Part shown: positions 1 through 51,991 of the stretch, piece by piece
Layout: each line of letters begins with the position of its first letter
Numbering within the stretch: the first letter of the stretch is position 1
Assembly (NCBI GenBank): GCA_031281225.1
Contig: JAITFQ010000020.1
Coordinates: 1 to 51,991, forward strand
Reading direction: 5' to 3'
DNA from: Chitinispirillales bacterium
GTDB lineage: Bacteria; Fibrobacterota; Chitinivibrionia; Chitinivibrionales; Chitinispirillaceae
DNA length: 51,991 nucleotides
Made by a program: the position numbers and the translations under genes
Notes under the pieces: generated by a model
What the model was told of the DNA's origin: nothing
Database searches by the model: none
Seen by the model: the letters and a program-made list of their open reading frames with translations, nothing else

Positions 1-233
1 ATGAGTATCTGTTGCTTTTCACCGGCCTCGTTCAGTATCGTAGCGCAGTAATCGAGACGGATAGACCTCGGGAACTTGTCGTTTTCGGCCATAGGCCTGT
101 TCCGTTCGGTCACATTCAGCTCAACTTCGAGCACCTCGGTCCCCAAAAGCGTACCGATTATCGCCTTGGCGACGTCAGGGTCTCGCACGAGCTCCTTGAA
201 GGCGGTGTCGTAGAGCGGGTTGGCTATTATCAT
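1..233 (-). CDS. PD-(D/E)XK nuclease family transposase/Rpn-like protein, N-terminal part (runs off window edge)
   Basis: My own minus-strand translation from ATG at 233: MIIANPLYDTAFKELVRDPDVAKAIIGTLLGTEVLEVELNVTERNRPMAENDKFPRSIRLDYCATILNEAGEKQQIL. It resembles the N-terminus of the MIIANPIYD..FK.L..D..IAK.. family. The listed plus ORF 12..278 is antisense to it. Confidence 0.7.
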   Translation of the reverse strand, partial: MIIANPLYDTAFKELVRDPDVAKAIIGTLLGTEVLEVELNVTERNRPMAENDKFPRSIRLDYCATILNEAGEKQQIL

Positions 234-367
234 GGTTTGGGCCCCTTTCGGGTTAGGGGGTGGAACTGCTATTCTTAAAGATAATATATGTGAGCCCGGG
301 TGTCAATATATGAAGCGGGAAAGACGGGCAATGCGGGAACGGTGTTCGCACGTCTAAAATTGGGGGA

Positions 368-1723
368 TTATTTTTTCCCCACCAGCGCCTTCGTCTTCCA
401 CCGCCCCCCGCGCCAGCGCCAGAGCATCATGAGGCCGCGGCTCCATTCGTCGAGCGCCAGGGCTACGCAGATTCCTATCAGGCCCCATCCTAACTTTATC
501 CCAAACACGTACGCCAGCGACACGCCCACACCCCACATGAAAATCATCCCGACGTAAACCGGAAAGCGTACGTCGCCGGCGCCTTTAAGGGCGGGGATGA
601 TTACCACGTTGAAATTTCTGCCGGGCTCATGAATAAGCGCAATAAAAAGCATTCCAAACGCCATTGCCTGAATGGTCGGGTTGGTTGAAAATATGCTTAT
701 TATCGGGACTTGGAACAGTTTGGCGACTATTACCAATCCGAGCGAAATCGCGAAGCCTGATAGGAAATAGCGATAAACCTTGCGCTGCGCAATCTCCGCC
801 ATTCCGGCGCCTACGAAGTAACCCACCTTTATCTGCACGGCGGAACCTATGGAGATTGACGTTATAAACACGAAGCGCAAAACGGTGACCGTACAGGTGA
901 ACGCGGCTATCGCCTCGGTGCCGAGGGAGGCTATAAAGCGCATTATCATTATCTGGCCTAAATTGTATGACACGTTTTCCCCGGCGGTCGGTATGCCCAC
1001 GGAGAGTATCTGGCGGTAGACAGATTTCGGAACCTTGAAAAGCCCGCCGCGTTCCAGTTGGATACGCCGCCTTTTTTTCAGCATGATATACAGTATCACA
1101 CAAAGGACGGTATGGCTGAATACCGTAGACACCGCGACGCCCGGAACGCCGAGGACTGGGACGCCGAATTTGCCGAAAATTACGACATAGTTACCGATTA
1201 CATTTACAATAGCGGCCGCTAAATTGGCAAGCATCGGCCCGCGCGTGTGGCCGTAGGATCTGATGATCGTCGCCAAAATCATACTGAGCGCCACGGTTAC
1301 CGAGCCGGCGCTGAATATGAACATGTATTGAAAGGCGTACGCGTGCACGCGCGGGTCGAGCCTGTAAAAACCGACTATCGAGTCCGCACTCAGGCACATT
1401 ACGACGCTTAACAGTATGGAAAATATTATAGACAGCACGATACCCCCCTGCGCCACGTGCCCGGCGGTTTTCGTATCGCCCGCGCCGAGGTTTTGGGCGA
1501 TGAGTATGCTCGCGCCGGAAGCCACCATCAGATACAGGAGGGTGATGAAAAAAACAAGCTGGACGATAAGGCCAACGGAGGCGACGGCTTCTTCCGAGTA
1601 GTAGCTCAGCATGAAAACATCGGCGCTGATTACCGATATCCGCAGGATGTTCTCAATCAAAATCGGCCAGGCTAAGTGTACGAGCGGCAACTTTGTGCGC
1701 TCAATGCCGAAATCTTTATTCAC
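368..1723 (-). CDS. MATE family efflux transporter
   Basis: 451 aa, about 12 hydrophobic segments, MATE-like motifs (LAWPILIENILRIS..., GIPTAGENVSYNLGQ). Confidence 0.9.
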   Translation of the reverse strand: MNKDFGIERTKLPLVHLAWPILIENILRISVISADVFMLSYYSEEAVASVGLIVQLVFFITLLYLMVASGASILIAQNLGAGDTKTAGHVAQGGIVLSIIFSILLSVVMCLSADSIVGFYRLDPRVHAYAFQYMFIFSAGSVTVALSMILATIIRSYGHTRGPMLANLAAAIVNVIGNYVVIFGKFGVPVLGVPGVAVSTVFSHTVLCVILYIMLKKRRRIQLERGGLFKVPKSVYRQILSVGIPTAGENVSYNLGQIMIMRFIASLGTEAIAAFTCTVTVLRFVFITSISIGSAVQIKVGYFVGAGMAEIAQRKVYRYFLSGFAISLGLVIVAKLFQVPIISIFSTNPTIQAMAFGMLFIALIHEPGRNFNVVIIPALKGAGDVRFPVYVGMIFMWGVGVSLAYVFGIKLGWGLIGICVALALDEWSRGLMMLWRWRGGRWKTKALVGKK

Positions 1724-2154
1724 AAACCTAACCTTCCCGCTTCGGACCGCTGCCGGCCGGATACTTCTATCTGATTTTTGACTCGGAAGCTGACTACATC
1801 GGAAGAAAAAGGTTTGGCTATGTAGTCCACGGCGCCCAATGCGAGCCCTTTTTCCTCGTCGTCCGCCCTGTTGAGGCCCGATATGAAAATAACGGGGATG
1901 TTTTGCGTTTGTTCGGAAGCTTTCAGCGCGGCGATTACGGCGTACCCGTCCATTTCCGGCATGATGATATCAAGCAGGATGACATCCGGCGAATATTTTT
2001 CCGCGGCTTTGATGGCTTGCTCCCCGCTCTTCGCCGCGTAAATATTATACTCAGGGCTCAAAATATGCGTGAGAGCCATGATGTTTGAGTTCTCATCATC
2101 CACAATGAGCACGCTTTTTGTTTTCTTTTTTTCTTCCGTCACGATTTCCCTCAC
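1720..2154 (-). CDS. stand-alone response regulator receiver (CheY-like)
   Basis: VLIVDDE...DVILLDIIMPEMDGY...PVIFISG...KPF; no output domain. Confidence 0.9.
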   Translation of the reverse strand: MREIVTEEKKKTKSVLIVDDENSNIMALTHILSPEYNIYAAKSGEQAIKAAEKYSPDVILLDIIMPEMDGYAVIAALKASEQTQNIPVIFISGLNRADDEEKGLALGAVDYIAKPFSSDVVSFRVKNQIEVSGRQRSEAGRLGL

Positions 2155-4616
2155 GTTTTCAAATATTTACGCAATTTTTCCAACACTTTTTCAATATCAA
2201 GAGGCTTGCCGACATGGTCGTCCATGCCTGCCGCGAGGCACTCCTCAATGTCGGCCTTAAAGACATTTGCGGTCATCGCGATAATCGGCAGCGCGGCGGG
2301 CAGGGCGCGTATGCGGCGCGTCGCTTCGAGACCGTCCATCCTCGGCATTTGTACGTCCATGAGCACAACATCGTACCTGCCTGGCGTAGCCTCTATCATG
2401 TCGAGCGCTTTCTTGCCGTCCTCGGCGCAGTCGATGATAATTCCGGTATTTTCCAGAAACGCCATAACTATCTCACGGTTGATCTCGATATCCTCCGCGA
2501 GCAGCATTCGCTTGCCTTCAAACGCGCCGGTATACGCGGCGGCGCTGTCTATTTCCGAACATTCGCTTGCGTTATCGTCCTCTTTCCTGCCGCGCTGCAC
2601 CTTTACTGTAAAAATAAAACGCGCGCCGGTGCCGAGTTCGGATTCAACCCAAATCCTGCCGCCCATAAGCTCGACGATCCGCTTGGATATGACGAGCCCC
2701 AGCCCCGTGCCGCCGAATTTGCGGCTTGTCCCGCTTTCGGCCTGCTCAAACGGGAGAAACAGCCTGTCCCGCTGTTCAGGGGATATGCCTATCCCGCTGT
2801 CGGAGACCTCAATCCGCAGTTCGCAATCTTCGGCGGTCTCGCCGGCCAAAGTCGCCTCAATATGGATTTTGCCGCCCTCCGGCGTGAACTTTACCGCGTT
2901 GGAGAGGAGATTGGTTATCACCTGCGTCAAACGCTGGTCGTCCCCGATAATAAAACCGGGTATTTTATTGTCTATGCTTACGGTCATCACCTGCCGCTTT
3001 TCATCCACGCGGAAGTTGGCGACGGTCATCGTCTTTTGCAGCATTCTCTCAAAATTAAATTCCGTGGGCGACAGTTCCAACTTGTCGGCCTCAATCTTCG
3101 CCATGTCGAGCACGTCGTTTATCACGCCGAGCAGATGGGTGGACGCGTCCTCGATTTTATTCAGGGCGCGGTCTTTCTGCTCTATGTCTCTCGCTTTTTT
3201 CCCGATGGCGGTCATGCCTATGATAGCATTCATCGGCGTCCGCATTTCGTGGCTCATGGTGGAGAGGAAATCGCCCTTTGCCTTGCTCGCGACGGTCGCC
3301 TGTTCAAGCGCGGTCTCCAACTGGGCTGAGGTGTCGCGGATGCTTTGAACCATTTGGTTACGGAGCAGGGCGCTCGCTACCAAAATACTGCCGGAGCGCA
3401 GAATCGATTCCTCCTTTTCCGTAAACTGCCGCTCGCAGTGGCAGTCGTCGAAACCGACAAAACCCCAAAAACTTTCCTTTATAAATATCGGCACCGCGAG
3501 AATGGACAGTATGCCCTGCGGCGCCAGCAGTTCCTGCTCTTCCGGAGGCATATCGCAAAGTATGCCGTTTATACATTCGTCCTCAGAAAGTTCTCGTTCC
3601 CACCGGGGGATGTTTTCGCTGTAAGGTATGCCACGCGTAAACTCCTTGCCCTGCTGCGGCTCGGCGCCTTCCGACCATTCGTAGAGCTGAGCGCAGTGAA
3701 GCCGCCCCTCAACGGTAAAATTTTTCCAGATGTACATGCGGTCAACGTTTACCGCCTTGGACATAAGGCTCATGCTCTGATACAGATTGTTCTCAAAAGA
3801 CTCCGTATCGCAGTTGAGGAGGAGAGCGGCCGCGTTGTTTACCGCGTAGAGCAGGTCGTCGAGTTTTCTAATGTCGGTTAAGTCGACGCAATGCTGGATA
3901 TGCACTTTTTTGCCGCTCGGCCAGTCGATATAACGGTCGTAATTCCGGTAATAGCAGTTCGTAAGCGTGTTGTGTTCTTCCCATATAACGACGGAGTTCG
4001 GGTCTTTGTCGAGCTGCCGGCAGGGGCAAAAATAGCACCTCTGATCAAAGCCTTTCTGAAACACTTCGTAACACAGCCGCCCGACAACATCGCCTTCGAT
4101 TCCGAAATGCCGCTTCATAAAATCGTTTACAAACAATACCCTGTCGGTATCCGGGTCGGTCACATAAATCATCGCGTCCGTTTTGTTCAGTATGCTTCCC
4201 ATGATATCGAGCGTTTCGTTTACAACCGATAATTTGTTGTGTATTTTTATCTGGTTGCGTATCCGAAGTTTGACAATCGCCCTTGAAAACGGCTTGCTTA
4301 TATAATCCGCGGCTCCAAAAGCGAGCCCTTTTTCTTCGGCGCCGAAACCGCCGAGGCCTGTGATAAAGATAACGGGGATATTTTTTGTTTTTTCAGAATT
4401 TTTCAGCGCTGAAATTACGGCGTATCCGTCCATCTCCGGCATGATAATATCGAGCAGAATGACGTCGGGCAAGTATTTTTCCGCCGCGGCGACGGCGTCC
4501 AGCCCCTTTCTTTCCGCGTAAACGATATACTCGGAGATGAGAATATCCGTGAGCGCCATGATGTTGCCCTTATCGTCGTCAACAATCAGCACGCTGTTCT
4601 TCTTTACTTCACTCAT
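2151..4616 (-). CDS. hybrid sensor histidine kinase (REC-PAS-GAF-HisKA-HATPase-REC)
   Basis: N-terminal receiver, FLSTMSHEMRTPMNAIIG H-box, GGTGLGLVISKRIVELMGG, C-terminal receiver VVLMDVQMPRMDGLEATRRIR. Confidence 0.92.
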   Translation of the reverse strand: MSEVKKNSVLIVDDDKGNIMALTDILISEYIVYAERKGLDAVAAAEKYLPDVILLDIIMPEMDGYAVISALKNSEKTKNIPVIFITGLGGFGAEEKGLAFGAADYISKPFSRAIVKLRIRNQIKIHNKLSVVNETLDIMGSILNKTDAMIYVTDPDTDRVLFVNDFMKRHFGIEGDVVGRLCYEVFQKGFDQRCYFCPCRQLDKDPNSVVIWEEHNTLTNCYYRNYDRYIDWPSGKKVHIQHCVDLTDIRKLDDLLYAVNNAAALLLNCDTESFENNLYQSMSLMSKAVNVDRMYIWKNFTVEGRLHCAQLYEWSEGAEPQQGKEFTRGIPYSENIPRWERELSEDECINGILCDMPPEEQELLAPQGILSILAVPIFIKESFWGFVGFDDCHCERQFTEKEESILRSGSILVASALLRNQMVQSIRDTSAQLETALEQATVASKAKGDFLSTMSHEMRTPMNAIIGMTAIGKKARDIEQKDRALNKIEDASTHLLGVINDVLDMAKIEADKLELSPTEFNFERMLQKTMTVANFRVDEKRQVMTVSIDNKIPGFIIGDDQRLTQVITNLLSNAVKFTPEGGKIHIEATLAGETAEDCELRIEVSDSGIGISPEQRDRLFLPFEQAESGTSRKFGGTGLGLVISKRIVELMGGRIWVESELGTGARFIFTVKVQRGRKEDDNASECSEIDSAAAYTGAFEGKRMLLAEDIEINREIVMAFLENTGIIIDCAEDGKKALDMIEATPGRYDVVLMDVQMPRMDGLEATRRIRALPAALPIIAMTANVFKADIEECLAAGMDDHVGKPLDIEKVLEKLRKYLKT

Positions 4617-7600
4617 GACTCAGTACCCATCTCCTCTTTAAGTTGACAAAGCGTCCCGACCGCGGCCTTAAAATCGTAGTCCTCGATTTGACGTACAAGT
4701 TCTTCCGATCCGGGGATAGCGCGGATATCGTCGAGCAGGTACACTACTCCCGGATTTATGTTAGCGAGCATAGGCTCTATTTTTTCAATCAACGCCGATA
4801 TTTGCCCGGCGCTCAACACGGCCATGCACTGTTCCGCCGATTTGTCGAGAAGCGGTTTCAACTCTTCCAGAACCCGCGTCAATTCGGCTTCGAGAAGTTT
4901 TAGCTGGCCTTCGGGAATTGAGGCCGCCCCGTTTCTAAGCTGAGTTTCGACCTCCGCCGCGATATTTTGCAGGCCGGGCTCGTCAATCATCCCCGCGTTC
5001 CCTTTTAGCGTATGCGTCAGCCTGTGGGCGAGTTTTATATCACCCCTCGCAATCGCTTCCGTAATATCAATATATATGTTTTGATAGCTTTTAACAAAAT
5101 TGAGCCGCAGTTTATTTTGCAGCTCGAATCTGTCCCGCTCCTGCCCGTCTTCGTCTATGGCCGAACTGTCGAGCGGCACCAGATATTTTAGCAGGACGCG
5201 CCACAGTTCCTGCGACGTAAAAGGTTTGCCCAAACAGTCGGGCATTCCGTGCTTTTTATAGTTTTCCAGCTCGCTCGCCATCACGTTCGCGGTCACCGCC
5301 ACTATGGGCGTCCCCGTATCCAGAGACGCTATTTTCACCGCGGCTTCGGTACCGTCCATGACCGGCATGAACATATCCATAAAGATCAGGTCAAAAGGCT
5401 CTTGACCCTGCCGCATACGCTCCCAAACGATATCTACGCCCGCCTTGCCGTTGCCCGCCACCACCGTCCGCAGCCCCACGTCGGCAAGGTGCTCGCATAT
5501 AACCTCCTGATTCATGATATTGTCGTCGCAAACCAGAACCAAGCCGTCGAAGCGCGGTTTTTCAAGGATAATGTCCTTGCTTTCGAACGCGCTGGACACG
5601 TCTATCGTTTCAAACGGAACCTCAAAGCTAAACACGCTGCCGGCGCCGGGCGAACTCTCCACCGCTAACTTTCCGCCCATAATCTCCACGATATTCTTGA
5701 CTATCGTAAGCCCAAGCCCCGTGCCGCCATACCTGCGGGTCGTGCTCGAATCGGCCTGAGTGAACGGCTCGAATATCTTTTTGACCTGCTCGGGGCTCAT
5801 CCCGATACCGGTATCCCTCACCTCAAAATATATTATCGCGCCGCCGCCGTTCATATCTTTTACCATCGACGTGAATTTTATCGTTCCGTCGCTTGTAAAT
5901 TTTACGGCGTTCGAGAGCAGGTTCATAATCGCCTGATAAAGCCTTACCGGGTCGCCCAAAAGTTTTTTGCCGACCGGCGGCTCTACGTACAGCCTCAAAT
6001 CGAGCCCCCTCTCCTTAATCTCCGGCAGGATGACGGACTGGCAGCGCGAAATAATGCCATGCAGGTCGAAAGGTATTTTTTCCAGCTCCATTCTGCCGGA
6101 TTCTATCTTTGAAATGTCGAGTACGTCGTTTATTATACGCAGGAGCCACTTTGTGCTCTCGGTGATTTTTCCTAAATAATCCTTGATTCTGCGTACGGAA
6201 CCGCTGCTCATCGCAAGCTCCGCGAACCCCATGATGGAGTTCATCGGCGTGCGGATTTCGTGGCTCATGGTGGCGAGGAACGCCGACTTGGAGCGCGAGG
6301 CCGACCGCGCCTCCTCCTCCATCGCCTTGCGCTCGGTGATATCGTGCCCTATCCCGATAAGCCCGATTACGGCGCCGTCCTGTACGAGCGGGGCCTTGAC
6401 CGTTTCAAAAAGCCTCCTCTCCCCGTGAACGGAAGGTATCCACTCCTCAACCACAATCTGTTTGCGCTCGTCGATGACGGTCAGGTCCGCGCTCCTGATT
6501 GCCTCCGCCATGTCAATGGGCATTCCAAGCCCGTCCATATCGCTCTTTCCGATAATGCTGTCTTCCGCAAGATTAAAATAGTCGGCCATGTTTTTATTGC
6601 AAAGGGTGAATTTTGAATCAAGGTCTTTGCAAAATATGTGATTGGGGATTGAGTCAATCATCGTTTGAAGCAAAGAGGATTGGCGGGCGAGCTCTTTTGC
6701 TTGCGTCTGCAATTCGTTTGTCCGCTGCGTAACCACCTTTTCCAAATTTCTTTCGGTGTTGCGGCTCCTCATGAAAAGAACGGATACGAGGGCGAGAATA
6801 ATCAGGATCAGGCCGATCGCGCCGAAGAGCCACGGGCGCTGCGCTTGCAGCAACTTTGCCTGATAATCATAAGTTTTGCGTACCCAGTATTCGCTGATTC
6901 TGTTGATGTCGATCTGGGCGTACGTCTTATCCAAAATTGAGAGCAGAACCGCCTCGTTCTTGTTAAATCCGGTGGTGACGTCATAAGTCAGGCCGAATAC
7001 GAGGTTCGCCTTGTAGCCGATACGCTCCTGATAGTTTGTCAGGGCGAGGAGCTGAATCATGCTGCCTATCATGACATCCACCTCGTTACGCTCAAGCGCG
7101 TCCACCGCGCTTTTGATACTCTCATACTCCACGGTATAGGCGTGATTTGGGAACCATTTATGAAACATGGCTACGTGCGCGTAGTCCTTGATAAGGGCCA
7201 CCCTTATACCCAAAACATCGTTTATTTTTAGGTTTGGGAACTCAGATTTGGAAATCAGGAGATAGCTGTCCTGCATCTTGGCAGTCTGCGGCCACAAAAA
7301 CCGCCCCTCCCTCGCCGGCGTGCGGACAAGATGCGGGACAAACGACACTTCCCCGCGCTCCAGCGACTGAAACAAATCAGGCCACCCCATGTACGTATCG
7401 TTGGCCACCTCAAAGGAAAGCCCTGTAAGCGCCGTCACTTCTTTAAGTATGTCGAATATAATCCCCTGCCACTCGCCCTCATGGTCGTTGTAAAAATCCA
7501 CCGGATAATTGTAGTGCAGCGCCCCCATCCTGACAACAGGATTATTTTTTATGTATTCGCGCTCCTCCTCCGTAAACCGCAGCCAAAGCCTGTTCGTCCG

Positions 7601-8449
7601 GTACTCCTCGTATCCAAGGTTATATAATTTGGTGAGATGCCTGATAGCGTTGCCCCTTAGCGCCTTTGTCACAACCGAGATAACGGGGGCCAGTTCCGGG
7701 ATGCCGGTGGTCAGGGAAACCGAGCTGAAAATCAGCGGGATAAAGTCTGTGATGACCACATTGCCGTAAGGGTCAAAAGACGCCTCATCCGTGCTTTCCG
7801 CGATATAAGCGTCAACCTCTCCGTTTATAAGCAGCCTGTAAGCAGCGCCGTGATCGTTGACCATTACGGCTTCGAAACTTCCGGGTTCAAGCTGGCCGGT
7901 AACGTCTTTGAGCGTTACCGCGCCTTCCAGAAAAGCATACCGCAAGGGGCGCGTTTGAGCGATTTGCGCCAGCGACGGGCCGCCTTCCACCCGCATTATT
8001 TTTACCATGCGGTTGGCAATGGGGTCGCTCATATAATATATTTTGCGCCGCTCCTCCGTCGCGGTCATCTCGCCCGTAAAGTGAATCTCGCCGTTAGTAA
8101 CCTTCGCGAGTAAATCGTCCCATTCGAAAAGCTGCGGCACAAATTTAATCCCAAACAACTCGGTCAGCCACTCGCAAACACGGGCGGTATACCCGCCAAT
8201 CTCCCCGTTTTCCTTCAAAAAAGATTCTGTGCCCGGAATCATCCCATAAATAAAATGCGGCGTTTGTTTTTGAAGCGCTTCTATTGCGTTTATTTCATCC
8301 TCGGTTATGCCGGGGACGTCGCGGAAGGATGTAATCGGGGCGGCGTCAAAAGGTGACGGCGGCGATTGCGGCGAACAGGCCGATACGCCGATAATTACGG
8401 CACTCAAAATAAAAAACCGGATGATTATCCGTTTGACTCTTACCTTCAT
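4613..8449 (-). CDS. BvgS/EvgS-like hybrid sensor histidine kinase with tandem periplasmic SBP_bac_3 domains, PAS, HisKA, HATPase, REC, HPt
   Basis: Lipobox-like N-terminus, two solute-binding-like domains, one TM, H-box [38 protein letters not shown], receiver, HPt ([13 protein letters not shown]). Confidence 0.93.
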   Translation of the reverse strand: MKVRVKRIIIRFFILSAVIIGVSACSPQSPPSPFDAAPITSFRDVPGITEDEINAIEALQKQTPHFIYGMIPGTESFLKENGEIGGYTARVCEWLTELFGIKFVPQLFEWDDLLAKVTNGEIHFTGEMTATEERRKIYYMSDPIANRMVKIMRVEGGPSLAQIAQTRPLRYAFLEGAVTLKDVTGQLEPGSFEAVMVNDHGAAYRLLINGEVDAYIAESTDEASFDPYGNVVITDFIPLIFSSVSLTTGIPELAPVISVVTKALRGNAIRHLTKLYNLGYEEYRTNRLWLRFTEEEREYIKNNPVVRMGALHYNYPVDFYNDHEGEWQGIIFDILKEVTALTGLSFEVANDTYMGWPDLFQSLERGEVSFVPHLVRTPAREGRFLWPQTAKMQDSYLLISKSEFPNLKINDVLGIRVALIKDYAHVAMFHKWFPNHAYTVEYESIKSAVDALERNEVDVMIGSMIQLLALTNYQERIGYKANLVFGLTYDVTTGFNKNEAVLLSILDKTYAQIDINRISEYWVRKTYDYQAKLLQAQRPWLFGAIGLILIILALVSVLFMRSRNTERNLEKVVTQRTNELQTQAKELARQSSLLQTMIDSIPNHIFCKDLDSKFTLCNKNMADYFNLAEDSIIGKSDMDGLGMPIDMAEAIRSADLTVIDERKQIVVEEWIPSVHGERRLFETVKAPLVQDGAVIGLIGIGHDITERKAMEEEARSASRSKSAFLATMSHEIRTPMNSIMGFAELAMSSGSVRRIKDYLGKITESTKWLLRIINDVLDISKIESGRMELEKIPFDLHGIISRCQSVILPEIKERGLDLRLYVEPPVGKKLLGDPVRLYQAIMNLLSNAVKFTSDGTIKFTSMVKDMNGGGAIIYFEVRDTGIGMSPEQVKKIFEPFTQADSSTTRRYGGTGLGLTIVKNIVEIMGGKLAVESSPGAGSVFSFEVPFETIDVSSAFESKDIILEKPRFDGLVLVCDDNIMNQEVICEHLADVGLRTVVAGNGKAGVDIVWERMRQGQEPFDLIFMDMFMPVMDGTEAAVKIASLDTGTPIVAVTANVMASELENYKKHGMPDCLGKPFTSQELWRVLLKYLVPLDSSAIDEDGQERDRFELQNKLRLNFVKSYQNIYIDITEAIARGDIKLAHRLTHTLKGNAGMIDEPGLQNIAAEVETQLRNGAASIPEGQLKLLEAELTRVLEELKPLLDKSAEQCMAVLSAGQISALIEKIEPMLANINPGVVYLLDDIRAIPGSEELVRQIEDYDFKAAVGTLCQLKEEMGTES

Positions 8450-8648
8450 ACCGGTACTACCCTCTTTCTTTCCTTGTACTGGGGAGTAAGCGTTTCATTC
8501 TGTATAAAATATAATATTGCGGGGGGAAAGTCAAAATATTAAATTCAAAAGTCAAAAGTCAAAACCACTACCGTCCCATATTCCCGTTCATCCCGTCTTT
8601 CGATAGCCTTAATTGCGTCTAATAGGCATTTTTCGTATTAAAAAGATT

Positions 8649-8756
8649 TTAGTGAGTTCGTACATTATGCTTACGCGCCAACGTAGAAACTAAATAGGAA
8701 GGGATGTTTGACATAACCTGTGACAATAACGTATATTTATGTTTAGCCGGCTTCAT
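8649..8756 (-). pseudogene. N-terminal relic of an IS4-type (DUF4372-like) transposase
   Basis: Minus-strand 35 aa MKPAKHKYTLLSQVMSNIPSYLVSTLARKHNVRTH*, resembling the start of IS4-family transposases (..FSVLKQ...IP..LV.KLAR..); stops where the rest of the protein should follow. Confidence 0.4.
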
Positions 8757-8912
8757 TGAACATCCTTTGTTTAAAAGTTTCGCGAGAATGGATAAACAAA
8801 AAATATATGTTAGGGAGCCGGCTACTTTATATAAAAAAAATATTAATACTGAATATTGAAAAAAACTATGGGATGATAGTGTAACAGTCACATTTATTAA
8901 AGGAGCAGTAAA

Positions 8913-9662
8913 ATGAGTAAGACGAGTAAGATGGGAGCAAAAGCTTTCATGCGGTGGGTTGGAACGGTGGCGATTGGGATAGCGGTGGGGATGGTGGGAT
9001 GTGGGGGAGATGATAATCCCGGCGGGGGTGGCGGTAACGGGACGGGCGGTAATGGCGGTGGGGGCGGACACGGTTTCTTTAACCCAAACATAAATTATGG
9101 TTCGTTTACTGATTCGAGAGATGGTAAAACGTATCGTACAGTTCAAATAGGTACCCAAACATGGATGGCCGAAAATTTGAATTTTAATGCGAGCGGTAGC
9201 GTGTGTTACAATAATAGTCCTGACAGTTGCGCTAAGTATGGTCGTCTTTATGATTGGGAAACAGTTATGAATGGTGCTTCAAGTTCTTCATCAAGTCCTA
9301 GCGGCGTTCAAGGTATTTGTCCTGTTGGTTGGCATGTTCCTAGTGATGCTGAATGGGAGACATTGGTTAATTTTGCCGGTGGTTCATCTACTGCCGGAAC
9401 TCAGTTGAAGTCTACGACAGGTTGGAATACTAATAGTGGTCATGTTCCCGGTACTGATAGTTTCGGTTTTTCGGCTCTGCCCGGCGGCTTCGGCTACGGT
9501 AGCAATTTCGGCAGTGTCGGCAGCCGCGGCTACTGGTGGAGCGCTACGGAGAACGGTGCGGCTGGCGCGCGGTACCGGGTCATGTACTGGGACGACAGCG
9601 GCGTGAACACGTTCTGGGTCAGCAAGGCGAGCCTGAATTCCGTCCGTTGCCTTCAGGACTGA
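8913..9662 (+). CDS. lipoprotein with Fibrobacter succinogenes major paralogous (FISUMP, TIGR02145) domain
   Basis: Signal with lipobox-like VGMVGC, Gly-rich linker, then FTDSRDGKTYRTVQIGTQTWMAENLNF...GRLYDWETVM...CPVGWHVPSDAEWETLV...YWWSATE...SVRCLQD. RBS aaaggag upstream. Confidence 0.9.
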   Translation: MSKTSKMGAKAFMRWVGTVAIGIAVGMVGCGGDDNPGGGGGNGTGGNGGGGGHGFFNPNINYGSFTDSRDGKTYRTVQIGTQTWMAENLNFNASGSVCYNNSPDSCAKYGRLYDWETVMNGASSSSSSPSGVQGICPVGWHVPSDAEWETLVNFAGGSSTAGTQLKSTTGWNTNSGHVPGTDSFGFSALPGGFGYGSNFGSVGSRGYWWSATENGAAGARYRVMYWDDSGVNTFWVSKASLNSVRCLQD

Positions 9663-9700
9663 TGTGGCGTGTGGGTAGCGCAGCACCCCCCATGCCTCCA

Positions 9701-9750
9701 CCGCAAGCCGCGTTTTTTTGCGGCATGCGGTGTTGTTTTGATTTTTTGTT
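9701..9750 (+). terminator. hairpin plus T-rich tract downstream of FISUMP gene
   Basis: CCGCAAGCCGC-GTTTTTTT-GCGGCATGCGG (11-bp stem, one mismatch) followed by T-rich sequence. Confidence 0.55.
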
Positions 9751-9818
9751 TTGATTTTTAACAAATACCGTCGCGAGGCGGCCGAATTTTTTTCAAAAAT
9801 TGGGTATAGGCAGATTAA

Positions 9819-10199
9819 TTGATTCAATTAACTCACGAAGAAAAGTTGTGTCTGATGCCGTCTCTCAATTGGGACTATCTTGACACGCATGAGGATATGT
9901 TGGCGGTTATTGAGGGGCGTCTTGAGACTTCCGGCGCGTTTACGCGTGATACGCTTTTTGTTCGGTCTATGGAGCGTTTAACGTGGTACAGTTTTATTGG
10001 TCTTTGGGGGTTAGACGCGGTTAAGAACCTTTATACACCTGAACTGGCCGGGCGGATCTGGCCGAAAGGACTTAGGCAACGTTATGATTTTGCCATCGGA
10101 ACATTACGAGGTGAACCTGTACCCTGTACAGGATGGGGTGTTGGATATTATAAGTCGAAGCGGCACAGATTTTTTTCTAACCGGGGGTACTGCGCTTAG
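9819..10199 (+). CDS. hypothetical protein, probable partner of the AbiEii-type toxin
   Basis: 126 aa ORF directly upstream of, and overlapping, the AbiEii-like gene; start codon uncertain. Confidence 0.55.
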   Translation: MIQLTHEEKLCLMPSLNWDYLDTHEDMLAVIEGRLETSGAFTRDTLFVRSMERLTWYSFIGLWGLDAVKNLYTPELAGRIWPKGLRQRYDFAIGTLRGEPVPCTGWGVGYYKSKRHRFFSNRGYCA

Positions 10200-10761
10200 C
10201 CGGGGTTATTATAATCACCGTTATTCAGATGATTTGGACTTTTTTCTGAACAGGGGCCAAACGTTTGAAGAGCAGACCGACAGAGTTCTTGCGTTGCTCA
10301 GAGAGGGTGGGTTCGTTTGGGACGAACCGGATGATTTTTTCAGAGCCGAACACTTTACTACTCTCAGAATAAGGTACGGGGATTCCCAAACTTTGCTTAA
10401 ACTGGATTTTGTGAACGATTTGGTTCCTCATTTCGGTGACATCCGAAAGACAGAGCTTTTTTACCGGACAGATTCCGTACGCAATATCCTTTCTAACAAA
10501 CTCTCGGCCATTTACCGCTGTTCTCCCAAGGATGTCGCCGACATTTGGGCTATCGCAATGCGCGAATCCATAGACTGGATAAGGACAATCCGCGAAGCAA
10601 AGGAGAAAGATGCCGGACTCGAAACACCGGACATTTGCAACATCCTAAAAAGCATGCCGCAGGAAAAATTCGATACGATACCCTGGATCAAGAAACCTGA
10701 CTGGTCTGTATTCTGCGACGACATCGGGAAGATAGCGCTTGATATGCTTGTTGGGGTGTAA
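10084..10761 (+). CDS. AbiEii/AbiGii-type nucleotidyltransferase toxin
   Basis: FFLTGGTALSRGYYNHRYSDDLDFF motif of the AbiEii/DUF1814 nucleotidyltransferase family. Confidence 0.88.
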   Translation: MILPSEHYEVNLYPVQDGVLDIISRSGTDFFLTGGTALSRGYYNHRYSDDLDFFLNRGQTFEEQTDRVLALLREGGFVWDEPDDFFRAEHFTTLRIRYGDSQTLLKLDFVNDLVPHFGDIRKTELFYRTDSVRNILSNKLSAIYRCSPKDVADIWAIAMRESIDWIRTIREAKEKDAGLETPDICNILKSMPQEKFDTIPWIKKPDWSVFCDDIGKIALDMLVGV

Positions 10762-11055
10762 GAGCGAATTTCCCGCGGTTGCCGAAGCAGTCGATATTAC
10801 ATTATAAATCTACTTAAAGCGCCAAAGAAAAGTCAAGAGGTATTCGTTTTTCATAATTAGTTTCATGGTCTTTTTGTTTTTCGTTAGTTCACTCATTCAT
10901 TCCCTCCGCGCGGTAATGTGGACAAGTTCGCCACCGAGAGAGAGACGCTTGGGCTTTTTTTATGCGATGATGATAAAAATAAAAATTTTGCATTTCCACA
11001 ACCCGCGTACTATATTACATATATAAATAACAAAAATCCTTAAAAGGAGGCCGGG

Positions 11056-11322
11056 ATGGCGGTATTGACGGCAACAGTAAAAGACGATGTGTTTTTCAAG
11101 GTAGAGAAATTTGCGCGGGAAGCCGAACGCCCGCGCGACGAAATAGTCGACGAGGCGATAGACTCCTATTTAAAAAGAGCAGCCTGGAACCGTTACTGTG
11201 AAAGCGGATACACGCCAGAATCACGTAAAGCTGCCGCAGAATGGCTAACGGATGAAGACGTGATACGATTTGTAGATGAGGTAGTACACCCCACACATGA
11301 TTTGTCGGGACGCAGACGATGA
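11056..11322 (+). CDS. RHH (CopG/VapB-like) antitoxin, C-terminus possibly altered
   Basis: MAVLTATVKDDVFFKVEKFAREAERPRDEIVDEAIDSYLKR..., RBS aaggagg upstream. Confidence 0.7.
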   Translation: MAVLTATVKDDVFFKVEKFAREAERPRDEIVDEAIDSYLKRAAWNRYCESGYTPESRKAAAEWLTDEDVIRFVDEVVHPTHDLSGRRR

Positions 11323-11470
11323 CATTTATCTTGAATGTGCGTTATCGGGCCAAGCCGATTACATCGTAACCGGCGATACAGACCTTTTAATTCTGAAAGA
11401 GTATCGAGGTATTGAGATAGTCAATGCCAGTCAATATCTTGAAATCGTAAATCCTGAATCCAGGCTTTGA
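11297..11470 (+). pseudogene. C-terminal fragment of a PIN-domain toxin (COG1569-like)
   Basis: Translation MICRDADDDIYLECALSGQADYIVTGDTDLLILKEYRGIEIVNASQYLEIVNPESRL* matches the C-terminal half of PIN toxins (CRD..D...LA.ADYIV.GD.DLL.L). The N-terminal half is missing. Below the 60-aa cutoff of the ORF track. Confidence 0.75.
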
Positions 11471-11545
11471 GTACAATCCCGAACGGTCATAACCGTACTA
11501 CCCCTCCCGCGTCCCTTGTGCTCCGCCTTACAAACCCTGAAATTT

Positions 11546-14500
11546 TTAGATTTCATGTATTCCACGGCTAAACAGTTCGGCCAATGTTATCTTCGCGGAT
11601 TCAAAATCAAAATTGTCTAGCTGAGACACGAGTTCTTCCGTCCCCGGAATAGCCCGGATGTCGTCAAGCAGGGTTACAACCGCAGGATTTATGTTGTCGA
11701 GCATGGACTTTACTTTTTCAAACAGCGCCGATAGCTGTTCGGTATTCAGTGATTCCGCTCCGCCCCGCGCCGTGTGTTCGTCAAGTTGCGGCCGCAATTC
11801 CTCCAAAACCCGCGTTAATTCATTTTTTAAGAGGTCCATTTTATCGCCCGGTACCGAAAGCGTGCCGCCCGCAAGCATTTTTTCGACCTCCGCCGCGATA
11901 TTTTGCAATCCGGTTTTACCAATCTGCCCCGCGTTTCCCTTTAAGGTGTGCGCCAGCCTGTGCGCGAGTTCCGTATCGCCCGTATCAATCGCGCCGGCAA
12001 TATCGGCAAATACCGTTTGACTGTTTTTGACAAAATTGACTTGCAGCATTTTCAACAGCTCTTCCCCGCTAAGCCCCTGTCTATCCTTGTCTGCGGCGGG
12101 AGCGCTTTGGGGAGTCAAGTATTTTAACAGGACGCGCCATAACTCCTGCGCGGTAAACGGTTTGCCTAAATAGTCGGGCATTCCGTGGCGTTTGTAGTTT
12201 TCCAGTTCGCAGACCATCACGTTCGCCGTCATTGCCACGATGGGCGTCCCCGTGTTAAGCGCCGAAATTTGCGTCGCGGCTTCAATCCCGTCCATAACCG
12301 GCATAAACATATCCATAAATATCAGATCAAACGGCTTTTTATTTTCCAGCGCCCGTTCCTGAACCGCTTCTACGGCAATTTTCCCGTTTTCCGCCACTAC
12401 CGTTTTAAGCCCCACCTGCGCGAGGTATTCGCATATAAGCTGGCGGTTCATGGCGTTATCGTCACATATCAGAACCAGGCCGTCAAAATGGGGTTTTTCG
12501 ATGGTGTTGAAACCTTGGCGGTCGGTCACATCGTAATGCGCTTCGATAATTTCATACGTAATTTCGAAACTGAAAACACTGCCGGCACCGGGCGAACTTT
12601 TTACGAATAACTCCCCGCCCATCATCTCCACCAAATTTTTAGTTATCGCAAGCCCAAGCCCCGTGCCGCCATAATTGCGCGTTGTGCTCGAATCCGCCTG
12701 AGTGAACGGGGCGAACACTTTTTCAATCTGCTCAGGGGTCATTCCGATACCGGTGTCCCTTACCTCAAAATAGAGCCGCGCGCTATCGTCGTCGAAGTCT
12801 TTTATACGCGATGAAAATTCTACCGTTCCGGCGTTTGTGAATTTTACCGCGTTCGACAGGAGGTTGATAAACGTTTGATAAAGCCTGACCGGATCACCCA
12901 AAAGTTTTTTGCCGGTTAACGGCTCCACGCAAACTTTGAGGCCCAGCCCCTTTTCCGCGGCGCTCGGCTGAATGACGGACTGACAGCGTAAAATAACCTC
13001 GTGCAAATCGAAAGGCACGCATTCCAGTTCCATTTTGCCGGATTCTATTTTCGAGATGTCGAGGATATCGTTTATGATACGCAATAGCCATACCGTGCTG
13101 TCCGAGATTTTTACCAAATAGTCCTTGACGGCAGGTTCAACCGTTTTGTCCGCCGCAAGTTCGGCGAACCCCATTATACTGTTCATGGGCGTGCGGATTT
13201 CGTGGCTCATCGTTGCGAGGAAAGTGGATTTGGCATGGTTGGCCGTCACGGCGGCGTCACGCGCCGCGCGCCGCTCGGCGCCGGAGATCGCGAGCGCCAT
13301 GATATCGGCGAGGGAAGACGCGAAATTCTGCTCTTCGATCGTCCATTCGCGCATTTTGTCAAATGTTTCATTACGATTCTGCTCAATGCAAACCGCTCCG
13401 GCCAGCTTGCCGTCGATATGTATGGGAACGTCGAGTATGGCGCATAATTCGGGGTCATACCCGTCCACAAGGCCCGACCATATCTCCGAAGTTCTGGTAT
13501 TGTTTGTGACAATCAGCCGCTCGGTTTCAAAAAGTTTTGTATACGCCCCATTGACCGACAGATCAAAATCATCTTGAAGGGTATATTCACCAGTAGACAT
13601 GATATAACAGGAGATGCTTTTGAGGGCGTCTCTCTCCTCCGTTGTATTCCATACCCCTACGCGGGTGGCGTTTAGCGCGGCGCACCCCTCCCGCGCTATA
13701 ATATCGGCGGCGTCTTTTAAAATTCCGGCGGAGACGGTCGGCGACCGGGTAATTTTCACCAGCGCGCCGCTCAGAGCGTTCGCGTATTCATAATTGGATA
13801 CCACGAGTTTCTGAGTTGCGATGGTTTTGCTTTTTACCTTATCCCTGATATATACGATTGTCAAGGAGATAAGCATAAGCGCGAGCACGGCGGCGAATAC
13901 GGTGAAATAAACGGAGCGCTGCGCGGCAAGCCGTTTCCGCGAATAATCATATACCCGGTTTATCCACGTGTCCCCGATGTTTTCGGTATCTATGAAAGCG
14001 AGGGCTTTGCTTAAAATCCCGCGCAGCGCCTCCTCGTTTTTATTAAAACCGAAGTATGACTCTTCGAGCGGCGAATTGAAAGCGAGGTTGACCTTGAACC
14101 CGGGCATTTCGCGCTGGTGCGTCAAGGCGTGCAGCATGATTTCCGACGCCATCACCAAATCTACCTTACCCCGCTCAAGCGCGTCGAGAGCTTCGTTCAT
14201 GCCGGCGAAGTATTTAATGTTGTCGTTATTCGGAAACCATCTTTTATATATGTCGTCGTATGCCGAATTTTTAATAATACCCACGCTCGACCGCACCAAC
14301 TGGTGCGCTTTCAGGTCGGGTAAATCGGTTTTTGACAGAAACGCGTAGCGCGCGGTGAAATACGGCGTGTCATTCCATAGAAAGCGGTGTTTACGCTCGC
14401 CCGTATATATTAGCTGCGTTACAAGGGATATATCGCCAGTTTCAAGGCTTTCCAGTATTTCAAGCCAAAGCGAGTTTCTGTCGGTCGCAGTTTCAAATTT

Positions 14501-15604
14501 GATACCAGTCAGCTCGCCTATTTTCATTAAAATATCTACCGCAATCCCCTGAAAAGTTCCCGACCGCTCATTGTAAAAGCTGATTGGGTAATTGTCATTT
14601 TCCAAAGCGACGCGCACACTGGAACCGGTGGAGGCGAGGCTGTCCAGATAGGCTTTTTCCGCGTCGGAATAAAGATTGTACAGTTGATGTTTTATGTACT
14701 GTATATTGCCCTTGCCGTACAATTCATCCAATATGTCGATTCCGCTGGCGGAGATAAATTTATTCATAACCGATATAACCAGCTCAAGCTCCGCGTTCGC
14801 GGCCGTCAGCGAAACCGGCGTATATACGGTAGGGAACATGTTGCGGATACGGATAAATTCGTGGTGTTTATAGGAGTAAGCGACCGGGGCGTCGTATATA
14901 AAAGCGTCGATAGCGCCCGTTTTGAGCATTTCAACTTCGCACACATCGCCGGTAATCGGCACTATTTCAAAATCGAGTTCGGGATACGCGTCTAAAATGG
15001 AGCGGGCGGTAATCGTGCCGGGCCAAAAGCCTATCCTGCGGCCGCCGATATCCCGTTCAGTTTCGATTTTTGTCGAATTTTCATGCGTAAAAACCCCAAG
15101 CGTGCGCTGCGCGATGGGGAGCGTCATAAAATAAGTTTCCCGACGCTCGGCCGTAGGCGTCATCTCGCCGGTAAAATCAACGGAACCGTCGTCAAACCCA
15201 CCTTTTATATCGTTCCACGTACCGAATTCAATAACAAAAGGTATCTCAAACAGATCGGAAAGCAGCCTGCACAGTTCAGCCGTAAACCCGGCGTAATTAC
15301 CGTCCCGCGCCATAAATATTTCCGTAGAGAGCGGGCTCATGTAGGTAAAGCTCCGCCTTTGGGATTTAAGCGCTTCAATCGCGGCTATTTCCGCGTCCGT
15401 CACACCCGGAATGTCGCGGTAGGTGGAATATGCGGGTAATTCATAAAACGGTTTTCCGTTCCCGGCCCCGCAGCCTGAAAGTACGGCCGCCAGCAACAAC
15501 ACGGGGAGGAAGGAGCGTATCAAGCCGACAGCCAAAACCGGATACCCCGCCCCCTCGCCGAACAATCCGCGGATATCCGTGAAATTGGGTAATATCTCTT
15601 TCAT
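11546..15604 (-). CDS. BvgS/EvgS-like hybrid sensor histidine kinase (SBP_bac_3 x2, GAF, HisKA, HATPase, REC, HPt)
   Basis: 1352 aa; same architecture and extensive similarity to 4613-8449 ([51 protein letters not shown]). Confidence 0.93.
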
Positions 15605-15927
15605 AGTGACAATATACTATATATCAACGGATAAAGTCAATGGGAATATGTTAATTTTTGAAAACGGAGCGGGCCCGAATTGCGTATCAAGCAATAAATT
15701 CATATTCCCCTCAACAATTCCTCTTCACCTATCTCCCGATCATCCTTGAACTCCTTCGAAAAAACACGACGTGAAACACCATCCTTACTCATAAAAATAA
15801 CCCTCCTTCACACTAAAATACAAGTTAAAACTAACAGAGCGCAAATATAAGAGGGAAAAACCCAGTCGCCGCAAGCGTGCAATATATAACTATGAATACC
15901 ATGCCAGTCAACACATTCGATTCCATT

Positions 15928-17016
15928 TTAATCTTCCGTATCTCCCCTCCCTACATCAACATCTACGCTAACACTCGTACTCATACTCACATCCGCGCTC
16001 GCTGGCGGGGTTGCCGGCGGGGTCTCCGGCGCCGTTGTTTGCACTACCTGCCTCTGCGCCTCCTCCCCGCTACGGACTATAAGCCGCTGGCCTACGCGGA
16101 GGGTTGTTCTCGGCGTGATGCCGTTCAGCCTGCAGAGGGCGTTTACGGTAGTCCCGTAGCGTCTCGCTATAGCGCCTAAATTATCGCCCCTACGCACTAC
16201 GTGAATGACTCTCTGTCTTTGCACGGTAAGATACTCGAAATTATCCCTTGTCAAGACCAGCGTGTCGTTTTTCAGGGTATAATTCTTAAAATCAATAATA
16301 TGTTCCGGGTTGAACGGCTCGCCAAAATACCTTATTTCAAAGTGCAGGTGCGCGCCGGTCGAACGACCGGTGTTGCCGCCAAGGCCCACCATCTCCCCCG
16401 CTTTGATCATTTGGTTGGGTTCGACCGTAACCCTGTGGAGGTGCCCGTACAGGGTTTCAAGGCCGTTGTGATGCCGCACGACCACCACATTGCCGTAACC
16501 GCGCCTGTCAAACTGAATCACCCTTACAATACCATCAAGCGCGTTATGCACCGTATCGCCGGTATTGAGTTTTACGTCGATACCATAGTGCCAAAGAAAC
16601 CTTCGCTGGCCGAACCGCGAGGTGACGAAGTTGTTAAACGGGTGGACGTAAAACTTGCTCTGGGCGGTATCAACCAGCGGAATCCTTATGGTATCTTCCG
16701 GCCCGAGAGTCCTGTAGTCGAAGCGCCCGGAGTTAATCCTCTCGTTGCTCCACGCGAAGAGCGTGTCTATCGCCATGAAGTTATCGCTGTCCAAATCGTC
16801 GAACAGCGAGCTGAAATCCTGCCCCAGCTCCTCGCGGTACTGGGATTCGGCGGCACTGTCTTCCAGGCTTATGCCAATGACGCAGTCCTCAAACGCGAGA
16901 GAGAAGTCGACATCGGGGATCGACGCTATGGCGACGAGCGCAAGCACGAACACGAAAATAGAGATTGTTGTTACCGAAAAACGGCGGACACTTTTTGATT
17001 TCAATTTCATAAGCAA
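15928..17016 (-). CDS. M23 (LytM) peptidase with C-terminal LysM
   Basis: HYGIDVKLNTGDTVHNALDG...GNTGRSTGAHLHFEIRYFGEPFNP; LysM HVVRRGDNLGAIARRYGTTVNALCRLNG. Confidence 0.92.
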   Translation of the reverse strand: MLMKLKSKSVRRFSVTTISIFVFVLALVAIASIPDVDFSLAFEDCVIGISLEDSAAESQYREELGQDFSSLFDDLDSDNFMAIDTLFAWSNERINSGRFDYRTLGPEDTIRIPLVDTAQSKFYVHPFNNFVTSRFGQRRFLWHYGIDVKLNTGDTVHNALDGIVRVIQFDRRGYGNVVVVRHHNGLETLYGHLHRVTVEPNQMIKAGEMVGLGGNTGRSTGAHLHFEIRYFGEPFNPEHIIDFKNYTLKNDTLVLTRDNFEYLTVQRQRVIHVVRRGDNLGAIARRYGTTVNALCRLNGITPRTTLRVGQRLIVRSGEEAQRQVVQTTAPETPPATPPASADVSMSTSVSVDVDVGRGDTED

Positions 17017-17037
17017 AAATCCAAACTATTGATTAAA

Positions 17038-17058
17038 CGGTTAACGGTTAGCGGTTAA
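17038..17058. repeat. three tandem heptamers CGGTTAA-CGGTTAG-CGGTTAA
   Basis: Direct reading: ...aaacggttaacggttagcggttaataa..., between divergent genes. Confidence 0.8.
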
Positions 17059-17209
17059 TAAATAATATAGACTATTTCTTTATTATATATTAATTGAACG
17101 AGCATATCAATATAAAAATTATTTTCATTCAATTATTAATCCGCCGCCTGTTTTTTATTATATTTCGGTTTGGGGGCTTTCACCGTTTTTCAAAGGGTAG
17201 GTCAACTCC

Positions 17210-17557
17210 ATGAACAACTGTATTTTTTGCAGAATCGCCGCCGGGGAGATCCCCGCCGACAAGATTTATGAGGACGAAAACGCTTTTGTCATACGCGACA
17301 TCAACCCGCAGGCGCCGGTTCACTTGCTCGCGATACCCAAAAAGCACTATCCGGCGGTACACGACATCCCGCTGTCCGAAATGTCCACGGTGATGGGCGG
17401 GTTGACGAGCGCACTTTGCAAGGCGCTCGCCATCACCGGACTCGATAAAAACGGTTACAGGCTGGTGGCCAACTCCGGCGGCACCGCGGGACAGACCGTC
17501 CCTCACCTGCACATCCACGCCCTCGGCGGCCGCGATCTTACCTGGCCTCCGGGATAA
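17210..17557 (+). CDS. HIT family protein (HinT-like)
   Basis: CIFCRIAAGEIPADKIYEDE...GQTVPHLHIHALGGR. Confidence 0.95.
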   Translation: MNNCIFCRIAAGEIPADKIYEDENAFVIRDINPQAPVHLLAIPKKHYPAVHDIPLSEMSTVMGGLTSALCKALAITGLDKNGYRLVANSGGTAGQTVPHLHIHALGGRDLTWPPG

Positions 17558-17565
17558 GGCAGCGT

Positions 17566-18882
17566 TTACTGCTGCTGCTTCCTCAAAAACGTGGGTATTT
17601 CAATATCATCACAGCCGGCCCCAAAAGGCAAAGGCGGTACCTTGAACTGAATATCCCTATTGAGCCGCAAGCCCCTGACCTCATCGGTAAACGGGCTGAC
17701 CGCCGCGGCGGTCCCTACCGCGGCAAACGAAGCTACCTGCTGCTTGACAGATACGCCCTGCGCAGACACAGACGGGGCCGCCGCCTCCGACTCAATGTCT
17801 TCAAGCACCGCTCCTGTCAAATCAAATGACAACTGCTCGGCCTTGGCCTCACGGCCTGGAATCCCAACCTTGATTCCGCCGAAGCTCCGCCCCTCCTTCA
17901 ATTTTTCGATGGAATCATCGTTGAAGCCGGTAGCGATGACAGTAACTTTGATTTTGCCCTCCATTTCCGGTTCGATTACCATACCAGTAATGATATTCGT
18001 ATCAACCTTGTCCCCGACCATATTGAGAGCAGCCTGACCGACCTCGCCCACTTCGTACATCGTCAGGTCTGCGCCACCGGTAATGTTAATCAGGAGGCCA
18101 CGCGCACCGTTTATGGAGATGTCGTCGAGGAGCGGGCTGTGAATGGCGTCTTCGAACGCCGTTACAGCACGGTTGCTACTGTCGCTTTCAGAATAACCTG
18201 TCCCCATAAGCGCGTCGCCCATTCCCTTCATGATCGTCTTCACGTCCGCGAAGTCAACGCAGATAAGGCCCGACTTTGTGATTACGTCGGTAATCCCTTT
18301 TGTGCCTTGGCAAAGCACATCATCGGCGGTTTTGAACGCTTCAATCAGCGGCGTGTTTTTGTCTACGATAGAGAGCAGTTTTTGATTTGGGATTACGAGC
18401 ATTGTGTCAACATTTTTTCTCAGCTCTTCGATCCCCCGCTGCGCGTTTCTTTCGCGCACCCTGCCTTCAAAGAGGAACGGGCGCGTAACTATCGCCACTG
18501 TGAGTATGTCGAGTTCTCTAGCAATTTCGGCCACTACGGGCGCCGCGCCTGTTCCGGTTCCGCCGCCCATCCCCGCGGCTATGAACACCATATCGGCGCC
18601 TTTCAAAACTTCTCTTATCGTGTCCCTGTCCTCCTCCATCGCCTTACGGCCGATATCGGGATTCGCGCCCGCACCCAAACCGCCGGTCAGTTTTTTGCCG
18701 ATCTGTATACGTGTCCTGGCAAGGTTAAGATCCAGCGCCTTGTTGTCGGTGTTAACCGCAATAAATTCAACATTTTCGAGCTTTTCGCTAACCATACGGT
18801 TCACCGCGTTGCCGCCCCCGCCGCCAACACCGACAACCTTCAACTTCGCGACAGCATCAAAAGTTTCTTCCATAATGATCAT
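17566..18882 (-). CDS. ftsZ: cell division protein FtsZ
   Basis: Tubulin signature [11 protein letters not shown]-terminal peptide [11 protein letters not shown]; start may be the second Met (MEETFD). Confidence 0.98.
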
Positions 18883-18912
18883 AACAGCCTCCTTAAAAAA
18901 GTATATTGGGTT

Positions 18913-20142
18913 TTATAGATATTTCTTAATCCACGTAACAATTTTTCCCAGTAATGAATCGCCCTTAACGCCGGGGCGGGGTTCGCTAACCTCCCTGCGT
19001 GACTCCGCCGCAAACATGCACAGGCCGATTCCAGTAGCGTGTATCGGAGATTTGACCGCTTCAGTAAGCCCGCTGAAACGCCCCGGAATGCCTATCTTCA
19101 CCGGCATCTGGAAAACTTCCTCCGCCTTTTCTCTAGCGCCTTCCATAAGCGCCCCGCCACCGGTGAGCACTACGCCGGCTCCGAGCATCTGCTGGTATCC
19201 GCTCTTCTTAATCTCCCGTAACGCAAGCGTCAGTATCTCCTCGACTCTAGGCTCGATAATTCCAACAAGCACTTCCCGCCCGACTTCACGGTCTTCATTC
19301 CCGCCAACTGCCGGAACCATGAAGCGTTCGTTTTCTCCCCTGAGCAAGGGCTGATAGGCGTTACCATACTTGCGTTTAACCTCTTCCGCTTTTTCCAAAG
19401 GGGTCCGCAGCCCTATCGCGATATCATTCGTCACATTTTTTCCGCCGACCCCCACGGCCGCAATGTAACGTATGTGTTCCTCGGTATAAACCGCGATATC
19501 GGTAGTCCCGCCGCCAATGTCAATCAATGCCACGCCGAGTTCTTTTTCATCTTTATTGAGCACCGCATTGCTCGACGCCAACGGTTCGAAAACCAGCTTG
19601 ATCAATCTCAGGCCGGCTTTTTCCACACAGGTTTTAATGTCCTGAATCACCGTGCTCTGGCCGGTAATTATGTGTACCTCGGCTTCGAGCTTTACCCCTC
19701 TCATCCCAAGCGGGTTGTCGGTTTTTTTCTGATCGTCGACACTATAACCCTGCGGGATAACGTGGAGCAGTTCGCAATCCGGCGGGAATTGCGTGGCCTT
19801 TGCCATGCCGATCGCCCTGTCGATATCTTCCTGCGTGATTTCAGGATTTTCACGCGCTATGGCAACGGGGCCGTTACCGTTTTTACCCCTGATATGGTCG
19901 CCGGCAATGCCCACCCAAACGGAATTGACATCCACGCCGGCCATGAGTTCCGCTTCCTCCACCGCTTTTTTTATAGAGTTCACCGTCCTGTCGATATTTA
20001 CCACGGTGCCCTTGCGCAGCCCGTCAGACGGGCTAACACCTACGCCTATAATTCTCAGCAGGTTGTTTTCGTCGGGTTCGGCAATAATACAGGCGACTTT
20101 TGTCGTGCCGATGTCAAGCCCTACAAACACCTCGTTTTCCAT
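18913..20142 (-). CDS. ftsA: cell division protein FtsA
   Basis: VGLDIGTTKVACIIAE...ALIDIGGGTTDIAVY...; next to ftsZ. Confidence 0.97.
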   Translation of the reverse strand: MENEVFVGLDIGTTKVACIIAEPDENNLLRIIGVGVSPSDGLRKGTVVNIDRTVNSIKKAVEEAELMAGVDVNSVWVGIAGDHIRGKNGNGPVAIARENPEITQEDIDRAIGMAKATQFPPDCELLHVIPQGYSVDDQKKTDNPLGMRGVKLEAEVHIITGQSTVIQDIKTCVEKAGLRLIKLVFEPLASSNAVLNKDEKELGVALIDIGGGTTDIAVYTEEHIRYIAAVGVGGKNVTNDIAIGLRTPLEKAEEVKRKYGNAYQPLLRGENERFMVPAVGGNEDREVGREVLVGIIEPRVEEILTLALREIKKSGYQQMLGAGVVLTGGGALMEGAREKAEEVFQMPVKIGIPGRFSGLTEAVKSPIHATGIGLCMFAAESRREVSEPRPGVKGDSLLGKIVTWIKKYL

Positions 20143-20198
20143 TATTTACCTCCTTAACCTTAATATTTGCTAAAGTGCAATTTTTTACATATATGAAC

Positions 20199-21071
20199 TT
20201 ATTGCGTTGATGAAAATGCCAGACTGCGGTATCTCATGTCAACGCGTACAGGTTTTACGGGCCCCTCCAAAAGTCTCTCTCTGAGTTCTTTTATGTGAGG
20301 CAGCCTGTTCTCAATATCTTCATAACCGACTACATACTCCGCTTCCCCCGACTTGAAGAGCAGGTTAACCGCCGAATTGTCGCTGACATCGATTTGGGAA
20401 ATTTGCTGAAAAAAACTATTACCCAAAGTTCGTGACGTTTTTCTAATTGTATTAAAAATCTTCATGTCAACCGTATCTTGCAACGTCCGGTCGTCGATAA
20501 CCAAAAGCGGCAAGTCATAAAACTGTCCCGGCCTGACCGCGAAACGTATCCCTTTTTTGTCAACAAGAAAAATATTTCCGCAGTGAACAAGCGCCACCGG
20601 TTCCCGTTCGGTAATTTTAATTCGGGTTATTTTTTCCCGGCTTGCCCAGCACCTTGCCCTTTTAATGCCGATTTTCTCGATCTCCGGAATCGTCGCGGCC
20701 GCTCTTAAAATTTCGGCGCGGTCAAACGAAAGCGTATCGTACCGCAAGAGCGAATCGAGGGCGTTTTCAAGCAGCTTTTGAGTTTGCTTGCCACACTTTA
20801 CGATTCTGACGTTTGCGGAAAGTTTTTTGGTTGTTTTGGCTGTTTCAGCGGCTTTGGCCCAAACCGCGGGGCTGTATGTAAAAACAGCGAACCCCGCCGC
20901 CGCGACAATCGTAGCGGTGGCGACGACTTTTGATATTCTTCCGGCCAAACGCGCTATCGCGCCCGGCCTTTGAGCCCGCGCTTCTTCCATCCGCTTTCTA
21001 GTGTTCGCGCCAATTCTTCCCGGCATCGGTTTTTTGGCTGCCGGCTTTTTAGACATCGGTTTTTTAGACAT
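20199..21071 (-). CDS. ftsQ: cell division protein FtsQ/DivIB
   Basis: Short basic cytoplasmic tail, one TM, POTRA-like region, position between murC and ftsA. Start at MSKKPM shares one base with the murC stop (TGATG). Confidence 0.8.
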   Translation of the reverse strand: MSKKPMSKKPAAKKPMPGRIGANTRKRMEEARAQRPGAIARLAGRISKVVATATIVAAAGFAVFTYSPAVWAKAAETAKTTKKLSANVRIVKCGKQTQKLLENALDSLLRYDTLSFDRAEILRAAATIPEIEKIGIKRARCWASREKITRIKITEREPVALVHCGNIFLVDKKGIRFAVRPGQFYDLPLLVIDDRTLQDTVDMKIFNTIRKTSRTLGNSFFQQISQIDVSDNSAVNLLFKSGEAEYVVGYEDIENRLPHIKELRERLLEGPVKPVRVDMRYRSLAFSSTQ

Positions 21072-22441
21072 CAGTTTTTTACCCCTTTTGCAAAATCTCC
21101 GGCGCTTTCCCAAATATCGCCGGCGCCCATGAATATTACCAAATCTCCAACGCTTACCATGCCGCGCAACTTCTCGGCGACGTCATTTCTATCGCGTACA
21201 TAAAACGCTTCCGCTTTACCGATCGCGTTTACACGCTCAACAATTTTACCAGCGTCCACACCCGGAATCGGCTCTTCCCGCGCCTTGTAAATATCCGTCA
21301 CAACGGCGACATCGGCAGCGCTCAATGAAACGGCGAATTGTTCCATAAAATCGCGCGTGCGCGTATACAGATGCGGCTGAAATACTGCCACCACCCGCTT
21401 ACACCCGCTGCCGCGGGCAGCTTCAAGCGCCGCGCTGATTTCACCGGGATGGTGCGCGTAATCATCCACAACCGTTACCCCGTCTACCGTACCGACGATT
21501 TCAAACCGCCTTTTTACACCCTGAAAATTCGCGAGGCTCAAAGCGATTTTTTCAAATTCCACGCCAGCTTCACACGCAACCGCAATCACCGCAAGCGTAT
21601 TTCTGACATTATGCAGCCCGGGAATCCCTATCGACACGCTTCCCAGCGTTTTTCCCTTTTGTAAAGCGTCAAATATCGTTCTGCCGGCCTCAAATTTTAT
21701 ATTGACCGCTCTGTAATCCGCCTTACCGTCTACCCCGTAAGTCACCACGCTTCTGCGTATTCTCGGCAAAACATCCAAAACACCCACGTCGTCAATACAC
21801 GCTACGACGGCTCCGTCAAAAGGCACCCTTTCCACAAACTCTATAAACGTATCCTTTATGTCGTCGATATCCCTGTAACAGTCGAGGTGATCCGCCTCAA
21901 TATTGGTTATCACCGCCATAGACGGATACATCGCCAAAAACGATCTGTCATACTCATCGGCTTCCGCGACAAGCATGTTGCCGCTCCCCACTATCGCGTG
22001 CGAACCGGCGCTTTTTATCATTCCGCCGACGAGAACGGTAGGCGAAAGATCCGCGTCTGTCAAGACAGCGCCGACAAGCGAAGTCGTGGTCGTTTTTCCA
22101 TGAGTCCCCGATATGCAGATTGTAAAATTTGAGCGCATAACATCGCCCAAAACCTCCGCCCGCCTCATCGCCGGGATACCGTTTTCGGCGGCATATTTCC
22201 GCTCGGGATTATTATCCGCTACCGCGCTTGAATAGACGAGCAAATCCGCCCCGGTTACCAAAGACGGTTCATGATTATACTGAATTTTTACGCCGATCGA
22301 TTCGAGCCGGCGCGTTGAGTCTGAAACAGTACGGTCGCTCCCCGTCACGCGGTGGCCGCGCGACAGGAGGACTTCGGCGAGAGGGCTCATCCCCGCTCCG
22401 CCAATGCCGACCATGTGGATATTTTTTGTAAACTGTTTCAT
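21071..22441 (-). CDS. murC: UDP-N-acetylmuramate--L-alanine ligase
   Basis: HMVGIGGAGMSPLAEVLLSRGHRVTGSD; SGTHGKTTTTSLVG; Mur ligase motifs. Confidence 0.98.
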   Translation of the reverse strand: MKQFTKNIHMVGIGGAGMSPLAEVLLSRGHRVTGSDRTVSDSTRRLESIGVKIQYNHEPSLVTGADLLVYSSAVADNNPERKYAAENGIPAMRRAEVLGDVMRSNFTICISGTHGKTTTTSLVGAVLTDADLSPTVLVGGMIKSAGSHAIVGSGNMLVAEADEYDRSFLAMYPSMAVITNIEADHLDCYRDIDDIKDTFIEFVERVPFDGAVVACIDDVGVLDVLPRIRRSVVTYGVDGKADYRAVNIKFEAGRTIFDALQKGKTLGSVSIGIPGLHNVRNTLAVIAVACEAGVEFEKIALSLANFQGVKRRFEIVGTVDGVTVVDDYAHHPGEISAALEAARGSGCKRVVAVFQPHLYTRTRDFMEQFAVSLSAADVAVVTDIYKAREEPIPGVDAGKIVERVNAIGKAEAFYVRDRNDVAEKLRGMVSVGDLVIFMGAGDIWESAGDFAKGVKN

Positions 22442-23646
22442 GCTCTTACTTTCCGTTTTTTTCTGTTTGCCTCCGGAATCCGCCGCGTGTTTTCCGGTTT
22501 TATCTGACTGGATATGTTCAGTAAAATTCCCATGCTCGACATTGTGAACACCAAGCTCACCCCGCCATAACTTAAAAACGGCAGCGGTATGCCGGTCGTC
22601 GGAGCAAGGTTCGTAGCCACCGCGGAGTGGATTAGCGTATAAACCGCGATTACCATCGTAAACCCAAACGCCATAACCTGCCCCGTACGGTCGGGCGCGT
22701 TGAGCGAAATTTTGAAACCTTTGTAAACGATAAAAGCAAAAATCATAAAAACAGCCATCAGCCCGACAAACCCGAACTCTTCGCCCAAAATTGATAGAAT
22801 AAAATCAGTATGCGGCTCCGGCAGATAAAAATATTTCTGCTCCCCCTTGCCAAGTCCCGTGCCGAAAAGGCCGCCGCGCCCAAGCCCGACAAGCGACTGA
22901 AAAGCCTGATACCCATGCCTCCCGCTCTGCTCGCCCACACTCAAAAAACCCGCTATACGGTTCATTCTATAAGGCGCTATCAACACCAAAATAATACCTA
23001 CGGGAATTACCGAAGCGACCGTCGCCAGTATGTGAGTCTTTTTCGCGCCGGCCATATAAAGCATCGAAAAAGCGATGGCGAGGAGTATCATGGTAGTTGA
23101 ATAATCGGGTTCTAAAAGTACAAGCCCGCAAATAATCCCTATGCGCAGATAATGCGGAATGAGGGAGCGCCAGTTGCCGAAATCCGCGCCGGGCTCGCCG
23201 CACTTTTTCGCCAGCATCAGAATAAGCGCCATACGGGCGAAATCGGAGACCTGAAACCTCACGCCAAAAAGCGTCATCCACCGCTTCGCGCCCTTTACCG
23301 CGTGATCATCCGGCAAAAAGAGAACACTAATAAGCAGCATAATGGCAGCGATGTATATTACACCGCTCCACCTGCTCCAAAAACGGTAGTCGACATTGAT
23401 AAAAACCATAAAAGCGGCGAAAGCCAAAACCGCCCTTACCGCCTGACGGGAAAGAAAATAGTCCGCGCCGCCGAAATTCCTCTGAGCCACCGCAAAGGAG
23501 GAACTGTATACAAGGATAATGCCGAAACCGAGCAGCACGAGCACTGCTATGAACAGGCCCAAATCCATTTTGCCGCGCTCCGTTTTGCCGCTTTCCATTT
23601 TAATCCCTTTTATCGTCAAATCCGTCATGGCGTTTACCGTTGACAT
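22438..23646 (-). CDS. ftsW: lipid II polymerase/flippase-family protein FtsW
   Basis: SEDS family; PEPHTDFILSILGEEFGFVG; PLPFLSYGG. Confidence 0.97.
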   Translation of the reverse strand: MSTVNAMTDLTIKGIKMESGKTERGKMDLGLFIAVLVLLGFGIILVYSSSFAVAQRNFGGADYFLSRQAVRAVLAFAAFMVFINVDYRFWSRWSGVIYIAAIMLLISVLFLPDDHAVKGAKRWMTLFGVRFQVSDFARMALILMLAKKCGEPGADFGNWRSLIPHYLRIGIICGLVLLEPDYSTTMILLAIAFSMLYMAGAKKTHILATVASVIPVGIILVLIAPYRMNRIAGFLSVGEQSGRHGYQAFQSLVGLGRGGLFGTGLGKGEQKYFYLPEPHTDFILSILGEEFGFVGLMAVFMIFAFIVYKGFKISLNAPDRTGQVMAFGFTMVIAVYTLIHSAVATNLAPTTGIPLPFLSYGGVSLVFTMSSMGILLNISSQIKPENTRRIPEANRKKRKVRA

Positions 23647-25085
23647 GCCAGCCCCCCCTCTCGCGAAGCGGCAAGCCCGGACACGGCTTCCCCAAACATA
23701 TCTCCTCTGTGCTCAAAATTGCGAAACATGTCAAAGCTCGAACAGCCGGGCGAGAAAATTATTTTTTCGCCGGCGGCGGCGTTCGCAAACGCGGTGTTGA
23801 CAGCGTCTTCAAGGGTAACGGATTTGTAAATGGGAACGATACCTTCCCATTGCCCGGCCATTCTTTCCGCCGCTTCGCCAATCAGCGTGACAGTTTTTAC
23901 TGTTTTTCGCACCGCACCGGTAATGGCGGAAAAATCACAGCCTTTATCTCTACCGCCGGCAATGAGATGTACATTGGAATCAAACGCCTGTACCGCGCAT
24001 TCTATCGATTCCGCCGTCGTCGACTTGCTGTCATTATAAAATGTTATCCCGTTAATTTCCGCGACATATTCCAGCCTGTGCCGCAATCCGGCGAACGCGC
24101 ATAACCCCTGGCCGATAAGATCGGGGCCGGCCCCGGCCGACAAGGCCACGGCGGCGGCGGCGCAGGCGTTTATATGATTATGCCTGCCGTTGATTTTCAT
24201 ACGGGTAACGTCATCAAGTATTACGCCCGACGACCCGTTAAATTGATAATGAATCGCGTTACCGTTAAGATATACGCAATCACCGCCCTCACAACGCTGT
24301 AAACCAAACATGACGACACGCGTCTTTGAAGCGAACTCTTTCGCCCACAAAAGCAGACGGGCGTCGTCGATATTCAAAACCAAAAAATCTTCCGGCGTCA
24401 GGTTTTCGGCAATGCGTTTTTTGGCGTTATAATACTCATCCTCATCAGCATAACGGTCAAGATGATTTTTCATCAGATTAATCACCGCCGCTACTTTTGG
24501 CTTGAATTGGTCAATCGTTTCAAGTTGGAAACTTGACACCTCGGCGATTACAATCGAACCGCTTGATAATGACGGGGTAACGCTTATCACCGGCGTTCCG
24601 ATATTCCCGACCAACGCGGCGTCAAAACCGGCGCTTCTCATTGCCGAGTATAGAAGGGAAACGGTAGTGCTTTTGCCAGACGATCCGGTGACGGCGACAA
24701 ACGGGGCTTTGGAGGCTCTGAATCCGAGTTCCATTTCCGACCATACGGGGATATTTTCTGCCGACGCTTTTTTCAGCACGTCGAGGTCGGAGCGCACGCC
24801 CGGCGACAGTACCACAAGATCACATTCCAAAATTTTATCGCTATGCCCGCCCGCCTCGCTTTCAACCATTTTGCCGGTCAAACCGTTTTCGCGCAGTATT
24901 TCATCCAACCGCTCGCGCGAACAGACGTCGCTAATAAAAACATCGCTCCCGCGCGAACAAAAATACGCGGCCGCGGCGGCACCGCTCTTGGCCGCGCCGA
25001 TGACGGCGACGCGGGCGGGCGCTTCGTTTGCGATATTTTTGAATTTCGTTTTCACTATATTAAAATTCCTCAAAAATTTTTTCAA
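23634..25085 (-). CDS. murD: UDP-N-acetylmuramoylalanine--D-glutamate ligase
   Basis: VTGSSGKSTTVSLLYSAM; NLMKNHLDRYADEDEYYNAK; LIAGGRDKGCDF. Confidence 0.97.
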   Translation of the reverse strand: MKKFLRNFNIVKTKFKNIANEAPARVAVIGAAKSGAAAAAYFCSRGSDVFISDVCSRERLDEILRENGLTGKMVESEAGGHSDKILECDLVVLSPGVRSDLDVLKKASAENIPVWSEMELGFRASKAPFVAVTGSSGKSTTVSLLYSAMRSAGFDAALVGNIGTPVISVTPSLSSGSIVIAEVSSFQLETIDQFKPKVAAVINLMKNHLDRYADEDEYYNAKKRIAENLTPEDFLVLNIDDARLLLWAKEFASKTRVVMFGLQRCEGGDCVYLNGNAIHYQFNGSSGVILDDVTRMKINGRHNHINACAAAAVALSAGAGPDLIGQGLCAFAGLRHRLEYVAEINGITFYNDSKSTTAESIECAVQAFDSNVHLIAGGRDKGCDFSAITGAVRKTVKTVTLIGEAAERMAGQWEGIVPIYKSVTLEDAVNTAFANAAAGEKIIFSPGCSSFDMFRNFEHRGDMFGEAVSGLAASREGGLACQR

Positions 25086-26466
25086 GGCCGACGCTGCGCG
25101 AACCTTTTAGCAGAACGGTTTCCCCTTTTTTCAACACCGAACGGCAAACCGAAAGCGCTTCTTCGGAATTTTTGGCGGAAAAAATCTTTTTCTTCGGCAG
25201 TCCAGCTTTTACCGCTCCGTCCGCAACGTAATTTGAAAACTTCCCCACGGCAATGATTTTTTGAACGTCAGCCTTAACGAGTTCGCCGCCTAATTTTTCA
25301 TGCAGCTTGCGCGTATACTGTTCGAGCTCATACATATCGCCAATGACCGCAACCCTGCTTTTTTCAGCAGGCGTCACGTCACATAGATATTTAATCGCGT
25401 TGCTCATCGACGACGGATTCGCGTTGTAGCAATCGACGATAAAGCGCACCCCTTTTTTCAACTCTAACTTCCCTCTGAGCGACACTGGCTTCAGGGACGC
25501 TATCGCGTCTCTAATCGCGACGCCTGATATCCCGCATCGTTTCGCGATATGGATGGCGGGGAGGGCGGCATAGATAAAGTGTCTGCCGGGCATTGTCAAA
25601 AAATATTCGTCGCCGTCAACCGTAAATCTGACTTCCGTTTCGGAAACACGGATATTTTGCGCTCTGACAGCGCACTTGGGCGTCGTCCCGTAAAAAATAG
25701 TTTTCAGGCCGCGCTCTTTCGCCCCCTGCACGAGCCTGCGGTCGTCGCCGTTTAATAGCATAAAGCCGTTTTTGTCGAGCCCGTCGGCTATCTCAAACTT
25801 GCCTTGCGTTGTGTTTTCAAGCGATCCAAACAACCCTACGTGCGCGTAGCCGATATTTGTTATTATGGCTATATCGGGTTTGCAAATTTTCGAGAGCGGG
25901 CCGATCTCGCCCACATGGTTGGCGCCCATCTCCAAAACTCCGGCCCATTCGTCGCCGTCAAACCTGAGTATGCTCTGCGGGACGCCGATATGGTTATTCC
26001 AGTTGGTAAAAGTTTCCCCGATTTTAACCGAACTTTTGAGAACTTCGGAGATAAAACTGCGCGTCGTAGTCTTTCCGTTTGAACCGGTGACCCCAATTAC
26101 CAATATCCCCATCTCCTTGCGGTAGCGGGCAGCGGCTTTTTGTATCGATTTCAGCGTATCGGTAACGACTATGCACTTGCGACGGTGTTTTGCGGGGACT
26201 TTTTCGATTCCCTTTTTGTCAACTATGGCCGCGACCGCGCCTTTTTCAACAGCGGTTTGCACATAGTTATGACCGTCGTCACTCTCGCTGCGCAGCGCGA
26301 CGAATACGTCGCCGGGCGTGACCTTACGCGAATCGTTCCACACGGTACTAACCTCACGCCTGCGGGTGGTTTCCGATATTTCCGACTTTCCGCCGCCCCA
26401 ATCGATAAGCGAGCCTATCGTCAGGGTGATTTTGCCGGCCTGATCTTGACACTTATTACGCGGCAT
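25060..26466 (-). CDS. murF: UDP-N-acetylmuramoyl-tripeptide--D-alanyl-D-alanine ligase
   Basis: VWNDSRKVTPGDVFVAL; VTGSNGKTTTRSFISEVL; DCYNANPSSM. Start set at MPRNKCQD (inside the 26538 ORF). Confidence 0.95.
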   Translation of the reverse strand: MPRNKCQDQAGKITLTIGSLIDWGGGKSEISETTRRREVSTVWNDSRKVTPGDVFVALRSESDDGHNYVQTAVEKGAVAAIVDKKGIEKVPAKHRRKCIVVTDTLKSIQKAAARYRKEMGILVIGVTGSNGKTTTRSFISEVLKSSVKIGETFTNWNNHIGVPQSILRFDGDEWAGVLEMGANHVGEIGPLSKICKPDIAIITNIGYAHVGLFGSLENTTQGKFEIADGLDKNGFMLLNGDDRRLVQGAKERGLKTIFYGTTPKCAVRAQNIRVSETEVRFTVDGDEYFLTMPGRHFIYAALPAIHIAKRCGISGVAIRDAIASLKPVSLRGKLELKKGVRFIVDCYNANPSSMSNAIKYLCDVTPAEKSRVAVIGDMYELEQYTRKLHEKLGGELVKADVQKIIAVGKFSNYVADGAVKAGLPKKKIFSAKNSEEALSVCRSVLKKGETVLLKGSRSVGLEKIFEEF

Positions 26467-27940
26467 CGTTTTTCTCCATATCTTTATAAAGCCGAACGGT
26501 TTCTTCCTTATCGTCAAATTGATGGCGTACCCCGCCAACTTCCTGATACGTTTCGTGCCCCTTGCCGGCGATAACTACACAGTCGCCTTCACGCGCGTCA
26601 CGAAGAGCGCACTTAATCGCCTCACGCCTATCCGCGACGACCTTGTAAGGGAAGTCAAGCGGTATGCCGTTCAGTATATCGTTAATTATCGCCTCCGGCT
26701 TTTCGGAGCGCGGGTTGTCGGACGTAATCACCGCCATGTCGCAATTCTCCGCAACCGCTTTTGCCATGAGCGGGCGCTTGCCCCTGTCGCGGTCGCCGCC
26801 GCAGCCGAATACGCAAATCAACCGCTTGCCGGTGAGCTCCCCCGACGTTTTCAAAACATTAACAAGCGCGTCGGGCGTATGCGCGTAGTCTACGATAACC
26901 GTAAACGGAGCGCCTGTTTCAACCTTATCCATCCGCCCCGGAACCGTGCGCGTATTCGCCAAAGCTTTTTTTACCGTTTCAACGTCAATACCGAGAGCAA
27001 ACGCGCCGCTTATCATTGATACCATGTTGTATACGTTAAAAAATCCAAAAAGCGCACTTGAAAAATTCAATTCGATTCCATTATGGGAAACGACGACCGA
27101 CGTCCCGTTCCAATCACATTTCCAACTCACTATCCTGACGTCCGCGCCGTCGCTTTTACCGTAAGTCAATAGCTTTTTTTCGGGCCTCAACTCACCGGCT
27201 AACCTCCTGCCGTATTCGTCGTCAACATTTATAACCGCGGTCCCGCCCGGTTTCATATAGTTTGTGAACAATAACTTTTTTGCCATATAATACTCTTCCA
27301 TCGATCCGTGAAAATCGAGATGCTCCTGCGTTAAATTCGTCCACAGCGCTACATCATATTTCATAGCGGCTACACGGTCGAGAGCGAGGGCGTGGGATGA
27401 TACCTCCATCGCCAGACCGCGGGGTTTGGCCCGCGAATCGCTTATATGCCTGAATATGTCGACCGACTCCGGCGTCGTGTGCGCCGCGTCAATATCTTTT
27501 AACCCCAAACGGTTTCCGGCTGTTCCAAACATCCACGAATATTCCTCGCCGACATGCTTGTCAAACAGCGTTTTGAAAAGGTACGACACCGTCGTTTTGC
27601 CGTTCGTCCCGGTAATCCCGACAGACGTCAAACCCGACAAATCAATACTCCAGAGCGTCCGCCCTAAAATGGCTGCCGCGGTTCTGATTTGGGATACGGC
27701 AGCCCAGGGGACGGATATTTCTTTGAGGCATTTTTCAGAAATCACCGCCGCGGCGCCATTTTTTATTGCCTGTTCGATGAACTCGCCGCCATGAACTTTC
27801 ATTCCGGGAATCGCGACATATACCGCGCCCGGCTTTACACGGCGGGAATCGTATACGATATCGCTTACGGCGGGGTCTTGCGAGCCGCCTCTATCAATGA
27901 TATTTATCCCAGACGCATTCAAAAGTTCATTGAATTTCAT
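26456..27940 (-). CDS. murE: UDP-N-acetylmuramoylalanyl-D-glutamate--2,6-diaminopimelate ligase
   Basis: VYDSRRVKPGAVYVAI; GITGTNGKTTVSYLF; TSDNPRSEKPEAII (DNPR motif, consistent with mDAP). Start MKFNELL shares one base with ftsI stop (TAATG). Confidence 0.96.
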   Translation of the reverse strand: MKFNELLNASGINIIDRGGSQDPAVSDIVYDSRRVKPGAVYVAIPGMKVHGGEFIEQAIKNGAAAVISEKCLKEISVPWAAVSQIRTAAAILGRTLWSIDLSGLTSVGITGTNGKTTVSYLFKTLFDKHVGEEYSWMFGTAGNRLGLKDIDAAHTTPESVDIFRHISDSRAKPRGLAMEVSSHALALDRVAAMKYDVALWTNLTQEHLDFHGSMEEYYMAKKLLFTNYMKPGGTAVINVDDEYGRRLAGELRPEKKLLTYGKSDGADVRIVSWKCDWNGTSVVVSHNGIELNFSSALFGFFNVYNMVSMISGAFALGIDVETVKKALANTRTVPGRMDKVETGAPFTVIVDYAHTPDALVNVLKTSGELTGKRLICVFGCGGDRDRGKRPLMAKAVAENCDMAVITSDNPRSEKPEAIINDILNGIPLDFPYKVVADRREAIKCALRDAREGDCVVIAGKGHETYQEVGGVRHQFDDKEETVRLYKDMEKNDAA

Positions 27941-29892
27941 TATCTTACCCCCCGGTATGACGCATAGAGCGTGCATACCTGCGCCGTCAATAAAATTTCT
28001 CCGGGCGCGATGCTTTGCCTCTTCACCGCCCCGCTCCCTATCGCGTATACGGGTATCCCGTTGGCGTTCAACAGATTGAACGCGTCGCGCAGATCTTTCC
28101 CCACGCTGTTCGGCACGACCCTTACCGAGTTCTCCACGTCAAACTCCTGCTCGTCCGTAAACAGAATCATCTCTCCGGCGCTACGGGCCATGACGCTTCC
28201 GGCAGCGGGCATCTGGTGGCGGATGACATCGCCGTCCCCAACGAAACGGAAAGCCACGCTTATCGAATCGAGCCCGCGAGTGACGCTGTTTCTCCTTTGA
28301 CCCGTAAAATCGGGGACTTTTATCTGCCGGTTCTGCATATCCTGAACGACCACCGGCCTCCTCAAAATTTTACTGCTGAATTCCAGCTCGGGATGAGCCA
28401 GCGCCTGCATTACTATCTTTCTGAAAGCGGGGGCCGCGACTGCGCCGCCGCCTGTCCAGCCTTGCGGCTCGTCAATCAGTATCCCGCACAAAAGGGCCGA
28501 TGACTCAACGGGCAAAAAACCTATGAATGACGACCAGTGCCTGGTTCTCGAATAACCGCCGGCTTCCGGCTTCCGGCTCGTCCCCGTTTTTCCGCCCACC
28601 GTTATACCGGGAACGGCGGCGCGCCTGCCGGTGCCGCTTTCCACGACGTTCTGCATCATCCCGCGAAGCCTGAACGCGGTCTCTTCGGACATTACCCGGC
28701 GCACCGGCCTCACCTCGGAATTTTTTATTACCGTACCGTTCTTCTGCTCCACCCTTTCAAATATAAGGGGCGACAGCAGGACGCCGCCGTTCACGACGCT
28801 GGCGTAGGCGAGCATCATCTGTAAAAACGTCGTCGACACCTCGTAGCCCATCGCCATAGTTACCCGCGTGCGGCCCGACCATTGGCGTACCGGATGTAAA
28901 ATCCCCCCCTCTTCCCCCGGAAGCGCCACGCCCGACCTTGTGCCGAAACCGAAATCTCTCGTGTAGCGGTAAAACAGGTCGTTATTAAAACGGTTGGCAA
29001 TCTGCGCGAAACCTACGTTGCTCGACACGGAAAATGCGCGGGTAAAAGTTATTTCGCCCTGCGGCGAATCGTCCCGTATCACCTGTCCGTATATCTCAAA
29101 CACACCGTTGTTGCCGTCTACCAAATCGTTCTCGCCAAGCACATTTTCCTGCAGCGCGATAGCGGCGGTCATCGCCTTAAATGTCGAACCCGGCTCGTAC
29201 ACCTGGCTTATACACCTGTTCAGCCTGTCCGCAAGCCTCACCGTCGTGGCGATGTTCGGGTTGAACGACGGCTCGTTCGCCATCGCCAAAATCTTGCCGG
29301 TATGCGGATCCATCACAATAGCCATCGCGCCCTTCGCGCCGAGCGAATCTACGGTTTGTTTGAGCACAGCCTGTACTATCTTTTGCAAATTCGCGTCTAT
29401 GGTAAGATACACGTCGCTGCCGTCCCTCGGTTCTTTTCCGGGCAGGCCTATTCTTCTGTACGTTCTCTGTTTTCCGTCTCTGTGCATCATTTCCCAGCCG
29501 TCTTCCCCGCGAAGGTATGAATCGAAAGCGAACTCAATACCGCCGAGCCCGTAACCGTCCCTGCCCACGTAGCCGATAACCGGCCCCGCCAAATCCCCCA
29601 TCGGATAGAGGCGCTGCAAAACCGTCTGCCCCTCCCCGCCCTCCACCCCAAGCATATCGAGGCTCAGCGCCATGCGCCCGGGGGCGCTTCCGGCGAGCTG
29701 CCTCCCCTTGCGGTCGTATATGTTTCCACGTTTCGCGCCTATTATTCTAGGCTTCTGAACCTGATCTATGCTTCTCTCCACATATCTCTTGTGATCTATA
29801 ATCTGTATGGTAAACAGCCTCGCCGCCAGCGCCAGCATAAAGACCGTAAGCAGTACCGAAATAATCGTCAATCTTACCCTGTACTGATTCAC
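27940..29892 (-). CDS. ftsI: FtsI/penicillin-binding protein 2 with C-terminal PASTA domains
   Basis: Transpeptidase motifs STFK, SSN, KTGTSRK; two PASTA-like repeats at C-terminus. GTG start at 29892 overlaps ftsL stop (GTGA). Confidence 0.95.
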   Translation of the reverse strand: MNQYRVRLTIISVLLTVFMLALAARLFTIQIIDHKRYVERSIDQVQKPRIIGAKRGNIYDRKGRQLAGSAPGRMALSLDMLGVEGGEGQTVLQRLYPMGDLAGPVIGYVGRDGYGLGGIEFAFDSYLRGEDGWEMMHRDGKQRTYRRIGLPGKEPRDGSDVYLTIDANLQKIVQAVLKQTVDSLGAKGAMAIVMDPHTGKILAMANEPSFNPNIATTVRLADRLNRCISQVYEPGSTFKAMTAAIALQENVLGENDLVDGNNGVFEIYGQVIRDDSPQGEITFTRAFSVSSNVGFAQIANRFNNDLFYRYTRDFGFGTRSGVALPGEEGGILHPVRQWSGRTRVTMAMGYEVSTTFLQMMLAYASVVNGGVLLSPLIFERVEQKNGTVIKNSEVRPVRRVMSEETAFRLRGMMQNVVESGTGRRAAVPGITVGGKTGTSRKPEAGGYSRTRHWSSFIGFLPVESSALLCGILIDEPQGWTGGGAVAAPAFRKIVMQALAHPELEFSSKILRRPVVVQDMQNRQIKVPDFTGQRRNSVTRGLDSISVAFRFVGDGDVIRHQMPAAGSVMARSAGEMILFTDEQEFDVENSVRVVPNSVGKDLRDAFNLLNANGIPVYAIGSGAVKRQSIAPGEILLTAQVCTLYASYRGVR

Positions 29893-30290
29893 CGTCCGCT
29901 TTTCCCCGAAAAAGTTTGCTTTACAAAAGTGAAAAACCCGCCGATCCACCTGTTTTTCTTCTGCCGCGGCATCTTGACCTCCAAAACCTCAAGCTGCCCC
30001 GACACCGGATACTCAAGACCCCGCGCACGCGCCAGACGCTCTATGCGCGCCGGCGACGAAAGACGGCCGCGTTCCAGCTCAAGCGACGTTATTTCGCGCC
30101 TCAGGGACGCGAGCGTGTCGGCCTTGTATTCAAGACGTATTGATACCTGATTTACATAAGACTGCTTCCAGACTAACACAAGAGGTAACGCGATGCTTCC
30201 GACGAGTACGCACAGCCCTATCAACATGCTGCGCAGGCGCACAACAGGCTGGCCATTTTTTTCTTCCCTGCCCAATTTTTTCTTCGTCAT
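29889..30290 (-). CDS. ftsL: cell division protein FtsL-like
   Basis: One TM followed by coiled coil, between rsmH and ftsI; start MTKKKLG preceded by GGAGG. Confidence 0.8.
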   Translation of the reverse strand: MTKKKLGREEKNGQPVVRLRSMLIGLCVLVGSIALPLVLVWKQSYVNQVSIRLEYKADTLASLRREITSLELERGRLSSPARIERLARARGLEYPVSGQLEVLEVKMPRQKKNRWIGGFFTFVKQTFSGKSGR

Positions 30291-30333
30291 TGACAAGCCT
30301 CCGCAACGTTTACCGCTTATCAGACCACAATTT

Positions 30334-30411
30334 TTATAGATAAATACCCATTTGTCCGGCAACTACCAACATCATTACCAGCGTCAAAACAATAATGGCG
30401 AAATCTCTCAT
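30334..30411 (-). CDS. 25-aa single-TM micro-protein MRDFAIIVLTLVMMLVVAGQMGIYL (unannotated)
   Basis: ATG overlaps the rsmH stop (ATGA); AAAGGAGG 7 nt upstream; almost wholly hydrophobic; TAA stop. Below the ORF-track cutoff. Confidence 0.6.
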   Translation of the reverse strand: MRDFAIIVLTLVMMLVVAGQMGIYL

Positions 30412-31403
30412 AAACACGCCTCCTTTGTACGCTCGGCGACCCGCAGCCGAGCGCTTCTTGATCTGGGGTTAAGCGTTATCTCCTCATCCGACGCCGTTAC
30501 CGCCTTCCTGTTTACACGTTTCAACAGTACAGGCCTGTTACAGTTACAGACCGGCAAGCCAGGATCGCATACACACGCTCCCTCGGCCGCCCGGAAAAAC
30601 TCTTTTACCATCCGGTCCTCAAGCGAATGGTAGGATATTACCGCAATCCTCCCCCCCTCCGCCAGCCAACGCACCGATTTATCAAGAAACAACCGTAATT
30701 CTTCCAACTCCCCGTTAACAGCGATACGCAGCGCCTGAAAGAGTTTTGCGAAAACCTGTATCTTTAAGTTCGCGCCGTACTCCCGCGTCAGGCAATCTTT
30801 CAGATCGGCGGACGTAAGGATTTTTTTTTGCCTCATATAATCCTTAATAACCCCCGCCATCCTCCGCGCGTTCCTGATTTCACCGTATTTTTCAAATACA
30901 AGAGCGAGCTCCCCTTCGTCACTATGCTCCAAAAATTCCGCCGCCGTGAGGCCGCCGCCCTGATCCATCCTCATATCGAGAGGCGCGTCCCTCATATACA
31001 TAAATCCGCGCCCCGGAGCGTCAATCTGGCGGGACGATACCCCCAAATCAACCAACAGCCCCGCAACCCTGTCAATGCCGTGCTTCCGCAAAACGGAATC
31101 AAATTCGGAAAAACGCGACTGCTCGAGGATCACCTTCGCGCCGGTACCGCCCAAACCGCCGCGCCGTACATTATCAAGAGCCTCCCGATCCCTGTCAATC
31201 CCTATTACTACGCACTCCCCCGCCCCATCCCTGCCCGAGAGCGCACCGGCGACCGCCCTGAAATGCCCCCCGCCGCCGAGCGTGCCGTCTACGTAAACTT
31301 TTCGGCTATCTTTTATTGACGGCTGCGCCATATCACCGCCGCCTACAAGCAATTCTAACACTTCCCCAAGGAGCACGGGGACATGGTATTCAGTTTCGCT
31401 CAT
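30408..31403 (-). CDS. rsmH: 16S rRNA (cytosine(1402)-N(4))-methyltransferase
   Basis: HVPVLLGEVLELL; VDGTLGGGGHF; VISYHSLEDRMVKEFF. Confidence 0.97.
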   Translation of the reverse strand: MSETEYHVPVLLGEVLELLVGGGDMAQPSIKDSRKVYVDGTLGGGGHFRAVAGALSGRDGAGECVVIGIDRDREALDNVRRGGLGGTGAKVILEQSRFSEFDSVLRKHGIDRVAGLLVDLGVSSRQIDAPGRGFMYMRDAPLDMRMDQGGGLTAAEFLEHSDEGELALVFEKYGEIRNARRMAGVIKDYMRQKKILTSADLKDCLTREYGANLKIQVFAKLFQALRIAVNGELEELRLFLDKSVRWLAEGGRIAVISYHSLEDRMVKEFFRAAEGACVCDPGLPVCNCNRPVLLKRVNRKAVTASDEEITLNPRSRSARLRVAERTKEACL

Positions 31404-31855
31404 AACTTGGCCAACTGATCCTCAACCGCATACCACATCTGGTCAAAAAGCTGATTATCCGTACCGGCCTTGTATTCCGTATAAGTCGCGACATCCCATA
31501 GCTCTATATACCCCGCTCCGCCTATTATTTTCACGTCCTTAGCGATTTTGGCGTATTCCATGAGATCTGGCGTAAGCATAATCCGCCCCTGCACGTCAAG
31601 CGTAGAACTGGCCGAAGTTTCAGATAGTACGCGCAAAAACCTGACATGTTCCGGCGTCTTGGGGAGCGCGGCGAGTTTTGAATAGCGCTCATCCCAAACA
31701 TCTTTTGGGAATGCCTGAAGGCTTCTGTCGGACGCACGCACGATAATAAACGTCTCCTCCGCCTCCGGTGAGAGCGCCTTCCGGAACTTAGCCGGAATGT
31801 TCACTCTGCCCTTGGCATCAACGGAATAATCGCAGCCGCCGACAAAATTTGTCAT
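31400..31855 (-). CDS. mraZ: division/cell wall cluster transcriptional repressor MraZ
   Basis: SVDAKGRVNIPAKFRKAL; second AbrB half LDVQGRIMLTPDLMEYA. Confidence 0.95.
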   Translation of the reverse strand: MTNFVGGCDYSVDAKGRVNIPAKFRKALSPEAEETFIIVRASDRSLQAFPKDVWDERYSKLAALPKTPEHVRFLRVLSETSASSTLDVQGRIMLTPDLMEYAKIAKDVKIIGGAGYIELWDVATYTEYKAGTDNQLFDQMWYAVEDQLAKL

Positions 31856-31870
31856 CTTACCTCCAACTTA

Positions 31871-31900
31871 ACCCATTTTTAGACATTTTCAGACATTTTC
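31871..31900 (-). promoter_or_regulatory. three 10-bp tandem direct repeats in mraZ leader (putative MraZ operator)
   Basis: On the minus strand: AAAATGTCTG-... read as GAAAATGTCT GAAAATGTCT AAAAATGGGT, exact 10-bp period, just upstream of the mraZ RBS/start. Confidence 0.65.
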
Positions 31901-31908
31901 CATTTATA

Positions 31909-31938
31909 ATGATACTAAATGGTGTAAATATAAAGCAA
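31909..31938 (-). promoter_or_regulatory. putative sigma70-like promoter of the dcw cluster
   Basis: Minus strand TTGCTT-N18-TATCAT immediately upstream of the 10-bp repeats. Confidence 0.4.
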
Positions 31939-32107
31939 GTAAAATTTTTATTTTTTTTCAAGATTTTGAAAACCGCCGATTTTGGCGCTGATTTCAGCGT
32001 TTCCCGGCACGCGGGCGGCAGGCCCGGCGCAGGTTTTGCCGTTGCTGGCGGAGGGGATGGGGTTGGATTATAGGGGTATTCTAAAAAGTAGTACAAATTT
32101 CAGCAAA

Positions 32108-33352
32108 TCACCGTCTCACTAACCACTCTTCCGGATTAAGCGCCCCCGTAGCCTGTCTGATTTGGAAGTGTAGCTTGGGTCCGCCAGCTGTACCGGTCTC
32201 GCCTACTTTGCCGATTTCGGCGCCCACCGCTACCTCTTGGTCTTCAATGACGATAATTTCGTCGAAGTGGGAGTACAGGGTAAAGAAGCCGCCGCCGTGG
32301 TCGATGATGACGAACCGGCCGAGGCTGCGCATCCAACTGACGCGGGCGATGGTGCCGGGAGCAATGCTTATGACGGGCGCGCCTTTTCTCGCGGCGATGT
32401 CGATTCCCTCGTTCATGATTACTGTTCGGTAAACGGGGTGCACCACCCTGCCGAATCTTCTTGTCACCTCGCCTGTCACCGGCCAGGCAAGTTTTCCTTT
32501 TCTACTTTCAAAGTTTATGACAGCCCTGCGCTCCTCTTCCTCCTCCACAATTCTTCTCCGGCTCACGAGCATTTTTATGATGGAGTCAAGTTCGCGCTGC
32601 GCCTCTTCAAGCTCCGCCACCATCGCGGCGGAAACCTCTTTTTGCGAGCGTATCTCTTCAAGCACAACGCGGCGCGACGCCTCCTCTTCAACGAACGCCT
32701 GCTGCTCTTTTCTCTTCTCGCCGAGAAGGCTCAGCAATGTTTGCCTGTTCTCCTCCTGCGACGCTCTTTTATCGTTTACGGATATGATACCGTTCCGTAT
32801 AGACTCCATAAGCCGCCTGTCGTAATTACTCAAATCTTGAAAATAGCGGACGCGGTGGATGAATTCGGTGGGGCTTCTCGCGGTAAGGAGCATTTGCAGC
32901 CTGTTTATACCACCCATCTCGCCCGTCATGTAAGCGCTGCGCAGGCGCCGCTTCATCCGTTCCCGCGCGTTGTGGAGGGTCTCCTCGGCTTTCACCAGCG
33001 AATCGCCGAGGAGTACAAGCACCTGCTCCGTCGTGTCGATTTGCACCTGCACAACTTCTATATAGCGGCCTGATACCGATATATTTTTTTCAATCTGTTC
33101 AAGACGGCTGAGATAGTTTCCCTCTTCGCTTTGCAGTTCCCGAAACCTTGCCCTCCCCCTCTCAAGCTGGGCCTTTATCGTATCAAGTTCGGCCTGTCTC
33201 TGCCTGATGTCCCTGTCGACAGCGGAAACGGCAGCCGGCGGCACGCTTTGGGCCCTCTGCTGCTGAGCAAGCGGCGCGGTGATGATAACCGCGAGAAGCG
33301 CTATTGCCGCTATACCAAAAATTTGCGAACCGCGAACCTGCTTCCGAGCCAC
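32108..33352 (-). CDS. EnvC-like murein hydrolase activator (coiled coil + M23)
   Basis: Coiled coil then degenerate LytM domain; likely GTG start (VARKQVRGSQIFG) overlapping ftsX end. The N-terminal 112 aa of the 526-aa ORF overlap ftsX antisense-frame and look spurious. Confidence 0.85.
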   Translation of the reverse strand: MARKQVRGSQIFGIAAIALLAVIITAPLAQQQRAQSVPPAAVSAVDRDIRQRQAELDTIKAQLERGRARFRELQSEEGNYLSRLEQIEKNISVSGRYIEVVQVQIDTTEQVLVLLGDSLVKAEETLHNARERMKRRLRSAYMTGEMGGINRLQMLLTARSPTEFIHRVRYFQDLSNYDRRLMESIRNGIISVNDKRASQEENRQTLLSLLGEKRKEQQAFVEEEASRRVVLEEIRSQKEVSAAMVAELEEAQRELDSIIKMLVSRRRIVEEEEERRAVINFESRKGKLAWPVTGEVTRRFGRVVHPVYRTVIMNEGIDIAARKGAPVISIAPGTIARVSWMRSLGRFVIIDHGGGFFTLYSHFDEIIVIEDQEVAVGAEIGKVGETGTAGGPKLHFQIRQATGALNPEEWLVRR

Positions 33353-34161
33353 CCGAAAAATACCCCCGTGATGACGATAAAAGGGAGATACGAAAAGTAC
33401 CAATTTATTGATATGTTTGATAAAAGGAACCGGACGGCAACCATCGCGCATACGCAGAGTACCCCGCCTATGAACCCCTGGAGCATGCCTTCGAGCAGAA
33501 AGGGCATCCTGATAAAGAGGTCGGTCGCCCCCACGTAATGCATGTTTCTTACCAGGTCCCTGCGCGCGTATATTGTCAGTTTTATTGTGTTCGAGATAAT
33601 GGAGTGCAGCGCGAGCAGGATGACGAGCCCGGCAACCACAGATATTATGTAGAAGCGATCGCGCAGCCTTTTGATATAGTCGAACCACTCCTTTGAGTAG
33701 CGTATCACGTCTACGCCGGCGAGGGCGGAAAGCCTGTCCTGCAATTCCGCAATGGTTTCGGCGGTGCGGCTGCCTTCGTAGAGCGTGATGTCAAACGACG
33801 CGGCGAACGGGTTTTCGTCTACGGCTTCAAGCATCTCCGAGCCGTAGAGTGCCTCGACCCTGTTCCAAGCACTATCTTTGCTGAGAAACACAGCTTCTCT
33901 GATTTCTGGCATTTTTCCTATCGCGTCGATAAGCTCTGCCTGAACCGCTTCGTCTGCCGACGCGCTTTCGGTAAGATATACCACTACGTCGGCCTGTTCG
34001 CCTGTCTGCCTGAGTACCTCATCGACATTCATCAGGACAGTAAATACGCCGTAGATTAAAAACAGGGTTGCGGTAATGGTCATGATGGATACGAAGGTCA
34101 TCAGCTTGGCCTGGTAGAGGCCTCTGAACGCTTCAATTATGAAATACAGTATTTTTCTCAT
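33310..34161 (-). CDS. ftsX: cell division ABC transporter permease-like protein FtsX
   Basis: MRKILYFIIEAFRGLYQAKLMTFVSIMTITATLFLIYGVF; 4 TM FtsX architecture. Confidence 0.9.
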   Translation of the reverse strand: MRKILYFIIEAFRGLYQAKLMTFVSIMTITATLFLIYGVFTVLMNVDEVLRQTGEQADVVVYLTESASADEAVQAELIDAIGKMPEIREAVFLSKDSAWNRVEALYGSEMLEAVDENPFAASFDITLYEGSRTAETIAELQDRLSALAGVDVIRYSKEWFDYIKRLRDRFYIISVVAGLVILLALHSIISNTIKLTIYARRDLVRNMHYVGATDLFIRMPFLLEGMLQGFIGGVLCVCAMVAVRFLLSNISINWYFSYLPFIVITGVFFGWLGSRFAVRKFLV

Positions 34162-34236
34162 ATTGTATTGTCAGCCTCCTTCGTCGATTCCTGCGGTAAC
34201 GGGCGAACACAGTCCGCCCCTATGAAAATCAGACGT

Positions 34237-36051
34237 TTATTTAACGCGCATAAATCCGGACTCAGTGACTTTCATGATTGTCGCTTCGTTGTTCGCGCCG
34301 GTTTGCGGGTCGAAAGAGACTATCCCCGACAAGCCGTGGTATCCCTGCACAGACGCGAGCGCTCTTTTCAATCTCGCGATATCCGTCCCGCCGCCGGATT
34401 CGTTGACGGCCTGGATAGCAAGCCGCGCGGCATCGTAGCCCATGGCGGAAACGCGGTTGGGTTCGGAGTTGTAGCGTGCTCTGTACGCGGCGTTGAAATT
34501 CCTCCAATCGTCACTTTCCATGTCGGGCTGGAAACCTACGGCTATTATGGCATCGGTGACATAACGCTGGCCTTCAACGGGCACGCGCGGGTCGCTCCAG
34601 CCGCCTGCCCCGAGCATCTGGGTGCGTATGCGGTGGAACACAGCTTGCGGCGCTAGTTTTACTACGTCCTCATAATCTGACAGTGGCATAAACAACCCGC
34701 CTATGGCTAACGTCGAGTCGGCATACCTCACGCTGTCGGCGCGGGTAATCTGAGTGATTCTCTGCATGTTGCCCCGCTCAGCGGCGATTGCTTCGAGGCG
34801 ACGGCGGATAAGCGTATGGCGCAGCCTTCTCAGCACAGGGGTAAAATCGTGCGTCCCCTCGTTAAAATATTCCTCGTGCACAACTTCAATATTGCGTCTG
34901 CCGAGTTCCAGTTTGAACGCCTCGGCCATGGCGTGGCCAAACCCGTTGTTGGGCGCGATTATCGCGAACTCGCGGACACTGAGGTTGTCGACCGCGTACC
35001 GCGCGAGTTTTTGAGCTATTGTACCGAGCGATATATTCATTTGAAAAATATTGTCACCAAGCGTCGAGATTCCGTCCTCGTTGGCGGTTGGGGTGATCAT
35101 GACGATATCTTTGCCTGAAAACAGGGCGGCGCTTACGACGGCGGTATTGGAGAGGATGGGGCCGATACATATTTGCGCCTGGTCTTTCAGGAGCAGATCT
35201 TTTGATTTGAGCGCAGTTTCCACAGGCAGGCCCTTTGTGTCGTAGACTATGAACCTGAGCTGGTTTTGCGCCTGCGCGTTATGGCTGTCGATCGCAAGTT
35301 TCACACCTTCAAGGATGTATCTACCGATGTCCGAGTCATCGCCGGTCATCGGAGCGAGAAGCCCTATCTGTATGGCGCCGCCTCTCCCCTGCCCTCTAGA
35401 AACCCTGTTGAGAAATTCCCTTACCTGACTTGCATAGCGGGAACGCGGGTACATTCTCCTGAACTCTTCCGCGCTGTGCCCGGCCCTTACTTCCTGACCC
35501 GACGCGTGGAGTTTTTGTATCTCATAAAACCTTATAATCTCGAGCATGGCGGGGTGCAGTTCGCCCCTGCGGGAAAGGGAAGATAGTTCGTCGACGCTCA
35601 GGGAGCGGTTGCAGACATTTTCGACATTGGCAACCGTCAGGTCAAACAATTCGGGCGAAACTCCGAAGCGGAGCGCCATTGAGAACGACGTGAGCGCCTG
35701 CATGGGCCTGGCCTCCCTCGCGTGCGCTATCCCTTCAAGGTAAGCGAGGCGCGGCAAAAACGGTGAGTCGGGAAATTTTTGGCGGTACATGTCGAGCAAG
35801 CGGTGAACCTGCGCGTATTCACCCTTGCGCATATACGCCTCGACAACGAGCGGCACAAGGGTGAATGATTCCGGGTCACGCCCGTGCCTTCTCAGGTGCT
35901 CGCGGATAAGGACTATCGTTGAGTCCATCTGCCCCGCAATGTAGAAATCCCTCGCTTTATGAAAAAGCGGTGACCCGCCGTCGGCGGCAGAAACTGCTGT
36001 CGCGGCCAAAAGACAAAAGGCTGCGGCCGATAAAATTCTTTTTTTAATCAT
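34237..36051 (-). CDS. LpoA-like/branched-chain amino-acid-type periplasmic binding protein with N-terminal TPR-like region
   Basis: Signal peptide, TPR-like helices, then type 1 PBP fold (IQIGLLAPMTGDDSDIGRYILEGVKLAID...). Confidence 0.8.
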   Translation of the reverse strand: MIKKRILSAAAFCLLAATAVSAADGGSPLFHKARDFYIAGQMDSTIVLIREHLRRHGRDPESFTLVPLVVEAYMRKGEYAQVHRLLDMYRQKFPDSPFLPRLAYLEGIAHAREARPMQALTSFSMALRFGVSPELFDLTVANVENVCNRSLSVDELSSLSRRGELHPAMLEIIRFYEIQKLHASGQEVRAGHSAEEFRRMYPRSRYASQVREFLNRVSRGQGRGGAIQIGLLAPMTGDDSDIGRYILEGVKLAIDSHNAQAQNQLRFIVYDTKGLPVETALKSKDLLLKDQAQICIGPILSNTAVVSAALFSGKDIVMITPTANEDGISTLGDNIFQMNISLGTIAQKLARYAVDNLSVREFAIIAPNNGFGHAMAEAFKLELGRRNIEVVHEEYFNEGTHDFTPVLRRLRHTLIRRRLEAIAAERGNMQRITQITRADSVRYADSTLAIGGLFMPLSDYEDVVKLAPQAVFHRIRTQMLGAGGWSDPRVPVEGQRYVTDAIIAVGFQPDMESDDWRNFNAAYRARYNSEPNRVSAMGYDAARLAIQAVNESGGGTDIARLKRALASVQGYHGLSGIVSFDPQTGANNEATIMKVTESGFMRVK

Positions 36052-36057
36052 GTCGCC

Positions 36058-36537
36058 TCACTCCAAAACATATTTGCCGAATTCGGTGGTATCAACCAAC
36101 CTCACGCGCTCCCGCAGCCGCTCGGCTTCGGAGAGCCCGTCGTCGGATTCCAGTTTAAAAAAGACAGTTTCTCTTACAAATATGGGCGCCCCGCACTTTA
36201 CAGCGAGCGTAATCGCGTCGCAGGGCCTGCAATCAATCACTTTGAGCGAAGAAGCGGCGCTGAGAACTATACAGGCCGTAAAGGCGTTATCCTCAATGTC
36301 GCCGATAACCGCCCTGTACAAAGAGCCGCCCAACTGCTCTATGGCAATCTTCACTAAGTCAACGGTGAACGGCTTGTCGGCCTGAACCCGCAGTGAGTGC
36401 ATCGCGATCGCGTTCGCGTCGGCATGGCCGACTGGAACCGCGATAGAGCGACCGCCGCCGGTCTCTTTCAAGATGACCATGGGCGTGCACTTTTGGGGTT
36501 CGACCGCGAAAGACGATATTTCCACTGGTACAAGCAT
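36058..36537 (-). CDS. bifunctional nuclease family protein (DUF151)
   Basis: MLVPVEISSFAVEPQKCTPMVILKE...IDCRPCDAITLAVKCGAPIFV; start set at internal Met. Confidence 0.88.
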   Translation of the reverse strand: MLVPVEISSFAVEPQKCTPMVILKETGGGRSIAVPVGHADANAIAMHSLRVQADKPFTVDLVKIAIEQLGGSLYRAVIGDIEDNAFTACIVLSAASSLKVIDCRPCDAITLAVKCGAPIFVRETVFFKLESDDGLSEAERLRERVRLVDTTEFGKYVLE

Positions 36538-36668
36538 TACTGTTTTCCGTAAACCAATAGTTCCGTGAAATGAAACAACCCGCCAAGACAATAAAATATA
36601 TCGGGGGACAGGAATATGCAATAACAAAATCAAAATCAAAACCAAAATATAAATCGGCCATTGTTTCC

Positions 36669-36698
36669 TTGATATTCCCGCTGTCCGATATCTATGAT
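36669..36698 (+). promoter_or_regulatory. putative sigma70-like promoter of fliN
   Basis: TTGATA-N18-TATGAT, then aggag RBS before ATG 36724. Confidence 0.5.
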
Positions 36699-36723
36699 TT
36701 ATATAGTACAGGAGATACCGAAA

Positions 36724-36984
36724 ATGCCCAATACCATAAACATGCTTCTTGATGTAAACGTCCCCATCACCGTCCAGCTCGGCCGGACAAGGATGAGCAT
36801 CCGTGACCTTTTGAAAATGAAGAAGGGTCTAGTCGTCAGGCTTGACAGCATGGCCGGCGAGCCGGTCGACGTTTTCATCAGCAGTAAGATGCTGGCCAAG
36901 GGTGAAATCACCGTTGTTGACGACAAAATGTCCGTCCGCATCTCGCAACTCTACGGAGCGCGTGAAAAATTCAAGCAGTTGTAA
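36724..36984 (+). CDS. fliN: FliN/SpoA-domain protein (flagellar motor switch or T3SS type)
   Basis: LLDVNVPITVQLGRTRMSIRDLLKMKKGLVVRLDSMAGEPVDVFISSKMLAKGEITVVDDKMSVRIS. Confidence 0.88.
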   Translation: MPNTINMLLDVNVPITVQLGRTRMSIRDLLKMKKGLVVRLDSMAGEPVDVFISSKMLAKGEITVVDDKMSVRISQLYGAREKFKQL

Positions 36985-37010
36985 CTACCGAAACATCTCT
37001 TGCGCGGCGG

Positions 37011-37038
37011 GCGGGCGGCGTTCACCCGCTTTTGTTTT
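37011..37038 (+). terminator. rho-independent terminator after fliN
   Basis: GCGGG-CGGCGTTCA-CCCGC-TTTTGTTTT. Confidence 0.55.
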
Positions 37039-37040
37039 GA

Positions 37041-37973
37041 TTAATCGACAATTTGGTCCACCGGCAATATGAACTGCATCGGATTTATCGGTCTTCCGCT
37101 ACGGTGTACTTCGTAGTGCAGGTGGGGACCGGTGCTTCTTCCGGTGTTGCCCATGTATCCTATTACATCACCTCTTTTAACTATTTGCCCCTCCGTCACG
37201 ACCGTTTTCTGCATGTGCGCGTAGAGTGTGAGGTACTCGGCACCGTGGCTGATTTTTACCATGTTTCCGAAGTGCGTCCATGAACTTACCTTTGAAACCT
37301 GCCCGTCGGCGGTCGCGTATATCGGCGTCCAAACGCTGTTTGCGATGTCAATCCCCTCGTGCATTAGGCGCATCCCGTTGAACGGGTGGTAGCGGTATCC
37401 GAATGTTGACGTCACACGCCCGGCCGCCGGCCATATCGCGGGGCGCTTGGAAAGGTTGCTCCGTACTTTTTTCGCGTGGCTTGTGACTTGGAGAAACGTC
37501 GACTCCTGCAACTCGGCCTGATGGCTCAGCGACGAAACCTGATTGCGCAGCAACTCCGCCTTTTGGATTAGCGGGTCACTCATCATCGACGAATAGAGCA
37601 TGTCTTCGCTTGTCGGGAACCCGCCAACCCCTGCCTTGCGCACATCGCCGCTTATCGCCTCCATTCCGTACTTGAGCCTCGCGTTGTCTTCGTAGGCCGC
37701 GAGTTCGGCGATGCTTTCCGTTTTTTGGTTTACGAATCTTTCGAGGTTTTCAATCTGATCCTTGAGTCTAGTATTTTCGCGGTGCTGCTCGGCGGCGTCG
37801 TACTTCGCCAAAGCGTAGCTCGCCCCACGGTAAACTATGCGCGCAAAGCCGGTGAGACCGACGAGGGCGGCCACAACGCAGACCGTTATGAAAAGCCCCG
37901 GCAACCCCGCCGAAGCGAGACCTTTCGGCTTGTCGGAATCGGTCAGGATAAAATTCCATTTATTTTTTTGCAT
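37041..37973 (-). CDS. membrane-anchored M23 (LytM) peptidase
   Basis: One N-terminal TM, coiled coil, HEGIDIANSVWTPIYATADG...GNTGRSTGPHLHYEVHRSGRPINP. Confidence 0.93.
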   Translation of the reverse strand: MQKNKWNFILTDSDKPKGLASAGLPGLFITVCVVAALVGLTGFARIVYRGASYALAKYDAAEQHRENTRLKDQIENLERFVNQKTESIAELAAYEDNARLKYGMEAISGDVRKAGVGGFPTSEDMLYSSMMSDPLIQKAELLRNQVSSLSHQAELQESTFLQVTSHAKKVRSNLSKRPAIWPAAGRVTSTFGYRYHPFNGMRLMHEGIDIANSVWTPIYATADGQVSKVSSWTHFGNMVKISHGAEYLTLYAHMQKTVVTEGQIVKRGDVIGYMGNTGRSTGPHLHYEVHRSGRPINPMQFILPVDQIVD

Positions 37974-38233
37974 ATATTTCTACTTGCTCTTTAAATTTCT
38001 ATATTAAGTGTCAGTAAAAAAACGCTACAGCGGCTGCTACGAATTAACAACCGCACCCATATACATCATTATAGTATCACACTGGTTTGAAAATCAACAA
38101 AGTACCGAAAATAGTCTAGTGCATTATACCAAACTAATATAATGGGGAGCGTGTGTCAAGTGTTTTTTGCAAAAAAATGCAGATGCGCGAGAACCACACC
38201 AACCGAGAGAAGTACACGCGGCATTGCCACCGG

Positions 38234-39226
38234 TCACGCCACGAACGCGACTCCGTACAGTTCCATTTTATCCAGTATCCCAACAGGCGTATCGCCGTCA
38301 AGGAGCAAGTGATATCGCGGCGCACCTACGGGCAGGCACCCAAGGCATGAGAGAATTTCCAGGCCACTTCTCACCTGCGGCATAGGTTTTACTATTGAGG
38401 CCAAAGTCTTCATACCGCCGCGCTCCCTATACGCCGCGGCCTCTAAAAGCGATACGTAGCCTATGGGGATCAACAGATTATCGTCAAACACAACTATCTC
38501 ATCGGCCTGCGCGCCGGCGCCAGTATCCCTGCCGAAGTCCGATATCATCTGCGACGCTTTATATACCTTGCGGTTTTTCTTCCAATCGTTCAATCCGACG
38601 GCTATCGCTTCGACGCACTTGCCTTTCATATCCAGCGTGTTTTTCATTATCAGGTCGGCCCCCTCAAAAATAGTCCCCCGCTTCGCGCCCTCCACCGCCA
38701 CAAGCGCGATCTCCTCACGCACGCCGGCGGCCTGCGACTCAAACGAGCGTTCCCCGGGCCTGTGAAAAATTTTGAGCGCCGTATTCAATACCCAGAAAAA
38801 CGGACTCATCGCAAAGAACAGAACGGCGAGCAGCGGGATGGACTTCATCGTCAGGCGGAACGGGTAGGTGCGGTAGAGCGATTTGGGGATTATCTCGCTG
38901 AAAAGCAACAGCACAGGGGTAAGGAAGATCGATTCCGGCAGCGGAATCCGCGACAGGTCGAGCGCCACGGCCTGATCAATCCGCTCGTACAGCCTGACGA
39001 ATATCAGCGCCGACGCTATGTTACAGATGTTGTTGCCCGCCAGCACGCTCGACAGCAACTGCCCGCGGCTGTTCATCAGCCGCATCGCGAGCCGCGGGGT
39101 AAACCCGCCCTGCGCGGCTGCGTGGGACACTTTTAGCGGATTCCACGTGATGAACCCCGTTTCCGAACCGGAGAACACGCACGAAATCAGGATGGATGTT
39201 ACTAACAGTATAAAAAGTATCAGCAT
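38234..39226 (-). CDS. CNNM/CorC-type DUF21 transporter domain protein
   Basis: Hydrophobic DUF21-like N-terminus (SGSETGFITWNPLKVSHAA), LLLFSEIIPKSLYRTYP, CBS-like C-terminus. Confidence 0.85.
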   Translation of the reverse strand: MLILFILLVTSILISCVFSGSETGFITWNPLKVSHAAAQGGFTPRLAMRLMNSRGQLLSSVLAGNNICNIASALIFVRLYERIDQAVALDLSRIPLPESIFLTPVLLLFSEIIPKSLYRTYPFRLTMKSIPLLAVLFFAMSPFFWVLNTALKIFHRPGERSFESQAAGVREEIALVAVEGAKRGTIFEGADLIMKNTLDMKGKCVEAIAVGLNDWKKNRKVYKASQMISDFGRDTGAGAQADEIVVFDDNLLIPIGYVSLLEAAAYRERGGMKTLASIVKPMPQVRSGLEILSCLGCLPVGAPRYHLLLDGDTPVGILDKMELYGVAFVA

Positions 39227-39286
39227 AATATCAAATCAATAGCCGGCACGTGAACACGGGCGGCGGCCTGCCGCCCCCCAAAACAG

Positions 39287-40792
39287 TTATCTGCTGTCAA
39301 CAACTGTTCTTATGAACGCCCCGCTGTAATATGCCCGCAGTATCTGTTCAAAATTTTGCCCGTCCCGCGCGCGACCTATGGCTCCTACCTGACACATGCC
39401 TATGCCGTGGCCGTGGCCGCCGCCGGTTATTGTCACCTGGCCGCCCGACATGGCGATGTTTCTGATGTTTGAGGAACGCAGTATCGGGCGCGCCGGCGTG
39501 TTTCGGCGCAGAAGCCAGCGTATTTTGTCGCCGCCGGCGGTGTGTTCGCTTCCGCCGCTATTTGAGGTTACAACCAATGTTTTAACCCTGCCGCAGTTAT
39601 GGCGTTCCCGCACCTCTATATTGCGCAGGCCGCCTCTGAACGGCGGGGTCAGGTTCCCGTCGGACGAGTGGCGCCTGATAATGCCCGCAAGCTGGTTTTC
39701 GGGCCAAGTTTCCGTCCATGTAAACGAGCTTGCCCCCGAACAATAGACTCTGCCACGCCTGTCGATGTCGTCTATTGAGCGCAGGTACGGGACGCTTTGC
39801 CCACCCCATACATCTTGAATGTTCGCCGTCTTCCCGCCGCAGGTGGAGTGGTAATACGCGTGGACGATCTCCCCTTCGTAGGCTAAAATCAGGTTTCTTG
39901 TCATCAGGATAGCCATGTCGGACGTCGCGGTTTCGGCGTTTGCCCCGCCGTAGACCTGATCGGCCACAGTGGATACGAGGTCAAACACCCTCGATTCGTT
40001 CGCCGCCATTTTCTTGTATGTGTAGGTGCGGGCGGCAACCGCCTGCGCCTTTACCGCCTCAATCTCCGACTCCCGCAAATTCCCGATTTCGAGCGGCACC
40101 ACGCCGCGCAGGTAATCTTCCACGTTAATCAGGTTTATTATTGTGAAGGAGTTTCTCCCCTCCGGAACAATAATCAGGGCGCCTCTGTAAGCGTTCTCGC
40201 CGATTTTCAGCGGGTGGGCGTCGGTGCTTACGAAGAGCGTGCAGGGGAGGCGCAGTTCCCTCCTCGCCCTGTTGACAGTAGCGATTATCATTCCCGACCC
40301 GCCCACATCCGCTTCAATATTCATCCGCCCTCTGAAAGTCATCCGTTCACCGGGCGCGTTTACCTGCGCGGTCGCGGTGGTATTTATCGCCGCCTCCTTT
40401 ATATCGCGCCTGAGCATCACCCGCGCGGGGCGTTTCCGTACGATAAACGAGGGGTAGCGCAACGAGTGCACGCCCGGCGGCAGGGCCACGCGCTCGGCGG
40501 TATCGCGCGGGGCGGGGTCTTCCTCAAACGCCCGGGCGAAATCCACATCGCGAGTGCGGACAGTAGCGCGGCCGGTCGGCCAACCCGCGCCTACCCACAC
40601 CGACAGAGTATCATCCCCCTCCTCCGCGTGTAATCCGTCAACTATTACCACGTTGGGGCTCTCCGCCTCAATCTCCGCGGGAACAGGCCCGACAGGCGCG
40701 GGGGGGGGAGCTGGCACAATGATTTTGCCGGAGCAGCTAAGAACGGCGAAAGCAACGTAAAGCAGCGTAAAGCAATAAAAAATCCTAGCCAT
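39287..40792 (-). CDS. SpoIID/LytB domain lipoprotein
   Basis: NVEDYLRGVVPLEIG...EAVKAQAVAARTYTYKKM...HAYYHSTCGGKTANIQDVWGG...GGHGHGIGMCQVGA; start at MARIFYCF. Confidence 0.93.
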   Translation of the reverse strand: MARIFYCFTLLYVAFAVLSCSGKIIVPAPPPAPVGPVPAEIEAESPNVVIVDGLHAEEGDDTLSVWVGAGWPTGRATVRTRDVDFARAFEEDPAPRDTAERVALPPGVHSLRYPSFIVRKRPARVMLRRDIKEAAINTTATAQVNAPGERMTFRGRMNIEADVGGSGMIIATVNRARRELRLPCTLFVSTDAHPLKIGENAYRGALIIVPEGRNSFTIINLINVEDYLRGVVPLEIGNLRESEIEAVKAQAVAARTYTYKKMAANESRVFDLVSTVADQVYGGANAETATSDMAILMTRNLILAYEGEIVHAYYHSTCGGKTANIQDVWGGQSVPYLRSIDDIDRRGRVYCSGASSFTWTETWPENQLAGIIRRHSSDGNLTPPFRGGLRNIEVRERHNCGRVKTLVVTSNSGGSEHTAGGDKIRWLLRRNTPARPILRSSNIRNIAMSGGQVTITGGGHGHGIGMCQVGAIGRARDGQNFEQILRAYYSGAFIRTVVDSR

Positions 40793-41291
40793 GCCGCTCC
40801 TTGATTTTCTTGAGTTTACCGCGAAGCAAAGTACGCTGGATAGACGAAACATGGTCTACGGAGAGGATGCCGTTGAGGTGGTCAAGCTCATGCTGCAAAG
40901 CCTTGGAGAGAAGCCCCTCGGCGTCTTTTATTACACAAGGCTCGCCTTTCTCATTTTGCGCGCTCACTGTAACCCGTGCGGGCCGGGTTACAGTAAAAGT
41001 GATCCCCGGCAGACTGAGACAGCCCTCGTCCTCAGTCATTTTTTCATCGGAAGCTTCTATTATTTCTGGGTTGGCAAGCACGTAAGGCTCCTCCGGCGCG
41101 CCGCTGCCCGTGTCGATAACGATAAGCCTGACGGACACGCCCACCTGCGGCGCGGCAAGGCCCACGCCGTCCTCACGCCGCATCGTTTCAAGCATCGCGG
41201 CGGCGAGGTCGCCGAGTTCCTCATCAAACTTTTCAACGGGCGCGGCCGTCTTCCTGAGAACCGGCTCGCCGTAACAGTGAAGTTTAAGCAC
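40785..41291 (-). CDS. def: peptide deformylase
   Basis: GVGLAAPQVGV, EGCLSLPG, QHELDHLNG. Confidence 0.97.
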   Translation of the reverse strand: MLKLHCYGEPVLRKTAAPVEKFDEELGDLAAAMLETMRREDGVGLAAPQVGVSVRLIVIDTGSGAPEEPYVLANPEIIEASDEKMTEDEGCLSLPGITFTVTRPARVTVSAQNEKGEPCVIKDAEGLLSKALQHELDHLNGILSVDHVSSIQRTLLRGKLKKIKERHG

Positions 41292-41294
41292 TTT

Positions 41295-41753
41295 TTACCT
41301 GCTCTCCTTGCCGTCGGGCTCATCCTTGTCGGCGTCTTTCATATCCTTGACAATCTCTTTGGAATTTTTGACGGTTTCCCCGGCGGCCTTGGGATCGCCC
41401 ATGACGTTCTGAATCGCCGATTTGGTAACTTCGAGCACGGCCCCTTCACCGCTCTTGATTACGTAGGTATTGTCCTTGACGCTGGTGATAACGCCGACAA
41501 TCCCGCCCACAGTCAGAATTTTGTCGCCCTTTTTGAGGGCGGAAAGCATCGATTGCCGCTCCTTCTGCCGCTTCTGCTCGGGGCGGATCATGATAAAGTA
41601 GATGATGGCGATCATGGCTAACATGATAAACAGAAAATTGCCGCCGAACAGGCCGGGGGGCGGGGGAAGCTGCTCGCCGCCGTCCTGCGCAAGCAGGGGG
41701 AGGGCGCAGAGAACCGTTACTGTAAACGCCTGTGAAATCTTTGAGAACGACAT
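41295..41753 (-). CDS. yajC: preprotein translocase subunit YajC
   Basis: MLAMIAIIYFIMIRPEQKRQKERQSMLSALKKGDKILTVGGIVG. Confidence 0.93.
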   Translation of the reverse strand: MSFSKISQAFTVTVLCALPLLAQDGGEQLPPPPGLFGGNFLFIMLAMIAIIYFIMIRPEQKRQKERQSMLSALKKGDKILTVGGIVGVITSVKDNTYVIKSGEGAVLEVTKSAIQNVMGDPKAAGETVKNSKEIVKDMKDADKDEPDGKESR

Positions 41754-41849
41754 TTTTACTTTCCCTTTCGGATGAGTATTTTTTATTGGTATGGTGGTCA
41801 GAATTTATAAATATATATCATAGTAATAGCGATTTGCCGTAATTTTTAT

Positions 41850-43838
41850 TTACGGGCCGCCGTCCGCCGCATCGGTACCGGTATCCACGCCGGTATCGGT
41901 ATTGACGTCATCCGGCGGGGTATCCGCTTCGGTATCCGCAACAGTGCCATCATCAACATCATCGGCATTACCGGCGGTATCAACGGTACCAACCGTATCA
42001 GTATCGCCGTCGTCAAGATCAATCAGGTTGTCGTCAACAGTACCGCCGGCGCTGGTACTGTCAGCATCAATATCAACCCCGATACTGACGCTGTCGCCGA
42101 TCGCGGCCGAGTCCGCCGCGGCCTGCGCCGCCTCCCTCCTCTGCCTTCGGACCTCCATCGAATCGCGGGCGATTGATACGCGCGGCGCGGCGCTCCTCAA
42201 ACAGTATTCGGATTCGGAGTATTTTTCGCACAATTCTTCATACAGGGTTATCGCAGCCCTGTTTCTCTGCAATACGTTGTCGGTAACCCATGCGGCGGCG
42301 TGCAGGCCCCTCGCGGCGATGGGTAGATCGGGAAATTCCAAATGTATATCGTAAAACGCCTTAACCGCGTCAACCGGCGAGTTCGCCACGAGCGCCTCGG
42401 CCGCCCTGAACGCGCGCTCGGCCCTGTCCCGCGCGGTCACCACCGTAATCTCCACATCAAGCTCAATCTGCACCCTGCGGGCGTACTCCGTATCCTGAAA
42501 TTCATCCAAAATGATATTAAGCAGGCTGTCCGACGTCGGTATATCACCCAGTCTGTGCCTTGCCGTCACCGCCGCGGCCAAAAGCGAGCGCGGCCTCATC
42601 GATTCGGCGTCGGGGGCGGAGGCGAGTTCCAAGAAATAGACGAAAGCCGAGTCGGGCGTTTCCAGTTCAAAGTAAAAAAGTTCCGCGATCATGTAGCGCG
42701 ACTCCGGCGAAATCTGCCCCGAATCGTCCGGCGTCCGCAACTCCTTTAACCTTTTGAGCGCCCAAAGCCGCGCCGACGCGCTCGAACCCTCCAAGCCCGC
42801 GGCGGCGGCAAAAGCCTCCTCGGCCCTGTCAAACTGACCCCTTTCCTGATAGATAAGCCCCAGCGCGTAAGCGGCCTGCCCGCAGAGGTTCGATGACAGC
42901 ACGGCGCCTCCGGCGGCCCCGCCGGAAGCCCCCCTCTCACACATCCGCCTGATCTCGTAAAGCAGGGCCATCGCCTCGTCAACCCGCCCCATCCGGCGCA
43001 AGGTCATGGCCTGATAGTACATTATTTCGTACCTGTGGTTGGCGTAACGGCGGTTCCTCCGCATCGTTATTAGATGGGCGAGGGCTGCTTCGTGCGAGTC
43101 CATCGCGTCGTGGCAAAAGTAGATGGAACGGTCGGTCCTGTACATCAAATACGACAGTTTCCTGCTTCTCGGTACGCTGTTCAACAGGTTGAGCGCGGTC
43201 TGAAACTGACGCAAATCGAAGTTTAAATCCGCCATCCGCAGTATAACGTTGATCCGTCTCTCCAGGGAAAGCGTCCCGCGGCCTACCCTTTCGAGGAGCT
43301 CAAGCGCCTGCGACCGTGCGCCGCGCCGCAGGGCAATCTCAACTAAAAGCATGGTAATCTCGTGATTTTTATCAAGGTGCGGGTGCGTATTTAAAAGTTC
43401 GAGCAGTATCTCCTCCGCAACCGCGAGATTATCCATCATTATGTGTGACTTGGCAACGTAAATCTGCGAAAACGGCACGAGCGGGCTTTCGGGGAACGCC
43501 GTCTGCATATCACGCATACGCCCTATCGCCACCGGAAAATCCATCTTGTAAAAGGAGGAGCGCCCCATGAGATAGTGCGCCCTGTCCTGACGCTTGACCT
43601 CACGCGGGTATACCTCCATCATTTTAAGCGACTTTTCAATGGCGCGGTCGTAACCGCCCACGGCGGAAGCCGGAGGGGTCACTACAAGGCTGTCGGGGAA
43701 CCGCCGCATAAATTTGGCGTGATCCCTCTGCGCGGCCGTAAAGGCCTCCTCTGCGTTGTAGAACGTGTTGAAGTACGGGTGACAGCCGGCAAGGAGAAAC
43801 AGGGCCGCCGTTACTGTTATGAATAGTATTGATCGCAT
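41850..43838 (-). CDS. TPR-repeat lipoprotein with Asp-rich low-complexity tail
   Basis: Lipobox LLAGC, HPYFNTFYNAEEAF motif, multiple TPR-like helices, C-terminal D/T/V-rich tail. Confidence 0.8.
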   Translation of the reverse strand: MRSILFITVTAALFLLAGCHPYFNTFYNAEEAFTAAQRDHAKFMRRFPDSLVVTPPASAVGGYDRAIEKSLKMMEVYPREVKRQDRAHYLMGRSSFYKMDFPVAIGRMRDMQTAFPESPLVPFSQIYVAKSHIMMDNLAVAEEILLELLNTHPHLDKNHEITMLLVEIALRRGARSQALELLERVGRGTLSLERRINVILRMADLNFDLRQFQTALNLLNSVPRSRKLSYLMYRTDRSIYFCHDAMDSHEAALAHLITMRRNRRYANHRYEIMYYQAMTLRRMGRVDEAMALLYEIRRMCERGASGGAAGGAVLSSNLCGQAAYALGLIYQERGQFDRAEEAFAAAAGLEGSSASARLWALKRLKELRTPDDSGQISPESRYMIAELFYFELETPDSAFVYFLELASAPDAESMRPRSLLAAAVTARHRLGDIPTSDSLLNIILDEFQDTEYARRVQIELDVEITVVTARDRAERAFRAAEALVANSPVDAVKAFYDIHLEFPDLPIAARGLHAAAWVTDNVLQRNRAAITLYEELCEKYSESEYCLRSAAPRVSIARDSMEVRRQRREAAQAAADSAAIGDSVSIGVDIDADSTSAGGTVDDNLIDLDDGDTDTVGTVDTAGNADDVDDGTVADTEADTPPDDVNTDTGVDTGTDAADGGP

Positions 43839-43908
43839 AATCTATAAATATAAATGATGCCGTGCCAGTAAATATTTTATTTGAAAAATTATGAAACAAT
43901 AAAAAAAT

Positions 43909-43938
43909 TTGACTTTTTCTTCACAAATATATTATCTT
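43909..43938 (+). promoter_or_regulatory. putative promoter of fusA
   Basis: TTGACT-N17-TTATCT (or N18-TATCTT) about 50 nt upstream of the start codon. Confidence 0.4.
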
Positions 43939-43983
43939 TAGAGATTGTCAATTTTTACACACAATAAGGAAGAAGGCGTTTTT

Positions 43984-46068
43984 ATGGTTCAAGACATCAA
44001 AAAAATGCGCAACATCGGAATTAGCGCGCACATCGACTCCGGCAAGACTACCTTGACTGAGCGTATCCTGTTCTACAGCAACAAGATCCACGCCGTTCAC
44101 GAGGTAAAGGGCAAAGACGGCGTCGGCGCGACCATGGACTCCATGGAACTTGAACGCGAACGCGGGATAACCATCGCGTCGGCGGCAACCAACGTCACGT
44201 GGGGCGACTACCCGATCAACGTTATCGACACACCGGGGCACGTCGACTTCACCATAGAGGTGGAGCGCGCGCTGAGGGTTCTCGACGGGGCGATCCTCGT
44301 CCTGTGCTCGGTGGGCGGCGTGCAGTCGCAATCCATTACGGTCGACAGGCAGCTCAAAAGGTACAAGGTGCCGCGGCTCGCTTTCATCAACAAGTGCGAC
44401 CGCTCCGGCGCGAACCCATACCGCGTCACACAGCAGCTGCGCGACAAACTCGGCCACAACGCGGTGATGATGCAGATACCGCTGGGGTTAGAAGAAAAGC
44501 TCTCGGGCGTCGTCGATTTAGTGACGATGAAAGCGATATACTTCGACGGCAAGAGCGGCGAAGACATCCGCGAAGAGGCGATACCCGCCGAATTTCTCGA
44601 AGACGCGCAAAAGAAGCGCGAAGTGATGCTCGACGCCGTATCGATGTATTCGGACGAACTGGCGGAGAGCTACCTTGAAGGGACGGAAACCGTCGAGCAG
44701 ATCATGACCGCCGTCAGAACCGGCACGCTGTCGCTCGGCCTTACCCCGGTTTTCATGGGCTCGGCTTACAAGAATAAGGGCATACAGAAGCTGCTCGACG
44801 CAGTCGTCAGCTACCTGCCCGACCCCACCGAGATTGAAAACTCCGCGATGGACCTCGACAACAACGAGCAGCCCGTCCCCCTCAAAAACGACCCCGCGGC
44901 GCCGATGATCGCGCTGGCGTTCAAATTGGAAGACGGGCAGTACGGGCAGCTTACCTATATAAGGATATATCAGGGATCCATAAAGAAAGGCAGCGAACTG
45001 ACAAACACCCGCAGCGGCAAGCGGTTCAAAGTCGGCCGCCTTATAAGGATGCACGCCTCGTCCATGGAAGACATAACCGGCGCCGGCCCCGGCGACATAG
45101 TCGCGCTATTCGGGATAGACTGCGCTTCCGGCGACACGTTTACCGAAAACGGGCTGAACTTAGCGATGACGTCGATATTCGTCCCTGAGCCGGTTATATC
45201 GCTCGCCATAAAAACTTCCGACAAAAAGTCCGCCGACAGCATGTCAAAGGCGCTCAACAGGTTTACGAAAGAGGACCCGACTTTCAAGACGTTCGTCGAC
45301 CCTGAATCAAACGAGACCATCATCCGCGGAATGGGCGAACTGCACCTTGATGTCTACATCGAGCGTATGCGGCGCGAGTACAAGGTGGAGCTTGAAACCG
45401 GCATGCCGCAGGTGGCGTACCGCGAAACGATAACCATAGCGGCGCGTTTCGACTACACCCACAAGAAACAAACCGGCGGCGCGGGCCAGTACGGGCGCGT
45501 GGCGGGGACACTCGAACCGAACAGCGAGCAGGATTACGAATTTGTAGACAATATCAAGGGCGGTGTAATCCCCATAGAATACATCCCCGCCTGCGACAAG
45601 GGTTTTAAGGCGTGCCTCCCCAAGGGCAGGGTGATCGGTTTCCCCATCGTCGGCGTGAGGGTGACGATCGACGACGGCAACTCGCACCCGGTCGACTCGT
45701 CGGACATGGCGTTCCAGCAGACCGCCATCGGCGCGTTTTGGCAGGCGTTTGAAAAGGCCAAGCCTGAAATCCTCGAACCCATAATGAAAGTGTTCGTCGA
45801 AACCCCAACCGAGTTTCAGGGCAGCGTTTTGGGCAGCGTAAACCAGCGCCGCGGCATCATCGTTTCCACCACGGAAGAGGACAACTTCTCGACGGTTGAA
45901 GCGGAAGTCCCTCTAAGCGAGATGTTCGGCTACTCGACGGTGCTCCGCTCGCTCACGCAGGGCAAGGCGGAGTTTACAATGGAGTTTTTGAAATACAGCA
46001 GAGTCCCGTCGAGCATCGCGGAGCAGCTGAAAAAAGAGCATTTGGAAGATAAGAAAAAGAAGGGGTAA
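43984..46068 (+). CDS. fusA: elongation factor G, mitochondrial EFG1/spdEFG1-like subtype
   Basis: [23 protein letters not shown]...[31 protein letters not shown]...[18 protein letters not shown]; start MVQDIKKM. Confidence 0.95.
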
Positions 46069-46075
46069 GGGGGCC

Positions 46076-46115
46076 GTATACATTTGTGCAATAATTTATT
46101 GCATATTGCGTATAC
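46076..46115. repeat. 40-bp nested imperfect dyad between fusA and the P-loop ATPase gene
   Basis: GTATAC-ATTTG-TGCAATAA-T-TTATTGCA-TATTGC-GTATAC; inner 17 bp is a perfect inverted repeat. Confidence 0.75.
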
Positions 46116-46168
46116 ACATTAATATATTACTAATATGGACTGCAAACGAGAATAGGGGAATTACAGTT

Positions 46169-46885
46169 ATGATTGATCAGGAATTAATATCAAGAAGCCC
46201 GTTGCGTATTTTGGAAAAATCCACGTGCGGCGGCGTTGGCAAGGGCAACATCGGCATAATCGCGGCGCGTAAGGGCGTCGGGAAAACCGCCTGCCTTGTC
46301 CATATCGCCACCGACCAGCTTATTCAGGGGAAAAACATCATCCACGTTTCGTTCGCGGCCAATACCGCCAACATCGTTTCCTGGTACGATAATATCTTTA
46401 AGGAGATCGCAAACCGATACAAGGTGGGCGGCGCCATGGATATCTACGACCGGATCACAAAGAACAGGGTGATCATGAATTTCAAGCAGGACGGGTTGAC
46501 AATTTGCAGAATTTTGAGCAGCCTCAAATCCATGATACGGGACGGAGATTTCGCGACCGACGTAGTGGTTGTCGACGGCTACGATTTTTCCAAATCAAAC
46601 GCCGGGGAGTTCGCCGAGTTCAAAGCCTTCGCAGAGGAGCTGCAGGTGGAACTTTGGTTCAGCGCCACGACGCACCGTGATGCGCCAGAGAAGGACGACA
46701 AGGGCGTCCCGCTGGCGCTTTCGGCTTTCATGGCAAGCACAGCGATTCTTATTCTGATGGCGCCGCGTGACGGGTACGTACATTTGCAATTGGTTAAGGA
46801 CCACGACATCTTCCCTTCCCCCGCCAGCCTGCACCTGAAGCTTGATCCGCAGGTAATGCTGATTGCGGAGGAGAGTGGAGCGTAG
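46169..46885 (+). CDS. RecA/DnaB-like P-loop ATPase of unknown function
   Basis: Walker A ARKGVGKTAC, Walker B-like VVVVDGYDF; start MIDQELIS. Confidence 0.75.
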   Translation: MIDQELISRSPLRILEKSTCGGVGKGNIGIIAARKGVGKTACLVHIATDQLIQGKNIIHVSFAANTANIVSWYDNIFKEIANRYKVGGAMDIYDRITKNRVIMNFKQDGLTICRILSSLKSMIRDGDFATDVVVVDGYDFSKSNAGEFAEFKAFAEELQVELWFSATTHRDAPEKDDKGVPLALSAFMASTAILILMAPRDGYVHLQLVKDHDIFPSPASLHLKLDPQVMLIAEESGA

Positions 46886-46970
46886 AGTTTTTGATTTTGG
46901 CGTTAACGCTGCCGCTGTCCGGCGCCAACTTTTTTTCGGGAATGGCGCCCGGGCGGCAGCCGCCGGGTAA

Positions 46971-47735
46971 ATGAAAGGGCAGATTTTGAAGCGGTTTCTC
47001 TCGTGTCTCGCAATTTTGTTTGCCGCCGCCATCTCTTACGGCAACGACCCTGCGCCACCTAACGCTCAGTCCCAAACAGCCTTGATGCCGCGTTCCCCTT
47101 TTAGAGTGCCGCTCGCGAGAATTAATATCACTTTTGATCCGGAGAGAAGGCAGTACAACCAGGTAAGGATTTTTTTTGATGAGTCCGGGGCTTACAGCGT
47201 AATCGCTCCGGGCGACGATATGCAAGTCAATAGAAGAGGGCAAACCACCGTCTACCGCGAACAGGCGGGAAGGACGTTCCAGCTCTCCGACTTTGAAGCT
47301 CAAACGATAAACCAGGTCACCCGCACCCTCATAGCCACGCTGGAGATATTCGAAAGCATCCTCAGAAACGAAGATTGGGGGCGTGCGCTCTACCTTGACG
47401 CTTTCCTGCCGCGCTTCCTGCGCGGGTTCCACGTGATGATATGCGCCGCTAGAGATTCCCCCGACGCGCTCCCACGCGCCGCGCTGGTACGCGAAGACGA
47501 CTTCGACGCTTCGCTAAACTCACCGAAATCCGACGCGCGGATAAGAATGTGGCAAACCGAGAAAGACAGAATAATGGTGCTGCGGATAACCACGCAGGAA
47601 CTCATCACTCAGGCAAAAAGGTGGCAGAGGCTTGAACTGAACAACTCAAAACGCAACCGGGAACTGTCGTACAGCGGCGATTTCGACAGGGCATTTACGG
47701 CATTTATCAGAAACTATTTCGGCTACACGCAGTAA
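46971..47735 (+). CDS. secreted hypothetical protein
   Basis: Signal peptide MKGQILKRFLSCLAILFAAAISYG; no family recognised. Confidence 0.6.
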   Translation: MKGQILKRFLSCLAILFAAAISYGNDPAPPNAQSQTALMPRSPFRVPLARINITFDPERRQYNQVRIFFDESGAYSVIAPGDDMQVNRRGQTTVYREQAGRTFQLSDFEAQTINQVTRTLIATLEIFESILRNEDWGRALYLDAFLPRFLRGFHVMICAARDSPDALPRAALVREDDFDASLNSPKSDARIRMWQTEKDRIMVLRITTQELITQAKRWQRLELNNSKRNRELSYSGDFDRAFTAFIRNYFGYTQ

Positions 47736-49267
47736 TCCTCCAAAACCGCGGCAAGCAGCCTCATCAGTTTAGGCACGGTATCCGTATAAAGCGTCTCTTC
47801 GACGCCATGTATCCCCGTCGACCCCGCGCCGCAGGCGATCATGTCGATATCGCCAAGTTTCCGCGCGAAATAACCGCACTCCAAACCGGCGTGGGTTGCT
47901 AACACAACCGCTTCGGATTTGAACAATTCCATGTATTTTTTCAAAAACAGGTCGCGGAGCGGGTTTTCTTTTTTATAAACCCAACCAGGCGAATCTGAAC
48001 CGGTTTCAAATACCGCCCCGTGAGCCGCGCACAACGCTTTCATCTCGTCCGCAACCCTGTATTTTGCCGTGTCGACAGAGCTTCTTGTCATACACGTCAC
48101 CAAAACGCTATCCGCGAAATCCTCAATAATCCCAAGGTTATTGCTCGTTTCAACAAAACGCCCCTCCCCTCCCCCGCCCGCGTTTGTATCCCAGGCGATA
48201 ACGCCGTTTGGCAGCGCGTTGACAAGTGAGAGTAGTGAGGACAGGGTATTGATGCTGTACGGCGCGGCAGCGGGCTCTTCCCGGCGGGGGGCCGCCTCGA
48301 TTTTGAGGCCGGGGTCGGTCGTCAAATATTGATCCGCGAGATTTTTTTCAATTGACGACAGTTGCGTAATTAACAATTCTTTCTGACCCGACGGCACCGC
48401 GATTACCGCCGAAGTAAAGGCGGGGATGACATTCGGCGCGCCGCCGCATTTTTCAAATGAAAAAAGCGACACATCTACGCCGGCCTCCGCCAGCCTCCGC
48501 AAAACATCGCAGAGCAAAATATTGGCGTTGGCCCGCCCCTCGTGAATACATATACCCGAGTGCCCCCCCGCAAGCCCCGAAACAGAGAGCGTGTAAAAAT
48601 CAACATCTGCCGGCGCCGCGCCGTCCCGCGCAACGGGCAATGTAATAATCTCTCTCAAAGCACCAGCGCATCCCACGCAAAATTCGCCGTCGTGCCCGTT
48701 ATCAATATTTATAAACTTCGCCCTCTTCAAATTAAGCCCGATCGCCGCCTCGGCTATCTCCTCATACGTCATCGCGTCGGCCCCGCCCATGCCATCTTCC
48801 TCCTCCACGGTGATAACCGCTATAATCGGCGGGTGGTCGATATCCCCCCCGCAGTCCAAAAGCGCGCATATCGCCGCGACGCCGATCCCGTTGTCTGCCC
48901 CAAGCGACGTCTCCACATCGGGATACCTGACGCTCTTTGCCATCATTCTGTTTTTATCGGGATAGTCGGGATAATACGGCGCGACGCCCTCCGCGAAAGC
49001 ATCCGCCACAACAGGTTTTGACACGCAAACCATGTCCATGTGCGCCTGCAAAATGACCGGGCAAGACGCGTCCCGGTACTTACCCGTACCCTCTTTACGA
49101 ATTATAACATTCTTCTTAACCTTGCCCTGGCTGACCCAAAGCCCCCGCTCGCGGGCAAAATCGACTAACTTGCCGCTAATCTCATCTTCGCAAAACGTCT
49201 TGCGGTATGTTTGGCACAAAAACCCTGTAAAAAATTCCATCGCCTTTTCGGCCAATTTATTTTCCAT
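47723..49267 (-). CDS. pepD: aminoacyl-histidine dipeptidase (PepD, M20)
   Basis: VILQAHMDMVCV; SLGADNGIGVAAICALL; TVEEEDGMGGADAM; HAGLECGYF. Confidence 0.93.
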   Translation of the reverse strand: MENKLAEKAMEFFTGFLCQTYRKTFCEDEISGKLVDFARERGLWVSQGKVKKNVIIRKEGTGKYRDASCPVILQAHMDMVCVSKPVVADAFAEGVAPYYPDYPDKNRMMAKSVRYPDVETSLGADNGIGVAAICALLDCGGDIDHPPIIAVITVEEEDGMGGADAMTYEEIAEAAIGLNLKRAKFINIDNGHDGEFCVGCAGALREIITLPVARDGAAPADVDFYTLSVSGLAGGHSGICIHEGRANANILLCDVLRRLAEAGVDVSLFSFEKCGGAPNVIPAFTSAVIAVPSGQKELLITQLSSIEKNLADQYLTTDPGLKIEAAPRREEPAAAPYSINTLSSLLSLVNALPNGVIAWDTNAGGGGEGRFVETSNNLGIIEDFADSVLVTCMTRSSVDTAKYRVADEMKALCAAHGAVFETGSDSPGWVYKKENPLRDLFLKKYMELFKSEAVVLATHAGLECGYFARKLGDIDMIACGAGSTGIHGVEETLYTDTVPKLMRLLAAVLEDYCV

Positions 49268-49320
49268 AAAAAATCCTTTCTGTGAACCGCGTTACGATTT
49301 TGGCAGGAACCCCCGGCACA

Positions 49321-50922
49321 TCAACACCGCACGACCGCCACCTCCTCTACTGTCTCCCAGGATATACGCTCGTCCCACTGTTTTTTTTTGGTTTCTTCGC
49401 GGCGGTCGAAAATCATAAGGTACGACGGCGCTCCGGCGGCGGTCTTGTCGCGGTAGGCGGCGATTTGCTCTAACCCCTCCTCTAATATTTCCTTCGGGTT
49501 GTCACGGTCGCGGAGGAGCTTGATCTCTATGATGAATTTGTCGCCTTGATATTCCACGAACAAGTCCATCCTGCCACGGCCCGCAGCGGATTCGGGCTCT
49601 ACACGGCCGCAGCCATTGGTCAGGCGCTGGAGAAACGCCGTCAGCAACAGGTGCGGAAAGGCTTTGGTGTAGTCAGACTTCTCTTCCCATTTTTCTGAAA
49701 ATCGCCGCCAAAACGTCTGAAACTCCTTGAGCAGTGAGTCCATATCGAGCCGCCCGTCCGCGGTCTGCCAACGCCAGGTGGAGGGCGGCGGCATCATGTT
49801 GTGGTAGCCGGAATTCAAATAGCGGGTCAGTATCTTTTCGTAGATAGGATTCGATATGGTGAAACCGGTAGCGGTATCCCACTTGATAAGGCCGAGGTCT
49901 TTGGCCAACTCTATCGCCGGGTCGGCTTCTCCAAATGACGGATCGCAGTCCCCTATCATGATTGTTTCGACCACATGCCTGATTTTTGGGTCGTTCAAGC
50001 GCACATTTAGCGCGTCAAGGTGCGTTTCGCGGGCAAGAATCATCTGTTCCTGCGCGACCATAATGTGATTGAGGGTGACGGTCTGGTAGTCGTCTTCGTT
50101 GAGTATTGAGGAGGTAGCGCGCTCAAAGAGTGAGTTAACTATCCAGGGTTGTCCCCATGATTGCTCATACACATAATCCAACGCTTCGGCAGCGATTTCC
50201 TGTCCGGTTTCTGCGGTTCGCTGCACGAAAAGGGCTGCTACGTCCTTTTTGGTGAAATTGGATATAAAAACCGAAGCGCGTTTGATGTTGAATGGCGACC
50301 CCGGATTCGGCGCAATGCCTTCTTTAGCCGCGGTGATGTAATCCCTTAAGTCCCTCATGCCGACTAAGGCGACGGAGGTTGGAAATTTTCCCGGCCCACG
50401 GTCAGCAAAACCGCTACGTAACTGGCGCAGAAAGCTGATGAGCGGCTCCCCCTCTAACACATCGACCTCGTCAAAGAGTATAACTAACGGCTTGGGCGCG
50501 ACCTGTTCTGCCCATTTGTGCATCGTATCATCCAATAAGAGCTTTGGCATGTTTAACGATACCTCCGGCACGGGAAGCCCTGCTTTCTTAGCAAACGCAC
50601 AGATCGCCTTGCTTATAGTGATCATCGCATTATCACGGTCGGTTATCCCCTGACAGCTCTCGAGACTCACATAACAGGCCACGGCCTCGCTACCGGCATT
50701 AATCTCCCGCGCCCATGTCTGCAAAAATGTTGTCTTGCCAGTTTGCCGGGGTGCGTGGAGTGCCCAGTAAAGGTTGTCCCGGATGTATCGGTCCAATTGA
50801 GCGCCAACGAGCCGATCGGCCGGCGGCAACATGTAGTGATCCCAGGGCTGGCACGGGCCGGTCGTGTTAAAAAAACGTACGGGACGTTTTTGGGGCTGTG
50901 CTGTCATCAGCATTTTCTCCAA
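49321..50922 (-). CDS. AAA-like ATPase with C-terminal PD-(D/E)XK nuclease-like domain
   Basis: Walker A APRQTGKTTFLQ, Walker B LVILFDEVDVL, C-terminal GRGRMDLFVEYQGDKFIIEIKLLRD (D...ExK). Confidence 0.85.
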   Translation of the reverse strand: MEKMLMTAQPQKRPVRFFNTTGPCQPWDHYMLPPADRLVGAQLDRYIRDNLYWALHAPRQTGKTTFLQTWAREINAGSEAVACYVSLESCQGITDRDNAMITISKAICAFAKKAGLPVPEVSLNMPKLLLDDTMHKWAEQVAPKPLVILFDEVDVLEGEPLISFLRQLRSGFADRGPGKFPTSVALVGMRDLRDYITAAKEGIAPNPGSPFNIKRASVFISNFTKKDVAALFVQRTAETGQEIAAEALDYVYEQSWGQPWIVNSLFERATSSILNEDDYQTVTLNHIMVAQEQMILARETHLDALNVRLNDPKIRHVVETIMIGDCDPSFGEADPAIELAKDLGLIKWDTATGFTISNPIYEKILTRYLNSGYHNMMPPPSTWRWQTADGRLDMDSLLKEFQTFWRRFSEKWEEKSDYTKAFPHLLLTAFLQRLTNGCGRVEPESAAGRGRMDLFVEYQGDKFIIEIKLLRDRDNPKEILEEGLEQIAAYRDKTAAGAPSYLMIFDRREETKKKQWDERISWETVEEVAVVRC

Positions 50923-51130
50923 TTTTTTAGATCGAGGCGCTATACGTATCCTAAATATACGTTATTCCGCGGCGGGGCACCAATCTTTATATCGGAAATT
51001 TGACATCGCCCCGATAAACACGGTGGACACACCGGATTAGGTCGGCTGTTCGGTGCGCGTTGCTCCCGAAAAAAACCAAAAAAAATCTTGACTTTTGTAT
51101 TGCCAATATGTTACTTCAATATGTTGGAAG

Positions 51131-51171
51131 GTGGCGCAAAAAAGGGTTGGGTTAAATGCGCCACTTTTTTT
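51131..51171 (+). terminator. rho-independent terminator-like hairpin upstream of the 51406 gene (possible attenuator)
   Basis: GTGGCGCA-AAAAAGGGTTGGGTTAAA-TGCGCCAC-TTTTTTT. Confidence 0.55.
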
Positions 51172-51405
51172 CCTGCGTCACACATCTACTTCATCAATAC
51201 CGCCTTACTTTTTACTGCATCTTCTACAGCACCACAAAACACTTTTACTGCTCCATTTAACTGAACGGTTAATTGAAACCAGCCTCCTCGAATATTTCCA
51301 GTCGAGGCTTCGTTGTTGCCAGTAAATGAATTTGCATACAAGGTTTAGCGCAAGATATGGTGTTTTGCGCGATTTTTACTTTTTATCAATAGCAAAGGGG
51401 TTTTG

Positions 51406-51991
51406 ATGGAAAACGATGGAATAAAAACAAAACGTTATGAGTATCTCATAGCCGCAAGGAACTACCATTATACGCAATACAATGTTTGGATGGCGTTTTT
51501 TATAACGATTAGCGGCGGTTTATTTGTTGGATACTATAGTTTACTTGGAAACGACGGGCATAGCCTTGAAAAGGGAATGGTAGCGTTGCTGGGCTATATC
51601 GTTGCATTTTTATTCTATTGTTCCAGCAAAGGATACCATTATTGGATTACCAACTTTGCTACGCTTATAAATGACTACGAACAGAATACTTGGCTTGATA
51701 AAAAAGATAGGGTGTATTTTGTTATCGCTAATAAAGGGAGTGCGGATGAGTGCCTTAACTATTTTTGTCCGCTGAAAGGTGCTAATATATCAACGACTAA
51801 AATAGTTTCTTTACTAGCCTACTTATTGACTTATGCGTGGGGAGTATTGATTGCCTCTTCATTTGATAGCAACTATAGAGTGTTGTTATTGGGTATTCTG
51901 GTGACACTCATTCTTAACACACTTCTTACTGCGCTGCTTGTAAAGTTATTGCTGAGGAGTAGCACGAGTAAGCATCCCGGAGTGAAAATAG
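51406..51991 (+). CDS. 4-TM membrane protein, RipA octameric membrane protein family-like; truncated by window end
   Basis: My translation: MENDGIKTKRYEYLIAARNYHYTQYNVWMAFFITISGGLFVGYYSLL...GYIVAFLFYCSSKGYHYWITNFATLINDYE...; open to the window edge and so not in the ORF track. Confidence 0.6.
   Translation, partial: MENDGIKTKRYEYLIAARNYHYTQYNVWMAFFITISGGLFVGYYSLLGNDGHSLEKGMVALLGYIVAFLFYCSSKGYHYWITNFATLINDYEQNTWLDKKDRVYFVIANKGSADECLNYFCPLKGANISTTKIVSLLAYLLTYAWGVLIASSFDSNYRVLLLGILVTLILNTLLTALLVKLLLRSSTSKHPGVKI

Follow-up and report, generated by a model that had tools for sequence, protein, structure and literature searches.

A short membrane-type reading frame, probably young and species-limited, between rsmH and ftsL in a Chitinispirillales bacterium

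The window, a 51,991-nucleotide stretch of a Chitinispirillales genome, carries a division cluster in which family searches identified MraZ, FtsI/PBP2 and a Mur ligase beside the products of rsmH and ftsL (Table 1). The source assembly is fragmented into 163 contigs, and its nearest named relatives are Chitinispirillia MAGs. The ftsL product matched TIGR02209 at 1e-8, under that model's cut-off. Its ATG, at 30290, lies 120 nt downstream of the rsmH stop codon, counted from that codon's first base, and has its own Shine-Dalgarno (SD) sequence, GGAGG, 7 nt before it. Neighbouring genes overlap at mraZ-rsmH (ATGA), ftsL-ftsI (GTGA) and ftsI-murE (TAATG); the sole non-overlapping junction among those compared is that between ftsL and a 25-codon micro-ORF preceding it.

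Table 1. Features of the rsmH-ftsL junction in the window.
Feature	Coordinates	Strand	Remarks
rsmH (mraW), 16S rRNA methyltransferase	30408..31403	-	PF01795, 2e-88
SD of micro-ORF, AAAGGAGG	30419..30426	-	within the last rsmH codons (TKEA)
ATGA, micro-ORF start / rsmH stop overlap	30408..30411	-	position corresponds to the ftsL start of relatives
Micro-ORF, MRDFAIIVLTLVMMLVVAGQMGIYL	30334..30411	-	25 codons; stop TAA 30336-30334
Spacer, micro-ORF stop to ftsL start	30291..30333	-	43 nt; holds ftsL SD GGAGG
ftsL, 133 aa	29889..30290	-	TM and coiled-coil region, FtsL/DivIC-like; family search

An earlier note on this DNA had described the micro-ORF as a 25-codon minus-strand frame, overlapping the rsmH stop as ATGA and preceded by a strong ribosome-binding site at good spacing. 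Inspection confirmed each of these points. The frame runs from 30411 to 30334 and reads ATG AGA GAT TTC ... CTA TAA, which encodes MRDFAIIVLTLVMMLVVAGQMGIYL. Its ATG (30411-30409) overlaps the rsmH stop TGA (30410-30408), and the SD, AAAGGAGG, is 8 nt long and situated 7 nt upstream of the ATG. The micro-ORF is thus coupled to rsmH without overlapping ftsL, because the spacer precedes the latter. With an SD, a start, and a stop that falls shortly ahead of the next gene in the same orientation, it has the layout of a leader or relay ORF. It does not qualify as FtsL, a protein with a TM segment and a periplasmic coiled coil, since it has 25 aa and a TM segment only; FtsL is encoded by the ORF at 30290-29889.

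To set these properties against a genomic null, we collected ORFs of 18-60 aa with an ATG start and an SD of 5 nt or longer from 1.33 Mb of the same genome (the window plus 100 regions), and recovered 393. Only three have an 8-nt SD, the micro-ORF and two others that look like real coding sequence. Its hydropathy was the third highest of the 393 (maximum 19-residue KD 2.42), a value reached by random stop-free ORFs with P ~0.0001 at genome composition and with P 0.009 at the micro-ORF's own T-rich composition. Second codon positions are 64% T, like those of TM segments. The micro-ORF is an outlier in its own genome, though it was picked by a reader seeking outliers. Its synonymous codon choice gave a log-likelihood ratio of -5.5, and scores as low were found for 5 of 263 real TM segments of the genome versus 9% of hydrophobic out-of-frame segments. 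Codon choice is therefore not gene-like, 98% of the real TM segments scoring higher, which points weakly, with 24 codons scored, to a young or unselected ORF.

Other short ORFs with an SD were seen in the same genome. One of 30 aa, MSKDGVSRRVFSKEFKDDREIGEEELLRGI, lies at 15700-15792 (minus strand) of the window, in a region where no gene is called, and has a 7-nt SD. Two elsewhere probably escape annotation: a 53-aa TM protein with a very basic tail (L130:480-641, plus strand) and a 59-aa protein with two TM segments (L145:3500-3679, plus strand).

RNA structure around the micro-ORF was not notable (z -0.64), and the pairing of micro-ORF RNA with the ftsL start was not significant, 19% of shuffles pairing as much. 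Within the predicted structure the micro-ORF SD is ~28% unpaired and its ATG mostly unpaired. Relevant to a type I toxin peptide (Ibs/TimP-like), which would have an antisense RNA or a regulated transcript of its own, a simple consensus scan for sigma-70-like promoters detected none on either strand of 30000-30800, and none within the rsmH-ftsL gap.

The junction was then compared across 69 other genomes of the phylum, making 70 junctions with the window; one genome of the same genus (G003), in which no rsmH was found and only the C-terminus of FtsI was recovered, lies outside this set. The earlier note had proposed aligning the gap in relatives, and had named a lack of conservation of the ORF there among the outcomes that would refute its reading. 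No short TM ORF was found between rsmH and ftsL at any of the 69 related junctions, that of the sister species included, an outcome that goes against the note's reading and against a conserved dcw-cluster division protein. What relatives have at this place is the ftsL start itself. At 34 of the 70 junctions the first usable start is at -1 (ATGA); in 68 of the 69 relatives it falls in the range -22 to +43 relative to the rsmH stop. Stop-start overlap of rsmH and ftsL is the normal arrangement in this phylum and, since half of the starts fall exactly at ATGA, we conclude that ftsL initiation ancestrally took place there. The window (+120) and the sister species, L002 (G001:C251; +93), are the two extremes; they group together with support 88/89, and their RsmH proteins are 76% identical. 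The ftsL start thus lies ~90-120 nt downstream in this lineage.

No other of the 70 junctions has an SD as long as that of the micro-ORF, a point in favour of translation. In the sister gap the rsmH end lacks an SD, and there is neither ATGA nor micro-ORF; the gap contains in-frame stops, and its alignment with the window gap was no better than shuffles (P 0.45). The displaced ftsL start of the sister is preceded only by GAGG, 13 nt upstream. Distances from the rsmH stop to the FtsL QPVxRLR box, counted by hand from junction translations, were 159 nt in the window, 144 in L002, 175 in L004, 116 in L005, 111 in L007 and 57 in L009. The window value is ordinary for the genus (range 57-175), and therefore the micro-ORF sits in the usual slot of the FtsL tail. 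As the two gaps cannot be aligned, the argument for the ORF's birth out of the ftsL tail is one of position and not of sequence. Three members of the genus (L004, L005 and L007) have a long, polar N-terminal cytoplasmic tail of variable length, unalignable across species, followed by a conserved QPVxRLR box and TM segment. In another member of the genus, L006 (G004), FtsL has a divergent TM region (WPRYMFIALCVFVVAFCSVQTSRY) and no QPVxRLR box, and its RsmH is still among the closest.

Homology searches agreed in finding no second sequence carrying the micro-ORF, whether in the genus DNA search, the family tblastn or the 69 junctions. The peptide matched only its own genome by tblastn against 24 family genomes, a weak test at 25 aa, and had no homologue in Pfam, NCBIfam or PDB, searches of little power at this length. 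Junction DNA compared with 8 genus genomes showed only rsmH 3'-end similarity above chance, and an exact DNA scan of viral contigs gave no match. As far as can be seen from these comparisons, the micro-ORF appears limited to the window species.

Taken together, the micro-ORF is probably a young frame, limited to its species, that opens where ftsL was ancestrally initiated, rather than an overlooked conserved division protein; a conserved division role is not supported by the genomes compared. The earlier note had cited ATGA coupling like that of the neighbours as an argument for a micro-protein. The overlap with rsmH does resemble the other junctions, but a better explanation for it is the overlap that ancestrally joined rsmH to ftsL. 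The simplest account is a downstream shift of the ftsL start. In the window species the displaced start has its own SD, and the DNA between the genes holds the position of the fast-changing cytoplasmic FtsL tail of several genus members. Position is directly visible; descent from that tail by a change of frame is what we infer. The old ATG would now open 25 codons followed by a stop. Ribosomes that have completed rsmH probably reinitiate at ATGA under the guidance of AAAGGAGG, synthesise a short hydrophobic peptide and terminate 43 nt ahead of the ftsL ATG. At most, the micro-ORF would serve as a leader or relay by which ribosomes keep arriving at ftsL. Speaking against such a step, the micro-ORF RNA does not clearly hide the ftsL start, and an SD of its own precedes ftsL. 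The TM character may follow incidentally from T-rich DNA, leaving the peptide as such with little or no selected function. Against this stands a hydropathy above the usual yield of T-richness alone (P 0.009).

Some initiation is likely, because an 8-nt SD at good spacing and a mostly unpaired ATG lie directly behind a translated gene, and we regard the micro-ORF as likely translated on these sequence signals. The same features argue against a chance ORF that merely inherited ATGA and SD, yields little or no peptide and leaves ftsL to be translated only from its own SD. This reading is unlikely, even though it accords with the absence of conservation, the non-coding-like codon choice, the mostly paired SD (~28% unpaired) and the occurrence of short SD-ATG ORFs in antisense as well (182 in 1.33 Mb). 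The earlier note had proposed a translated membrane micro-protein inside the division cluster, with a divisome function as an inference: translation is plausible given the SD, the stop-start overlap and TM-grade hydropathy, whereas a division-cluster protein finds no support at 0/69 junctions.

A functional single-TM divisome micro-protein, for example one binding FtsL or FtsI, would have to be new in or restricted to the window species. The 8-nt SD, the hydropathy and the operon position fit such a protein, but its absence from every related junction, the sister's included, and the negative tblastn result for 23 other family genomes (weak for 25 aa), together with codon choice unlike real TM segments and the want of a family match (also weak at 25 aa), makes it distinctly improbable. 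Slightly more doubtful still is a scenario in which a TM micro-protein of recent birth has taken over the start site of an essential division gene and either works within the FtsL/FtsI module of this species or tunes its dose. It is very unlikely that micro-ORF and ftsL form one longer FtsL, split by a missed indel in the assembly or joined by programmed frameshifting. The ftsL frame is indeed open for 24 codons upstream of its ATG, overlapping the micro-ORF end; several stops lie farther upstream in that frame, a joined protein would carry a hydrophobic stretch ahead of the FtsL TM where relatives have polar tails, and the ftsL ATG, with an SD of its own, stands at the point where the sister protein also begins.

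Small single-TM proteins of bacteria include KdpF, CydX, AcrZ and the Ibs toxins. The micro-ORF peptide falls in the length and hydrophobicity class of such proteins, to which TimP also belongs (PMC7667032), but differs in having no homology found, no conservation and no known antisense RNA or partner. Like bacterial upstream ORFs and leader peptides, such as that of E. coli topAI-yjhQ (PMC12121999), the micro-ORF is a short SD-bearing frame closely preceding a cotranscribed gene, which its translation could affect; unlike them, it has no recognised stalling motif, notable RNA structure or conservation, and begins inside an operon, overlapping the preceding gene. It also resembles the TM ORFs emerging de novo from thymine-rich DNA in yeast (PMC7005711) in being a species-limited ORF in T-rich DNA whose TM peptide has no homologues. 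It differs from those in being bacterial and in starting at an inherited gene start site.

A strong ribosome-binding site, stop-start coupling and hydrophobicity are insufficient alone as proof of a conserved micro-protein. If translated, the micro-ORF would be a compact, naturally occurring example of how a new membrane ORF can originate at a vacated, inherited stop-start coupling site in an otherwise conserved division cluster.
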